From Candidatus Poseidonia sp. (GTDB lineage: Archaea > Thermoplasmatota > Poseidoniia > Poseidoniales > Poseidoniaceae), in the NCBI GenBank assembly GCA_023254365.1, contig JALRLQ010000002.1:1-50562 (forward strand): a stretch of DNA of 50,562 nt, in the 5' to 3' direction. The first letter of the stretch is position 1; each line of letters starts with the position of its first letter. The notes beneath the pieces were generated by a model. The model did not search any database, was not told the origin of the DNA, and was given only the letters and a program-made list of their open reading frames with translations. This document shows positions 1 to 50,562 of the stretch, one piece after another. A program made the position numbers and the translations under genes.

Positions 1-1864
1 GACCAGGGCCGCCTCGGTCGGAGGGGGGGACAACGACATAGGGCTTGAATTCAGGATGATTGGTGACCACGGCACCACCACTGTATGCCACTTCCAGGCC
101 GTCAATGGAAGACTGGAACTGATAGGCGAGCCTTGACAGATGGAACGCCCAAACGGTGCCGATGGAAGCATGGGTTGAGATGCCATCGCTCCCCAACACG
201 TCGATGCTCACGCTCGCAGGGTGTCGCCCATCACGCCACGCGTTTTGGATGTCCACCTCTCCTCGCCCACCCATGCGTTCCCAAGGAAGGTCCGTGGTGA
301 TCCATCCGCTGGCTTGGGTGGCAACATTCGTGCAACGTTCGGCTCCGTCGTGGATGATGTGGTGCAAACCCTGTCCTCCCGAAGACCGGAAGAGACGAAG
401 TGGATGGCCGGATTCAACCCGAAGGTTGGTGGTGCCCAGCGGTGCATCAAAGGCGGCTGAGGCGGTTGTATCAAGGAACACACCGGTCACGTTGGCGGCT
501 CCGCTGGCGTTCCAGGTGCTCGTGTAGCCGGCCAGCCGAACGGTCAACAGTTCGGCCGTCACGTTGTCTTCATTGATGTGGGTGAATGCGCCCCCTGAAA
601 CCGCGCCGGTATCATCGGCTGGCAACAACATGCTTCCCGCCACGGCATCGACGGTGGTGGCGTTGAGTTGCGCAGCCCACGTCACGAGGACGTCTCCGTC
701 TGCGTCGAGCGTGGCTGCGCCAATATCTTGAGCTGGTGGCCATGCGATGTGCTCGACATCACCGGGCGAGACCGAAATCCCACCGTTTCGCCATGTGACG
801 GTCACGATGGTGTCTCCGGGGTTCGAGAAACGAAGTGTTCCGTTCAGGCCTGGTGGTGTGAACGCATGGCCGAGGTAGGCGCCGGTATCGGAAGGCCACG
901 CGGTGATGCCAGCGCTGGACGATGAATTGCTCTTCAGCAGCATACGTGATGGTGAACTGCTGGTGACGTGGACCACGCTGTCTTGTGCAACGGTGATGTC
1001 GTGGCTGAAGGCCACGGCTGTGCGTGCGTATCCACTGGGGAGGGCGTAGTGAATCGTAGTTTCGTCATCGAGGGTGATGTGAATTTGATTGGCGTTTTCG
1101 CTCAACAGGTGGATGGTTGATGTTCCTGCTTGAAGCGGGATGGACCACGCATGTCCACGTTTGTCCGATGGTTCGACCATGCTCGGCAACAGGTAGGTTG
1201 CTCCACTTTCTCCGGTGGTTCCCAGGACGGTCAGTGCGTGGGTGGACACCAGCACGGCTTCGCCCTTGGACGTCAGGTCAAACGAAGCGACATCGTCAAC
1301 GCGTAGCATGCTCGTCTCGACATCGTCACCATCGATTTGCAGGATGACCTCAATGGGGCCAAGTGGCATGGCAAGACCGGGCGTGACGGTGAAGATGACC
1401 TTGTCCAAGACGGCTTCCAGTGTGTAGTAATAGGGTCGATCGGGTCCCAAGCGAAGGTCGGAAAGGCAGACGGATTGAACGAAGCTTTCCGGATGTCGAA
1501 TTTCCAGGGTGTCGTCAAAATCCAGCGCACCTCGTGCCCGAAGCGACATGTCTTCTTTCCAGGTGGCTGAATACCACATGCCTCCCCGAAGGCTGTCCCA
1601 CGCCAAGTTCCCATCCACCGGAATAAGCGTGGCGTGGGTAGAATCACCCGGCATGCCCCGTTCGCTCAAGGCAGAGGTTTGATGGGCAAGCAGGGTCATT
1701 TGAGAGGACATGTCATGGCGTTCCACCGAACCTTCCATTTCTTCGATGACCGGCATCATCGAGACCATCATGAGACCGATGATGGAAAGCACCCCTCCAA
1801 ACAAGAGGACGGTGGCCACGGCGGCAGAAACCGCCTCGTCGTGCCGGCGCAAGGTTCCCCTCAA
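1..1864 (-). CDS. Pilin-like surface protein with large ectodomain (partial, C-terminus outside window)
   Basis: An open frame on the minus strand runs without a stop from about 1864 to the left edge (about 621 codons visible). The likely start is the TTG at 1864-1862, which overlaps the TGA of the upstream gene and gives a short basic leader (MRGTLRRHDEA) followed by VSAAVATVLLFGGVLSIIG. That is the layout of an archaeal class III signal peptide plus hydrophobic pilin helix. The first ATG codons lie inside this helix, so they are poor starts. The rest is beta-rich, with Thr/Val/Asp-rich stretches and NxT/S sequons, and no further membrane segment is visible. It is probably assembled at or anchored in the cell surface, co-transcribed with the pilin-like gene just upstream. 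No enzymatic motif was seen. The frame is certain; the function is inferred only from the N-terminus. Confidence 0.8.
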   Translation of the reverse strand, partial: MRGTLRRHDEAVSAAVATVLLFGGVLSIIGLMMVSMMPVIEEMEGSVERHDMSSQMTLLAHQTSALSERGMPGDSTHATLIPVDGNLAWDSLRGGMWYSATWKEDMSLRARGALDFDDTLEIRHPESFVQSVCLSDLRLGPDRPYYYTLEAVLDKVIFTVTPGLAMPLGPIEVILQIDGDDVETSMLRVDDVASFDLTSKGEAVLVSTHALTVLGTTGESGATYLLPSMVEPSDKRGHAWSIPLQAGTSTIHLLSENANQIHITLDDETTIHYALPSGYARTAVAFSHDITVAQDSVVHVTSSSPSRMLLKSNSSSSAGITAWPSDTGAYLGHAFTPPGLNGTLRFSNPGDTIVTVTWRNGGISVSPGDVEHIAWPPAQDIGAATLDADGDVLVTWAAQLNATTVDAVAGSMLLPADDTGAVSGGAFTHINEDNVTAELLTVRLAGYTSTWNASGAANVTGVFLDTTASAAFDAPLGTTNLRVESGHPLRLFRSSGGQGLHHIIHDGAERCTNVATQASGWITTDLPWERMGGRGEVDIQNAWRDGRHPASVSIDVLGSDGISTHASIGTVWAFHLSRLAYQFQSSIDGLEVAYSGGAVVTNHPEFKPYVVVPPSDRGGPG

Positions 1865-2946
1865 CGACTCACCTCCACGCGTTGAAGGTCCACCTCAAAG
1901 TAGAGGGGGAGTTGCTGGGCAGACACGCTGAATCCATCAGCACCGCTGGCCCGTTCATAGGGCGCAAAACCGATGTACGTGTCAAGGGTTCCTGCAGACC
2001 GTTGAATGGTGTATTCCGAAAGCCAGTTGTCGTGGTATTGCGGGGTGACCACATCGTGGAGCGCATTCAACACCTTGAACTGGACGTTGTAGGCTTGGCC
2101 GGTAAAGAGGGTCATGGGCCCTTTCGAGACGAATTGGAGGCCGATGTTGTTCCCCGTGCCGATTGACCCGTTGGCCGTGACATCGGTAAGGAGCATGGAG
2201 AGGCGAAGTTCATCGTTGGCCATGCGGTCAAATTCAACCGACGGCATGGCACTCACTTCCCAGGCACCGTTCGGGAATCGTTCCGCCCGTGCGTTGTTCA
2301 TCAGCACGATTTGGTGTTCGCCTTGGCCCAACGAGGTATGGATTTCAATCCCGGACAGGGAAATTCGTACTTGACGATGCAGCGGGACATCATCAGCATC
2401 ATACACCGTGACGATCATCCAGTGGGAGGCACTCGCATTGTGGGTGACCATGACCTCGAGGTGACTGGGTGCAATGTCCCGTTCCACCAGGATGCCGGGC
2501 GATTCTACAGTGACGCTCCGCGCTGTTTCGTTGGCAGCGAGCACGGCTATCGTCGTGTCGTTCACATGCCGCAAAGCGATACGTTCCCCGGGCGTAAGGT
2601 CGGCAGCAATGGTCCACTGCTCAACGTTTTGAACCGGACGAATTGAAGTGGATTGAATGGCGAGTGTGTTTCGGAAGCCCGTTCCCTCCGGGGCGTTGCC
2701 GGCAACTTCCACGCGGTCTTCAATTCGGTCAGCCAGGCCCGTGGCAGAATTCCAGTTGGTGTTGTCCTCAAAATCGGACAAATAGGGGTTGAGGAAAATC
2801 CAGACGCCGCCCATGATGGTGATCACCATCGCCAGCAACATGACCACGCCAAGAACTTCGCTCACAGCACGCTCCTCGCCACGAAGGCAAGGGCTTGCTC
2901 TTCGCGTCTCGCGTCGGTTCACGGACTTGACACGATGCGGTATCAT
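1861..2946 (-). CDS. Type IV pilin-like (archaeal class III signal) secreted protein
   Basis: A 361-residue protein. After an Arg-rich leader of about 27 residues comes GEERAVSEVLGVVMLLAMVI, a typical euryarchaeal pilin N-terminus (R-A before V-S-E-V-x-G), so a prepilin peptidase would cut near residue 28 and leave the hydrophobic helix for assembly or membrane retention. The remaining 300 residues are beta-rich with several N-glycosylation sequons. The ATG at 2946 has a GAGGT element about 10 bases upstream; an internal GTG at codon 9 is an alternative that would shorten the unusually long leader. It lies 29 bp after the MBL hydrolase gene and overlaps the next pilin-like gene by 4 bp, which suggests one transcript. 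It is longer than ordinary archaeal pilins (often 100-200 residues), so it may be a pseudopilin or adhesin. Confidence 0.85.
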   Translation of the reverse strand: MIPHRVKSVNRRETRRASPCLRGEERAVSEVLGVVMLLAMVITIMGGVWIFLNPYLSDFEDNTNWNSATGLADRIEDRVEVAGNAPEGTGFRNTLAIQSTSIRPVQNVEQWTIAADLTPGERIALRHVNDTTIAVLAANETARSVTVESPGILVERDIAPSHLEVMVTHNASASHWMIVTVYDADDVPLHRQVRISLSGIEIHTSLGQGEHQIVLMNNARAERFPNGAWEVSAMPSVEFDRMANDELRLSMLLTDVTANGSIGTGNNIGLQFVSKGPMTLFTGQAYNVQFKVLNALHDVVTPQYHDNWLSEYTIQRSAGTLDTYIGFAPYERASGADGFSVSAQQLPLYFEVDLQRVEVSR

Positions 2947-2975
2947 TTAGCCATTGACCTCAAAACGGTCATCAA

Positions 2976-3791
2976 TCAACGGTTGTGTTGCTTCTGCGGA
3001 GCCTCGACGATGCCGTCTTCCTTCCCAATGTAGTGCGAGAAATCAGGACCTTCTTGTTTGGAGATGGTGAGGTCGCCATTGAACACGTCTTCGATGTAGT
3101 AGAGAACGGTGGATTCAGCGATGTGGGGTTGGTTGTTTTTTTCACTCAGGTGCGTGAGCGTGATGCTTCGCGTGGCTTCAGTGCAAACTTCAGCGAGGAA
3201 TTGACCGGTTTGGTCGTTTGAAAGGTGGCCGCCACGGCCAGAAATTCGGTCTTTGAGGGAGTAGGGGTAGGGGCCGTAGACCAGTTTGTTATGGTCGTAA
3301 TTCGCTTCGATGGAGATGTGTTCGCATCCTCGAACATGGGCGATGAGTTCGTCGGTCCATGAACCCAGGTCGGTGATGATCGCTGCTCGTTCTCCTCCGT
3401 AACTGGCGACAAAGGCGACGTTTTCGGAACCTGCATGCGGTACAGGGACGGGAAGAACAGCCAGGTCTTCACCGACTCGTACCAAATCAAGGGATTCAAA
3501 ATAGGTGGTTAAGGAGGGATCCAAATCCAATTCCAGGGCTGTCCGTTCATTCGCGAGGACGCGAGTTTGCCATTTGTTTTGCATGACTCGTGCGCCTCCA
3601 CCGTGATCGGCGTGGTGGTGGGTGACGAAGAGGCAATCGATGTCTTCGGGCGTGAGGTTCAACCGAGCCAATCGCTTTTGGAGTTGTGTCCCGCTGAAAC
3701 CCTGGTCGATGAGCACCTTCACCGTGGGTGTTTCCAGCAAGGTCGAGTTGCCTCGACTACCGGTTCCCAAATGCGTGATGGTCAGGGACAT
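2976..3791 (-). CDS. MBL-fold metallo-hydrolase, WalJ/YycJ-like
   Basis: A cytosolic metallo-beta-lactamase-fold hydrolase of 271 residues. The start MSLTITHLGTGSRGNSTLL matches the N-terminus usual for the YycJ/WalJ branch, so the ATG at 3791 is preferred over a GTG at 3830 that would add 13 residues. The metal-binding motif HHHADH is at residues 58-63 (HxHxDH), and further ligand regions are visible as PVPHAGSEN, the Asp in IITDLG and a C-terminal TLTHLSEKNN (THLS). Bacterial relatives are linked to DNA metabolism and cell-wall control; no substrate can be given here. It is first in a minus-strand run with the two pilin-like genes and divergent from the giant calcium-repeat protein. Confidence 0.88.
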   Translation of the reverse strand: MSLTITHLGTGSRGNSTLLETPTVKVLIDQGFSGTQLQKRLARLNLTPEDIDCLFVTHHHADHGGGARVMQNKWQTRVLANERTALELDLDPSLTTYFESLDLVRVGEDLAVLPVPVPHAGSENVAFVASYGGERAAIITDLGSWTDELIAHVRGCEHISIEANYDHNKLVYGPYPYSLKDRISGRGGHLSNDQTGQFLAEVCTEATRSITLTHLSEKNNQPHIAESTVLYYIEDVFNGDLTISKQEGPDFSHYIGKEDGIVEAPQKQHNR

Positions 3792-3978
3792 GCGAACATG
3801 GCTTACCGGACGCGGGAAGGTCTTGAACACACCGACAGTCGCTTACGAAATACGGTGATTTTTCGATGAAATTTCTCCTGTCAAGCGTGGGATGTATGAA
3901 CAATGTTCCATCAGCCTCATAAGCAATCTTGGAGGAGTGAAAAACGAGCGAAGCGTATGCTTGGCAGTTGGTGAGTCC

Positions 3979-6900
3979 ATGCGTCGAAGTCAAACCACCC
4001 TCCTGACCACGTTTGCGGTCATCGCAAGTTTGCTCTTCATGTCACAATTTCCCGCCATCTCAAACGTGGCCAACGTCCACCCTGACGACACCACACAAAC
4101 CCCGCCCCCGAACACCGACTCGGACGGTGATTTGATTCCCGATGTTCACGAGACCTTGTTTGAAGACTGGATGAATTGGACTGCACCGGACGGTCGTCCC
4201 GTGGTGGTTGTTGGACTCGACAAGAACGATGCGTCGGATGCCAACACCGATCGTGACCTTGACGGGTTGAACGCCACTGAGGAATTTTGCTGGCCGTATC
4301 CTGCCAACTGCACTGCGCCCGGGTTTCCTCGGGGTCTCACCGGTCAGTTGGATGAAAACAGCGACCGCATCTACCTCGATCCTCGGGTGGCCGACACCGA
4401 TGGTGATGGCATGCCCGACGGGTACGAAGCCTACATGTGCCAGCGGACCGGGGGATTTGACAGCACCTCGTTGCGTTACAATTGTCCAACATTCGATCCG
4501 CTCAACGCGAGCGATTTAACCTACGACGGTGACAACGATGGATTCGATGTCAACCGAGACGGCGTGATGAGTGAATCCGAACGGTACACTGCGCCGGAGG
4601 AATATGCCTATGGCATGCCGTCCAATTACACCACAGAATTGGATGGGTTGTGGTGCTATGCCACCCTCCCTGACGGTGCCGTGTTGAAGAATTGGCCGTA
4701 CATTCCTTCCGGTGCAAATGCGACCTTCCACAATCTGTTGAGTGCCTGTACCCTTCGTGATGTCAATCCCGTTGGGGAAGATATGTGGCTCGGCACCGAC
4801 CCGATGCTGGACGATTCGGACCGTTACTTGTGGGACGGATTTTCCATCCGACCGTTGTATCCCTCTTTTGGCGATGGCATTCCGGATGGATGGGAGGTTC
4901 ATTTCGGATTGAATCCATTGAACCGAACCAATGCCCTTGAGGACCCGGACAACGACGGGTGGGACGCCAACAGAGACGGCGGTATCACGGCAGACCTTGC
5001 TCGAACCGAGACGGCGTTGAGCATTGGCGAGGCCCTCTCAACGCTCGAGGAATACAATGTCCACTTTGATAACGGCAACACCGTGTATCCTGGATTGAAG
5101 ACCACGGTGGTTGGTGACACAGAGAATTACAATGTCCTCCCGCTCGTTTACGATACGACTGAAGACGACCTTGCCATCATGCATCATGATGTGCGTTCCC
5201 TCGACGAATACGACGGCACGGTGTACGTCATGACTCGTTATGGCGTGAGCGTCATCAACGAAGCTGATGCCTTCCAAGCCCACCAGTGGTTGCCTCAGGG
5301 CGTGGAACTTCATGACGGGTTCCTTGCCCGCTCCGGCGTCACACCGTATGCGTTGGTGATGGGGACGAGTGTCGGCTTCGCCGTCGCCCCTCTCCTGGCC
5401 GATGGTTCACTCGGCACCATCAATTCCTGGGATTGGAGCATGACCGAGGGTCTCCACGCTGTTGCTCCCCTCGCCGGCAGTGATCTGAACCTGCACGTCA
5501 TCGGTTTGGGGGACAGTGGAGAAGGAGCCATCATCGAAATCGACGGTACGGGGGCCATCGCAGAAACTCATGAACTTGGTTTGGGGTTGGTCTCCGGGTT
5601 GTCTGAAGCGAACGCCAGCGTCACTTCGGTTGCGCACGGGCTCGCAGGGGGTTCCACCTTGACCCTCTTCGTTGGCACCGACCGAGGTTTGTTCGTTGTG
5701 GAAACAGCCTCGGCTCGCGACGAAACCGCTGGTGTTTGGGCCTTCTTCTACACCCAAGAGACCACGGGGATTCCAACCAACGTTGATGTTGTTCGTAGCC
5801 TGCCACTCGGCTCTGTAGGAAATCCGGCCGAGGTACGAACCCTTGTCTTGGATGGCCCGTCGCCCTCCAACGCTCAGGTCCTTTGGTTTGGAACACCTGC
5901 TGGGGTGCACAAAATGAACCTCAACGATGGCTCCATCGACCACAGTGGATTGCTCCTCCACCCCGGTGTGGATGGGAAATTATCGAAGGAAACCAACAGC
6001 ATCCACAGCATACACCCCACCGGGGACGAAGTGCTGGTCGGTTCCGATTGGGGGCTTTGGGCGGTTGCAGGTGATTATGCCTCCGTTTATGGCCTCCAAG
6101 ACCAAACCCGTCTTCCCGGTGAAATCGTGGCGATCACGACCGCCGTCGGTGAAGGCAACGTTTCGGTTTATGCCGCTGCGTCCCCGGGGCGCTTTGCGAA
6201 CCTGCTTCTGATGGATCCCGGCGCCAACGATTCAGACGCCGACGGGATGCCAGACGGATGGGAGGTCGTTCATGGCCTTGACCCAACCGACCCGTGGGAC
6301 GCTCTTTACGACAGCGACGCCGACGGCCTTGATTTGGACCAGTCCGGCGATATGAATTTGGAGCGATTGTGGACCAACCTTGACGAATTCCGCTACACTC
6401 GATTGACGCCCGAAGGCTACAATTCCACCGACCCTCGAGTGGGCGACACCGATGGTGATGGGTTGGGTGACGGTGCCGAATACTTCGGTTTCTTCTTTGA
6501 ACAATCCACGCTTTGGTGCCACTACACGGTCCAGTTGGTCCATGTGTGTGACGATGCTGCAGGTCAGGCAGCCAATGCAACCTACCTTTCCATGGCCAAC
6601 GTCGACGCAGCGACGGACCCAACCAATCACGATACGGACGGCGATGGAATGCCTGATGGCTGGGAAATCGAACATCGCCGCTGGGTCGGAACAACCTTCT
6701 CTGGCGGAAACAACTGGAGCCTCGACCCCCTTCGTCCTGAGGATGCAACCTGGGATGCTGACGGTGATGGGCTTGCCAACTTGTGTGAATACCAGTGGTC
6801 GGTTGTTCGCCTAATGGGTGTGAACGGCGACCTTCTTGCAGACTATGGAGAATCTCCAGAAGCCGCTGAATCGTGGTCCGTTGCCGACCCCAACCTCGTC

Positions 6901-9729
6901 GATTCCGACGGCGATTCGCTACCCGATGGATGGGAATCAAAGGGATTGTGCACGTGGGATCCAAGCAGAGTGGGCGTCAATCCTCTCAACGGTTCAGATG
7001 CCTTCCAAAACCCAGATGGTGACGGGTACGACGTCAACCACGACGGTGTATTGAGTGAGGACGAGGCCTTCGTGAACTACCTTGAATACCACATTCGAAC
7101 CGATCTGTTCAGCGGCAACATGACGCTGGAGGGTGTTGAACTCCCCAACGGGTTCACCACGCGCCTGTTCGATTCCATCAGCGACTTTGGTGAACCAGAA
7201 GCATCGTTTGCTGAACGAGCCTCTGGTGCTGTGACCTCAGGTCAATCGGTCTACAGCGTTGGCGCTGCTGATCCCTTTAGCGCCGACACCGATCAGGACG
7301 GGATGCCGGACGGCTGGGAAATATGGCATGCTCGTTGGAACCTGCTTGACGATGAGTGGACCCTCAATCCACTGGACTCGACGGACCGATGGAACGATGC
7401 TGATAACGACGGGATGACCAACTGGGAGGAATACAATGCAATTTCGCCGCTGTACTCCCAAACGGATGCAAACCGTTCCTCTCCGCAATGGTTCGTCACC
7501 ACGATTGGAACAGCCTTTGCCTTGCAGCAGTGGCCGGGTATCCCCACCGAAGAATCGTTTGGGGACTTCTTGACCCAAGACCAAATCAACCTCACCGGCT
7601 GGACAGCCGACCCGAACAACGTTGACACCGATGGCGATGGCATGCTGGACGGTGTTGAATTGCTGTTCACCTCGTGGAACAGTTCTGCAGGAACATGGAC
7701 GCTCAACCCCTTGGTTGCAGGCGACGGTCAGTTTGATGGTGACGAGGACGGGCTGATTGACAGGCAAGAATTTGCTCTTGCAACCGAGCAACCTGACAAC
7801 GGCATCGACCACCCTACGGATGCACCGTTGCTGCACATCGACGGCGATTTGCAACAGCCCACGGAAAAGGCCCAACGGGTCTTCAACATCCTCATCTCCA
7901 AAGAAACCCGAGGCAAGCGCTTGCTCAACGACTTCAACGCCTGGCAGCAGGGTGAACCTCCCAATGCGTTCATTGAGGTGGTGTTGGGGATGACCGACCC
8001 CACCATCCCGGATACAGACGGTGACGGCATGTACGACGGATTCGAATATTGGTTCACCTCGTGGGACCTCGACCAAAACCGATGGGCCATGAATCCGCTG
8101 ATTGACGGTGACGTGAATCTTGACTCCGACCAAGACAGCTTCGACTGCAACAACGACGGAGAAATTGATGAAAACGAAACCTTCAGCAACCTCCGAGAAT
8201 GGGAGTCGAGAACGTGGGGGAAGTTCCTCAATCGCAACACGGTTCCCTCCAATTTGGGCATCATCGATTTCGGTGAAGACGCGATGCTCGCCTACCAAGA
8301 GGAACTTGGGTTCTCGTTGATTCAAGCCCAAGCCGCCCTGTACCAGGACTTCATCGAGAAGGGCCAGGATTCCCTCGACCGTATGAACAAAATCAATTCT
8401 CTCGAATCTGAAAATTTCAACCGAAGCCTCCGCGGTGTAGCTGACCCAACTCACCCCGATTCGGACAGCGACGGCATTCCTGATGGATGGGAATACTGCT
8501 ATGCCATCTTTGGAATGAACGACCCAACCACCATCAATCACTGGGCTGCCAATCCGCTCAACCCTTGGGACGTTGGTTACGACGGTGACCACGACGGGTG
8601 GTACGACCGAACCAGTTTCGATATTCCCGCTACCCAAGGCACGTGGGAGAACAGGGTGTTCACCCCTTCCGGCGTCTTGATTCAGAACGGCATTGGTGAC
8701 TTACCCTTCACCAACGCCATGGAATACGACAACGACACGCGCCCAGATCAAAACGACACCGACGAGGACAGCCGCACTTACTTGACCACCGTTGAGAACG
8801 GGCAGGTTGTTTCTCACGTCCGGGACTACAACTATTCCGACGGTCGTGAAGTGTTCAAGTACGGCTCAAATCCCAGCGACAACGACACCGATGGCGACAT
8901 GCTACCGGATTGGTACGAATACAAATTGGGGTGGAACGAGAGCAACGACAACTTCAGTTCCTATCTCCAGATTCAAGTGGTGTGGATTGATGTTGCGACC
9001 GGTGGGCCCTGCGACACGTCGACCACGTCGTGTCTACCGTTGTCTCAGGACGGCTCCGGTGGTACCTTGGCCCGACCGGACATTGAGATGGCCTGGTTCA
9101 CGCTCAATCCAGCCGACCCGAACGACGCAAACCAAGATCCTGACCAAGATGGAAACTGGGACTGCACCGGTGCGGGGTGCACCTATGAACCCTACACCAA
9201 CTTCCAAGAATTCTACGCCATCACGACCAGCGAATATTCCTCGCCAAATGCCGTCCGGCTCAGCGGATTAACCCATGACGGCGTCCCAGTGACCGAGGGC
9301 TGGCAGTTCCGTGCCGCCATTCTCGGTTTGGGCCAATCCAATGAACTCGTTCTGAACTATTTGAAACTCGACCGCTATGCTGGACCCGACCGTCAATACG
9401 GCTACATCGTGGACGATAACGACGTCGATTTCCTGACCGTTGACCCGAGTGACGACGTGATTTTGATGGCGGGCAACCAAACCGACCAGTGGGATATCTA
9501 CTATGCCAGTTCACCCAACACCGCACCGGTGAGGGAGGTTGGCGAACACGAATTTGGATGGTACTTGCTGGACTTTGATGACGACCATTTGGCCGAAGGC
9601 TCGAGCCCTCTCAATTGGGACACCGATGGAGACTGGATGAACGATTGGTTTGAGGTTCACGACGATGAAGAAGACGGCGTTCGAGGCGATTCCTCACCGA
9701 TTCGATACGACTCTCGACAGACCTCTTAG
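3979..9729 (+). CDS. Giant secreted protein with thrombospondin-3-like calcium-binding repeats
   Basis: A secreted protein of about 1,916 residues. The ATG at 3979 gives MRRSQTTLLTTFAVIASLLF, a signal peptide with probable cleavage after NVA; upstream in-frame starts (3892, GTG 3937) would bury it. About a dozen modules carry aspartate-rich calcium loops of the form D-[TS]-D-x-D-G-[MIL]-x-D-G-[WYF]-E, usually followed 30-50 residues later by NPL and a second loop D-x-D-x-D-G, then EY. Between roughly residues 390 and 740 the loops stop and a region with WD/PQQ-propeller-like periodicity (VYVMTRYGVSVI, LFVGTDRGLFVVE, VLVGSDWGLWAV) is inserted. There are many NxS/T sequons. No C-terminal anchor is seen, so it is probably released or held non-covalently. 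A calcium-stabilised adhesin or surface fibre is likely; this is inference. The next gene is co-oriented, 62 bp downstream. Confidence 0.9.
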   Translation: MRRSQTTLLTTFAVIASLLFMSQFPAISNVANVHPDDTTQTPPPNTDSDGDLIPDVHETLFEDWMNWTAPDGRPVVVVGLDKNDASDANTDRDLDGLNATEEFCWPYPANCTAPGFPRGLTGQLDENSDRIYLDPRVADTDGDGMPDGYEAYMCQRTGGFDSTSLRYNCPTFDPLNASDLTYDGDNDGFDVNRDGVMSESERYTAPEEYAYGMPSNYTTELDGLWCYATLPDGAVLKNWPYIPSGANATFHNLLSACTLRDVNPVGEDMWLGTDPMLDDSDRYLWDGFSIRPLYPSFGDGIPDGWEVHFGLNPLNRTNALEDPDNDGWDANRDGGITADLARTETALSIGEALSTLEEYNVHFDNGNTVYPGLKTTVVGDTENYNVLPLVYDTTEDDLAIMHHDVRSLDEYDGTVYVMTRYGVSVINEADAFQAHQWLPQGVELHDGFLARSGVTPYALVMGTSVGFAVAPLLADGSLGTINSWDWSMTEGLHAVAPLAGSDLNLHVIGLGDSGEGAIIEIDGTGAIAETHELGLGLVSGLSEANASVTSVAHGLAGGSTLTLFVGTDRGLFVVETASARDETAGVWAFFYTQETTGIPTNVDVVRSLPLGSVGNPAEVRTLVLDGPSPSNAQVLWFGTPAGVHKMNLNDGSIDHSGLLLHPGVDGKLSKETNSIHSIHPTGDEVLVGSDWGLWAVAGDYASVYGLQDQTRLPGEIVAITTAVGEGNVSVYAAASPGRFANLLLMDPGANDSDADGMPDGWEVVHGLDPTDPWDALYDSDADGLDLDQSGDMNLERLWTNLDEFRYTRLTPEGYNSTDPRVGDTDGDGLGDGAEYFGFFFEQSTLWCHYTVQLVHVCDDAAGQAANATYLSMANVDAATDPTNHDTDGDGMPDGWEIEHRRWVGTTFSGGNNWSLDPLRPEDATWDADGDGLANLCEYQWSVVRLMGVNGDLLADYGESPEAAESWSVADPNLVDSDGDSLPDGWESKGLCTWDPSRVGVNPLNGSDAFQNPDGDGYDVNHDGVLSEDEAFVNYLEYHIRTDLFSGNMTLEGVELPNGFTTRLFDSISDFGEPEASFAERASGAVTSGQSVYSVGAADPFSADTDQDGMPDGWEIWHARWNLLDDEWTLNPLDSTDRWNDADNDGMTNWEEYNAISPLYSQTDANRSSPQWFVTTIGTAFALQQWPGIPTEESFGDFLTQDQINLTGWTADPNNVDTDGDGMLDGVELLFTSWNSSAGTWTLNPLVAGDGQFDGDEDGLIDRQEFALATEQPDNGIDHPTDAPLLHIDGDLQQPTEKAQRVFNILISKETRGKRLLNDFNAWQQGEPPNAFIEVVLGMTDPTIPDTDGDGMYDGFEYWFTSWDLDQNRWAMNPLIDGDVNLDSDQDSFDCNNDGEIDENETFSNLREWESRTWGKFLNRNTVPSNLGIIDFGEDAMLAYQEELGFSLIQAQAALYQDFIEKGQDSLDRMNKINSLESENFNRSLRGVADPTHPDSDSDGIPDGWEYCYAIFGMNDPTTINHWAANPLNPWDVGYDGDHDGWYDRTSFDIPATQGTWENRVFTPSGVLIQNGIGDLPFTNAMEYDNDTRPDQNDTDEDSRTYLTTVENGQVVSHVRDYNYSDGREVFKYGSNPSDNDTDGDMLPDWYEYKLGWNESNDNFSSYLQIQVVWIDVATGGPCDTSTTSCLPLSQDGSGGTLARPDIEMAWFTLNPADPNDANQDPDQDGNWDCTGAGCTYEPYTNFQEFYAITTSEYSSPNAVRLSGLTHDGVPVTEGWQFRAAILGLGQSNELVLNYLKLDRYAGPDRQYGYIVDDNDVDFLTVDPSDDVILMAGNQTDQWDIYYASSPNTAPVREVGEHEFGWYLLDFDDDHLAEGSSPLNWDTDGDWMNDWFEVHDDEEDGVRGDSSPIRYDSRQTS

Positions 9730-9748
9730 CGAACGAAATGAACAGACC

Positions 9749-9766
9749 TTGAACCGCATGGTTCAA
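9749..9766. promoter_or_regulatory. Perfect inverted repeat between two giant surface-protein genes
   Basis: TTGAACC-GCAT-GGTTCAA: two perfect 7-base arms with a 4-base spacer, 20 bases after the stop of the calcium-repeat gene and 25 bases before the preferred ATG of the next gene. It could be an operator for the downstream gene or an RNA hairpin that separates the two messages. There is no T-run typical of an archaeal terminator directly after it. Confidence 0.4.
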
Positions 9767-9791
9767 AGTGTATGTCGGCCCTCACGCAGTC

Positions 9792-12700
9792 ATGGTAAGC
9801 GGCGGACAGCATACACTCGGTACTCGGGGCATCTTCTTGTTGCTCGTGTCGCTGATGATTTTGACGCCGCTCAGTCCGTTTTCGGAACTCGTGGCGGTCG
9901 AAGCCGATGCAGCGGCGGGCACTCGCCATGTCTACACGTTTGCCGACGGCTCCACCGAACACATCGCACTTTATCAAGGCGCCAACCCCGATCTCGGCGG
10001 GGAGGTCACCTTGCCACGCGGTGCGCTGGTCACGGACGTCACGATGACGCTCTCCGGTGCCTCGGCAACCGGTTGGTCTCAGGTGGTCGCTGACGACCGC
10101 GTGCATTGGATTCGCGGCGCTGAGAGCAATGTTGACGACCGCAGCGGCGACTTGACCCTTGCCCTCTCAAACGTGAGTCGAAATTTCCTGCCTCACGCCA
10201 ACGATGCGTACGTCAACCCGAATTCCGATGCCTGGTTGGACAACGGCTCCAATGCGCTTCGTCAACCGCACACCTCAAACGCCACGGAATCCCTGTTTTC
10301 ACAACAGTTGACGAAAACCTCATCCAGTTTCATGGCCCAAAGCCAAGGGGCGATTTTGAAACACCACGACTGGCTGTTTTTGTCGACGTGGTCATCGTCC
10401 AGTTTCCACAACGTCGTGGAACGGCTTTACCCCAACAACGCCACCCGTGAATCCGTTATCACGCTCGAGCAGGCGTCATGTACGCTGCCCCAGAAACACT
10501 CGTCGTCCTACTATGCATACTACGGGTTCCGTGACTGGACCATCACCGATGATGAACGCCTTTTCGGCATCTTGTCCGGCTATCGGTACACCTACGGCTC
10601 CTCCGCACCTGTGAACTATCATCGAGTTCTTGAGATGGACATCTCACGCGATGACACGTGGACCTGCATTGATTCCTACGACATTTCCCCTTCGGTTGGC
10701 GAATACACGGGTATCGCCTACGATCGAGACACCGGAAAAGTATGGGTTGCACACAACGCCATGAACCGGTTGTATGCGTACGACTTTGCGGGCGATGGAA
10801 CCGGGACGTACACTCGCGACCAGCAATTCTATTCCTACACGTCGTCATCAAGCTCGACATGGGAATGCGGTGGAACGGCCAGTAACAACCAGAAGCAGAT
10901 GCTGCGTGGTCTGGAAGTCAACGGTTCAACGTTCTACATGCGATGTCAGAAAGACATGTACTACAACGACCGAGATCAACTTGAGGCGTGGTCCGTTTCC
11001 GGTTCCTCATCTTCGCTCATTCCCGAAACCACGGTGCGTCAAATTTCACGCTTGGGCTACGGCCTGCAATACGACGGCGAACGCTTCGTGACGGTTGACA
11101 GCGGTTATTCCACATGGTCAGGAGCCACCCTCTACTACCGAGAGTTTGGTACTGGATGGATGTACGAAACAACGCCCGCACCTGGCACCACGACGTGGTA
11201 CGGTGAGGTCGTGACCACGGGCGACGATGTTTTGGCCGCCAACGTCCAAACCTACTGGTCAGCCGCTTCGATTGGTGACCGCGTCGACTACTGGATATCG
11301 GCCGATAACGGCACCCATTGGGAAGAAGTGACCTCCAATGAGACCATTCACTTTGACTATCCCGGTCGGGAGTTGGTTTGGAAAGCCCAGCTGATTGGCT
11401 CGACCGCCGTATCGTGGTGGGTTGACATGGAATACGCCACTGCCTATGCCGCCTCCGGCGACTGGACTTCTCCGCATTTCAACACCGGGACCAAAGTCGG
11501 CAAGGTCCGTCCACAATGGACCGCCGATGTACCAGTTGGCACCACGCTTCAAGTGGTGGTTTCTAACGACAACGGAAGCACGTGGTTGGATGCTTCCAAC
11601 GGTGTTGAAACGAGTTTCTCCACCGAGGCTGCTGGAAACACCCTGCGCTATGCGGTCTTCATGACCACCAGCGACGCATCCACTACGCCCTCCCTTGACC
11701 GCTTTGTTCTCGAATACGAAGAAGGCTATCCCGACCGACCGATGTTGGACATTGGCGGAGATGGAACCTACGATTGGGAATCCCAAATTTTCCTCAACGA
11801 GTCATCCGTGGTCGCTTCTGACGATTCGCCAGTTGGCGACGTGGTCAAGAAAGCACCAACCCTCGTTGATGCTTTCAATTCCCATGTGCCTGAAAACGGC
11901 GACGGTTCGGTCACCATCCCCATTGGAGTGAAGGCAGCGAGTGCGGGACGCGTGAAGATATCGAACATCGACATCACCTATGCCATGCAGACTCGAGCTG
12001 TTGACGCCTCGTTCGAGGGAGGATTGGCGGCACCGGACGGAATTTACCGCAATTTCATCACGCGAGTGGCGCCGGGCGACGACGTCGACCGCGTGACCAA
12101 GGCGGTGATTTCCATCGACCACTCCTACGGGGACAATCCTACCTTCACGTGGGAACGGGGTGACAGTTGTTCGGTGAATTCCGACGCAGGCGGCATTGTT
12201 GTCTTCGATGTTGCCAACTGTACATCAACGGTGGATGCGAACGACGTTGTTTCCATCTGGATGCCCACGAAGGTGAACTGGAGTTGGAACGACGAAAGCA
12301 GCACTGAAGCCATCATTTCCGTGGAAGATGACCTCGGCCCGTCCGTGGACCGTTGGGAAACGTCCTCCATGGACCTCGTGGTCGAAAACGACATTCAGTT
12401 GGACGGCCTGCGTGTATGGGAAGAAACGGGGCGTCAGCTGTATCCCATGGATTGGGTTCGTGGAGGGTTTAACCTCAGTTTCAGCGGGTCCATGCATTTC
12501 CAAGATTCTCAATTGATGCCTCCAGCTGGTAGTTTTTCGCTTCGTATTCTCGGTCAAAACGTGACGTATGACGGCGACCCTCTGGGAGAACCGCAAATCC
12601 TCTACGAAGAAGTGAATCCAGCCTTTGGTGCCTACAACATGACGTTCACATCCCCCATTGAATCGGCTCCCGGCGGTATGATTTTCTATGTTCAAGCCGT

Positions 12701-15239
12701 TGATCTCGAGAACGGCTCGACCTTCACCAATCCCAACTACAACAGCATCCGATTGATTCTGGACGGAAACTCACCGCTTGTGCTCAGCGCCACCCCTCTC
12801 GACGGTTCTGAACGGCATGCTGGTGCTTCAGGTGTTGGCCAATCCGTCTCCATTGTCGTGCAAGACTCCGTTGACCCACCTCGCCAACTCAGTTTGCACT
12901 ACTGGGTGGGATGCAAGGCCAGCGAAGCCATCGGATGCACCGATTACAACTTCGATGGGCTGCCCAACGAAGACGAGTACGAACTCGTCACCCTCTCGTC
13001 ACCCGAAACCCGGGCCGGGGGATTGAACATCTTCGAGGGACTGATCGACGACTCGATGCTCCTCCACAGACAGCGCGTCTCGTTTTACGTCTCGGGTGAG
13101 GACGAGCAGAACAACCAAATTGCCATGGGCATGGGACCCGTTTGTCCCCAATCCACCATCACCTGCGGCTACCGTCCCGGCGAAGTGGTGCCAGACTGGG
13201 ATGCTGACCTTGTGACCTATCACATTCGTCAAGAGTTTGAACCAGAGGTCGATGTGGGCAATTCCTCTATCTTGGGTCACGATGACTACGAACCGCTCCA
13301 CCCAGGCATCCCGTACACTGCACAAATCAAGTTGGTTGACATCAACGGATGGCAAGATATCCAGTATGTCCAAGTGGCCTTGGGTGGTGATTTCGAGGAC
13401 GATGAATCCTCGATGTTCATCTCCCTTGCAGAAGGTCCGGATGGCCTACCCCAAGCGGTCATGACGTCCGGTTCGAATTACATCGCCGTGTCCAACCTCT
13501 ACTCCACCGTCAGTTTGGAAGAAGGAAACGAATCTGTGGTCATCATCCAGGCCCGATTCCAACTCACGTGGATGTTCCCCGAGGTGTTTGATACCGATGG
13601 ACTCAGTCATTTCATTCCACGTGTGAGGGTCACGGACATGCCCTGCAACGACAACGAAGTGACGCCTTGTTTCGTGGTCGAGGAAGGCATGGGTGACGAT
13701 TGGTGGAGCCTTGACAACGATTTCCGATTCGATACCGAGGCTGGCCACATTCGAGCCATTGAGTTGAGAAACAGCGAGAACCACTACAATCCGGAAAATT
13801 ACGAAACCATCATCGGTGCAGGCCAAGCCCTGCGTGTCTCAGGTCGTGTTCTCTTCTCCGAAGACGAAACACCTGCGCCGCCCGGTGCCTTTGATGTGGT
13901 GTTCGGTGACTTCGAAAACAATTGGCGAACCTCCACCCGCGAAGACGGCGAATTCAGTCTCGACCTTCTGGTGCCATCCGTTCGTTCCGGCCGTCTCGAC
14001 TTGCGCTTGAGCATGGATGACCTGCCTGGCCTTGCTTTCGACGAGACACCGTTCTCCCCTCGTGTCCGCCTTGCCGTCGACAGTGCTCGCCCGACCATTG
14101 ACAGCATTTCGCTGAACGGGGTGCCCGTGAACTCTCCACTCTCCATCGGTCAAGCCAGCAATTTGGAAGTCATTCTCATCACCAACGATGAAAATGGATT
14201 CAACGTGAAAGAAGCCGCTGTTCTGCACTACCGTGTCAAAGCAGGTGAAGCAGAGATCTCCCGAGGCAGTGTGTTGCTTCCGGACATCACGCCGTTTGGC
14301 CAGCAGTATTTCTGGAGCGGTAACTTGGACCTCACCGATTCAGGGGCTACGACCCTCCTGCCCTCCTACTCCGTTGATGTTTGGGTTTCTGGTTCTGACG
14401 AAGCGGGCAATCCGTACGACACCATCAAGAATTCAATGGGCGATCCCTTTGCATCTTGGCCGTTGGCCCTTCTTGGCCCCCGTGTAGACCTCCAACACGA
14501 ATCCACCTCCTTGCAGTGGGACGTGCCAAGCCCGTATGAAGGCGACACGGCGACGATGGTGGTCAACACCGACAACCTGGGTGGTAACGGCTACGTTGAA
14601 TTCGCCTTGCAGCAGCATGTTGACGGTGGCTTCTGGTCAACGGTCACGCTGACCGGCTTGGAAGCCACGACCGGTGGGACCCTGTCCGCATCACTTCCCG
14701 TCGTGGTCAATGCCAAGGCTGGCGACACGCTCGAATACCGTGTCATCGTCTTGGTTGACGGTGTAGAGATGGACCGTCATACCGTTGACTCCCTCTTCAT
14801 CAAAGAAGAAACGGTTCGTGACGGAGCTGCCCTTTCCCAGCAACTTTCGACCGATGTCTTCTCTGTGACGCTGTTTATCATCGCCCTTGCCTCGGTTTCG
14901 TTCGGCATGTATGCGCTGGTGTTGCGCCGTCGTATGCTTGCCCCCGAGACCGAAGAGGAAATGGCTGACCAAACGGCCGTCGTTGCTGATGAAATGGTGG
15001 CGACCAAAGCCGTTCCAGCCATTGCCAACCCTCCGGCTGGGCAGGTTCCGCCACCGCCAACCGCTGGCGTCCCGCCCCCTCCTGCTGCCGCTCAAGTTCC
15101 TCCGCCCCCCAAGGTGGTTCCAGGACCCGATCGTAGCGTGCCACCGCCCATTCCCCCCACCGGGTTGCCAGAAGGCTGGAGTGAGGAGCAATGGAGTTCC
15201 TACGGATGGCAATACATTGACGCCCTTGCCAAGAAGTGA
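9792..15239 (+). CDS. Giant membrane-anchored surface protein with proline-rich tail and GLPxGWxxEQW motif
   Basis: About 1,815 residues. The ATG at 9792 (rather than GTG 9768) opens a signal peptide with core GIFLLLVSLMILTPL. The ectodomain is beta-rich: a propeller-like stretch with paired cysteines (about residues 160-420), jelly-roll or FN3-like segments, and near residue 1350 a carboxypeptidase-regulatory-like fold (VSGRVLFSEDE ... TREDGEFSLDL). One transmembrane helix (SVTLFIIALASVSFGMYALV) is followed by RRR, an acidic stretch, repeated PPPP runs and the terminal motif GLPEGWSEEQWSSYGWQYI. The protein is therefore type I: large outside, short proline-rich tail inside. An almost identical tail ends the subtilase at 40924-45912. 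A short helical gene overlaps its stop codon by 4 bp. No catalytic motif was recognised; an adhesin or polymer-binding role is a guess. Confidence 0.88.
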   Translation: MVSGGQHTLGTRGIFLLLVSLMILTPLSPFSELVAVEADAAAGTRHVYTFADGSTEHIALYQGANPDLGGEVTLPRGALVTDVTMTLSGASATGWSQVVADDRVHWIRGAESNVDDRSGDLTLALSNVSRNFLPHANDAYVNPNSDAWLDNGSNALRQPHTSNATESLFSQQLTKTSSSFMAQSQGAILKHHDWLFLSTWSSSSFHNVVERLYPNNATRESVITLEQASCTLPQKHSSSYYAYYGFRDWTITDDERLFGILSGYRYTYGSSAPVNYHRVLEMDISRDDTWTCIDSYDISPSVGEYTGIAYDRDTGKVWVAHNAMNRLYAYDFAGDGTGTYTRDQQFYSYTSSSSSTWECGGTASNNQKQMLRGLEVNGSTFYMRCQKDMYYNDRDQLEAWSVSGSSSSLIPETTVRQISRLGYGLQYDGERFVTVDSGYSTWSGATLYYREFGTGWMYETTPAPGTTTWYGEVVTTGDDVLAANVQTYWSAASIGDRVDYWISADNGTHWEEVTSNETIHFDYPGRELVWKAQLIGSTAVSWWVDMEYATAYAASGDWTSPHFNTGTKVGKVRPQWTADVPVGTTLQVVVSNDNGSTWLDASNGVETSFSTEAAGNTLRYAVFMTTSDASTTPSLDRFVLEYEEGYPDRPMLDIGGDGTYDWESQIFLNESSVVASDDSPVGDVVKKAPTLVDAFNSHVPENGDGSVTIPIGVKAASAGRVKISNIDITYAMQTRAVDASFEGGLAAPDGIYRNFITRVAPGDDVDRVTKAVISIDHSYGDNPTFTWERGDSCSVNSDAGGIVVFDVANCTSTVDANDVVSIWMPTKVNWSWNDESSTEAIISVEDDLGPSVDRWETSSMDLVVENDIQLDGLRVWEETGRQLYPMDWVRGGFNLSFSGSMHFQDSQLMPPAGSFSLRILGQNVTYDGDPLGEPQILYEEVNPAFGAYNMTFTSPIESAPGGMIFYVQAVDLENGSTFTNPNYNSIRLILDGNSPLVLSATPLDGSERHAGASGVGQSVSIVVQDSVDPPRQLSLHYWVGCKASEAIGCTDYNFDGLPNEDEYELVTLSSPETRAGGLNIFEGLIDDSMLLHRQRVSFYVSGEDEQNNQIAMGMGPVCPQSTITCGYRPGEVVPDWDADLVTYHIRQEFEPEVDVGNSSILGHDDYEPLHPGIPYTAQIKLVDINGWQDIQYVQVALGGDFEDDESSMFISLAEGPDGLPQAVMTSGSNYIAVSNLYSTVSLEEGNESVVIIQARFQLTWMFPEVFDTDGLSHFIPRVRVTDMPCNDNEVTPCFVVEEGMGDDWWSLDNDFRFDTEAGHIRAIELRNSENHYNPENYETIIGAGQALRVSGRVLFSEDETPAPPGAFDVVFGDFENNWRTSTREDGEFSLDLLVPSVRSGRLDLRLSMDDLPGLAFDETPFSPRVRLAVDSARPTIDSISLNGVPVNSPLSIGQASNLEVILITNDENGFNVKEAAVLHYRVKAGEAEISRGSVLLPDITPFGQQYFWSGNLDLTDSGATTLLPSYSVDVWVSGSDEAGNPYDTIKNSMGDPFASWPLALLGPRVDLQHESTSLQWDVPSPYEGDTATMVVNTDNLGGNGYVEFALQQHVDGGFWSTVTLTGLEATTGGTLSASLPVVVNAKAGDTLEYRVIVLVDGVEMDRHTVDSLFIKEETVRDGAALSQQLSTDVFSVTLFIIALASVSFGMYALVLRRRMLAPETEEEMADQTAVVADEMVATKAVPAIANPPAGQVPPPPTAGVPPPPAAAQVPPPPKVVPGPDRSVPPPIPPTGLPEGWSEEQWSSYGWQYIDALAKK

Positions 15240-15691
15240 GAGGTGCTCGGTTGACGGAGGAACCGGTTGACGGCATGGTCACGTTGCAGGAACGCACCGT
15301 GAATCTTGTCAACCAACTCAACATGCCGCTGGTGGAAGTTTCGTTGGTCATTCAACGGCATCTGAAGCAATTGATGGGCACCCTCAATCAGCACTTGACC
15401 GCAACAGGCGAGACCGTCAATGCGCGTGTTCACTCGCCGTGGCCACTCGATGTCGAATCATCCACATCGTCTGCATCGTTTCCTCTGGACAAGGTCATGG
15501 ACATCGTTGACCAACAACGCATGGACATCCTTGACACCTTGGTTCGTGTGACCCTGATTGAAATCAACGCCTCCGTCGTCGACGCCATCCTCGCCTTGCG
15601 GGCGTGGGAGCATCTTGCTCGAACGCAACTTGCGAACGCTACCGGCCCGGGTCAATTGTTCTCACCTCTTGACATTCCTGATGATTGGTGA
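15236..15691 (+). CDS. Small helical protein, unknown function
   Basis: A 151-residue protein that I do not recognise. It starts with GTG at 15236, overlapping the preceding stop by 4 bases (GTGA), which is typical of translational coupling; an internal ATG at 15275 is an alternative. The sequence is predicted by eye to be almost all helix, with heptad-like hydrophobic spacing (VNLVNQLNMPLVEVSLVIQ, VMDIVDQQRMDILDTLVRV). It has no signal peptide, membrane segment or cysteine motif, so it is probably cytosolic. Its position directly behind the anchored giant protein makes a cytosolic partner of that protein's tail an option worth testing, but this is inference only. Confidence 0.6.
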   Translation: MRGARLTEEPVDGMVTLQERTVNLVNQLNMPLVEVSLVIQRHLKQLMGTLNQHLTATGETVNARVHSPWPLDVESSTSSASFPLDKVMDIVDQQRMDILDTLVRVTLIEINASVVDAILALRAWEHLARTQLANATGPGQLFSPLDIPDDW

Positions 15692-15727
15692 CACGGCATT
15701 GAAAAACATCGCCGGACAGGGTTCCTC

Positions 15728-16516
15728 ATGGCCAACCGACCGTTCCTCGCGATGACGTTGGTGGTTGTTCTGCTGGTTGGCCCCATGGCGGGCTGCATGG
15801 GTGAAGACGGCTTGGATATCCTCCCCGAACGAAAAGGTGTGCCGGGTGGCCTCACCTTGGCCTGCCTGCGAGGTGGGGAATACACCTCCATGATCATCGA
15901 AATCGACCATGCTCCAGGCTATCGACCCTATTCGAGCAGCACCGACCTGTTGGTTGAGCGACTCGAGCAGGTCTGCGAGAAACCTTCCGGAATCACCGTC
16001 AAATTCAACGAAGTCGAATTTGAGCATACGGGTGACTGGACGGCCGACGATGTTCGTGAAGAGGGCTGGAAACACAAAGATGCTTCACCGTTGACGGGCT
16101 CTACCCTGCGCTGGCAACTTATCTTCCCAGAGGGTGCTTACCACCAAGAGAGCGTTCTGGGTGTGGCGGTTGACGCCTCCACCGTTGCCATGTTCAGTGA
16201 TTCAATCGATGAATCGGAGGGCTTCCTCGGTCGCCCCTCGGATGAAGATGTTGAAAACAGCGTGATGGTACACGAAGTCGGCCATTTGCTTGGTTTGGTC
16301 AATTTGGTGTACACCTCACCGGTTGACCATGAAGACAGCGACCACCCCGGCCATTCAAGCAACGACGAATCCGTGATGTATTGGGCGATTGAATCGATGG
16401 ACATAGCGAACTTCTTCTTCGGAAGTTTGCCGACGGAATTTGACCAGGACGACCTCTCGGATTTAGCCGGTTTGGCGAGTGGCGACATCGAAGTTCGGAA
16501 TCAACTCTGGCCCTGA
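15728..16516 (+). CDS. Lipoprotein with metzincin-like zinc metalloprotease domain
   Basis: A 262-residue protein with an N-terminal hydrophobic segment ending in a lipobox-like MAGC (Cys23), so it is probably a lipid-anchored exported protein. The zinc motif HEVGHLLGL (His182, Glu183, His186, Gly189) is followed by a histidine/aspartate-rich stretch (VDHEDSDHPGH) and then SVMYW, which fits a metzincin Met-turn. The third ligand of the classical HExxHxxGxxH/D motif is Asn192, so the third zinc ligand probably comes from the DHEDSDHPGH stretch. That arrangement resembles some bacterial lipoprotein proteases (from memory). The gene ends 16 bp inside the convergent membrane-protein gene. A role in processing surface proteins or degrading environmental peptides is inferred. 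Confidence 0.82.
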   Translation: MANRPFLAMTLVVVLLVGPMAGCMGEDGLDILPERKGVPGGLTLACLRGGEYTSMIIEIDHAPGYRPYSSSTDLLVERLEQVCEKPSGITVKFNEVEFEHTGDWTADDVREEGWKHKDASPLTGSTLRWQLIFPEGAYHQESVLGVAVDASTVAMFSDSIDESEGFLGRPSDEDVENSVMVHEVGHLLGLVNLVYTSPVDHEDSDHPGHSSNDESVMYWAIESMDIANFFFGSLPTEFDQDDLSDLAGLASGDIEVRNQLWP

Positions 16517-16836
16517 CCCATGATGGCCACGGCATCACGCCATGCGTCAAAGATGGACCAGAGGTACAATGCAATCCACAACACGATGGTCAAGGCCAAC
16601 GGTATCTGAAGAAGGGTCCAGTCGACGGCTCGCTGGTGTTGTCGATTGAAATGTTGTCCCAGATACAGAAACGGAACCAGAGCGAGGATGGCGGCAAGCA
16701 AGGGGCGCATGGCGCCCCATGTACCGACGCCGAAGGTGATTTCACGCCAAATTTCCTTGACGATTCTCACCGGGAAGAGGCCCTTTTTTTCGGCCGATGA
16801 ATCGGGGGCCAATTGAACCACCAATTCTTCTTCCAT
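16501..16836 (-). CDS. Small membrane protein, two transmembrane helices
   Basis: A 111-residue protein starting at the ATG 16836 (MEEELVVQL); a longer in-frame start at 17031 would run through the opposing peptidase gene and is rejected. After a charged N-terminal third come two hydrophobic helices (PLLAAILALVPFLYLG and LLQIPLALTIVLWIALYLW) and a short tail. No family was recognised. It is divergent from the Pcp-Nudix gene and its 3' end overlaps the lipoprotein gene by 16 bp. Topology is predicted; function is unknown. Confidence 0.6.
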   Translation of the reverse strand: MEEELVVQLAPDSSAEKKGLFPVRIVKEIWREITFGVGTWGAMRPLLAAILALVPFLYLGQHFNRQHQRAVDWTLLQIPLALTIVLWIALYLWSIFDAWRDAVAIMGQGQS

Positions 16837-16860
16837 GAACAACGCTGCTCTTGCTTCTTT

Positions 16861-16878
16861 GTGAAGATGACGCTTCAC
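16861..16878. promoter_or_regulatory. Inverted repeat in divergent promoter region
   Basis: GTGAAG-ATGACG-CTTCAC: two perfect 6-base arms with a 6-base spacer, between the start of the minus-strand membrane protein (16836) and the Pcp-Nudix gene (16921). The position suits an operator serving one or both genes. Arms of this length can occur by chance. Confidence 0.3.
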
Positions 16879-16920
16879 AGCAAGGGTATGGATGAAAAAC
16901 CCGGACCTGTTGTTTGCTCC

Positions 16921-18006
16921 ATGGCTCGGGTTCGAAAGGTGCTGGTCACCGGTTTTGAGCCGTTTGGGGGTCACCCAGAAAACATCAGTCAGGATGTTGC
17001 TCAACGCTTCATGGCCGTGGAGACCGTTCAAGACCCTTGGACGGGTGAGGTTCTGCCGGTTGCCTGTGAAACAGCCATCCTCTCCGTCGACGCTGCGGGT
17101 TCAATGGACATCGCTGGGCGGCTTGAGGATGGCGAATCATGGGATGCCATCCTCCATCTCGGGTTGTGTGAGCGATGCGATGTGCCACGCATTGAACGGC
17201 TTGCGCGCGATGTGCTGGACATGCGCATTCCCGACAACGCAGGTCGGCAGGAACGACATGCCTCGCTGGACGGGGGTGGTGATCGTGGTTGTTGGGTTGA
17301 CCCGACCATTTGGCCCGTCGAGGCTTTTCCATACCCGTTTGAACTGTCCACCAACGCAGGGGCGTATCTTTGCAATGAAACCTATTTCCGAACGCTTGCG
17401 GCTTTGGCTGCGACGCACCAAGGTTCTCCTTTGCCCCCAACCTGTTTGTTTGTTCATTTGCCGCACCACACCTCCATGGCCGTGGACGATGCGTTTGCGT
17501 TCTCCCTTCGGTGTTTGGCCTACCTCGTTCAACCGTTCCCGCCCAGCACCATCCACGTTGTCGCTGGGCATCTTGCCCTGTCCAACAGCCAGCATGTCGT
17601 CACCCAGCGACCCGAGGGAGACGGTGATGAAGGACGCTGGGAATACCCTGGGGGAAAGTGCGAACAAGGCGAACATTGGAGGCAATCGCTCAGCCGCGAA
17701 CTGAATGAGGAATTGAACCTCTCAGTCAAGCCACGCCATCTGCTGGGCACGTGGGTCCGAACCATCAAGTCAACCCATTATGCCGTCCATCTCGCACATT
17801 GCGAATGGGCGCAAGACCCTGAAACGATTCATCTTCGCGCCCATGCCGCCTACCAATTGGTGGACCCACACCATCCGCCCACCTTCCCTTGGGCAGGTCG
17901 AGACGGAGAATTATTTGCCCATATCAGCGAACTGAGTCACAACCAAGTCGATGCTTCGCCGTCCGGCTCCATGGCCAAATCATCGTTGATGGACCGTGGA
18001 ACTTGA
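16921..18006 (+). CDS. Fusion of pyroglutamyl-peptidase I (C15) and Nudix hydrolase
   Basis: 361 residues from ATG 16921 (MARVRKVLVTGFEPFGG). Residues 1-215 match pyrrolidone-carboxylate peptidase, which removes N-terminal pyroglutamate: the VTGFEPFGG signature, Glu92 in RIERLARDV, Cys151 in NAGAYLCNE and His179 in FVHLPHH form an intact Glu-Cys-His triad. From about residue 220 a second domain follows, with a Nudix box starting at Gly245: G-KCEQG-E251-x7-R259-E260-L-N-E-E-L. Only the final Gly of the consensus is replaced, by Asn266. VVAGHLALSN and RWEYPGGK resemble MutT-type dNTP pyrophosphatases. I know of no standard architecture that joins these two activities. The last 70 bp overlap the convergent UPF0201 gene, and the tail beyond the Nudix domain is low in recognisable structure. 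An ATG at 16888 is a less likely start. Confidence 0.88.
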   Translation: MARVRKVLVTGFEPFGGHPENISQDVAQRFMAVETVQDPWTGEVLPVACETAILSVDAAGSMDIAGRLEDGESWDAILHLGLCERCDVPRIERLARDVLDMRIPDNAGRQERHASLDGGGDRGCWVDPTIWPVEAFPYPFELSTNAGAYLCNETYFRTLAALAATHQGSPLPPTCLFVHLPHHTSMAVDDAFAFSLRCLAYLVQPFPPSTIHVVAGHLALSNSQHVVTQRPEGDGDEGRWEYPGGKCEQGEHWRQSLSRELNEELNLSVKPRHLLGTWVRTIKSTHYAVHLAHCEWAQDPETIHLRAHAAYQLVDPHHPPTFPWAGRDGELFAHISELSHNQVDASPSGSMAKSSLMDRGT

Positions 18007-18452
18007 CTTCTGCCGGGGTGCCATGTCGCCGCCTGCAACCATTCTTCCAACCCTTCGCCGCGAATGGACAATGAAACGATGCCACCCAGTGGCTCATCTC
18101 CGGGAATCGGAAACGAAATCTTCCCCGCTGCTGCTGCGAGTCGAGAAAGTGCAAACGTGGTGGTGCTTCCATTGAGGCCTGCCGACATGGCATCCAAAGC
18201 GGTGTCGAGAATGCGCTGCTCGTGGAGTTGATTGAGGAAGACGGCCAACGAGACATCTTCGAACGACCACACAACGTCAACGCCGCTTCCAAACGATGGC
18301 TCTTCGGGTATCGTGTCCACGCTGATGGTGGGGAACAAGGTGTTCAAGGCGGCTAACACCTTGGTGGGAGAATCTGCACCTCGGAGCTCGGTTTCCACCT
18401 TCACGGTCATGCCTTCACTCACACCGGTGAGTCTCAGGCGCTGTTCAACCAT
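17937..18452 (-). CDS. UPF0201 family protein
   Basis: 171 residues that match the archaeal UPF0201 (COG1931) pattern: an N-terminal strand ending in DSPTKVLAALNTLFP, the core HEQRILDTALDAM, and the signature FALSRLAAAAGKISF ... DEPLGGIVSLSI. The family is archaeal, about 140 residues long, with an RNA-binding-like ferredoxin fold suggested by structures; its role is not settled. The start at ATG 18452 could be replaced by ATG 18410, which is closer to the family N-terminus. The C-terminus extends roughly 30 residues beyond the usual end, and that extension is exactly where the gene runs 70 bp into the opposing Pcp-Nudix gene. Confidence 0.8.
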   Translation of the reverse strand: MVEQRLRLTGVSEGMTVKVETELRGADSPTKVLAALNTLFPTISVDTIPEEPSFGSGVDVVWSFEDVSLAVFLNQLHEQRILDTALDAMSAGLNGSTTTFALSRLAAAAGKISFPIPGDEPLGGIVSLSIRGEGLEEWLQAATWHPGRSQVPRSINDDLAMEPDGEASTWL

Positions 18453-18541
18453 GGCTCGGGCAGAGGCTCTCCCCTCAAGAAGATACTCGCAGGGACCGTC
18501 ACTGCCGAAGGGGTGAAAATACCGGCGAGGTACCGCACCGT

Positions 18542-19579
18542 ATGGAAGAAGAGAACGGGCCGCGCCTCGCGACCGTTCTTCCTGTGTTCAACGAAGAGCT
18601 TCACATCCGAGGGTGCTTGGAATCCTTGCTTCATCAGACCGTCGATCCATCCATGCACATGATTCTCGTCCTCGACGGTGGTTCTACCGACGGGACATTG
18701 GACGTGGTGAACGATGTCATCGCCAACCACACCGGGTCTGCGTATCCTCGAGTCGAGGTGATGGACAATCCCGAACGAACCGTCGCACACGCTCGTAACT
18801 TGGCCCTCGCGCATCTTCCTGCCTCGGTTGAATGGCTTGTCGAGATGATTGGCCATGCCGTGGTCGATGAGCACCACCTCCAAGACCGACTTGATGCATG
18901 GCAGGCGTGTACGCAAGAGGTGCAAGGGCAACTGGCAGGCGTCGGTGTTCGGGTGGTTGCAATGGATGAACCGCAAGGGATGGTCGCTTCGTGGATTGAC
19001 GGTGCGATTTCTTCGATCGTCGGTCAAAGTGGCGGACAATTTGCGTCCTTTTCCAAACCGTCTTCAACCAACGTACCGGCCTTTGTGATGCATGACCGGT
19101 CGGCGGTTGAGAGCGTGAATGGGTGGGACACGAGGTTCATCACCAGTCAAGACAGCGACCTTTCAATGCGGTTGTTGAACGCGGGCTTTTCGCTGTATCG
19201 ACATCCAAGCCCCCGCGTACAAATGCACAAGCGAACCACGCTGGGGCAGTGGTGGAAAATGGGGCACAGGTACGGGTTCTGGCGGACGAAGGTCTTGTTG
19301 CATCATCCACGAAGGGCCAAATGGCAGGAATTCTTACCGCTGTTTGGTCTTGGATTGACCGCCGGATTGGCAGCGATGGGCCATCCGTTCTGGCATCTCC
19401 CATTGGCAGCCTACCTCGTTGTGTTGGGGGTGTCGGGTCTGGTTCAAGTCATCAAACAACGAAGGTTCACCTGTGGGGTTGGGGTTCCGATTTGTCTGGT
19501 GATGCTTCACACGAGTTTTTCCATCGGTTTGCTTGATGGCTTGGTTCGAAAGGGGCGGCTGCCCAACGACCGGGCATGA
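18542..19579 (+). CDS. Family 2 glycosyltransferase, membrane-associated (ExoA-like)
   Basis: 345 residues. N-terminal GT-A domain: VLPVFNEELHIRGCLESLL, LVLDGGSTDGTLDVV, and NGWDTRFITSQDSDLSMRLLNAG (acceptor and catalytic-base region), then HKRTTLGQWWKMGHRYGFW, typical of ExoA-like GT2 enzymes. The C-terminal third has three or four hydrophobic helices (PLFGLGLTAGLAAMG, PLAAYLVVLGVSGLVQV, CLVMLHTSFSIGLLDGL) that would hold it at the membrane. At the place where this group usually shows V-R-x-D-G-H, the sequence is V-E-M-I-G-H, so the metal-binding Asp appears to be lost. GAGGT lies 10 bases before the ATG. It probably adds sugars to a lipid-linked or surface glycan; given the many N-glycosylation sequons nearby, surface glycosylation is a fair inference. 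Confidence 0.85.
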   Translation: MEEENGPRLATVLPVFNEELHIRGCLESLLHQTVDPSMHMILVLDGGSTDGTLDVVNDVIANHTGSAYPRVEVMDNPERTVAHARNLALAHLPASVEWLVEMIGHAVVDEHHLQDRLDAWQACTQEVQGQLAGVGVRVVAMDEPQGMVASWIDGAISSIVGQSGGQFASFSKPSSTNVPAFVMHDRSAVESVNGWDTRFITSQDSDLSMRLLNAGFSLYRHPSPRVQMHKRTTLGQWWKMGHRYGFWRTKVLLHHPRRAKWQEFLPLFGLGLTAGLAAMGHPFWHLPLAAYLVVLGVSGLVQVIKQRRFTCGVGVPICLVMLHTSFSIGLLDGLVRKGRLPNDRA

Positions 19580-19634
19580 GAACAAACACCCAATAGTATG
19601 ATGAGTGAATTCTCCGACACAGGCGTGAAGAAGC

Positions 19635-20567
19635 ATGGCGCAACAACGGCAATTGACTTCTCTGGGCGTCGGTGTTCTCCCGTTGTTGCTCATGGGTGTC
19701 ACCCACCTTTCCTTGCCCCCGCTCCAGGCCATGTTTGAGGTGGAACCTCGCCTGATGTATGCGTGGTATGCCGTAGCGTTGTTGCTCGGGGCCGTGCTTC
19801 TACGCCGCTCGCGTGTCGTCAAGGACCATGAATACAACCGCGTGAAGGCGATGAAGAAAGTACGCCACGTCTACGAGGCTGAGGAGCGAGGTGTGTGGCA
19901 AACCGATGCGCATCTTGACGGGACCATGGACGCCACCACTCAGGCTGGCCTGGGCAGAACCGTTGCTGAATTCTCGGGAGAGGGTCCAGAGATGCAGGTT
20001 GGTGACGATGAGAAAGTTGAGGTCGAAATGTTGTCCGAAGCGACCCATGTCATCAAGGCCAATGCCCGTGTCACGGGAACGGCATCGTTGGATGAAGAAG
20101 CCATCACCGGGACGGTTGGTGCATACCGGCGTGCTGGCCCCATGGATCGCATTCTTGACACCGTGTTTGGTTTGTTTGGCATCGACAGTCGAGAGGAACG
20201 TGAACAACGTCGCCAAGCACGATTGCGGCAAGCGGCCGTTGATGCTCCCGTGATTGCCCAACGACCTGTCGCTCCGTTGAGGCTGAACAAAACCGAGGAT
20301 GAATCGGAGGTCAACATGACGTCCATGAGCGATTCCGGCGGTGTCGAGACCGTCATCTCCTCTTCGGGGCTTGAGAAAGACGTTCCCACACTTTCCGCCG
20401 CCACCTCCATCCCTGAACCAAAGGAATCGTTGGAGAGCATGGCGATGATGGGTCAAGCCCCTTCAGCGTCGTCGGCCTTTGCCACTGCAGGCCCATCGTG
20501 CCGAGGCTGTGGGGCGCCTGTAGCCGTTCAAGAACGGTTCTGTCCACACTGCGGCCTTGACCTTTGA
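19635..20567 (+). CDS. Membrane protein with C-terminal zinc ribbon
   Basis: 310 residues of no family that I recognise. Two N-terminal membrane helices (GVGVLPLLLMGVTHLSL; MYAWYAVALLLGAVLLRR) are followed by a charged cytosolic region with an Arg/Glu-rich segment (SREEREQRRQARLRQA), a long Ser/Glu-rich disordered linker, and a C-terminal zinc ribbon, CRGCGAPV ... FCPHCGLDL. This layout, with short membrane anchor, linker and ribbon, is common among poorly described archaeal membrane proteins. Its stop overlaps a possible early TTG of dnaJ, so the two are probably co-transcribed. Confidence 0.75.
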   Translation: MAQQRQLTSLGVGVLPLLLMGVTHLSLPPLQAMFEVEPRLMYAWYAVALLLGAVLLRRSRVVKDHEYNRVKAMKKVRHVYEAEERGVWQTDAHLDGTMDATTQAGLGRTVAEFSGEGPEMQVGDDEKVEVEMLSEATHVIKANARVTGTASLDEEAITGTVGAYRRAGPMDRILDTVFGLFGIDSREEREQRRQARLRQAAVDAPVIAQRPVAPLRLNKTEDESEVNMTSMSDSGGVETVISSSGLEKDVPTLSAATSIPEPKESLESMAMMGQAPSASSAFATAGPSCRGCGAPVAVQERFCPHCGLDL

Positions 20568-20623
20568 GCCGAGGCGTGAGGTTGAAAGCGGGCCCCACAT
20601 CGTCCATCACGGGGGGCGACAGG

Positions 20624-21745
20624 TTGACCGACAAACGAGACTACTACGAAGTCTTGGACGTCGACAAGAACGCCTCCTCAAGCGATTTGAAAAACGCATT
20701 TCGTCGTTTGGCACGAAAATACCATCCTGACCGCAGCACGGAGCCCGATGCTGAAGACCGGTTCAAGGAACTTCAAGAAGCGTATGCGGTGCTTTCAGAT
20801 GACCAAAAGCGAGCGCATTACGACCGCTATGGTCACGATGGCCCCCAAGGAAATTCATTTGGAGGCTTTGGAGGTGGATTCAACATCAACTTTGATGACA
20901 TTCTCGGCGGTGATTTCTTTTCCACGCTGTTTGGAGGTGGTTCTCGTCGACGACGCAGCCGTCAAGGCGGTGACATTCTTTTGCGTCATTCCATCAACCT
21001 CGAAGATGTCTTGAACGGAACAGAGCAAGAAGTGGTTCTCGATTTGCCAGAACCCTGCTCTTCCTGTGAGGGGACGGGGGCCGAAGGAGGTGATCTTGTT
21101 CCTTGTCAGCGATGCAGTGGTTCGGGTCAGCTCCGTGTACGTCAGCAAGTGGGTCCGTTCATCCAAGAATCGGTTCAACCCTGTGATGCCTGCATCGGTA
21201 GAGGCAGGGTGGCGGACCGACCGTGTGTTGATTGCAGCGGCCGGGGAACCGAACTGAAGGCCAACACGTTGAGGTTCCATGTGCCTGAGGGGGCAGAATC
21301 AGGAACCCGTCTTCGGATGCGTGGCAAAGGGGAACCTGCCCCACAGGGCATGGGTGAGCCCGGTGACTTGTTGATCGAATTGGAAGTTGAGGCCCATCCC
21401 TGGTTTGAACGGAGCGGTTCCGATTTGATCATGTCCCTCCCCCTCGGCTACGGTCAGCTGTTGCTCGGGACGAGCGTTACGTTGGACCACATCGATGGAA
21501 AGCCACTCGTCATCAACATCCCAGCCCATTCCAACTCGGGTGAGACGATTGAAGTCAAGAAACGAGGCTTGCCCCGCCAGCGTGGAAGTGGTCGAGGCGA
21601 CGTGGTGGTGCTGCTCAAGTTGCACATGCCACGCAAGGTCAGCAAAGCCACCAAGAAAACGCTCCAGGGCATCACGGACGACCTCTCGCCCGCTGATTTG
21701 ATGGACAGCATCCTCGACGATGCCAAAGAGCGTCGTTCATCCTGA
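20624..21745 (+). CDS. dnaJ: Chaperone DnaJ (Hsp40, type I)
   Basis: Co-chaperone that stimulates the ATPase of DnaK and delivers unfolded substrates. The J domain begins KRDYYEVLDVDKNAS and carries HPD at residues 34-36 (YHPDRS). It is followed by a Gly/Phe-rich linker (FGGFGGGFN), four CxxCxGxG zinc modules (CSSCEGTG, CQRCSGSG, CDACIGRG, CVDCSGRG) and the two C-terminal beta-sandwich domains. The TTG at 20624 is preferred as start (MTDKRDYYEV) because DnaJ proteins begin directly before this motif, and a GGGGGG tract lies about 8 bases upstream. An in-frame TTG at 20564, overlapping the previous stop, would add 20 non-family residues. No dnaK or grpE is in the window. It ends 9 bp from a convergent gene. 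Confidence 0.95.
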   Translation: MTDKRDYYEVLDVDKNASSSDLKNAFRRLARKYHPDRSTEPDAEDRFKELQEAYAVLSDDQKRAHYDRYGHDGPQGNSFGGFGGGFNINFDDILGGDFFSTLFGGGSRRRRSRQGGDILLRHSINLEDVLNGTEQEVVLDLPEPCSSCEGTGAEGGDLVPCQRCSGSGQLRVRQQVGPFIQESVQPCDACIGRGRVADRPCVDCSGRGTELKANTLRFHVPEGAESGTRLRMRGKGEPAPQGMGEPGDLLIELEVEAHPWFERSGSDLIMSLPLGYGQLLLGTSVTLDHIDGKPLVINIPAHSNSGETIEVKKRGLPRQRGSGRGDVVVLLKLHMPRKVSKATKKTLQGITDDLSPADLMDSILDDAKERRSS

Positions 21746-21754
21746 ACCGCTGTC

Positions 21755-23962
21755 TCATCGTTGAATGGCGACCGGTATGCGAGCAGCAAAGGGCGTGTTG
21801 CTCACACGACCGTTGAGTTCAACATCCACATGAGGGGCATCTCCAAGCAATTCAACCATCAGGTAAACCCTGTGGCCTTCGTTCATTTCATCCAAGAAGA
21901 CTTCTTCACCTTGGAAGAGGAAACGCGGTTCCACGTGAACGACTTCAAAGGCCCCATCGTTGGGTGCATCAAATCGAAGGGCAGCAAGATCCCATGTGCC
22001 ACGAAGCACATGAACGCCCACGACCAAGGGCCACGCCCCTTCGTGCTGTGCTAAGCGTTGGTCGACGGTCCACACCGCCATGGCCAAATCATCGGTTCGG
22101 TGTTCGGTTCGCTGCGCCCCCCAAGCATCCATCCCGTCCTGCCAGTCGAGTTGAGCAACCGCCTGTAACGCCTTGGTCATGTCTTGGCGCGCTTCAACCG
22201 CATTGCTTTCTCCACTGTCAAGGCGAGCAACATACCAGGCCAAGCGCTGTTTCATGCTGGCGACTTCTTTCGCAAATTGTCGAGTGCGTCGAACGTTGAC
22301 CAGCAGGTACAACGCTGGAGCGAGGAACAAGAGCCCCATGAACCAGCGAGCCACCGTTCCCCAGTACACCGCTTCCTCGCTTGGGGGGTACCACGGTTCT
22401 TCACCCTCATCGATGAGGGAGTAGGATGCTTGGACAATGTAGGTTCGGTCCTCCACATGTTCCCCCCAAAGATGCGGAGTGGCCTCACTGGCATTTTGGT
22501 AGCGAATTTGGAAAAAGTGGGTTCCACGTCCAACCTGTAACCCGATGCTCAATTCGCCGGAAACAGGACGCGTGATGTCGGTGGCCAACACCTCGCTGGT
22601 TCCCTGATCGATATCCCAGAGTTGGAGTTCCAGCCCCTGTACGTCCCCGTCAAGGGCAAACTGGACGAAATGAATCGAATCCTCCCATCCATCGACTTCC
22701 AATCGGTAGGTGTCGCTTGTATCGTGAACAGCAAGGGTGAAACGACCGGCTGTGTCCGAGGTGAGGTTGATCACGGGCCAAGATTGGTTGTCCTCTTGCA
22801 GGGTCGTCGGACGATAGGAAGGGGCTTCAAGTCCGCTCATATCAGCAAAGCTGAGCGTCAGAAGTTCAACGGAGAACACGGAGGTGTCCAGCACGTGGAT
22901 CTGCCCTGCAGTGGTCCCCGGATAGGGGTAGACATGAACAGAGTCGCCTTTTTCCAGGGCCGTGGGCGTGCCCCTGACCCACGACCCACCGAGGAATTGG
23001 TCCACTTGAACGGTCGTTGCTCCGAGACGAGCGTGGAGGTGCACCATGTCGACATCGTTCCAATCCATCGTAGCGGTCAGCGACTGGTGTCCGAGAAGTT
23101 CAACGCCTTGGGTGAGATTCTCTCCGATGAGTGATTGTTGGAGGGTTTGTGAATAGGCCATTACATGCGCTGCCCACGCAACATCGGAACTGTTGGAAGA
23201 CAATCGAGCGATGAATCGACCGTCCTCCTCCGCCGTCCACCAGGTAGATTTCGGTGGTTCACCCGAGAGTTCACTGAACGCTTCCGATACGTGGTGGTGG
23301 TGTGGAAGAAGCACTTCTTCGGTCGATGTTTGGTGGTAAAATTCAACGTTGATTTCGTGGGTCGTGGCCAACCATTGCCATTCGACGGTATCGCCTTCGA
23401 GCACGTCGAAAACGACGTATTCATCGTTGGATGTCTCCAACAATCCGGACAGCAAATACTGTTGGTCGTCATGCGGCTGAATCCTCGCAGCTAACGTACC
23501 GGCATCGGTGTTGATACAGTCGGTGATGGGTGAACAGAAGGAGAGGTTGGTGGCAGCGAATCCTTCCCCGGGCGCTGGCCTGAGTGTAGGATGGTCGAGC
23601 GTCAGATCGGTCACAATCATCACGGAGACCGTCTCTTCGGCATCGGTGCTGAAATGAAGGGTCGCTGTTGAGGTTGCTGAGGCGTGAATACGCAGGGTTT
23701 GCCCCTGGTGTTGAAAGATGTCGAGGTCGGTACCGTTCACATCAACCTGACACGCGCTGCACGACCAGGCCACCAGTGCGTGACTGGAATCGGCGAGGTC
23801 AACCTGCAGGCTGTGGCTTGCTTCCGGAGCAACGGCGAAGGTCGTGATGCGGTGAGTGTCTGTGTCGGCCGCTTCTGCCTGCACCTGAGGCAACGGGACG
23901 GTCATCACCATCAAGGCGACAACCAGGCCAACGACCGCTGCAGGTTGGGCGCGCCATCCCAT
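21755..23962 (-). CDS. Membrane-anchored extracellular protein, unknown family
   Basis: 735 residues. A signal peptide (AAVVGLVVALMVMTVPLPQVQAEA) leads into an ectodomain of about 520 residues with repeated beta-sandwich-like units. These carry motifs seen in pre-peptidase C-terminal-like domains (TDTHRITTFAVAPEASHSLQVDL; TYRLEVDGWEDSIHFVQFALDG), which would fit carbohydrate or surface binding, though I cannot name the family with confidence. Near residue 555 one transmembrane helix (VARWFMGLLFLAPALYLLVNV) is followed by RRTR and a cytosolic domain of about 165 residues, first helical (VASMKQRLAWYVARLDSG), then beta-rich. The intracellular domain is unusually large for this window's anchored proteins. 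It is divergent from the archaeosine synthase gene and convergent with dnaJ. Confidence 0.8.
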   Translation of the reverse strand: MGWRAQPAAVVGLVVALMVMTVPLPQVQAEAADTDTHRITTFAVAPEASHSLQVDLADSSHALVAWSCSACQVDVNGTDLDIFQHQGQTLRIHASATSTATLHFSTDAEETVSVMIVTDLTLDHPTLRPAPGEGFAATNLSFCSPITDCINTDAGTLAARIQPHDDQQYLLSGLLETSNDEYVVFDVLEGDTVEWQWLATTHEINVEFYHQTSTEEVLLPHHHHVSEAFSELSGEPPKSTWWTAEEDGRFIARLSSNSSDVAWAAHVMAYSQTLQQSLIGENLTQGVELLGHQSLTATMDWNDVDMVHLHARLGATTVQVDQFLGGSWVRGTPTALEKGDSVHVYPYPGTTAGQIHVLDTSVFSVELLTLSFADMSGLEAPSYRPTTLQEDNQSWPVINLTSDTAGRFTLAVHDTSDTYRLEVDGWEDSIHFVQFALDGDVQGLELQLWDIDQGTSEVLATDITRPVSGELSIGLQVGRGTHFFQIRYQNASEATPHLWGEHVEDRTYIVQASYSLIDEGEEPWYPPSEEAVYWGTVARWFMGLLFLAPALYLLVNVRRTRQFAKEVASMKQRLAWYVARLDSGESNAVEARQDMTKALQAVAQLDWQDGMDAWGAQRTEHRTDDLAMAVWTVDQRLAQHEGAWPLVVGVHVLRGTWDLAALRFDAPNDGAFEVVHVEPRFLFQGEEVFLDEMNEGHRVYLMVELLGDAPHVDVELNGRVSNTPFAARIPVAIQR

Positions 23963-24046
23963 GGCTTGGGGAGGGAGCGGAGTCTTTCAAATCCACCCTC
24001 GTTCGGCGTTCAAACCTTTCAAGAAGCGGAGGCAACAGCCGCCACC

Positions 24047-25825
24047 ATGGCCGGTGTTCTCGCAAGGACGGTTCTTCACCGGCAGCGCTATGCCCGTGTG
24101 TGGGGTCTCGGTGACCGAAAAGCCCCCAGTGCGCAAACGCCGGGGGTTGTGCTCATGGAAGACGACCTTGCACTTCCCGTCGAATACGCTCCGTTTCAAG
24201 CCGCCACCACTGCTTCTCTTCCAGCCACGCTCAGTCTCACTTCGCGAGCAGCCTTCCAACCTCCCGAATTCGTGACCAACGGCCCCAGCTATCAGGTGGA
24301 GTTGGGTCATGTGCTACCGCCTTCACTTGATGACGCCAACGCGGGAGAACAACAGGGGACTTCGGCTCTCTTGCCCGTCTCTTGGCAGCGGATGCATCAC
24401 GATGCTGAATTGATGGACGAATCTCTCCAGCCAGAAATCGTCGTGCTCACCGATGCTGTGCAACTCGCCAGCCAACCAGGAAAGTTGCCGCGTGCTCTTC
24501 TCACGCTCAAACATCGGTTTCCCGGGGCCTTGTTGTGGACGCCAGGTCTGGGCGGTCCGGACAACGTCGGTGCGCTTGCCTTGATGGGGGTTGACCTGAT
24601 TGACCTTGCACGATGCAGGGAGGCTTCGTCCAGCGGTGTTTTGTTGACGCAGCAAGGTCCCCGTGCGGCCTTGGCTCACGAATCCACCAGCGTTGAAGCA
24701 CAGGTGTACCATCTGATCAAAGCCCTTGACGAAGCACGAGCAGCCATCGCTCAGAACACCATTGAATCGCTTGCCTTCCGTTCGTCTTTTTCCAGCCCTC
24801 GACTCGTTGAACACCTGCGTCATCACCAACAGATGATGAGCGATAGTCAAGGCCTGCTGTCCTCCCATGTGTCGGCTGACACGGTGTTCGAATGTTATGC
24901 ACCTCAACGCCTCAATGACCCGCTGGTAGAGGATTGGGAGCGTTTCATGACGCAGGACTACGTCGCCCCACAACCCGTTCGTTCGGTCATGGTGCTGTTG
25001 CCCTGCTCGGCGCGAAAGCCCTACAGACTTTCCAAATCGCACAGCCAGTTCCTCAACGCCATGGGCTCGAGCGCTTGCCACGAGGTGATGATGACATCGC
25101 CACTCGGTCTTGTTCCAAGGGACTTGGAAGACGTTTGGCCGGCTGCCCATTACGACGTGCCCGTCACAGGAGATTGGAATGAAGAGGAACTCAAACGCGT
25201 TCGACGCATGCTGACATCGTTGGTTGAACGCACAGGATATCAGCGAATCATCAATCACACCAAACTGGACCTGTCGTTCCTCGGCGTTGAGGTGGTGGAC
25301 ACCCGTCACGGTGATGGAGCAACACACCACGATTCGCTGCAACGGTTGAAGGGAGCCGTTGGTGATGCCGTGAAGGCGTTTGGCCTGCGGAACCAAAAAA
25401 ACAACCTTCGCTTGTTGGAACACTTCAAGAGCATCGCCCGAAAATCCACCGGAACCGATGCCTGGTTGGAGAAGGTGGTTGTCAAAGGCAAGCTTCCTCG
25501 GTGGCGACTGGAAGAAAACGGGGTTCAAATGGCGGTATGGTCCATCGATCGCAACGGTTTTTCGTTTTCCAAAGCGTCCATTGACCTGTTGCACGAGCAT
25601 CAGGCGTTGAGTGAAATTCATCTCCACAGCGACGTGGATTGGAAAGGAGATGTGTTTGCTCAACACGTCGCTACGGCCGACCCACGAATCAGAGCGGGCG
25701 ATGATGTCCGGGTGATCCAAAACGGGGCATGCATCGGGCTCGCTCGTGCTGTTGCTCCTGGGTGGGAATGGAATGGCACGCCGGGGACGCTGGCAAAATC
25801 CCATCAGCGCAAGAAACAGAAGTGA
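24047..25825 (+). CDS. arcS: Archaeosine synthase (ArcS/TgtA2-type)
   Basis: 592 residues from ATG 24047; the frame is open further upstream, but that part lies antisense to the neighbouring gene's signal-peptide region and looks non-coding. The enzyme converts preQ0 at position 15 of tRNA to archaeosine or its lysine-adduct intermediate. The N-terminal half resembles a TGT-like barrel (GALLWTPGLGGPDNVGALALMGVDL) without the catalytic transglycosylase residues. The middle contains the ArcS signature LLPCSARKPYRLSKSH (Pro319-Cys320). The C-terminus is a PUA domain (IRAGDDVRVIQNGACIGLARAV). A GCGGAGG element lies about 15 bases before the start. It sits upstream of the S15 gene. The assignment rests on motif and domain order. 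Confidence 0.9.
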   Translation: MAGVLARTVLHRQRYARVWGLGDRKAPSAQTPGVVLMEDDLALPVEYAPFQAATTASLPATLSLTSRAAFQPPEFVTNGPSYQVELGHVLPPSLDDANAGEQQGTSALLPVSWQRMHHDAELMDESLQPEIVVLTDAVQLASQPGKLPRALLTLKHRFPGALLWTPGLGGPDNVGALALMGVDLIDLARCREASSSGVLLTQQGPRAALAHESTSVEAQVYHLIKALDEARAAIAQNTIESLAFRSSFSSPRLVEHLRHHQQMMSDSQGLLSSHVSADTVFECYAPQRLNDPLVEDWERFMTQDYVAPQPVRSVMVLLPCSARKPYRLSKSHSQFLNAMGSSACHEVMMTSPLGLVPRDLEDVWPAAHYDVPVTGDWNEEELKRVRRMLTSLVERTGYQRIINHTKLDLSFLGVEVVDTRHGDGATHHDSLQRLKGAVGDAVKAFGLRNQKNNLRLLEHFKSIARKSTGTDAWLEKVVVKGKLPRWRLEENGVQMAVWSIDRNGFSFSKASIDLLHEHQALSEIHLHSDVDWKGDVFAQHVATADPRIRAGDDVRVIQNGACIGLARAVAPGWEWNGTPGTLAKSHQRKKQK

Positions 25826-25829
25826 ACAA

Positions 25830-25883
25830 GGCCTTCGGCGTGGCTTGCGGAGTGGTTAAGAAGGGGAGATAAGTCGGAAGGCC
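25830..25883 (+). promoter_or_regulatory. Long-range inverted repeat in the S15 leader
   Basis: GGCCTTC at 25830-25836 and GAAGGCC at 25877-25883 form a perfect 7-base pairing that encloses 40 bases, all within the gap before the S15 gene. An RNA stem here would end 16 bases before the S15 ATG. Bacterial S15 represses itself through its leader; whether archaeal S15 does so is not known to me. The enclosed bases contain a short stretch resembling a tRNA D-arm, but the span (54 nt) is too short for a tRNA. Confidence 0.35.
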
Positions 25884-25899
25884 GCTTGGTGGTGTGAAT

Positions 25900-26358
25900 A
25901 TGGCACGTATGTACAAGTCCCGACGAGGTCAAAGCGGCTCTTCTCGCCCGCATGTAAGCGAGGCTCCCGAGTGGTCCAACACCGACAAAGAGGCCATTGT
26001 GGGCATCATTTTGGATCTCGCCAAAGCCGGACACTCCTCCGCAGAAATTGGAACGGTGCTTCGAGACAAGCATGCCGTGCCAAATGCCCGACTCGTGCTC
26101 GGCAAGCGTATCTCGCAGGTATTGTCGGAGAACGAGATGACCGGTTCGTATCCTGAAGACATGATGAACCTCATGCGACAAGCCGTCGGCATCATCAATC
26201 ACCTTGGCTCCGGAAACCACAAAGATTTGCACAACAAGCGCGCCTTGGAAATCACGGAAGCCAAAATTCGCAAACTCGCCAACTATTACAAGGGCGAGAA
26301 GCGCCTTCCTGCTGACTGGCGCTACAAGCGAGACGAACTCCGCCTGATGGTTGAGTGA
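25900..26358 (+). CDS. rps15: 30S ribosomal protein S15 (archaeal S15P/S13e)
   Basis: 152 residues, matching the archaeal/eukaryotic form with its extra N-terminal region (MARMYKSRRGQSGSSRP). The conserved core includes WSNTDKEAIVGIILDLAKAG, GTVLRDKHAVPNARLVLG, and the C-terminal helix pair around LGSGNHKDLHNKRALEITEAK and KLANYYKGEKRLPADWRY. It binds 16S rRNA at the platform. ATG 25900 is preferred over GTG 25894 because family members start MARM/MARL. The next gene, 61 bp on, is DHH/RecJ-like, an order that recurs in archaea. Confidence 0.97.
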   Translation: MARMYKSRRGQSGSSRPHVSEAPEWSNTDKEAIVGIILDLAKAGHSSAEIGTVLRDKHAVPNARLVLGKRISQVLSENEMTGSYPEDMMNLMRQAVGIINHLGSGNHKDLHNKRALEITEAKIRKLANYYKGEKRLPADWRYKRDELRLMVE

Positions 26359-26419
26359 ACCCGCTCGTTGCCCGAGGACACCTTCTTGAGGTGGCCCATG
26401 TTGCCAACAACGGTCTGCC

Positions 26420-27331
26420 ATGCGTGAACTGTTGACAACACCCCTCTTTGAACCGGTTTCGGGGTTGCTGAACCAGCATTTGACCCGTATTCAAGAAGCC
26501 GATATGGTACATCTGAGCGCACCAGCCACCTTGGAAGGCGTGCTCGCTTTGGGCCAACTCGAAGCAGCGTGTTTGGACAGCAAGATTCGATACAGCCGGC
26601 GATTGACCCCGGCCCGTCACCATGTTCCTCGTGATGCAACAGCCGTGCCCGAGCCGGCCGAACAAGGTCTCACCGTTTTCTGCAACGTGGAAGAAGAGAC
26701 TTGGCAGGCTGCCGATGTGACTCACAATGGGTTGCTGAACCTCGTTCCTGTCCAAACCCACGTGGTGCTCGGCGCACAACATCGACGTCATACCGGTGCC
26801 CTCGATCCTGTTGTTCAAGCCGCTGCTCTCGCCGCCCACCTCTCGCCGAACGGGCCACGAGTTCGAAGCCTACGTCCGTTTCTTGCTCTCGGGTTGTGGT
26901 TACGTGGGGCCCTCGACACAACTTACGACCCCATCCATACGGCGCTCATCGCCCACCTTCAGGACGAAGGAAGTGTTCGCACCTTGCCACTTCCCGAAAT
27001 TCAGGCACCGGTCATTGAAATGATGCCGGGTCTGTCTGCCCGCCAACTGGCAAGGCTCACCAAGGCTTGGCCTTCCATGGATGTCGATCAGCGAACGCTG
27101 GCGTTGAGCGAGCTCGCCCTGCCCTGCTTGGCCCACGCCCAGCTCTCCACGCCTCGCCTCGAGGAATTGCTCTGGCACCGTTTGGTGGTTCGTGACCAAT
27201 CGCTGGACTTGGTCAGCCAAGCGCATCTTGCGCATCGGTCTTGGCCGACGGATGCCGATGCCGCACGGGTCCATGCCTCAAAGCTCCTCGACCAGTGGTT
27301 AACATCCGGGCATCTCGCACTGAATGAGTAA
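26420..27331 (+). CDS. DHH/RecJ-like protein with apparently lost catalytic motifs
   Basis: 303 residues. The segment order fits an archaeal RecJ-like DHH phosphoesterase. VHLSAPATLEGVLALGQLE ... IRYSRRL stands where the VxSHxDxDGxxSaa strand-helix belongs, GLTVFCNVEEE where the D-x-G strand belongs, and VVLGAQHRRHTGALDP where the DHH motif belongs. FLALGLWLRGALDTTYDPIHTALIAHLQDEGSV and LPGLSARQLARLTKAWPSM match the helical second half. All expected Asp and His ligands of the first motifs are missing, and the protein is shorter than usual (about 450 residues). It would thus be a non-catalytic relative, comparable in principle to Cdc45. Position after S15 supports the assignment, since many archaea encode RecJ-like GAN there. 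The alignment is from memory and by eye. Confidence 0.55.
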   Translation: MRELLTTPLFEPVSGLLNQHLTRIQEADMVHLSAPATLEGVLALGQLEAACLDSKIRYSRRLTPARHHVPRDATAVPEPAEQGLTVFCNVEEETWQAADVTHNGLLNLVPVQTHVVLGAQHRRHTGALDPVVQAAALAAHLSPNGPRVRSLRPFLALGLWLRGALDTTYDPIHTALIAHLQDEGSVRTLPLPEIQAPVIEMMPGLSARQLARLTKAWPSMDVDQRTLALSELALPCLAHAQLSTPRLEELLWHRLVVRDQSLDLVSQAHLAHRSWPTDADAARVHASKLLDQWLTSGHLALNE

Positions 27332-27368
27332 GCGACGGATTGAAGCCTGTGAGTGCACTGGGCGTGGC

Positions 27369-27719
27369 ATGGCGATTGAACGATTGTTGACGGGAAGCAT
27401 CCAAAATCAACTCCAAGAGTTGATGTCAACCGAGGACTTGGTGATTGAAGCCTTCCGAGATTTGGTCAAGGACGAACTCAAGGCTCACATTCGTGCCAAA
27501 GTTGACGAAGATCCCGAACTCAAGGCCGAAATCAAGGAAGCTGTGGCCTACTATTTCCATTCAAAAGCACGAAGCATCTATGCGGAATTGAAGGCCACTC
27601 GGGCTGCAACTCGCCTTGGACTTCGTTTGCTCCCTGACGAGTTGCAAGGTGAGGTTGGCGAAGCCTTGGTGACGCTGTTTGAGAAGGAACTCGGAGCCCT
27701 GCTTGAGAAGGCACTTTGA
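27369..27719 (+). CDS. Small helical protein, unknown function
   Basis: About 116 residues from ATG 27369 (MAIERLLTGSIQNQLQELM). An upstream ATG at 27324, overlapping the preceding stop, would add 15 residues with an unusual Cys/Arg-rich composition. The chain is strongly helical, acidic and rich in Lys/Glu pairs (FRDLVKDELKAHIRAKVDEDPELKAEIKEAV), with no cysteine motif, signal peptide or membrane segment. I do not recognise the family. It lies directly behind the DHH-like gene in the S15 cluster, so it may work with that protein; in other archaea this slot can hold Pcc1 or S3Ae, but this sequence is neither. Confidence 0.6.
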   Translation: MAIERLLTGSIQNQLQELMSTEDLVIEAFRDLVKDELKAHIRAKVDEDPELKAEIKEAVAYYFHSKARSIYAELKATRAATRLGLRLLPDELQGEVGEALVTLFEKELGALLEKAL

Positions 27720-27784
27720 GCCGATTTCTCCGCAGTCAAGAGTTCATGTTATGAGGCATGGGCGCTTGGCAGGGGCGAGAACTG

Positions 27785-29800
27785 ATGCGTCAAGCCTTGC
27801 TTCTGAGTTTTCTTCTTGTAGCCGTTACCCTGTCTCCGGTGCTTGAACCCGTGCAGGCAGCAGGCTCGGACGACCTTGTGGTCTGTTGTGACGCTAGCCC
27901 GGTCGAGTTGTATCTCCTTGGCAGCGACAGCAACAAGAAACTCACGCCCTTCGCATCGGAACTCGGCGATGAGCCGCAACGAGTCTCTCTCGAGACCTCC
28001 ATCTCATCCCAAGAGAGCATCGGCCGCTGGGTCCTCCCCGACACCTGGGGGGGCGACATCCCTGAATCAACGTGGACCTTCTCGTTGAACTACGAAGTTT
28101 CCAACGCTGCTGGTGTTCAAATCAACGCCACTGCCACGGTGAACATCGGCTCCAAAAGTTTCTCCGCCCAAACGGACCCGGGTTCGTTCCTTGCCCAAGG
28201 AACCGGCTCCATGACCTTTGAAATTGAAGTGGAAGCCATGACCACATCGGGTTCATCGAACATTGAACTTGAAATGACGGCTCAAGCCGTTGTCTTCAGT
28301 GTCCCGGGTGCCGATGCAAAACTCGAATTTCTCTGGGGAAGCGAAGATGATGCATCCTCTCTGGAAGCAACGATTCCTGTGATGGACATCCTGATGGTTG
28401 AACCCGAGGTGGAAGGCTCCGACGTGTACCTTGCCGTTCGTTTGGATTCCCCGTGGGGCCTGTCAACCCTTGCGATGGCCGAGTCCATCAGTCTCAAAGT
28501 CAACGGGAGAGAGGTGACCGGCGATCCCATTGAAACGGCGTCCGGCGATATGGTTCGAGTCACATGGACATGGTCCGAGGCTGCCGGTGGTGTTGAAGTC
28601 ATCAACGTCGAAATTGACTTGGTGTTCCAGCAAGGAAAACCCTCGCTGAAGGGCTCTGCGACCTTTGAAATTGAGACCGATGATTCAGGTGGCGGCACCG
28701 GAACCTACTATCCACCTGACGAACCTCTTCGCACCGACGGTGACGGGAGTGGCTTGGTGCTTGACATTGACATCAACTTGAGGCATGACGGCAACGGGTT
28801 GTTGCTCGAGCGAGTGACCACGATGGAAATTGGCGATGAACTGGCGTTTTGGATGCGTTGGGGCATGGACCACATTGGTGACGATAACCCCGCTTTGTCC
28901 TCGATGCTTCGTGCCTTTTCAGCGGGTGCCGTGACGGACGAAGACCGTGTGAGCCGCTTCGTTGAGGATGTGGAACTCGCAGAATTTGAACGGCAATTGG
29001 TCACCCTTGGGCCGATGTACATGAACGCAGGCCTCGGCCTTGACACCGAAGAGTTGCTCGGTGATTTCCGGTCGTTTAACGAACTCAAGGTTGAGGTGGA
29101 TTTGAACGGGAAAAACGCCGTGATCAACCATCCCGTGACGTTGCGTTTTTCCACCACACAACTGATTGCTGACGGTGAGCGCTTTGACCTTCTTCGCAAT
29201 TTTGTCGTCGTCCAACCCGCCCCGCTCTGGAGCGACATGACGATTGAACTCACCGCTCGCTCGAGTTCCCTTACGGCATTGAGCAGCAGCATTCTTCGAG
29301 AATCCGATGCGTTTGATTTCTCCGTTTCTCGTTTGCCCTGGGGCGATTCGATTCGCCTAAGTGGAACGGACATTGACCAAAACGAGAAATTCACACTGGC
29401 CACCTTGCCAACCACTTCGCTGGTGTATGCCCCGTTGTCCTTGACTGCTCTCACCCTCGTTGGTCTGATTGGAGCCTTTGTGATTGGTTTGAACTTGACC
29501 AAAGAACGTCGTCGGACTTCTCTCTATGTTGAACTGGTCTTGGTCCCGGTGGTGCTGCTCATCACCGTGCTCGGCTATCCACCTCTGTTCATCGGCATCG
29601 CGCTTGGTGCAACGGCGATGATTTGGTGGGTCACCGGTGTTGCGAGCCCTCGATTGGTGGGAGCGGCCCAACGTCGTACCTCAACCGTACCGACCATTCC
29701 ATGCCCTGCTTGCCAAACACCCAACGCCGTCACGACGACTGAGCGACCCCATCGATTCAATTGCAAAGGATGTCAGCGAGTGATCAAATTGGTTGCCTGA
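27785..29800 (+). CDS. Exported multi-span membrane protein with C-terminal zinc ribbon
   Basis: 671 residues from ATG 27785 (MRQALLLSFLLVAVTLSPV, a good signal peptide; the ATG nine codons upstream is less likely). The ectodomain of about 530 residues is beta-rich with Thr/Ser runs, a GGGTGTYYPPDEP linker near residue 310 and a helical second half (LSSMLRAFSAGAV; VELAEFERQLVTLG). Three C-terminal helices (SLTALTLVGLIGAFVIG; YVELVLVPVVLLITVLG; FIGIALGATAMIWWVTG) precede a cytosolic zinc ribbon, CPACQTPNAV ... FNCKGCQRVI. No enzyme motif was seen. Its TGA directly abuts the TGA of the opposing CBS gene (shared TGATCA at 29798-29803). Confidence 0.8.
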   Translation: MRQALLLSFLLVAVTLSPVLEPVQAAGSDDLVVCCDASPVELYLLGSDSNKKLTPFASELGDEPQRVSLETSISSQESIGRWVLPDTWGGDIPESTWTFSLNYEVSNAAGVQINATATVNIGSKSFSAQTDPGSFLAQGTGSMTFEIEVEAMTTSGSSNIELEMTAQAVVFSVPGADAKLEFLWGSEDDASSLEATIPVMDILMVEPEVEGSDVYLAVRLDSPWGLSTLAMAESISLKVNGREVTGDPIETASGDMVRVTWTWSEAAGGVEVINVEIDLVFQQGKPSLKGSATFEIETDDSGGGTGTYYPPDEPLRTDGDGSGLVLDIDINLRHDGNGLLLERVTTMEIGDELAFWMRWGMDHIGDDNPALSSMLRAFSAGAVTDEDRVSRFVEDVELAEFERQLVTLGPMYMNAGLGLDTEELLGDFRSFNELKVEVDLNGKNAVINHPVTLRFSTTQLIADGERFDLLRNFVVVQPAPLWSDMTIELTARSSSLTALSSSILRESDAFDFSVSRLPWGDSIRLSGTDIDQNEKFTLATLPTTSLVYAPLSLTALTLVGLIGAFVIGLNLTKERRRTSLYVELVLVPVVLLITVLGYPPLFIGIALGATAMIWWVTGVASPRLVGAAQRRTSTVPTIPCPACQTPNAVTTTERPHRFNCKGCQRVIKLVA

Positions 29801-30211
29801 TCAGAGGTTCAAGTCTTTCAAATTCTTGACCAGCGTAACGGCTTCCTGATAGTCGCTGGGGGAGAAGTAACCCACAAATTCATCCTCGTCGTTCACCGCC
29901 ACAACGGCTTGTGGGCTGCGAAGTTGGATATCGCTGAGGACGCTTTTCAAGTCATCACTCAACTGCACTTTCATGAAATCCATTTCCATGTGTTCATGGC
30001 ATTGGTCCTTCGAAGCATCCACACCTTCGCTCAGGGCTTTCACCATTTGGCGCTGGCCGAGGACACCTTTGACGCCGTTGTTGTCGTCCAGGACGACCAA
30101 AATGCCTCCGGGGACGCTCAACAAACGCTTGGCTGCTTCCTGAAGTGTATCGCTGCTGCCAACGGTCATGTGTTCATCGTCAAGGGTGAGGTCGTTCACG
30201 GTTTTGCCCAT
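29801..30211 (-). CDS. CBS-domain-pair protein
   Basis: 136 residues comprising two CBS motifs and little else: VNDLTLDDEHMTVGSSDTLQEAAKRLL ... GILVVLDDNNGVKGVLGQRQMVKAL and FMKVQLSDDLKSVLSDIQLRSPQAVVAVNDEDEFVGYFSPSDY. CBS pairs bind adenosyl ligands and act as regulatory modules. With no attached enzyme, the partner is unknown. It is last in a minus-strand run after gltX (39 bp gap) and abuts the convergent membrane-protein gene with no spacing. Confidence 0.88.
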   Translation of the reverse strand: MGKTVNDLTLDDEHMTVGSSDTLQEAAKRLLSVPGGILVVLDDNNGVKGVLGQRQMVKALSEGVDASKDQCHEHMEMDFMKVQLSDDLKSVLSDIQLRSPQAVVAVNDEDEFVGYFSPSDYQEAVTLVKNLKDLNL

Positions 30212-30250
30212 GAATCAACCACATCGGTTGGACCCTTTGTAACTTGCCGC

Positions 30251-31975
30251 TTAGGGTTCTTGCCCTTCCTCATGACACAAAATCAACGTGTCCTCGGAGA
30301 GAAGAAGTGCATAACCGACGCGTTCCAGTTGAACAATGGTGCCTGCGGGATAGCGATGCTGTTCCAGTTGCCCTGCGATGTGAACCTTCTGATCGTTTTT
30401 GGTTTCAATCAAGGTTGCTTCCTTGGCGTGTTGGACGGGGAGCCAATGCACGACAGGTCGGTTGTCTTGGCGGTCGATCGATTCAATCTCCGCAATTTGG
30501 TCGTGCAGCGCCACGTCCGCGAATTCTTTGAGTCGGATGTCCATTTTTTCCAAATCTTCGCCTTCCAACCAGATGCTGCCCTTCAACGACCACGCACGTT
30601 TTCCCATGGAGGCGTCATTAGGGTGAACATCCAACTCGATGGCGGAGGGGTGTTCCCCTTCCAACTCGTATGCGATGGGATGGCGGACAAAGGACAAGCG
30701 AGGTGCAGTGGCGTCAATCGCCTTGGTGTTATGGGAGTAGAGCGTGGCAAGCGGCACCGAGATGTCCTTTTGCGTGATGCCCAATTCCAACCAAAAACTG
30801 CGCAGGGCCTCGGCTTGAATCCCGCGTTTCCTCAAACCGTCCAAGGTTGGTAATCGGGGGTCTCCCCAGCCATCATATCGCCCCTCTTCGATGTCTGCAC
30901 GCATTTGAGAGGTGGAAAAACCACCCCATTCGTGGACTTTGACCCGACCCCAGTACAACGTTTCGGGATACGTCCACCCAAAATGTTCGTAGAGGAGGGT
31001 TTGTTTTCTCGTTGAATCCATCAAATCCTTGCCGCGTATGATGTGCGTGACTCCCTGCAGGTGATCTTCGACGGCGCTCTGAAAGTCCAATAACGGCCAA
31101 ACAACGTACTTGGAACCAATTTCCGGCCGCGGGTGAGGGTGCGCTTTGGTGTCTTGAATGCGCAAGGCCGGCCAGTCCCGCAAGGCTGGATTCTTCAACG
31201 TCATGTCGGTTTTCACCCGGACAACAGCGTCACCCGGCTTGTATTTTCCTTTCAACATCATCGACCAGAGCGTGGTGTTGTCCTCAACGGATTGGTCTCG
31301 ACAGGGGCAGTTGGTCTTGGCAATTCGGTGCTCTTTGAAAGCGTCAGCAGAACATCGACAGACATAGCCGTGACCTTCGTTTAGCATCGTTGTGGCGTGT
31401 TCGTAGTACACCTCCATCCGGTCAGAGGCAAGAATGACCCTGTCAGGGGCCCGCCCCGTGAGCCATTCGGTTTCTTCCTGAATACGCCCGTAGGCTTCAA
31501 GCATCGGCGGCTTGACTTTGGTATCGGTATCATCGAAACGAAGGATGAATTCACCTTCGTACATCTCTCTGTAGGTGTTGTTGATGACCAGTCCACGAGC
31601 ATGGCCAAACGACAACGGCCCGTTGGGGTTGGGTGCAAATCTCAACACAACCTTGCCTTTGGTCGCCTTTTCAAGGTCAGGTAATCCATCCCGTCGGGCT
31701 TTTGTTTCTCGCTTTTCAAGCAGGTGAGGTGCTTCTTTTTCGAGAATGGAACGAACCGAATCAAGGCCTTGGCCCGAGGCCAATTCGTTGGCGTTCATGA
31801 CCTCGCTGGCAACGATGCTTGTGACGGCCTTTCCGTGCTGTTTGAGATCCTCTCGCATGGCCATGATGCGACCAATGACCGAACCAGCGGCTGCTTTTCC
31901 TTCGTACTCCAAGGCGTTTTGCAACGCGACATGACGAATCATGGCTAGGGTTTCCTCGTCCGGATTCCACGTCAT
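30251..31975 (-). CDS. gltX: Glutamyl-tRNA synthetase (archaeal type)
   Basis: 574 residues. It charges tRNA-Glu (non-discriminating forms also charge tRNA-Gln). The N-terminal archaeal extension (IRHVALQNALEYEGKAAAGSVIGRI) is present. The Rossmann fold carries the HIGH equivalent FAPNPNGPLSFGHARG, the acceptor-binding insert contains cysteines (VCRCSADAF, NCPCRDQ), and the KMSKS loop is FSTSQMR. The C-terminal beta-barrel anticodon domains match archaeal and GlnRS-type enzymes. ATG 31975 (MTWNPDEET) is preferred; a TTG at 32008 overlaps the rnhB stop and would add 11 residues. It is co-directional with rnhB upstream and the CBS gene downstream. Confidence 0.95.
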   Translation of the reverse strand: MTWNPDEETLAMIRHVALQNALEYEGKAAAGSVIGRIMAMREDLKQHGKAVTSIVASEVMNANELASGQGLDSVRSILEKEAPHLLEKRETKARRDGLPDLEKATKGKVVLRFAPNPNGPLSFGHARGLVINNTYREMYEGEFILRFDDTDTKVKPPMLEAYGRIQEETEWLTGRAPDRVILASDRMEVYYEHATTMLNEGHGYVCRCSADAFKEHRIAKTNCPCRDQSVEDNTTLWSMMLKGKYKPGDAVVRVKTDMTLKNPALRDWPALRIQDTKAHPHPRPEIGSKYVVWPLLDFQSAVEDHLQGVTHIIRGKDLMDSTRKQTLLYEHFGWTYPETLYWGRVKVHEWGGFSTSQMRADIEEGRYDGWGDPRLPTLDGLRKRGIQAEALRSFWLELGITQKDISVPLATLYSHNTKAIDATAPRLSFVRHPIAYELEGEHPSAIELDVHPNDASMGKRAWSLKGSIWLEGEDLEKMDIRLKEFADVALHDQIAEIESIDRQDNRPVVHWLPVQHAKEATLIETKNDQKVHIAGQLEQHRYPAGTIVQLERVGYALLLSEDTLILCHEEGQEP

Positions 31976-32004
31976 GGTCTTCACCCGTGCGTCATCTCGC
32001 TCCT

Positions 32005-32748
32005 TCAAGAAATGCGCGGACCTTCTTCACGAAACAGGGTCTGTTGAACGGTGCGCTGTTGGCCTCGAACGGGTACATCCCCTTCCCTGTGTTCTGACCA
32101 AAACCGTTGAACAGTAGCCCATCCCCAGCGAACATCCGGATCGATGCCCTCTTGGGGGCAGAGCGTGTTCAATGCTTGCTGAGTTGCAGGGTCGCTGGGG
32201 TAACCGGATCCCAATGGGACCCGGTAACGTTGCTGAATAGCACCCATTTCTCGTTCTCGTTGTTCCTTTGCAAGGATGCTCGCCATGGCGACAACCGGGT
32301 GGTTTCGGTCAGCTTTGTGCTCGGATACCATGGTGCTTGATGGCCAAGGCCAACCCACCAATCCCTCGGTGATGCGACGGGTGAATCGTTCTGCGTTCAC
32401 GTCACAAGCGTCGGCGACGATGTCAACCTGCTGGTGCGTGGGCAACGCTTCGAGAGCCTCTCGAAAACCAAGCACCTCCAGCATGTTCAGCCCTTCGTTT
32501 TGGAGGGCGATGTCGATGCGCTCAGCATGATAGGTGACCGTGCAGCCAAACCAACCTCGGGATTGTTGCTGTTCAGTAAACCAATCCTCCAGGGCCTTTC
32601 GCTTCTTTGGACTCAAATCCTTGGAGTCGCGAACTCCCTGTTCGGCCAAGAGATGAACGTCGGTTGCGGGAACAGAACACACACCGAACACCAGAGGGCC
32701 CAGAACGGGCCCTCGTCCGGCTTCGTCCAGTCCAACAAGGTGGTTCAT
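32005..32748 (-). CDS. rnhB: Ribonuclease HII
   Basis: 247 residues. It cleaves RNA in RNA-DNA hybrids and at single ribonucleotides in duplex DNA. Active-site motifs are GLDEAGRGPVLGPLV near the N-terminus, DSKDLSPKKR, the third acidic residue in VADACDV, and EHKADRNHPVVAMASILAK, followed by GSGYPSDP. All expected acidic residues (DE, D, D) are present. The C-terminus extends about 30 residues past the core, ending in QQRTVQQTLF, which resembles a PCNA-binding PIP box (Q-x-x-L/V-x-x-x-F spacing, approximate). The gene starts 3 bp after the upstream surface-protein stop and ends next to gltX, indicating one transcript. Confidence 0.95.
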   Translation of the reverse strand: MNHLVGLDEAGRGPVLGPLVFGVCSVPATDVHLLAEQGVRDSKDLSPKKRKALEDWFTEQQQSRGWFGCTVTYHAERIDIALQNEGLNMLEVLGFREALEALPTHQQVDIVADACDVNAERFTRRITEGLVGWPWPSSTMVSEHKADRNHPVVAMASILAKEQREREMGAIQQRYRVPLGSGYPSDPATQQALNTLCPQEGIDPDVRWGWATVQRFWSEHREGDVPVRGQQRTVQQTLFREEGPRIS

Positions 32749-32751
32749 GCT

Positions 32752-35160
32752 TCAAAACTCCAAGTCGTCATCCGGTCCATCCACAGGTGTGTCCTTGTTC
32801 AGGTCCTCGGCAATGGGTGAAGTTTCGGAGAGAACGGTGGCTGCCTGAGTTCCGTTCACGTTCATGTTCTCTGGCCGAATTGATGCCAGCAATTCATCCG
32901 CTTTGGTTCGACTGATGTCTTCTGTTCGTTTGTCGATGACCAGATTGGCAGCATCCACGAGCGTGGTTTCAATGGGTGTGCTGGGAACGGAAGCCTCGCC
33001 GTGCGTGTGTCTGAACATGGCTTCGTAGGTCTCCCTCGGTACAGGTTCGAGCGGTGCTTGAACAGGCGCAGGCGTTTCCGGCTCGGGGTCTTTCTGGTAT
33101 TGTTGGAGCCAATCATCAGCGGAGGCTTGTTCTTGGTAGGGCATGACATGTTCTGTTTCCAGACGCCTCTCCCGGTCAATCACCGCCTTGTAAATGATGA
33201 CACCGGCAACCAGGATGGCGAAGAGTACACCTGACCATGCTTTGAGGTAGAGAACTGCAGTGCTGGCAAGTCCGCCCCAATCAATCCCCTCATCGACGAC
33301 TTCTTGTGGCTGCCACTGTTTCCCCAGATAATCGCCGGTTGAGGTGTAAACAAAGGGTGTTTCCGGGGCCAATCGTGACCGGATGGTGGTGTTGATGTAC
33401 ACCGTGCCGTTGTTCGTTTGGTCCATGGGCAGTTGAACCCATGCTCGGATGGTGAAATTGGAATTCAAAGGAATTTCGTTGATTTCGAACGAACGAGGAA
33501 ATTCTACCCCTTCTTCGACCACGGCTTCTTCCGGAGGGATGAAGCCCATGTCGACCACATGGCTTGATTGCAACTGAACGATCAATCCGTCCACGGCATT
33601 TCCATCGTTGCGAACCTCCATCGCAAAGGTCATTCGGCCACGAGCGTTTACTTGCTCCTCAACGTTTCGAAACGTCCATTTGATTTCGGGTGCGACTTTG
33701 AGCGGAATGGTGACGGCCGCCATGACCTCGCCGGTGTCACCAAGCACTTCGATGGTGGCGTTTCCAAGCAAGAACGCCACGGCGTTCGCATCCGCTTGAA
33801 TCTCGAGGAAAGGAAACGACTTCGCTTGATTTGCCTGAACCAGCAGCGCTTGACCCGGAATGACGACGTCAAAACCATCGGTGATTTCTCCGAGTCGCAG
33901 TACATAGGTGTCGTAGGCATTTCCGGTGTTCCTAACGGTCAGGGATGCCTCACAGGTTTGGTTGGGGAAGATGCTTTGACACCCTTCTTGCGAGTAGGTG
34001 AGTTCAGCCGAGGCAATTCGTTCAATGCGAGCCATCACGTCCGTGGTCTTGACCGCCGCCGCACTGCCCGATGGAAACACAAACAGGCGAACATAGAGTT
34101 CCCCCGAGAATTGGTTGGGTGATTGGAACCCGATTTCAATGGTTCGAGATTCGTTGGGTTGCAGCGTGACATCTTCCAAACCACCAAACAACGCAACCAC
34201 CCACCCGCTGCTGTTGAAACGGTCAGCGGGTGGTGAGTTTTCTGCTGGTTCCCCGTTTCCGTCAAGGGCTTGGAGCGTGATGTTGAGCGTGTTGGGTGAA
34301 TTCCCGACATTGCGCACGACAGCAGAAAGGCGGCCGTCCTGATTTGGCGCCACCACCAGTTCAGTCTCTACATCGTCAATGCTCGCGTTTCTTTTTTCGT
34401 TCATCAACAGGTCTACGTTCCATTGGGTGCTACGTTTGTCCAAACCGGAAACGGCGGAGAGAACGAAGCGTGGTCCGGTGTTAACAAGAGGGGCGCCATT
34501 TTCAACAGCAGGGACGTCCACCCAGAAGTAGACGTAGATCAGTTGGCCTGGATTGATGATGGAATAGGACGTCTCACCGCTCGTGTACGGCATGTTCCAA
34601 CCCCATGACCACCCAGATGCAGAGTAGAGTGAAAACGTAACGTTGTCTGCGTAGCTCCCGTTGTTTGAGATGTTCACGGCGACCGCTGTCCGTATTTTTT
34701 CATCCACGGTGAGTGTCGAAAAATCATCCACCCCAAAATTGATGTTTGACCACTGAGCAATCATGACGTTCATCTCAACGGTTTGGTTGACGGTTTCGTC
34801 GAGGTCCGAGGTCACCATGAACGACACGGTGACGTTTTGGTAACTGGCCGACGCATTGGCTTTGATGTTGAATGCCATCTGGCGCAGATGATTGGGAACC
34901 AGCAGTTCGGTCAGGGGCAAGCCCAGCACTTCAACCATGGACGGGACAGAAAGGGGTGTGATGGTGAGCGCTTGGTTTTCGCTGGCCTTGTTGTGCACGG
35001 TGATGTAGGTGCTGACGGTCTCGTTTGGATGTACAACGACCTCAGAAGGGGCGACCACGGCAAACAATTCCCCTTCTCGACTGGACACCTGGGCGGTTGC
35101 ATCCGCAAAGGGCATGCCGTAGGGTGCGATGAAGAGGAGCAAGAGGAGTGCCCACCGCAT
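32752..35160 (-). CDS. Anchored surface protein with NEW3/CARDB-like repeats
   Basis: 802 residues from ATG 35160 (MRWALLLLLFIAPYGMPFADA, signal peptide); an ATG at 35199 would add 13 basic residues, and still longer open frames upstream lack support. The ectodomain is a chain of Ig-like units with features of NEW3/CARDB domains: VVAPSEVVVHPNETVSTYITVHN, VVRNVGNSPNTLNITLQ, LTVRNTGNAYDTYVL, MEVRNDGNAVDGLIV. NxS/T sequons are frequent. One membrane helix (GVLFAILVAGVIIYKAVI) is followed by RERR and an acidic cytosolic tail of about 155 residues, lacking the GLPxGW motif found in the two giants. It is first in an operon with rnhB and gltX, an odd pairing that may reflect only a shared promoter. 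Confidence 0.88.
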   Translation of the reverse strand: MRWALLLLLFIAPYGMPFADATAQVSSREGELFAVVAPSEVVVHPNETVSTYITVHNKASENQALTITPLSVPSMVEVLGLPLTELLVPNHLRQMAFNIKANASASYQNVTVSFMVTSDLDETVNQTVEMNVMIAQWSNINFGVDDFSTLTVDEKIRTAVAVNISNNGSYADNVTFSLYSASGWSWGWNMPYTSGETSYSIINPGQLIYVYFWVDVPAVENGAPLVNTGPRFVLSAVSGLDKRSTQWNVDLLMNEKRNASIDDVETELVVAPNQDGRLSAVVRNVGNSPNTLNITLQALDGNGEPAENSPPADRFNSSGWVVALFGGLEDVTLQPNESRTIEIGFQSPNQFSGELYVRLFVFPSGSAAAVKTTDVMARIERIASAELTYSQEGCQSIFPNQTCEASLTVRNTGNAYDTYVLRLGEITDGFDVVIPGQALLVQANQAKSFPFLEIQADANAVAFLLGNATIEVLGDTGEVMAAVTIPLKVAPEIKWTFRNVEEQVNARGRMTFAMEVRNDGNAVDGLIVQLQSSHVVDMGFIPPEEAVVEEGVEFPRSFEINEIPLNSNFTIRAWVQLPMDQTNNGTVYINTTIRSRLAPETPFVYTSTGDYLGKQWQPQEVVDEGIDWGGLASTAVLYLKAWSGVLFAILVAGVIIYKAVIDRERRLETEHVMPYQEQASADDWLQQYQKDPEPETPAPVQAPLEPVPRETYEAMFRHTHGEASVPSTPIETTLVDAANLVIDKRTEDISRTKADELLASIRPENMNVNGTQAATVLSETSPIAEDLNKDTPVDGPDDDLEF

Positions 35161-35253
35161 GACATTGGCTGTTCTTCGCCCTCTATGAATGGCACCCATC
35201 CTTGAACACCAGCAGAACGCAGGTTTCTTGAACAGGATTCCACTCGGGAACTC

Positions 35254-35667
35254 ATGGCTCCTCTTTGGCCGTTCAAGAAGAAAGAAGCTGTGGCTGTCCT
35301 CGACGAAGAGCCCCCTGCGCCTTTGGTTTACAAACGCGGCGAAGACCCAAACGCTCGACCAGAGGTCACCTCGGACCAAGCAGCCTACAAAGACGCCCTT
35401 GCTTTGTTCGGAGGTGGCTCTCAAACCGTTGAGGCTGCCAGCGACCAGTCCACTCTTTACGACGGTGTGACGGCTGAATCGGCTGCCGTTCCAGAGGCTT
35501 CAACTCCTGAATCCGAAGAACCCGCAACGCCAACAATGGACGATGCCCCCTCGTTCACGTGGGTTCACCACACGGACGGTTACCACTACAAACAGAACGC
35601 CGACGGTTCCTTTGAGCCAACGCCCCACGTTCGTCGTGCAGACGGAACCTACGCACCATACTCTTGA
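35254..35667 (+). CDS. Small acidic protein with aromatic repeat tail
   Basis: 137 residues, divergent from the NEW3-like gene. It begins with MAPLWPFKKKE, a short amphipathic basic start, continues with an acidic, Pro/Ser/Thr-rich, presumably disordered region, and ends in a compact segment with repeated aromatic-DG-aromatic units (WVHHTDGYHYKQNADGSF; RADGTYAPYS). The tail is reminiscent of OCRE-like aromatic repeats, but that is only a resemblance. No signal peptide or cysteines. It overlaps the convergent SRAP gene by 19 bp. Family not recognised. Confidence 0.65.
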   Translation: MAPLWPFKKKEAVAVLDEEPPAPLVYKRGEDPNARPEVTSDQAAYKDALALFGGGSQTVEAASDQSTLYDGVTAESAAVPEASTPESEEPATPTMDDAPSFTWVHHTDGYHYKQNADGSFEPTPHVRRADGTYAPYS

Positions 35668-36332
35668 TCAAACAAGGTTCGAAGCGGCTCAATGAGTCCT
35701 CGGTGGTTGGTGGTTGGGCGATTGACGTCACGTGACACGGGATGGCGATCGATGCGAAAAGAGGATTCAAGTTCTGGAAGTTCCCCCTCGTTCAACCATG
35801 AATCCAGGTTGTTCTCTGTAAGGAGAACCGGCATTCGGTGGTGCACCTCGCGGCAATCTTCGTTGGCTTCTTTGGTTAGCATGACACAGGATTCAAGATA
35901 GGCTCCGTCGTTTTGCCACCGGTCCCAAATCACGGGAAACAAGCACATGCTTCCGTCCATCGGATAGTGATACCATGGAACTTTTCCGTTTGGCGTGGTC
36001 ATCCACTCGTACCAGCCATCGGCGGGGAGCACCCCTCTGCGTCGTTGGAACGATGTGCGAAACATTGGCTTTGAGGCAACGGTCTCAACACGTGCATTGA
36101 TTGGCTCCCGTTGGGAAGGTGATGACCATGAAGGTCGAAGCCCCCACTTCATCATGCGCATGTGGCGGGGAGCTGGCTCATCGTGAACGCCGCATTCGGT
36201 GATGATTGGGACCTGTGTTTGCGGCGCAACATTCCACGATGGTTCGAAGGGCGTCAAGTCCGATAGCGGCTGGGAATCAAACAAGGCGGCGACCTCGTCC
36301 ATGGGTCGTGCAAGGGAAAACCGTCCGCACAT
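35649..36332 (-). CDS. SRAP domain protein (YedK/HMCES-like)
   Basis: 227 residues. SRAP proteins form a thiazolidine crosslink through Cys2 with abasic sites in single-stranded DNA and so protect them during replication. The sequence starts MCGRFSLARP, exposing Cys2 after Met removal. It also has WNVAPQT (conserved Asn), MKWGLRPSW, INARVET, LPADGWYEW (catalytic Glu) and VHHRMPVLL (catalytic His), so all key residues are present. Length fits the family. It begins 9 bp after pheT in an operon GXGXG protein, pheT, SRAP. The 3' end overlaps the opposing small acidic gene by 19 bp. Confidence 0.94.
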   Translation of the reverse strand: MCGRFSLARPMDEVAALFDSQPLSDLTPFEPSWNVAPQTQVPIITECGVHDEPAPRHMRMMKWGLRPSWSSPSQREPINARVETVASKPMFRTSFQRRRGVLPADGWYEWMTTPNGKVPWYHYPMDGSMCLFPVIWDRWQNDGAYLESCVMLTKEANEDCREVHHRMPVLLTENNLDSWLNEGELPELESSFRIDRHPVSRDVNRPTTNHRGLIEPLRTLFDQEYGA

Positions 36333-36341
36333 GGTCTGACC

Positions 36342-38090
36342 TCAAACAGGGTCAACGATGACATCCAACAGGGCGTTCACGTCGAATTCTGCCCCGTTCA
36401 ACGGTACGCGTAGGTCGTACAATGTGGAGACCGCAGGGTCCACTTCACCGAAGCAACCAACCCAAGCGCCGTTGATGATGATCTTGGCACCTCGGCCGGC
36501 TAACCATGGTCCATCGCCTTCACCAAGCGCTTCAGCATGCCACTCTTTGACACCAAGATCGTTGCACAAGGCCTGAATCCGTCCTCGAACCGCTGCAAAT
36601 CCGCCCGAGCGTTCTGCGGTCAAGAATGCCAACCGATTTGCGTTCTTGTGGTCCCGTACGACCGTCCCAAGTTCGTAAACGGATTGGGGGAGGTCACGGT
36701 GTCGATTTGAAGCCAACAGGCGAAGAAGCCCTGGAAGAAGATGCTGCCGTAAAATGGTGTGGTCCACCGTGATGGGGTTCGTGATTTGCGTCACGCTGTG
36801 CGTGCGTTCCCATCGCATGTTCTCAAACTGGTCAGCCTCGTTTGACAGGGTGAGCGATTGAATTTGCATCATGCCCATGCCTTGCATGGCGTCACGAAGC
36901 CGACGACGCAGGTGGTGGTCTGGGCGTGGTTGGGCCGTCAATTGGGCCTTGGGCATGTCCGTACCGAGGTCTTCGTATCCGTGTCCGATGGCCAAGTCTT
37001 CAACGATGTCGACCGGATGGAGCACGTCGAACCGCCACCGAGGCATGGTGAAGATCAGTTCAGAGGAACCAGCGCTCGCCTCTGCCATCTTGGTGGAGCG
37101 TTCGGGTGCATCGTGAGGTGCGGATTGCCGTCCATCAAATCGCCCTCCCATTCGGTTGATGGCCGTTTGAAGGTCATCGTCGCTGAACGAGCGACCGAGC
37201 AGAGAGGCAACCAGTTCCTCGGGGACGAGGTGCTGTTTTCCGGCGCCATTGGGCAATGTTCGGACTTCGCCCGTGCACGTGGTGACCTCAACGGTTTCCA
37301 CCATCCCGCCACGCTCCATGAGTTGCAAACACACCAGCATGATGGCGGCTTCACACGCACGCTCGTCCCACCCCGTGACATCGATGAAGAAATCGCGTGT
37401 CGTCTGCGTGACCGTTGTGTGTTCGCCGTTGATGATTGGTGGGAAGGAAAGGACGTCGTCGTTGGCGTCAAGGATCAAGGGGTAGGCCTCCATCCCCTCC
37501 AAGAGGTGAGCGTAGTCAACGCCTTTTGGGTGTTCTTTGAGAATCTCATCAATGGTCATTGGCTTCTGGGAAGCCAGAGGAGTGAAGGATGTCGTGCCTG
37601 GAACAGATACAACACGGAACGGTGGTTTCAAGGTTGACAAATCGTGAACGCCAATGGAGACCCTTCGTCTTCCTCGACCGATAGCAAAGTGCAACTTTTC
37701 TTGATGGTCCATCAGCCCTTTGATGAACGCATCAACGGTCGCCTCATCGGGAGGAAGTTCTACCCCTCGAACGACGGCGCTGTGGACCACGGGTCTGATG
37801 TCTTGCAAACTGGGGTCAACCGTCACCGTGATGCCGCTGGGTTGCGTTTGCATGTCTGGAGATGCTTGGGCGCCGTGAAGGAACGGACGCATGGCAAAGG
37901 CCAAGGTTTCGCCGCTCAAGAGGTCGGGGCGGTCGGGGAAAATTTCGATGTCGAGGGTCTCCTCGGTGCAGGCATCAATATCGGTGCCCAACAACGGCAA
38001 GTGTTCGTTGACCTGTTCGAGCGTATGCGTATGTCCATGTTGCTCCATCAACGACCGCAAAAGGGATTGAGGAACGGAGATTGTTGGCAT
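36342..38090 (-). CDS. pheT: Phenylalanyl-tRNA synthetase beta subunit (archaeal)
   Basis: 582 residues, in the size range of the archaeal/eukaryotic beta subunit without the bacterial EMAP-type insert. Visible parts are the N-terminal domain (LPLLGTDIDACTEETLDIEIFPDRPDLLSGETLAFAMRPF), the B3/B4 region (FAIGRGRRRVSIGVHDLSTLKPPFRV; KGVDYAHLLEGMEAYPLI; SFPPIINGEHT), B5 and the catalytic-like core (VDIVEDLAIGHGYEDLG; ITNPITVDHTILRQHLLPGLL; VYELGTVV), ending in FGEVDPAVSTLYDLRVPLNGAEFDV. It pairs with PheS, which is not in the window. The 10-bp and 9-bp gaps on either side mark it as the middle gene of a minus-strand operon. Confidence 0.96.
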   Translation of the reverse strand: MPTISVPQSLLRSLMEQHGHTHTLEQVNEHLPLLGTDIDACTEETLDIEIFPDRPDLLSGETLAFAMRPFLHGAQASPDMQTQPSGITVTVDPSLQDIRPVVHSAVVRGVELPPDEATVDAFIKGLMDHQEKLHFAIGRGRRRVSIGVHDLSTLKPPFRVVSVPGTTSFTPLASQKPMTIDEILKEHPKGVDYAHLLEGMEAYPLILDANDDVLSFPPIINGEHTTVTQTTRDFFIDVTGWDERACEAAIMLVCLQLMERGGMVETVEVTTCTGEVRTLPNGAGKQHLVPEELVASLLGRSFSDDDLQTAINRMGGRFDGRQSAPHDAPERSTKMAEASAGSSELIFTMPRWRFDVLHPVDIVEDLAIGHGYEDLGTDMPKAQLTAQPRPDHHLRRRLRDAMQGMGMMQIQSLTLSNEADQFENMRWERTHSVTQITNPITVDHTILRQHLLPGLLRLLASNRHRDLPQSVYELGTVVRDHKNANRLAFLTAERSGGFAAVRGRIQALCNDLGVKEWHAEALGEGDGPWLAGRGAKIIINGAWVGCFGEVDPAVSTLYDLRVPLNGAEFDVNALLDVIVDPV

Positions 38091-38100
38091 GTTTGTTCAC

Positions 38101-39678
38101 CTATCTCGCAAACCAATGCGGCAGTGGCCGTCCATAACCAGCAAGCCTCAAGCCGCTGACCGAAGCCGTTTCATGGTCCAACGCTCGCAAGTGCTTTCGG
38201 TCAAGCAGGTCAATGCTGTTGAGTCCTATTCTGCGAAGTTGGGAAGCGAGGTCGTCTTGTGTTCCTTGAAGCCAATAGGCAATGTCCTCTGCATCGGCCA
38301 TCGGTGCAGCACAGCACACGATGTCCACGCCTGAAGCGAGCAGGACGGCGAGGTCATGGCCTGATGCAGAGAACCCGAGCAAAAAGCCCGTTTGCGTGGT
38401 GCTTTGACTCAGGTGTTCTTTCTTTGACCGACCGGTCATGGGAAGCGCTGCGGCCTCGGACAAGCCCGATCCATCTTCAATGCGAGCAAGGGCGGCATCC
38501 ATCCCGTGGTAGGCTGCCTTGGTGTGGAGGGATTGAATGCGACTTACCCCGTCGACCAAGGCCACGGGCACATTGGGTCTGGCCATGCTCTTCAACGCCA
38601 CCAACAACCCATCCAGCTGCTCAGCATTCAGCGGAGGCAACATGTCAAGCGCAACGGCGAAACCACCGGCTTGCGCTAAATCCGACGCAATTTCAAGCAG
38701 GTTGCCTTCGCCCACCAGGAGAACGTCAACGGGTCGTGGTGCAGATTCCACCAGTGCAGGGTGGCGATTGAGCACTTGGGTAACGGCGGGAGGTGTCTTT
38801 TTGTTGGGTGTAACCGTTGAACCGTCGGCCAAAAACGGGAGCATGGGGGTCGGAAGGGCGAGGGATTGAACGTCGTCGTCAACACCAAACAGAGCGACGG
38901 TGTCCACGGTTTGGTAGTCGGGAAGCGGGGGGAGTTCTTCGTTGACCAACCCAATTTGCGCGAGGTCCCCTGAAGAGACCATGTAACCGGCGGATTCAAC
39001 GAGGAGGTGTTCTTGTGGTGTGAGGCACACCGCATCGCTTGGAACATGAAGGCTCTCGTCATCGAGCATGGCGTTGATTTCTTCCACTTCACCGGCTTCG
39101 AGCGGGCGAAGGGTGACGCCAGGTGGCGGTGGTGGACACCGGCCGTTGACAACGATTCGACCGCCTTTCATTCCGGCACCGGGATCTGATCCCACATCGC
39201 CGTGGACCACGATGAGTCCGCCGGTCATCCCTCCCCCAATACGGGCCCCGCTTGCTCCACGGATGATGACGATGCCACCGCTCATCTGTGCTCCAGAATC
39301 GTCGCCGCATCCGTCCATCACGGTGATGGTGCCGGCGTTCATTGCGTATCCCGTGTAGTGGCCGGCCATGCGTTCACAGACGATGGTCGTCCCTTGATTG
39401 GCCGCTCCCAAAAATGAACCAGCATCACCTTGGATGGTGAACGAGCCACCCTTGCCGAAGGCAGCCACCCACGATCCAAGGACTCCAAGAGCACGCAGGC
39501 GTGCGCCTTCAGGAAGGTTTGGGCAAAGACCGAGTTCCCCGTTCTTTGGTACAGGGTCTCCGGCGTTGGTCCAACCGATTCGCAAGATGGCGTTCTGCTC
39601 AGCAGCGGCTTCGAGTCGGGGGCCGAGTTTTTCATTGATGTTCATCGACCGTTTGACGACATCGGAAACATCCGCCAT
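38101..39678 (-). CDS. GXGXG (glutamate synthase/FwdC-like) protein with degenerate FMN-barrel-like C-terminus
   Basis: 525 residues. About residues 75-200 form a right-handed beta-helix GXGXG domain: NAGTITVMDGCGDDSGAQMSGG, GASGARIGGGMTGGLIVVHG, GSDPGAGMKGGRIVVNG. This is as in the C-terminal domain of GltB and in FwdC. The C-terminal 230 residues suggest a worn-down glutamate synthase FMN barrel (ALDMLPPLNAEQLDGLLVALKSM; SGVDIVCCAAPM) and end in QDDLASQLRRIGLNSIDLLDRKHLRAL, like the end of that barrel, but the FMN-binding glycine-rich loop is not evident. The order, GXGXG first, is the reverse of GltB. The first part is secure; the C-terminal assignment is tentative. It is first in the pheT operon and divergent from GAPDH. 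Confidence 0.7.
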   Translation of the reverse strand: MADVSDVVKRSMNINEKLGPRLEAAAEQNAILRIGWTNAGDPVPKNGELGLCPNLPEGARLRALGVLGSWVAAFGKGGSFTIQGDAGSFLGAANQGTTIVCERMAGHYTGYAMNAGTITVMDGCGDDSGAQMSGGIVIIRGASGARIGGGMTGGLIVVHGDVGSDPGAGMKGGRIVVNGRCPPPPPGVTLRPLEAGEVEEINAMLDDESLHVPSDAVCLTPQEHLLVESAGYMVSSGDLAQIGLVNEELPPLPDYQTVDTVALFGVDDDVQSLALPTPMLPFLADGSTVTPNKKTPPAVTQVLNRHPALVESAPRPVDVLLVGEGNLLEIASDLAQAGGFAVALDMLPPLNAEQLDGLLVALKSMARPNVPVALVDGVSRIQSLHTKAAYHGMDAALARIEDGSGLSEAAALPMTGRSKKEHLSQSTTQTGFLLGFSASGHDLAVLLASGVDIVCCAAPMADAEDIAYWLQGTQDDLASQLRRIGLNSIDLLDRKHLRALDHETASVSGLRLAGYGRPLPHWFAR

Positions 39679-39817
39679 GAGGCACGGTTGAATCCATCAT
39701 CCAAATAGCCTGCTGTTGGGCGGTCAAGCCTTGCTGTGTTTTCACGGGAGGAGGAGGTCGGCGGTACATGAAGAAGCCTTTATTGACGGCCTTCATGAGC
39801 AGCACATGGAGAAGGTC

Positions 39818-40855
39818 ATGACCATCAAAGTCGCCATCAACGGATACGGAACCATCGGCAAGCGCGTGGCTGACGCAGTGGATGCCCAAGACGACATGGA
39901 GATTATTGGCGTGACCAAGACACGTCCTTCGTTTGGTTGTGACTTGGCTGTGCGAAAGGGTTACCCCTTGTATTGCACCTACGACGATGCGGATCGAATC
40001 GCAGCGTTCGCAGAAGGCGGTTACACCTGTCATGGTGGTCTCTCGGATTTGTTGGCAGTGGCGGACATCGTAGTGGATTGTGCGCCAGGGAAAGTTGGTG
40101 CGTCCAACAAAGAAGCCTACGTTGCTGCCGGCGTGAAATTCATCTTCCAAGGTGGAGAAAAGCACGAAATGGCAGGCATGTCCTACACCTCCTCGGCGAA
40201 CCATGAGGCGAACCTGAACGTCCAAGGCACCCGGGTGGTTTCATGCAACACCACGGGATTGTCCCGCACCCTCGTTCCTCTTTTCGAGCACTGTGGCTCA
40301 CTGGCCGTTGAGTGCACCATGATTCGTCGTGCTGCCGACCCGGGTGACTCCGCCAAGGGGCCCATCAATGCCATTAAGCCGGTGCTCAAGGTTCCATCTC
40401 ACCACGGCCCAGACGTGATGACGGTGAAACCTGAGATCCAAATCAATTCCATGGCCGTGGCGGTTCCTACGACGCTGATGCATTGCCATTCAATCGTCGC
40501 AACCTTGCCCGATGGCCACGGATTGACCACACAAGGGGTTCTTGACCTGTGGGCAAGCAACCCTCGTATCATCATCATGAACGGCGGTGAAACGGGCATC
40601 ACCACCACGGCAGAGGTGATGGAGTATGCACGCGATATCGGTCGAAAGTGGGGCGACCTCCACGAAATATTCGTGTGGGAAGACGGCGTGAAACTTGACG
40701 GGAACACCCTGTATTATTTTCAAGCCATTCACCAAGAATCGGACGTGATTCCCGAAAATGTTGACGCAATTCGTGCCCTGATGGGCACCGAATCCGACTG
40801 GCGAGTCTCGGTGGAAAAAACCGATGCAGCCATCTCGGCGTACAATCGCCTCTAG
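39818..40855 (+). CDS. gap: Type II glyceraldehyde-3-phosphate dehydrogenase (archaeal)
   Basis: 345 residues from ATG 39818 (MTIKVAINGYGTIGKRVADAV), with GGAGAAGG a few bases upstream; ATG 39806 is possible. It oxidises glyceraldehyde 3-phosphate with NAD(P)+. The Rossmann glycine motif GYGTIGKR, archaeal segments DIVVDCAPGKVGASNKEAY and KFIFQGGEKHE, and catalytic Cys143 in VVSCNTTGLSR are present. PTTLMHCHSI and NNG-type ligands match archaeal enzymes. It is a central glycolysis/gluconeogenesis enzyme. It is preceded by a 139-bp divergent region and followed 68 bp later by the protease gene. Confidence 0.97.
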   Translation: MTIKVAINGYGTIGKRVADAVDAQDDMEIIGVTKTRPSFGCDLAVRKGYPLYCTYDDADRIAAFAEGGYTCHGGLSDLLAVADIVVDCAPGKVGASNKEAYVAAGVKFIFQGGEKHEMAGMSYTSSANHEANLNVQGTRVVSCNTTGLSRTLVPLFEHCGSLAVECTMIRRAADPGDSAKGPINAIKPVLKVPSHHGPDVMTVKPEIQINSMAVAVPTTLMHCHSIVATLPDGHGLTTQGVLDLWASNPRIIIMNGGETGITTTAEVMEYARDIGRKWGDLHEIFVWEDGVKLDGNTLYYFQAIHQESDVIPENVDAIRALMGTESDWRVSVEKTDAAISAYNRL

Positions 40856-40923
40856 GCCCCGAACGATGCGCCATCAACACAGGCGAGAGTTTCATTCAAA
40901 AGAGGGGCTTGATTCCGAAGTTC

Positions 40924-43900
40924 ATGCTGTCGAGAGCATGGCTGTCCGTTGTTCTCTTTTTGCTGATTTCCACCCCCCTCTCGGTGGCTGCCAATGCCAC
41001 GGTGAAACCATTGAACGAACCTGCCGAGGAGCGCTCGGAATCTGGCTTGTCCTTTGACCAAATGAGCGAAGTTCAGCGGCTTGAACTGGCCCGCAGTCAT
41101 TGGTCAACGATGCCGCAAGCCTCCACGGTCGAGGCCTCAATCAAGCCATCAACCGGGCAACTTCATCTTTCACACGGGTCGTTTGATCCGTTGACATCGG
41201 CCGGACCAGTCCTTCCCGCATGGCTGATGCGAGACGGCGACATGGTTCACACCGGTCTCGCCGTTCTTCAATTGCACGAGGCCAACGGCGTTGTCTTGTC
41301 TTCGCTTCAGGAGACTTACGGATTTACTGTACTTGACGTGCTCTTCGACGAGGCTTGGCTTGTCCGCCTCCCTCCGAATGCTGCCCCTTCGCAACTTCGA
41401 GAAGAAAGCACAGTCCGCTGGCTTGGACCCCAACAGCCCGGTTGGCGTGTGGCTCCAATCCTCATCACGCAACCCTCTGACGTGGAGGTCCTGTCCATTG
41501 TTCCCACACCTGACCTTGGTCTCGGTGGATTTGGAACCTTGGCAACCGATTTGGTACGCTACGGAGCAAACGAAGCCTCCTGTGATGCATGGATGTGCAG
41601 CGCTGCCGTGAATCCAGAAGACGCCCATGTCTTTGTTCAAAACGTGGCGCATGATGGCCGAATCCTCTGGTCTGAACCGGCCAGCGAACTTCGTGTGCAC
41701 AACGCGCTTGCGTGGTCGGTTGCCGGTGTTCAAGGCGTGGCCAACAACGCCACGTTTACCTTGGACGGCTCGGGGGAGATGGTGGCCATCACCGATACCG
41801 GACTGGACAGCAATCACCCGGACCTCGCCGGAAGAGTGGCTGCAACCTACACTCAGTTTGGGTTGGACCCCAGTCCACAGGACACCAACGGTGGCCACGG
41901 CACCCACATTGCGGTCACGGTGTTGGGCAATGGTACGGGTGACGCCGCTGCACGGGGGGTGGCCCCCGCTGCAACGCTCGTGATGTACGCATTGGAGCAC
42001 GACCCTACAGGAACATTCGGCCGCATTGGCTCCATTTACGACATGCTTCGTGATGCTGAACAGATGACGGCTCGTCTCTCGGTGAACGCATGGGGCCTCA
42101 ACGGAAATTACGGACAATACACGGCCGATGCTCGTTCCGTCGACATTTTTGTTCACGACCGAAAGGACCTGACGCCCATCTTTTCAGTGGGTGACCGAGG
42201 TGGGTCGGGTGCGTCCCAAGTCACTTCTCCTGCGACCGCCAAGAACGTGCTCGCTGTCGGAGCCTCCACCACGGGGGCGGCAGGAACAACCGCCGCTGGA
42301 AGCGTTGCGAATTTTTCCTCGCTTGGCCCCAGCCTTGATGGCCGTGTCAAACCCGATGTGGTCGCACCGGGCGTGGGTATTTGTTCAGGGCTGGCCGAAG
42401 AGGCTCGTTTCCCGGCTGGGACCTCGTGTCTATCCGGATCGCACGCCAGTGGGAATTCCTACTACATGTCGCTCACCGGCACCTCCCAAGCGACAGCCGT
42501 CGCCTCGGGCGTTGCTGCCCTCACACGTGAATTCATTCGCGAACAAGCGGGTGTGGCTTCTCCATCGAGTGCGCTGGTCAAAGCTGCCCTCATCAACGGC
42601 GCAACCGATTTGGGAACGCCGGACATCCCCAACGCTGCCGAGGGATGGGGTCAAATCAACCTCGAGCGAACGGTGCTTCCCATGGACGGAACCACCCCGC
42701 TTGACACCTTTTTTGACGATAAGAAATCACTCGAACCCGGCTTTGGGTTGCTCTACTCGTTCTCGCTCGACCCTTCACACGGTCTTGATTTGACCTTGGC
42801 ATGGACCGACGAAGCGGGCAGTGCCAACACGGCTCAGACTCAACCCCGCCTCGTCAACGACCTCGACTTGGTGTTGGTAGCACCCGATGGAACCGAGTGG
42901 TTCGGAAACAACTTCGCTCAAGGATTCTCGACATCGGGCGGTACCGCCGATGACCTCAACAACGTCGAACGTATTCGTGTGGCCCCGGGTACGCTTTCCT
43001 CGAGCACCGGTGATTGGATCGTCAAGGTGCTCCACCGGGGTGGCTCAACGCAAGACTTCGCCTTGGTGATGTCGGCGGTTGCAACACCAACGCCACAGGC
43101 AGACTTGGTCGTGTTTGATGGAAGCATCCTCACGTCATCTGAAAACCCGTTGCGAAACGATTTGATTTCCATTCGGCTTGCTTGGGCAAATCAAGGGACC
43201 AGCACCTCCTCGTCCTTCGATATTCTTCTGGAGGATTTGACCACCCAAACCACCCTCGCCACCGCAAGCCGACCCAGTCTCGGTCCGGGAATGATCGACT
43301 CCTACACCATTTTCCATCAATTTACCACCACAGGCGTCCATACGCTTCGGTTGTCTATTGACACGGGGAACACCGTGATTGAAATGAACGATGCTGTGAA
43401 TGGTTTTGACAACAACATCCTGGAGCAAAATGTGGAAGTGATGGCCCTCGGTGTTCGAGTGGTGGTTGAGAACGACGACGGTACGTTGCCCACCACACCC
43501 GAGGAACGTGCGGCCAACGCGATGATGACATTGGATGTTCGTAACGATTCGGGAATTGACATTCCGCTGAGTGTTCTCCACGAAGGTACGGGAAACCAAT
43601 CCGTCAAATTGTCAGCGTCGATGGTCCAAATTCCTGTGCCAGGCCGGGAGAATTTCTTCCTCCCAAGTCCGGACATGTGGACACGAACATTCAACGAAAG
43701 TGCCACGTTCATCCTCAACGCCCAAGGGACCGAAGGAGCCAACAAATCCATCAATTTGAGACTTGAAGACATTGATTCTGATTTGACCTCCGACCCATCG
43801 AATCCTCGGTATGTGCGTGCGGGTACGTATGTGGTTGAATTGACGGCCAGGTACGAAATGCAACCGACGGTGGCCCACACCCAACGCATCATGATCGAAG

Positions 43901-45912
43901 TTGAACAAATCGATCAGGTTCAGGTCGTTGCTGCAGGTACGAGTGGCTTGCAGGCTCTTCCAGGCGGTTCAAGCGTCTTTTCCATCTCGGTGCGCAACAC
44001 CGGAAATGCCCCCGCCCAATACAGCATGGAATGCTTTTCTGAGCAGCGCTGGCAGTTGATGCTTGGCTCCTCAAATTCCTCACAACTTGATTTTGAACCC
44101 TTGACCATCCTCGAATACCTCCCCATGTCCATTCGCGTGATTGTTCCGTTGGTGGCTGATGGCGTCCCTTCCGCTGGCGATACGGATACCGTCACCTGCT
44201 ACGTGACCTCGCTCACGGACTTGAGCATGAATTTCTCGGAAACCGTGACCATCACCGTTCTCGCTCAAGAATCGTTTGATGTTCATCTCATGGACGACAA
44301 CGGTCGAGTTGGGCCCAACCAACTTTCGCCCGACATCTCTGTCGACAGTGGGCAAAAGGTCTACCTCAACATGAGTATCATCAACACCGGAAACATTGAG
44401 GTTGAACTTGATGTTTCGGTGCTTCCAGACAACCCGCAGTGGGCCATCCAAGTGAGTTATGACGGTGTGACGGACACGCGGTCCATCTCCCTCACCCTCG
44501 GCGCCGGTCAGGAAACAACGGTTCAGTTCATTTTCGCCGTACCGTTGACGGCGGAAGAGAACGACGCCAATTCCTTCACGATACGGACCGAGCGTAGCCT
44601 GTCCAATTTCCGGCAGAACATCACCCGGCTTGTTGTTCGCGATGAGTTGGGTATTGAATTGACTCCACCAATCGACAACCACATTGATGCCAGCATCGCA
44701 AGCGTCTTTTCCTACGGCGAATTCAAGGTGAAAAACACCGGAAACACCGACCTGTTGCTGAATTGGTCCCACGGACTTGCTCCAGACGGTTGGGAGGTTG
44801 GTTTTGCCAATCCAATCGTCTACCTGGAGCCAAGGGAGGAAAAGGTCGTTCGCTTCGGCGTCATTCCTCCAGCACAGGCGCAAGCGACGGACAATGCCTT
44901 TGAATTGTTGATCAAGGTCAACGCCTCCAATCTCGATCGCTTTGTTGAGGCGGATGAGATGGTGTCCGTCGGCGTCCTTCCCTCGGCGTTTGGAAACATT
45001 TCTGCAATTGGTGAAGGTGAACGTCTGCTCCAGGGCATTTCTCGTGAAGATGGACGAACACAGACCTTTGAGATACGCAACGATGGCAATGTTCCTCTCA
45101 CCGCCTCCTTGACCTCAGTGCTGCTTGACAAGGATGGTGAAGAGCGAACGGATTGGTCGATCAGCATCAATCCAGACACCGTGTCACAGCTTGCTGTTGG
45201 TGCTACACAAACCGTGGAAGTCACCCTCACGCCCTCGGAGAACGTCGCAAGAGGCACCTCCACACTCATGCTAAACTTGAGCACAGAAAGCGGTGTCGTC
45301 ACGAACCTCCAAATGGACGTCAGTGTCGCAACGGCGACGGGTTCCACGGGTCTGTTCAGTGTTCTCCCTCCCGCCGTTAGCGGGGCTTTGGTGGCCGTGT
45401 TGCTCGTTGGTGTTGTCGTGGTGGGCCGGCGGATGAAGAAATCCGGTGAACTCACCGATGACGGTGCCGAGTTGGTGGCTCCCGACACGCACGTTGACCC
45501 CGACACCTTGGGGCTACGCCGAAATGAAGCTTTGAACCTTGGAACGGCTGTTGACGAACTTACCAGCGGCGAAGTCAGCGATGACGAGATTGCCCAAGCC
45601 ATCATGCAGTCGATGGACCTCCCCGCATTACCTGCCCAGGTTCCTGCAGGCCTTCCTCCTGCCGGAATGCCTCCCAAGGCCAATGTTCCCAAAGGTTTGC
45701 CACCTGCGGGTATGCCTCCAGTTCCTGCACCTGGCAAGGCACTGCCAGCCCTTCCACAAGCGGCCCCCTCGGCCGCCCCATCACCGCAACCTGCTCCAGC
45801 CGCCGTTCCACCTCAATCAGGACCGCCTCTCCCACCGGGTGGTCTCCCGGCCGGCTGGACCATGGAACAATGGCAGCACTACGGGCATGAGTGGTTGCGC
45901 CGGCAAGGCTGA
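40924..45912 (+). CDS. Giant membrane-anchored subtilisin-like (S8) protease with GLPxGWxxEQW tail
   Basis: 1,662 residues from ATG 40924 (MLSRAWLSVVLFLLISTPLSVAANA, signal peptide; TTG 40909 is less likely). After a propeptide-like region of about 270 residues, the S8 domain shows Asp291 (AITDTGLDSNHPD), His325 (GGHGTHIA) and Ser521 (LTGTSQATAVASG). At the oxyanion position the usual Asn is Asp424 (FSVGDRGGSG). A P-domain-like sandwich follows, then several CARDB/NEW3-like Ig units (LVVFDGSILTSSENPLRNDL; VRNTGNAPAQYSM; IRNDGNVPLTASL). One membrane helix (SGALVAVLLVGVVVVGRRMKK) leads to a proline-rich tail with two GLPPAGMPP copies and the end motif GLPAGWTMEQWQHYGHEWL. It probably degrades extracellular protein at the cell surface; Marine Group II members are thought to live on such substrates. 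Confidence 0.93.
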   Translation: MLSRAWLSVVLFLLISTPLSVAANATVKPLNEPAEERSESGLSFDQMSEVQRLELARSHWSTMPQASTVEASIKPSTGQLHLSHGSFDPLTSAGPVLPAWLMRDGDMVHTGLAVLQLHEANGVVLSSLQETYGFTVLDVLFDEAWLVRLPPNAAPSQLREESTVRWLGPQQPGWRVAPILITQPSDVEVLSIVPTPDLGLGGFGTLATDLVRYGANEASCDAWMCSAAVNPEDAHVFVQNVAHDGRILWSEPASELRVHNALAWSVAGVQGVANNATFTLDGSGEMVAITDTGLDSNHPDLAGRVAATYTQFGLDPSPQDTNGGHGTHIAVTVLGNGTGDAAARGVAPAATLVMYALEHDPTGTFGRIGSIYDMLRDAEQMTARLSVNAWGLNGNYGQYTADARSVDIFVHDRKDLTPIFSVGDRGGSGASQVTSPATAKNVLAVGASTTGAAGTTAAGSVANFSSLGPSLDGRVKPDVVAPGVGICSGLAEEARFPAGTSCLSGSHASGNSYYMSLTGTSQATAVASGVAALTREFIREQAGVASPSSALVKAALINGATDLGTPDIPNAAEGWGQINLERTVLPMDGTTPLDTFFDDKKSLEPGFGLLYSFSLDPSHGLDLTLAWTDEAGSANTAQTQPRLVNDLDLVLVAPDGTEWFGNNFAQGFSTSGGTADDLNNVERIRVAPGTLSSSTGDWIVKVLHRGGSTQDFALVMSAVATPTPQADLVVFDGSILTSSENPLRNDLISIRLAWANQGTSTSSSFDILLEDLTTQTTLATASRPSLGPGMIDSYTIFHQFTTTGVHTLRLSIDTGNTVIEMNDAVNGFDNNILEQNVEVMALGVRVVVENDDGTLPTTPEERAANAMMTLDVRNDSGIDIPLSVLHEGTGNQSVKLSASMVQIPVPGRENFFLPSPDMWTRTFNESATFILNAQGTEGANKSINLRLEDIDSDLTSDPSNPRYVRAGTYVVELTARYEMQPTVAHTQRIMIEVEQIDQVQVVAAGTSGLQALPGGSSVFSISVRNTGNAPAQYSMECFSEQRWQLMLGSSNSSQLDFEPLTILEYLPMSIRVIVPLVADGVPSAGDTDTVTCYVTSLTDLSMNFSETVTITVLAQESFDVHLMDDNGRVGPNQLSPDISVDSGQKVYLNMSIINTGNIEVELDVSVLPDNPQWAIQVSYDGVTDTRSISLTLGAGQETTVQFIFAVPLTAEENDANSFTIRTERSLSNFRQNITRLVVRDELGIELTPPIDNHIDASIASVFSYGEFKVKNTGNTDLLLNWSHGLAPDGWEVGFANPIVYLEPREEKVVRFGVIPPAQAQATDNAFELLIKVNASNLDRFVEADEMVSVGVLPSAFGNISAIGEGERLLQGISREDGRTQTFEIRNDGNVPLTASLTSVLLDKDGEERTDWSISINPDTVSQLAVGATQTVEVTLTPSENVARGTSTLMLNLSTESGVVTNLQMDVSVATATGSTGLFSVLPPAVSGALVAVLLVGVVVVGRRMKKSGELTDDGAELVAPDTHVDPDTLGLRRNEALNLGTAVDELTSGEVSDDEIAQAIMQSMDLPALPAQVPAGLPPAGMPPKANVPKGLPPAGMPPVPAPGKALPALPQAAPSAAPSPQPAPAAVPPQSGPPLPPGGLPAGWTMEQWQHYGHEWLRRQG

Positions 45913-45950
45913 GTCGTGAAGGTTGAAAGGGAGGACCTTCTCCCCGATTT

Positions 45951-46577
45951 ATGGGCAGCATTGTATTGTTTGGGCCGCCAGGCGCAGGGAAAGGAACGCA
46001 AGCACAACGCATTCTCGAGCACACGGGTCTTCCGCAGGTCTCCACGGGAGACATGCTGCGAGCAGCGGTCAAAGCAGGTACACGAGTTGGGCTTGAGGCA
46101 AAGGGCTACATGGACAAAGGTGCCTTGGTGCCTGATGATGTCATCCTCGCCTTGATTGAGGAGCGCATCCAAGAAGCCGACGCAAAAAACGGCGTCATGT
46201 TTGATGGCTTTCCTCGGACCATTCCCCAAGCAGAAGCCTTGAGCCAACTCACGGAAATCACCCATGTTCTCGCTATCGAGGTGCCGGATAGCCGGATTGT
46301 GGAGCGAATATGTGGGCGATTGACCTGCGGTTCCTGCGGTCACGTGTATCACGACACGTTCAATCCCGTGCCTGAAAACGGATGTGCTTGCGGGAACTTC
46401 GTTGAAAAGCGACGAGCCGATGACACGGAAGCAACGGTGTTGAACCGTCTGGGCGCCTACCACGAGCAAACCTCACCTCTTGCTGATTGGTACGAAGCGC
46501 GAGGCCTGTTCCACCGTGTTGACGGTGATCGTGACATTGATGTCATCACCGAGGCGCTGCTCAAAATCGTCCAATGA
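45951..46577 (+). CDS. adk: Adenylate kinase (LID-zinc type)
   Basis: 208 residues. It catalyses ATP + AMP = 2 ADP. The P-loop GPPGAGKGT is at residues 8-16, followed by STGDMLRAAV, KGYMDKGALVPDDV and the NMP-binding FDGFPRT. The LID has zinc-ligand cysteines in LTCGSCGHVYH and NGCACGNF, then EKRRADD and the helix ending VDGDRDIDVI. This is the bacterial/eukaryotic monomeric type, not the trimeric archaeal AdkA. It starts at ATG 45951, 38 bp after the protease gene, and is followed closely by rnp4, so adk, rnp4 and the YhbY-like gene form an operon. Confidence 0.96.
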   Translation: MGSIVLFGPPGAGKGTQAQRILEHTGLPQVSTGDMLRAAVKAGTRVGLEAKGYMDKGALVPDDVILALIEERIQEADAKNGVMFDGFPRTIPQAEALSQLTEITHVLAIEVPDSRIVERICGRLTCGSCGHVYHDTFNPVPENGCACGNFVEKRRADDTEATVLNRLGAYHEQTSPLADWYEARGLFHRVDGDRDIDVITEALLKIVQ

Positions 46578-46587
46578 GGTGAATGTC

Positions 46588-46935
46588 ATGCCCCGCCGTC
46601 GTTCCCGTTCCAACAAGCAGGAGCGGAAGGCGAAAGCACAAAACGCACAGGCTCACCTTACTGAGGTTCTCAAAGAACCACATCGTTATCCTCGTGAAGT
46701 GATTGAATCAGCCGCTGTTCATCTCGTTAAAACATCGAGGCGTCATCGCCTGCGTCTCAGCCCTGAAGGGCGGGAAAGGGTCTGCCGTTCATGTTGGGCA
46801 AATCATGTCTATGCCTCTCAATTTCGTGTTCGAATCAAGGCAGGTCAGCGCGTAAAGACATGCCTTGCTTGTGGCACCATCCGAAGGTTTGGAGGCGGTC
46901 CCAAGCACCATCGCAAGCAGCGCAAGGTGAACTGA
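46588..46935 (+). CDS. rnp4: Ribonuclease P protein component 4 (Rpp21)
   Basis: 115 residues from ATG 46588, with GAGGTGA six bases upstream. It is an archaeal homologue of eukaryotic Rpp21, which with Rpp29 helps the RNase P RNA process tRNA 5' ends. The sequence has a basic N-terminus (MPRRRSRSNKQERKAKAQ), two helices with YPREVIESAAVHLVKTSRRHRLRL, and a zinc ribbon, VCRSCW ... TCLACGTIRRF, with a basic tail (GPKHHRKQRKVN). Neighbouring YhbY-type RNA-binding and adk genes support a housekeeping RNA cluster. Confidence 0.92.
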   Translation: MPRRRSRSNKQERKAKAQNAQAHLTEVLKEPHRYPREVIESAAVHLVKTSRRHRLRLSPEGRERVCRSCWANHVYASQFRVRIKAGQRVKTCLACGTIRRFGGGPKHHRKQRKVN

Positions 46936-46936
46936 G

Positions 46937-47203
46937 ATGTCCGACGTACCCGAACGAGTGATGCGTGAGGCCAAATCCAGAGAGTTTCGCGCCAGCGTTC
47001 GAATTGGGAAGGCAGGTATCAGCGAAACCGTTGTGGAGGAAATCCGTCAGCAATTGCGCAACCGAGAGTTGGTGAAAATCAAAGTCAACAAAGGGTTGTT
47101 CGAGCGAGAACAACGCCGAGAAGTCTGGAACTACCTTGCGGAACAAACGCAAACCACCCTCGTGCTGCAACGCGGGAACATTGGCGTATTGTGGCGTGGA
47201 TAA
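46937..47203 (+). CDS. YhbY/CRM-domain RNA-binding protein
   Basis: 88 residues, essentially one CRS1-YhbY (CRM) domain: ASVRIGKAGISETVVEEIRQQLRNRELVKIKVNKG, ending in TLVLQRGNIGVLWRG with the G-x-x-G-like loop IGKAG and the typical final strand. Bacterial YhbY associates with pre-50S subunits. The archaeal form is often found beside Rpp21, as here. Translation starts at ATG 46937, one base after the rnp4 stop, with AAGGTGA upstream inside rnp4, which suggests coupling. Confidence 0.93.
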   Translation: MSDVPERVMREAKSREFRASVRIGKAGISETVVEEIRQQLRNRELVKIKVNKGLFEREQRREVWNYLAEQTQTTLVLQRGNIGVLWRG

Positions 47204-47264
47204 CGAAACGAAAGCAAAGGGTCAAAGGTGGCCTTTTCTTCGCCGTGTTTAGGAAGCGAACGTG

Positions 47265-48995
47265 ATGAACAATCTGCTCTTTACCAACAGAAACCGACAG
47301 GTCTCGTTCGCTCTTCTTCTCTTCGTCGGTTTCATGATGCTGATGGGCTACTCATCGGCCGGTGGCGGTGGAGGGGTCTCCTTGGAAGTGCACATTCGCG
47401 ACGGCATGGGCTCTCAAGCCATTTGGGTCGGGTTGGCCATCCTCATCGCCGTCTATGCGCTGATCATTTTCGAATGGGTTCATCGAACATTGGCTGCTGC
47501 CGTCGGTGGCCTGTTGGCGGTTCTTGCCCTCAACTACTATGCCGTCGAAGACACGTTCACGCTGGCAGAAGTCACCACGATGATCGATTGGGAGACCATT
47601 GGACTTCTTCTCGGCATGATGGTGATGGTCGGAATTCTATCGAATACCGGCGTCTTCGAATACTTCGCCGTACTTTCATACAAGAAAAGCGGTGGTTCAA
47701 TTTGGACCCTGGTGGTCATTTTGTGTACGGTTACCGCCGTTTTGTCGGCCTTCTTAGATAACGTCACAACGATGTTACTGCTCACGCCCGTAACGATTCA
47801 ACTCGCCAAGGTGCTCGACATCAAACCCATCCCCTTGCTGATTTCTGAAGTCCTCTTCTCCAACATTGGTGGGGCTGCAACGATGATTGGTGACCCACCC
47901 AACATCATGATCGGCTCGGGCCTTTCCCCCGACAAAATTGCATCTACGGAAGGGGGCAAGTACGCCTACATGTCGGAATACGGCGTGACATTCAACGATT
48001 TCATCATCGAAATGGGTCCTGGAATCTTGATGTGCATCGTTCCGAGTTTTATGTTGCTCAAGTGGTTTTATGCAGAGGAATTTTCGGGCTCAAGGATACG
48101 AGATGTTGCTGAACTTGAGTCCAAGTACGGCATCAAAGACCCCGCTATGCTCAAGGTTGCTGGCGCCATCCTCATTCTCGTCATCTTGAACTTCTTCCTT
48201 CACCCCATCACCCACATCGCTGTTTCATGGATTGCGCTCGTCGGTGCCGTTGTGATGCTTCTTGCCACCGACCGGCACGACCTGGAAAAGCCGCTTCATC
48301 ACGTCGAATGGACCACACTGCTGTTCTTTGCGGGTCTGTTTGTCTTGGTTCACTCGCTTCAGTACATGGGCGTCATCAACTTCATCGGAGAATACGTCAT
48401 GCAGGCCATCGCCTTCTTTGGAAGCGATACGGGCGACGGTCAAACGGTTCGTCTCGCAGCCGCCATTCTCATCGTGTTGTGGGTGTCGGCAATTGCTTCA
48501 GCCTTTATCGATAATATTCCCTATACGGCGACCATGATCCCCATTGTGCTGCAAATCGCCCATGAGTTGGGCGATTACTTGCTCGGTCCGTTGATTTGGG
48601 CCCTCGCCTTCGGCGCTTGTCTTGGTGGAAACGGGACGCTGATCGGCGCCTCGGCCAACGTCGTGACGGCTGGTATGTCCGAGGAAGCAGGTTACCCGAT
48701 TTCGTTTAACGAATTTTTCAAGGCTGGCTTCCCCGTCATGATTCTCACCACCTTCATCGTTTCTCTCTACATGCTGCTCGTTTTCATCGTCGGTGGAGAA
48801 GACAACGCAACCTATGTCAAACTCATTCTGGTTGGCATCACCTTGCTTAGCATCATCGGTCAACTGGCCCGTGGTCGAAGCAAGGGGAAGTCGTTTGCTG
48901 AGGCTTTGGTGGATGACGAAATGGCAGGTATCCAAGAATTTGTGATCGAAGCCAAGGACAAGACCACGAAAATCCTCCGTGGCGAGGAAGAGTAA
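47265..48995 (+). CDS. ArsB/NhaD/P-protein-type ion transporter
   Basis: 576 residues with about 12 hydrophobic helices, in the ion transporter superfamily (ArsB/NhaD/DASS). Two repeat units each carry a re-entrant signature: AFLDNVTTMLLLTPVTIQLA with GGAATMIGDPPNIMIGSG in the first half, and AFIDNIPYTATMIPIV with GGNGTLIGASANVVTAGM in the second. The DNVTT and GDPPN motifs are closest to the ArsB/NhaD/OCA2 P-protein branch. It may move Na+/H+ or an oxyanion; the sequence alone does not decide. ATG 47265 has AGGAAG 8 bases upstream; GTG 47262 is in frame just before it. No ars or other partner genes are nearby. Confidence 0.92.
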   Translation: MNNLLFTNRNRQVSFALLLFVGFMMLMGYSSAGGGGGVSLEVHIRDGMGSQAIWVGLAILIAVYALIIFEWVHRTLAAAVGGLLAVLALNYYAVEDTFTLAEVTTMIDWETIGLLLGMMVMVGILSNTGVFEYFAVLSYKKSGGSIWTLVVILCTVTAVLSAFLDNVTTMLLLTPVTIQLAKVLDIKPIPLLISEVLFSNIGGAATMIGDPPNIMIGSGLSPDKIASTEGGKYAYMSEYGVTFNDFIIEMGPGILMCIVPSFMLLKWFYAEEFSGSRIRDVAELESKYGIKDPAMLKVAGAILILVILNFFLHPITHIAVSWIALVGAVVMLLATDRHDLEKPLHHVEWTTLLFFAGLFVLVHSLQYMGVINFIGEYVMQAIAFFGSDTGDGQTVRLAAAILIVLWVSAIASAFIDNIPYTATMIPIVLQIAHELGDYLLGPLIWALAFGACLGGNGTLIGASANVVTAGMSEEAGYPISFNEFFKAGFPVMILTTFIVSLYMLLVFIVGGEDNATYVKLILVGITLLSIIGQLARGRSKGKSFAEALVDDEMAGIQEFVIEAKDKTTKILRGEEE

Positions 48996-49057
48996 ACCGG
49001 CGCAGACCAGCGTTGACTTGAAGTCCTGTCGCAGAAACGCAGGTGTAGGCGAGTGCG

Positions 49058-50548
49058 ATGTTCGAGTGCCAAATCTGTGGTCTCCTTTCGCTTGGCGGCA
49101 CGGCGTGCCCTGCTTGTGGGAGTCAACTTCGCACGGATTTATCCACGGCCATCGAGTCCGAGGAACATCTTCCTAACGAAGTCCCTGGCTTGGACGACGC
49201 CGCTGCAGCATGGTACGATTTGGAAGGCATTGAGCCTCCTGAAGAAGCCGCCGAGCCACCCCACGACTCGCAACCCCCAAGTGAGGAGGGGAGCCTGCCC
49301 TTTGGGTTCCAAGGCCAATCCAACGTCTATGCTTCTCGTTTGCCGTTCGGTATCGGGAGTTTTGCTGAAGGCATTCCTTTTGATGCAGGCTCAGCCCCAC
49401 CTCCCGCTCCAATCACGCCCGATTCACACCGTGTTGAACCTGTCATGGAAACGACGCCGTCGCCAAGCATGACTCCACCCGAACCTGCGCCACCCGCTGT
49501 GGATGCTGTGCGTGCGGCACCTCCGGTCCTCGATGTTCTTGACGAACTCCCCGTACCCAAGCCGGCACCTGCACCATCGTCCGATGGTCACGACCTTCCT
49601 GACCTCCCAGATGTTTCTGTCACGGCGGTTGAACAGGTGGCACCAAGTCCTGCTCCTGCTCCTCCTGCGCCAGCAGAGGCGACAAGCGAGCCTGTGAGGC
49701 TCCAAACCGCACGTTTGGTCACTCCTTCGCCTGCGGTCGAGCAATCTGCATCGTTGGCTGATGACATGATGCCCGTTCAGGACGCACCACCCGTCCCTGA
49801 TTACTGGCGCATCGATGCACAAATTCCCGATTATGAGGAGATCTACGAAAACAACGAAGCCGTTGTTGAAATGGAGTACGGTTCTTATGAAGACGATGTG
49901 GTGGTGTTTGATCACGAGACCGACTCGCCCGCTGCCGTGTTCCACTCACCGCTTGAAGCCACCCCCGTCTCAACCGCAACCCCGTCGATTGTGCTTGCCT
50001 TGCATCCAGTGCAAGCCTTGAACATCGATGTTGGCGGTTCTGCTGACTTACAGTCGTTGCTCGGTGAAGGATTCAACCAAATGCAACAAGGGTCATGGTC
50101 CGATGCTGCCCGGGTCTTCCAACGCCTTGCAGCCAGTTTGCCGACGAGTCCAGAGGTGTTCAACAACTACGGGATTTCGTTGCTCCAGCGGGCGATAGGT
50201 ATGCGGGACGGTGCTGACCTTCAACAACAATCCATGGCTGGGGCTCAATTTGAATCAGCCATCCTCGCTCTTCGTGAAGCAGCGAAAGGAGCGCCGGCAA
50301 ACGGGGATATTCTGGTGAACCTCGCCTCGGCGCTCATCGAAAGTGGGCGGTCTGAAAAGGCGCTTGGCATCATGAACGTCCACAACGCCCGGTCACCGGG
50401 CTCTGCAAGAGGCCTCAACACGGCCGCTGTAGCCATGTTTAACCTGGGACAACTGACACAATCAGCCCAAGTGTTGCAGTCGGCGGGCGAAGATCCCGTG
50501 GTCGCATCGAACCTGCAAAAATTGAGCCCGGGCGCGAGTGCTCAGTGA
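49058..50548 (+). CDS. Zinc-ribbon, proline-rich linker and TPR protein
   Basis: 496 residues. An N-terminal zinc ribbon (FECQICGLLSLGGTACPACGSQL) is followed by a very long Pro/Ala/Glu-rich disordered region (about residues 35-325, with many APAP and PPAP runs), then TPR-like helical repeats: GEGFNQMQQGSWSDAARVFQRLAASLP; PEVFNNYGISLLQRAIG; GDILVNLASALIESGRSEKALGIM; ARGLNTAAVAMFNLGQLTQSAQVLQ. No signal peptide or membrane helix, so it is probably a cytosolic scaffold. It ends 14 bases before the window edge. The function is unknown; scaffold is inferred from architecture. Confidence 0.8.
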   Translation: MFECQICGLLSLGGTACPACGSQLRTDLSTAIESEEHLPNEVPGLDDAAAAWYDLEGIEPPEEAAEPPHDSQPPSEEGSLPFGFQGQSNVYASRLPFGIGSFAEGIPFDAGSAPPPAPITPDSHRVEPVMETTPSPSMTPPEPAPPAVDAVRAAPPVLDVLDELPVPKPAPAPSSDGHDLPDLPDVSVTAVEQVAPSPAPAPPAPAEATSEPVRLQTARLVTPSPAVEQSASLADDMMPVQDAPPVPDYWRIDAQIPDYEEIYENNEAVVEMEYGSYEDDVVVFDHETDSPAAVFHSPLEATPVSTATPSIVLALHPVQALNIDVGGSADLQSLLGEGFNQMQQGSWSDAARVFQRLAASLPTSPEVFNNYGISLLQRAIGMRDGADLQQQSMAGAQFESAILALREAAKGAPANGDILVNLASALIESGRSEKALGIMNVHNARSPGSARGLNTAAVAMFNLGQLTQSAQVLQSAGEDPVVASNLQKLSPGASAQ

Positions 50549-50562
50549 AATCCTCCAAATAC

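Follow-up and report, generated by a model that had tools for sequence, protein, structure and literature searches.

Why do two giant surface proteins, encoded about 30 kb apart in the window (the whole stretch of 50,562 nucleotides analysed here), carry the same short sequence behind a membrane helix? The shared block, called the tag below, has the consensus PP[LIV]PxxGLPxGW[ST]xEQWxxYGxx[YW]L and occurs twice on the forward strand, at 15144-15218 (PPIPPTGLPEGWSEEQWSSYGWQYI) and at 45820-45897 (GPPLPPGGLPAGWTMEQWQHYGHEWL), as seen in translation and with a back-translated pattern, which revealed no third place in the window and no match in 100 shuffles. A sequence-only reading of this DNA had noticed the GLPxGW motif in two proteins; translation bears this out, the cores being GLPEGWSEEQWSSYGWQYI (GLP...QYI) at 15162-15218 in the open reading frame (ORF) 9768-15239 and GLPAGWTMEQWQHYGHEWL (GLP...EWL) at 45841-45897 in the ORF 40909-45912. 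The coordinates 15164-15239 given there overshoot the motif, and the wording that protein 1 "ends in" QYI was slightly off, because six residues, DALAKK, and the stop come after the motif, up to 15239; the real ends are ...QYIDALAKK for protein 1 and ...EWLRRQG for protein 2. The shared block is also longer than the pattern first described, taking in the preceding PP[LI]P, and counted from there 14 of 25 residues are identical between the copies. In both proteins, the N-terminus is signal-like and the last membrane helix (14856-14924 and 45361-45426, by hydropathy and translation) is followed by a basic cluster (RRRML, ending at 14939, and RRMKK, ending at 45441), a proline-rich linker and the tag, just as the reading had it. 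Over the tag itself no Pfam-A or NCBIfam family passes the curated cut-off, tail 2 having no match at all and tail 1 only sub-threshold matches to DUF4100 (E 0.26) and BimA (E 0.0026), and no description of the tag was found in Pfam, in NCBIfam or among the papers searched.

Protein 1 (9768..15239, forward strand) is a giant type I surface protein of 1823 aa. It shares 65% identity over 1805 columns with a tag carrier of 1812 aa from genome G010, a single 2.06-Mb contig. Its stop is overlapped by a small gene of 151 aa (15236..15691, forward strand) for which Pfam gave nothing significant (best KxDL, E 0.16); in 4/4 loci the G010 homologue of this gene was matched downstream of the carrier, at a distance of up to 900 bases. 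Directly before protein 1 lies a 1945-aa protein (3892-9729) with TSP3-like repeats that stay below the Pfam cut-off, an order also kept in G010. Protein 2 (40909..45912, forward strand) is a type I membrane protein of 1667 aa, an S8 subtilase (Pfam Peptidase_S8, E 4.2e-44) with CARDB repeats. The two ectodomains had been called unrelated, and they do differ, that of protein 1 showing nothing above the Pfam cut-off and only a marginal CARDB match (E 0.045).

Pattern search across Poseidoniia genomes, a check proposed with the first reading, revealed the tag to be lineage-wide: of the 194 class genomes sampled, 180 match the pattern and none the reversed pattern, against 0/140 for the further genomes of the phylum, taken as outside the class by their absence from the class sample. 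All 50 matching genomes of the phylum sample (50/195) lie within the class sample. By profile, 14 tagged genomes displayed 3 to 11 tag matches each at E 4.4e-12 or better, with one further weak match in G012 (E 0.0016), and a re-search of the 14 tagless class genomes gave four weak matches, none better than E 0.003. G010 encodes ten tagged proteins, clearly set apart from the next match (E 6.3e-12 vs 0.081). In a PheT tree, tagged and tagless genomes are parted by a branch with 100/99 support, the window falling among the tagged; the tree placed 12 of the 14 tagless genomes and left out G024 and G026 (tagless) and G004 (tagged), whose gene is split or missing. Judged from these sequences, the 14 tagless class genomes, 12 of them placed in the tree, are a separate group.

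A protein search with the C-terminal 60 residues of the subtilase yielded 176 proteins, and the motif was present in all 120 listed, most of them about 1110, 1160, 1230 or 1650 residues long. Among shorter proteins 66 were found, and the 14 inspected resemble C-terminal pieces of these same families. Absence beyond the phylum was judged from a scan of genome_contigs with at least 115 tagged stretches, of which 80 were listed by name, 79 of these under euryarchaeal titles (Euryarchaeota, Poseidoniales and their families, Thermoplasmatota, Thermoplasmata). The sole other title belongs to L034, a contig recorded under Flammeovirgaceae whose protein clusters with an archaeal tagged family and which is probably misbinned. 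Viral use of the tag was considered and rejected: the single match in viral_contigs, in what reads by sequence as a phage portal-like protein, has K for Q and stands outside a PP[LIV]P and GLP context, and is taken as a chance match.

Which proteins carry the tag, and on which side of the membrane? In 206 of 220 distinct ORFs a membrane helix precedes the GW by 30-149 residues (median 76), and the tail side of the helix is richer in K/R in 189 of them, equal in 11 and poorer in 6, placing the tag on the cytosolic side, as first proposed; this topology is a prediction that uses only hydropathy and the positive-inside rule. The other 14 ORFs include nine cut at the 5' end, two with a weaker visible helix and one short frame; the remaining pair represents a single N-in protein, present in two copies, with the tag near its N-terminus, inside by prediction because the order is SAP domain, tag, helix, ectodomain. 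No soluble carrier was found among the 220 ORFs, the nine 5'-cut ones not being judgeable. By prediction the carriers are membrane proteins, as had been anticipated, and none is demonstrably soluble, so that the refuting outcome named with the first reading did not appear. The very C-terminus is not the place of every copy, the exceptions being the N-in protein and one family with further residues after the tag (34-81 in the loci examined).

Clustering the 87 complete ORFs among the 220 by ectodomain, at E 1e-6 with 40% of the shorter sequence covered, gave 12 groups: ten have an ectodomain, one is a tail-only protein (136 residues) and one a fragment (85 residues). Pfam domains of the carriers comprise S8 subtilase with CARDB, PKD, arylsulfotransferase and NPCBM-associated repeats; more than one group has CARDB-type repeats, so that the carriers are not all strictly unrelated. 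A crude hydropathy filter applied to G010 retained 72 type I-like proteins with a tail of at least 40 residues, nine of them tagged, with tails of 54-172 residues. The tenth tagged ORF of this genome is devoid of an N-terminal signal, and its missing portion is probably an adjoining 776-aa frame. Paralogues of tagged proteins within G010 carry acidic, WW-like, zinc-ribbon-like or UBA-like tails instead; because these paralogues have similar ectodomains, the tail is an exchangeable module. A tagged family of about 360 aa (L029, L053, L057, L076) displays a CGGACHG or CAGSCH motif, which by its sequence may bind haem; L029 has no Pfam match.

The conservation of the tag was followed in 12 subtilases, that of the window and 11 orthologues found by a whole-protein query, leaving out L356 (no complete ORF) and the partial G005 loci L364 and L379. 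Mean pairwise identity among them amounts to 0.733 for the tag and 0.602 for the S8 domain; residues 600-1480 reach 0.41, and the membrane helix and the linker come to 0.27 and 0.24, respectively. To judge by these identities, the tag is under strong constraint, being kept better than the protease domain of the protein that bears it, and the linker diverges freely. A juxtamembrane element, SGEVSDDEIAQAIMQSMDLP (45565..45624, forward strand), was seen in subtilase tails, and residues 1511-1570 show 42% mean identity among the 12 orthologues. Residues that the search patterns left free are near invariant as well across 202 distinct tag stretches (the G of GW numbered 1), namely P at -6 (100%), G at -3 (99%), L at -2 (97%), Y/W at 14 (97%) and L at 15 (87%).

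A single short C-terminal signature spread over many surface proteins of one lineage is reminiscent of LPXTG, PGF-CTERM, GlyGly-CTERM and MYXO-CTERM. PGF-CTERM and GlyGly-CTERM signatures stand before a membrane helix and a short basic end and are processed; the same is described for MYXO-CTERM and LPXTG in the literature. The tag, in contrast, lies 30-149 residues after the helix and on the inner side, in 206/220 ORFs and in both copies of the window, and the nine tagged G010 proteins have tails of 54-172 residues after the helix instead of a very short basic end. Coming after the helix, with a predicted cytosolic location, it is not an external anchor of the LPXTG or PGF-CTERM kind, in agreement with the first reading. 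Eukaryotic type I membrane proteins carry short linear sorting or scaffold motifs on flexible cytosolic tails, and the tag would work like these while differing in its length of about 25 residues and its strong conservation; we know of no homology between the two.

A near-unchanging inner tail on so many differing surface proteins suggests that some inner part may grip them all: a tail of one sequence recurs on different proteins, lies in the cytosol by prediction, is confined to one clade of the phylum sampled and is strongly conserved. The most likely function, and one that we consider reasonably probable, is that of a cytosolic docking module for a common inner partner. The tag, of about 25 residues, would cap a flexible, proline-rich tether that follows the membrane helix, the polyproline PP[LIV]P leading to GLPxGW, which would begin a short aromatic helix, [ST]xEQWxxYGxx[YW]L. 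One common cytosolic or membrane-proximal partner would bind it and, once bound, might place or cluster the surface proteins or couple them to internal structure. The docking tag proposed by the first reading agrees with a shared element, predicted to be cytosolic, on varied membrane proteins, while on the other side the analysis identified no partner and a WW-like candidate is missing in 3/14 tagged genomes. The organisation of archaeal surface proteins from within is largely an open field, and the tag offers a bait peptide for seeking the missing cytosolic partner in an uncultured marine group, as well as a lineage marker and a reason to examine other recurring tail modules.

The candidate concerned is a tail of the form DxGxxWxxxxDGxxWWxxxxxxxWxxW, in which about ten G010 proteins end (e.g., L233:14120-18415); seven of these G010 tails had no match in Pfam. 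WW-like tails would be a natural reader of PPLP, and PP[LIV]P resembles group II WW ligands. A profile of these WW-like tails, which a divergent WW could escape, gave 5-12 matches in 10/14 tagged genomes, one marginal match (E 0.005) in G002 with its 4 tags, and none in G001, G004 and G060 (3, 4 and 3 tags) or in 14 tagless genomes. As an obligatory reader of the tag, by tail-tail pairing, these tails were rejected, being missing from 3/14 tagged genomes and marginal in a fourth. The tag itself also touches the WW domain, as GLPxGW aligns over nine residues with the first residues of PDB chain 2ysf of the ubiquitin ligase Itchy, which we take to be a WW domain, at a non-significant E of 0.95. 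It differs from WW domains, however, in a predicted continuation as helix and not sheet and in having no Pfam WW match, and the WW-like tails of the same archaea are not found in every tagged genome.

By sequence, docking could not be told from homotypic contact between tails or from a degradation signal. In the first case, the tag would be a self-associating mini-protein, its polyproline packing on the aromatic helix and tails pairing for co-assembly without a separate reader. Pancreatic-polypeptide and Trp-cage mini-proteins combine a polyproline segment with an aromatic helix, and the tag has the same two parts, PP[LIV]P and the helix both being near invariant; most genomes, moreover, have several tagged proteins that could pair. 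An AF2 model based on 53 tails predicts for a 42-residue tail one helix over MEQWQHYGHEWLRRQ (mean pLDDT 79.6), with block means of 78-88 pLDDT over residues 11-40 of 42, a further point for this reading. The model does not display the packing of such mini-proteins, however, its pTM is 0.48, and neither a Foldseek fold search with it nor a PDB sequence search with the tag found anything significant, so that no defined fold is established by it. We consider self-association unlikely.

In the second case, a membrane AAA+ protease such as LonB would seize the exposed aromatic tail. In its favour, the gene after the 1158-aa tagged family, which reads by its sequence as LonB, is kept in 36/36 loci. 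Downstream genes are, on the other hand, kept in most families, counted over loci that partly come from one genome and are not independent genomes: thermosome-like 17/17, adk 22/22, SepF 17/19, a 234-aa gene 10/11 and a 185-aa gene 11/11, with the 932-aa family as an exception (at most 2/9). Upstream neighbours are kept in seven tagged families (7/8, 12/14, 4/5, 5/6, 7/7, 7/7 and 2/3), in 1/4 loci of the 932-aa family and in 2/2 for the ORFs assigned to the 776-aa frame. The LonB adjacency is weak because upstream neighbours are conserved about equally, and by the same token the neighbourhood as proof of partnership is weakened in general. The Q, W, Y and G of the tag are conserved almost perfectly, to a degree that a protease degron does not usually require. 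A degradation signal appears improbable.

To the same low degree we credit a coupling of the surface proteins to the division machinery via SepF, which anchors FtsZ to the membrane. In 17/19 loci a divergent SepF gene comes right after the second gene of a tagged PKD pair; by structure its product has the SepF core fold, while its Pfam PF04472 score, 14.2 bits, stays below the curated cut-off of 27. This SepF (L417:1153-1740; G010 1707588-1708178) has a conserved N-terminus, MxxLWQFFGLPDPE, and a segment PxxWxGPxTxDGEPFHDLG. With 20 of 28 SepF-like matches taken, ordinary SepF above the Pfam cut-off was present in 4/4 tagless genomes searched and in 0/11 tagged ones. The end of the second protein of the PKD pair is often a stretch like LDD[LF]D[LF], resembling the FtsZ peptide residues LDDFI/DLDV, which bind the SepF groove according to PMC8178401. 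Against such a link, general synteny is high, the best SepF candidate in G002, itself weak, sits on a tag-free contig, the other tagged families have no seen tie to SepF, the LDDLDL end is separate from the tag, and LDDF is absent from all 23 FtsZ-family ends listed.

Inheritance of the tail through recent whole-gene duplication, with no function of its own, is hardly credible and already at odds with the data, for although the tagged genes of G010 include one pair of tandem paralogues and another pair with partly shared ectodomains, ten unjoined ectodomain groups with unconserved linkers have kept the tag.

Beside the favoured docking of the tag, it is a tentative thought that the exchangeable tail modules (tag, WW-like, UBA-like, zinc-ribbon and acidic LDDLDL) could form an address code by which giant surface proteins are assigned to scaffolds inside the cell, among these the SepF/FtsZ division machinery. 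Further tails recur in these genomes. One, YxxxLxAQGYPxExAxxYAQQY, is found in G010 at 592171-598851, 979711-983271 and 129165-132869, and the one example tested matched UBA just below the cut-off (E 0.0003). Another type is seen in the window itself at 27758-29800, where a hydrophobic stretch is followed by a CxxC zinc-ribbon-like tail, its G010 homologue (1401738) having the same kind of end. Finally, a 1762-aa protein of G010 (1919927-1925215) ends in a degenerate doubled form, GIPEGWTAEAYNEWLKGPMPEGWSGVQWNDF, which is perhaps an old relative of the tag.
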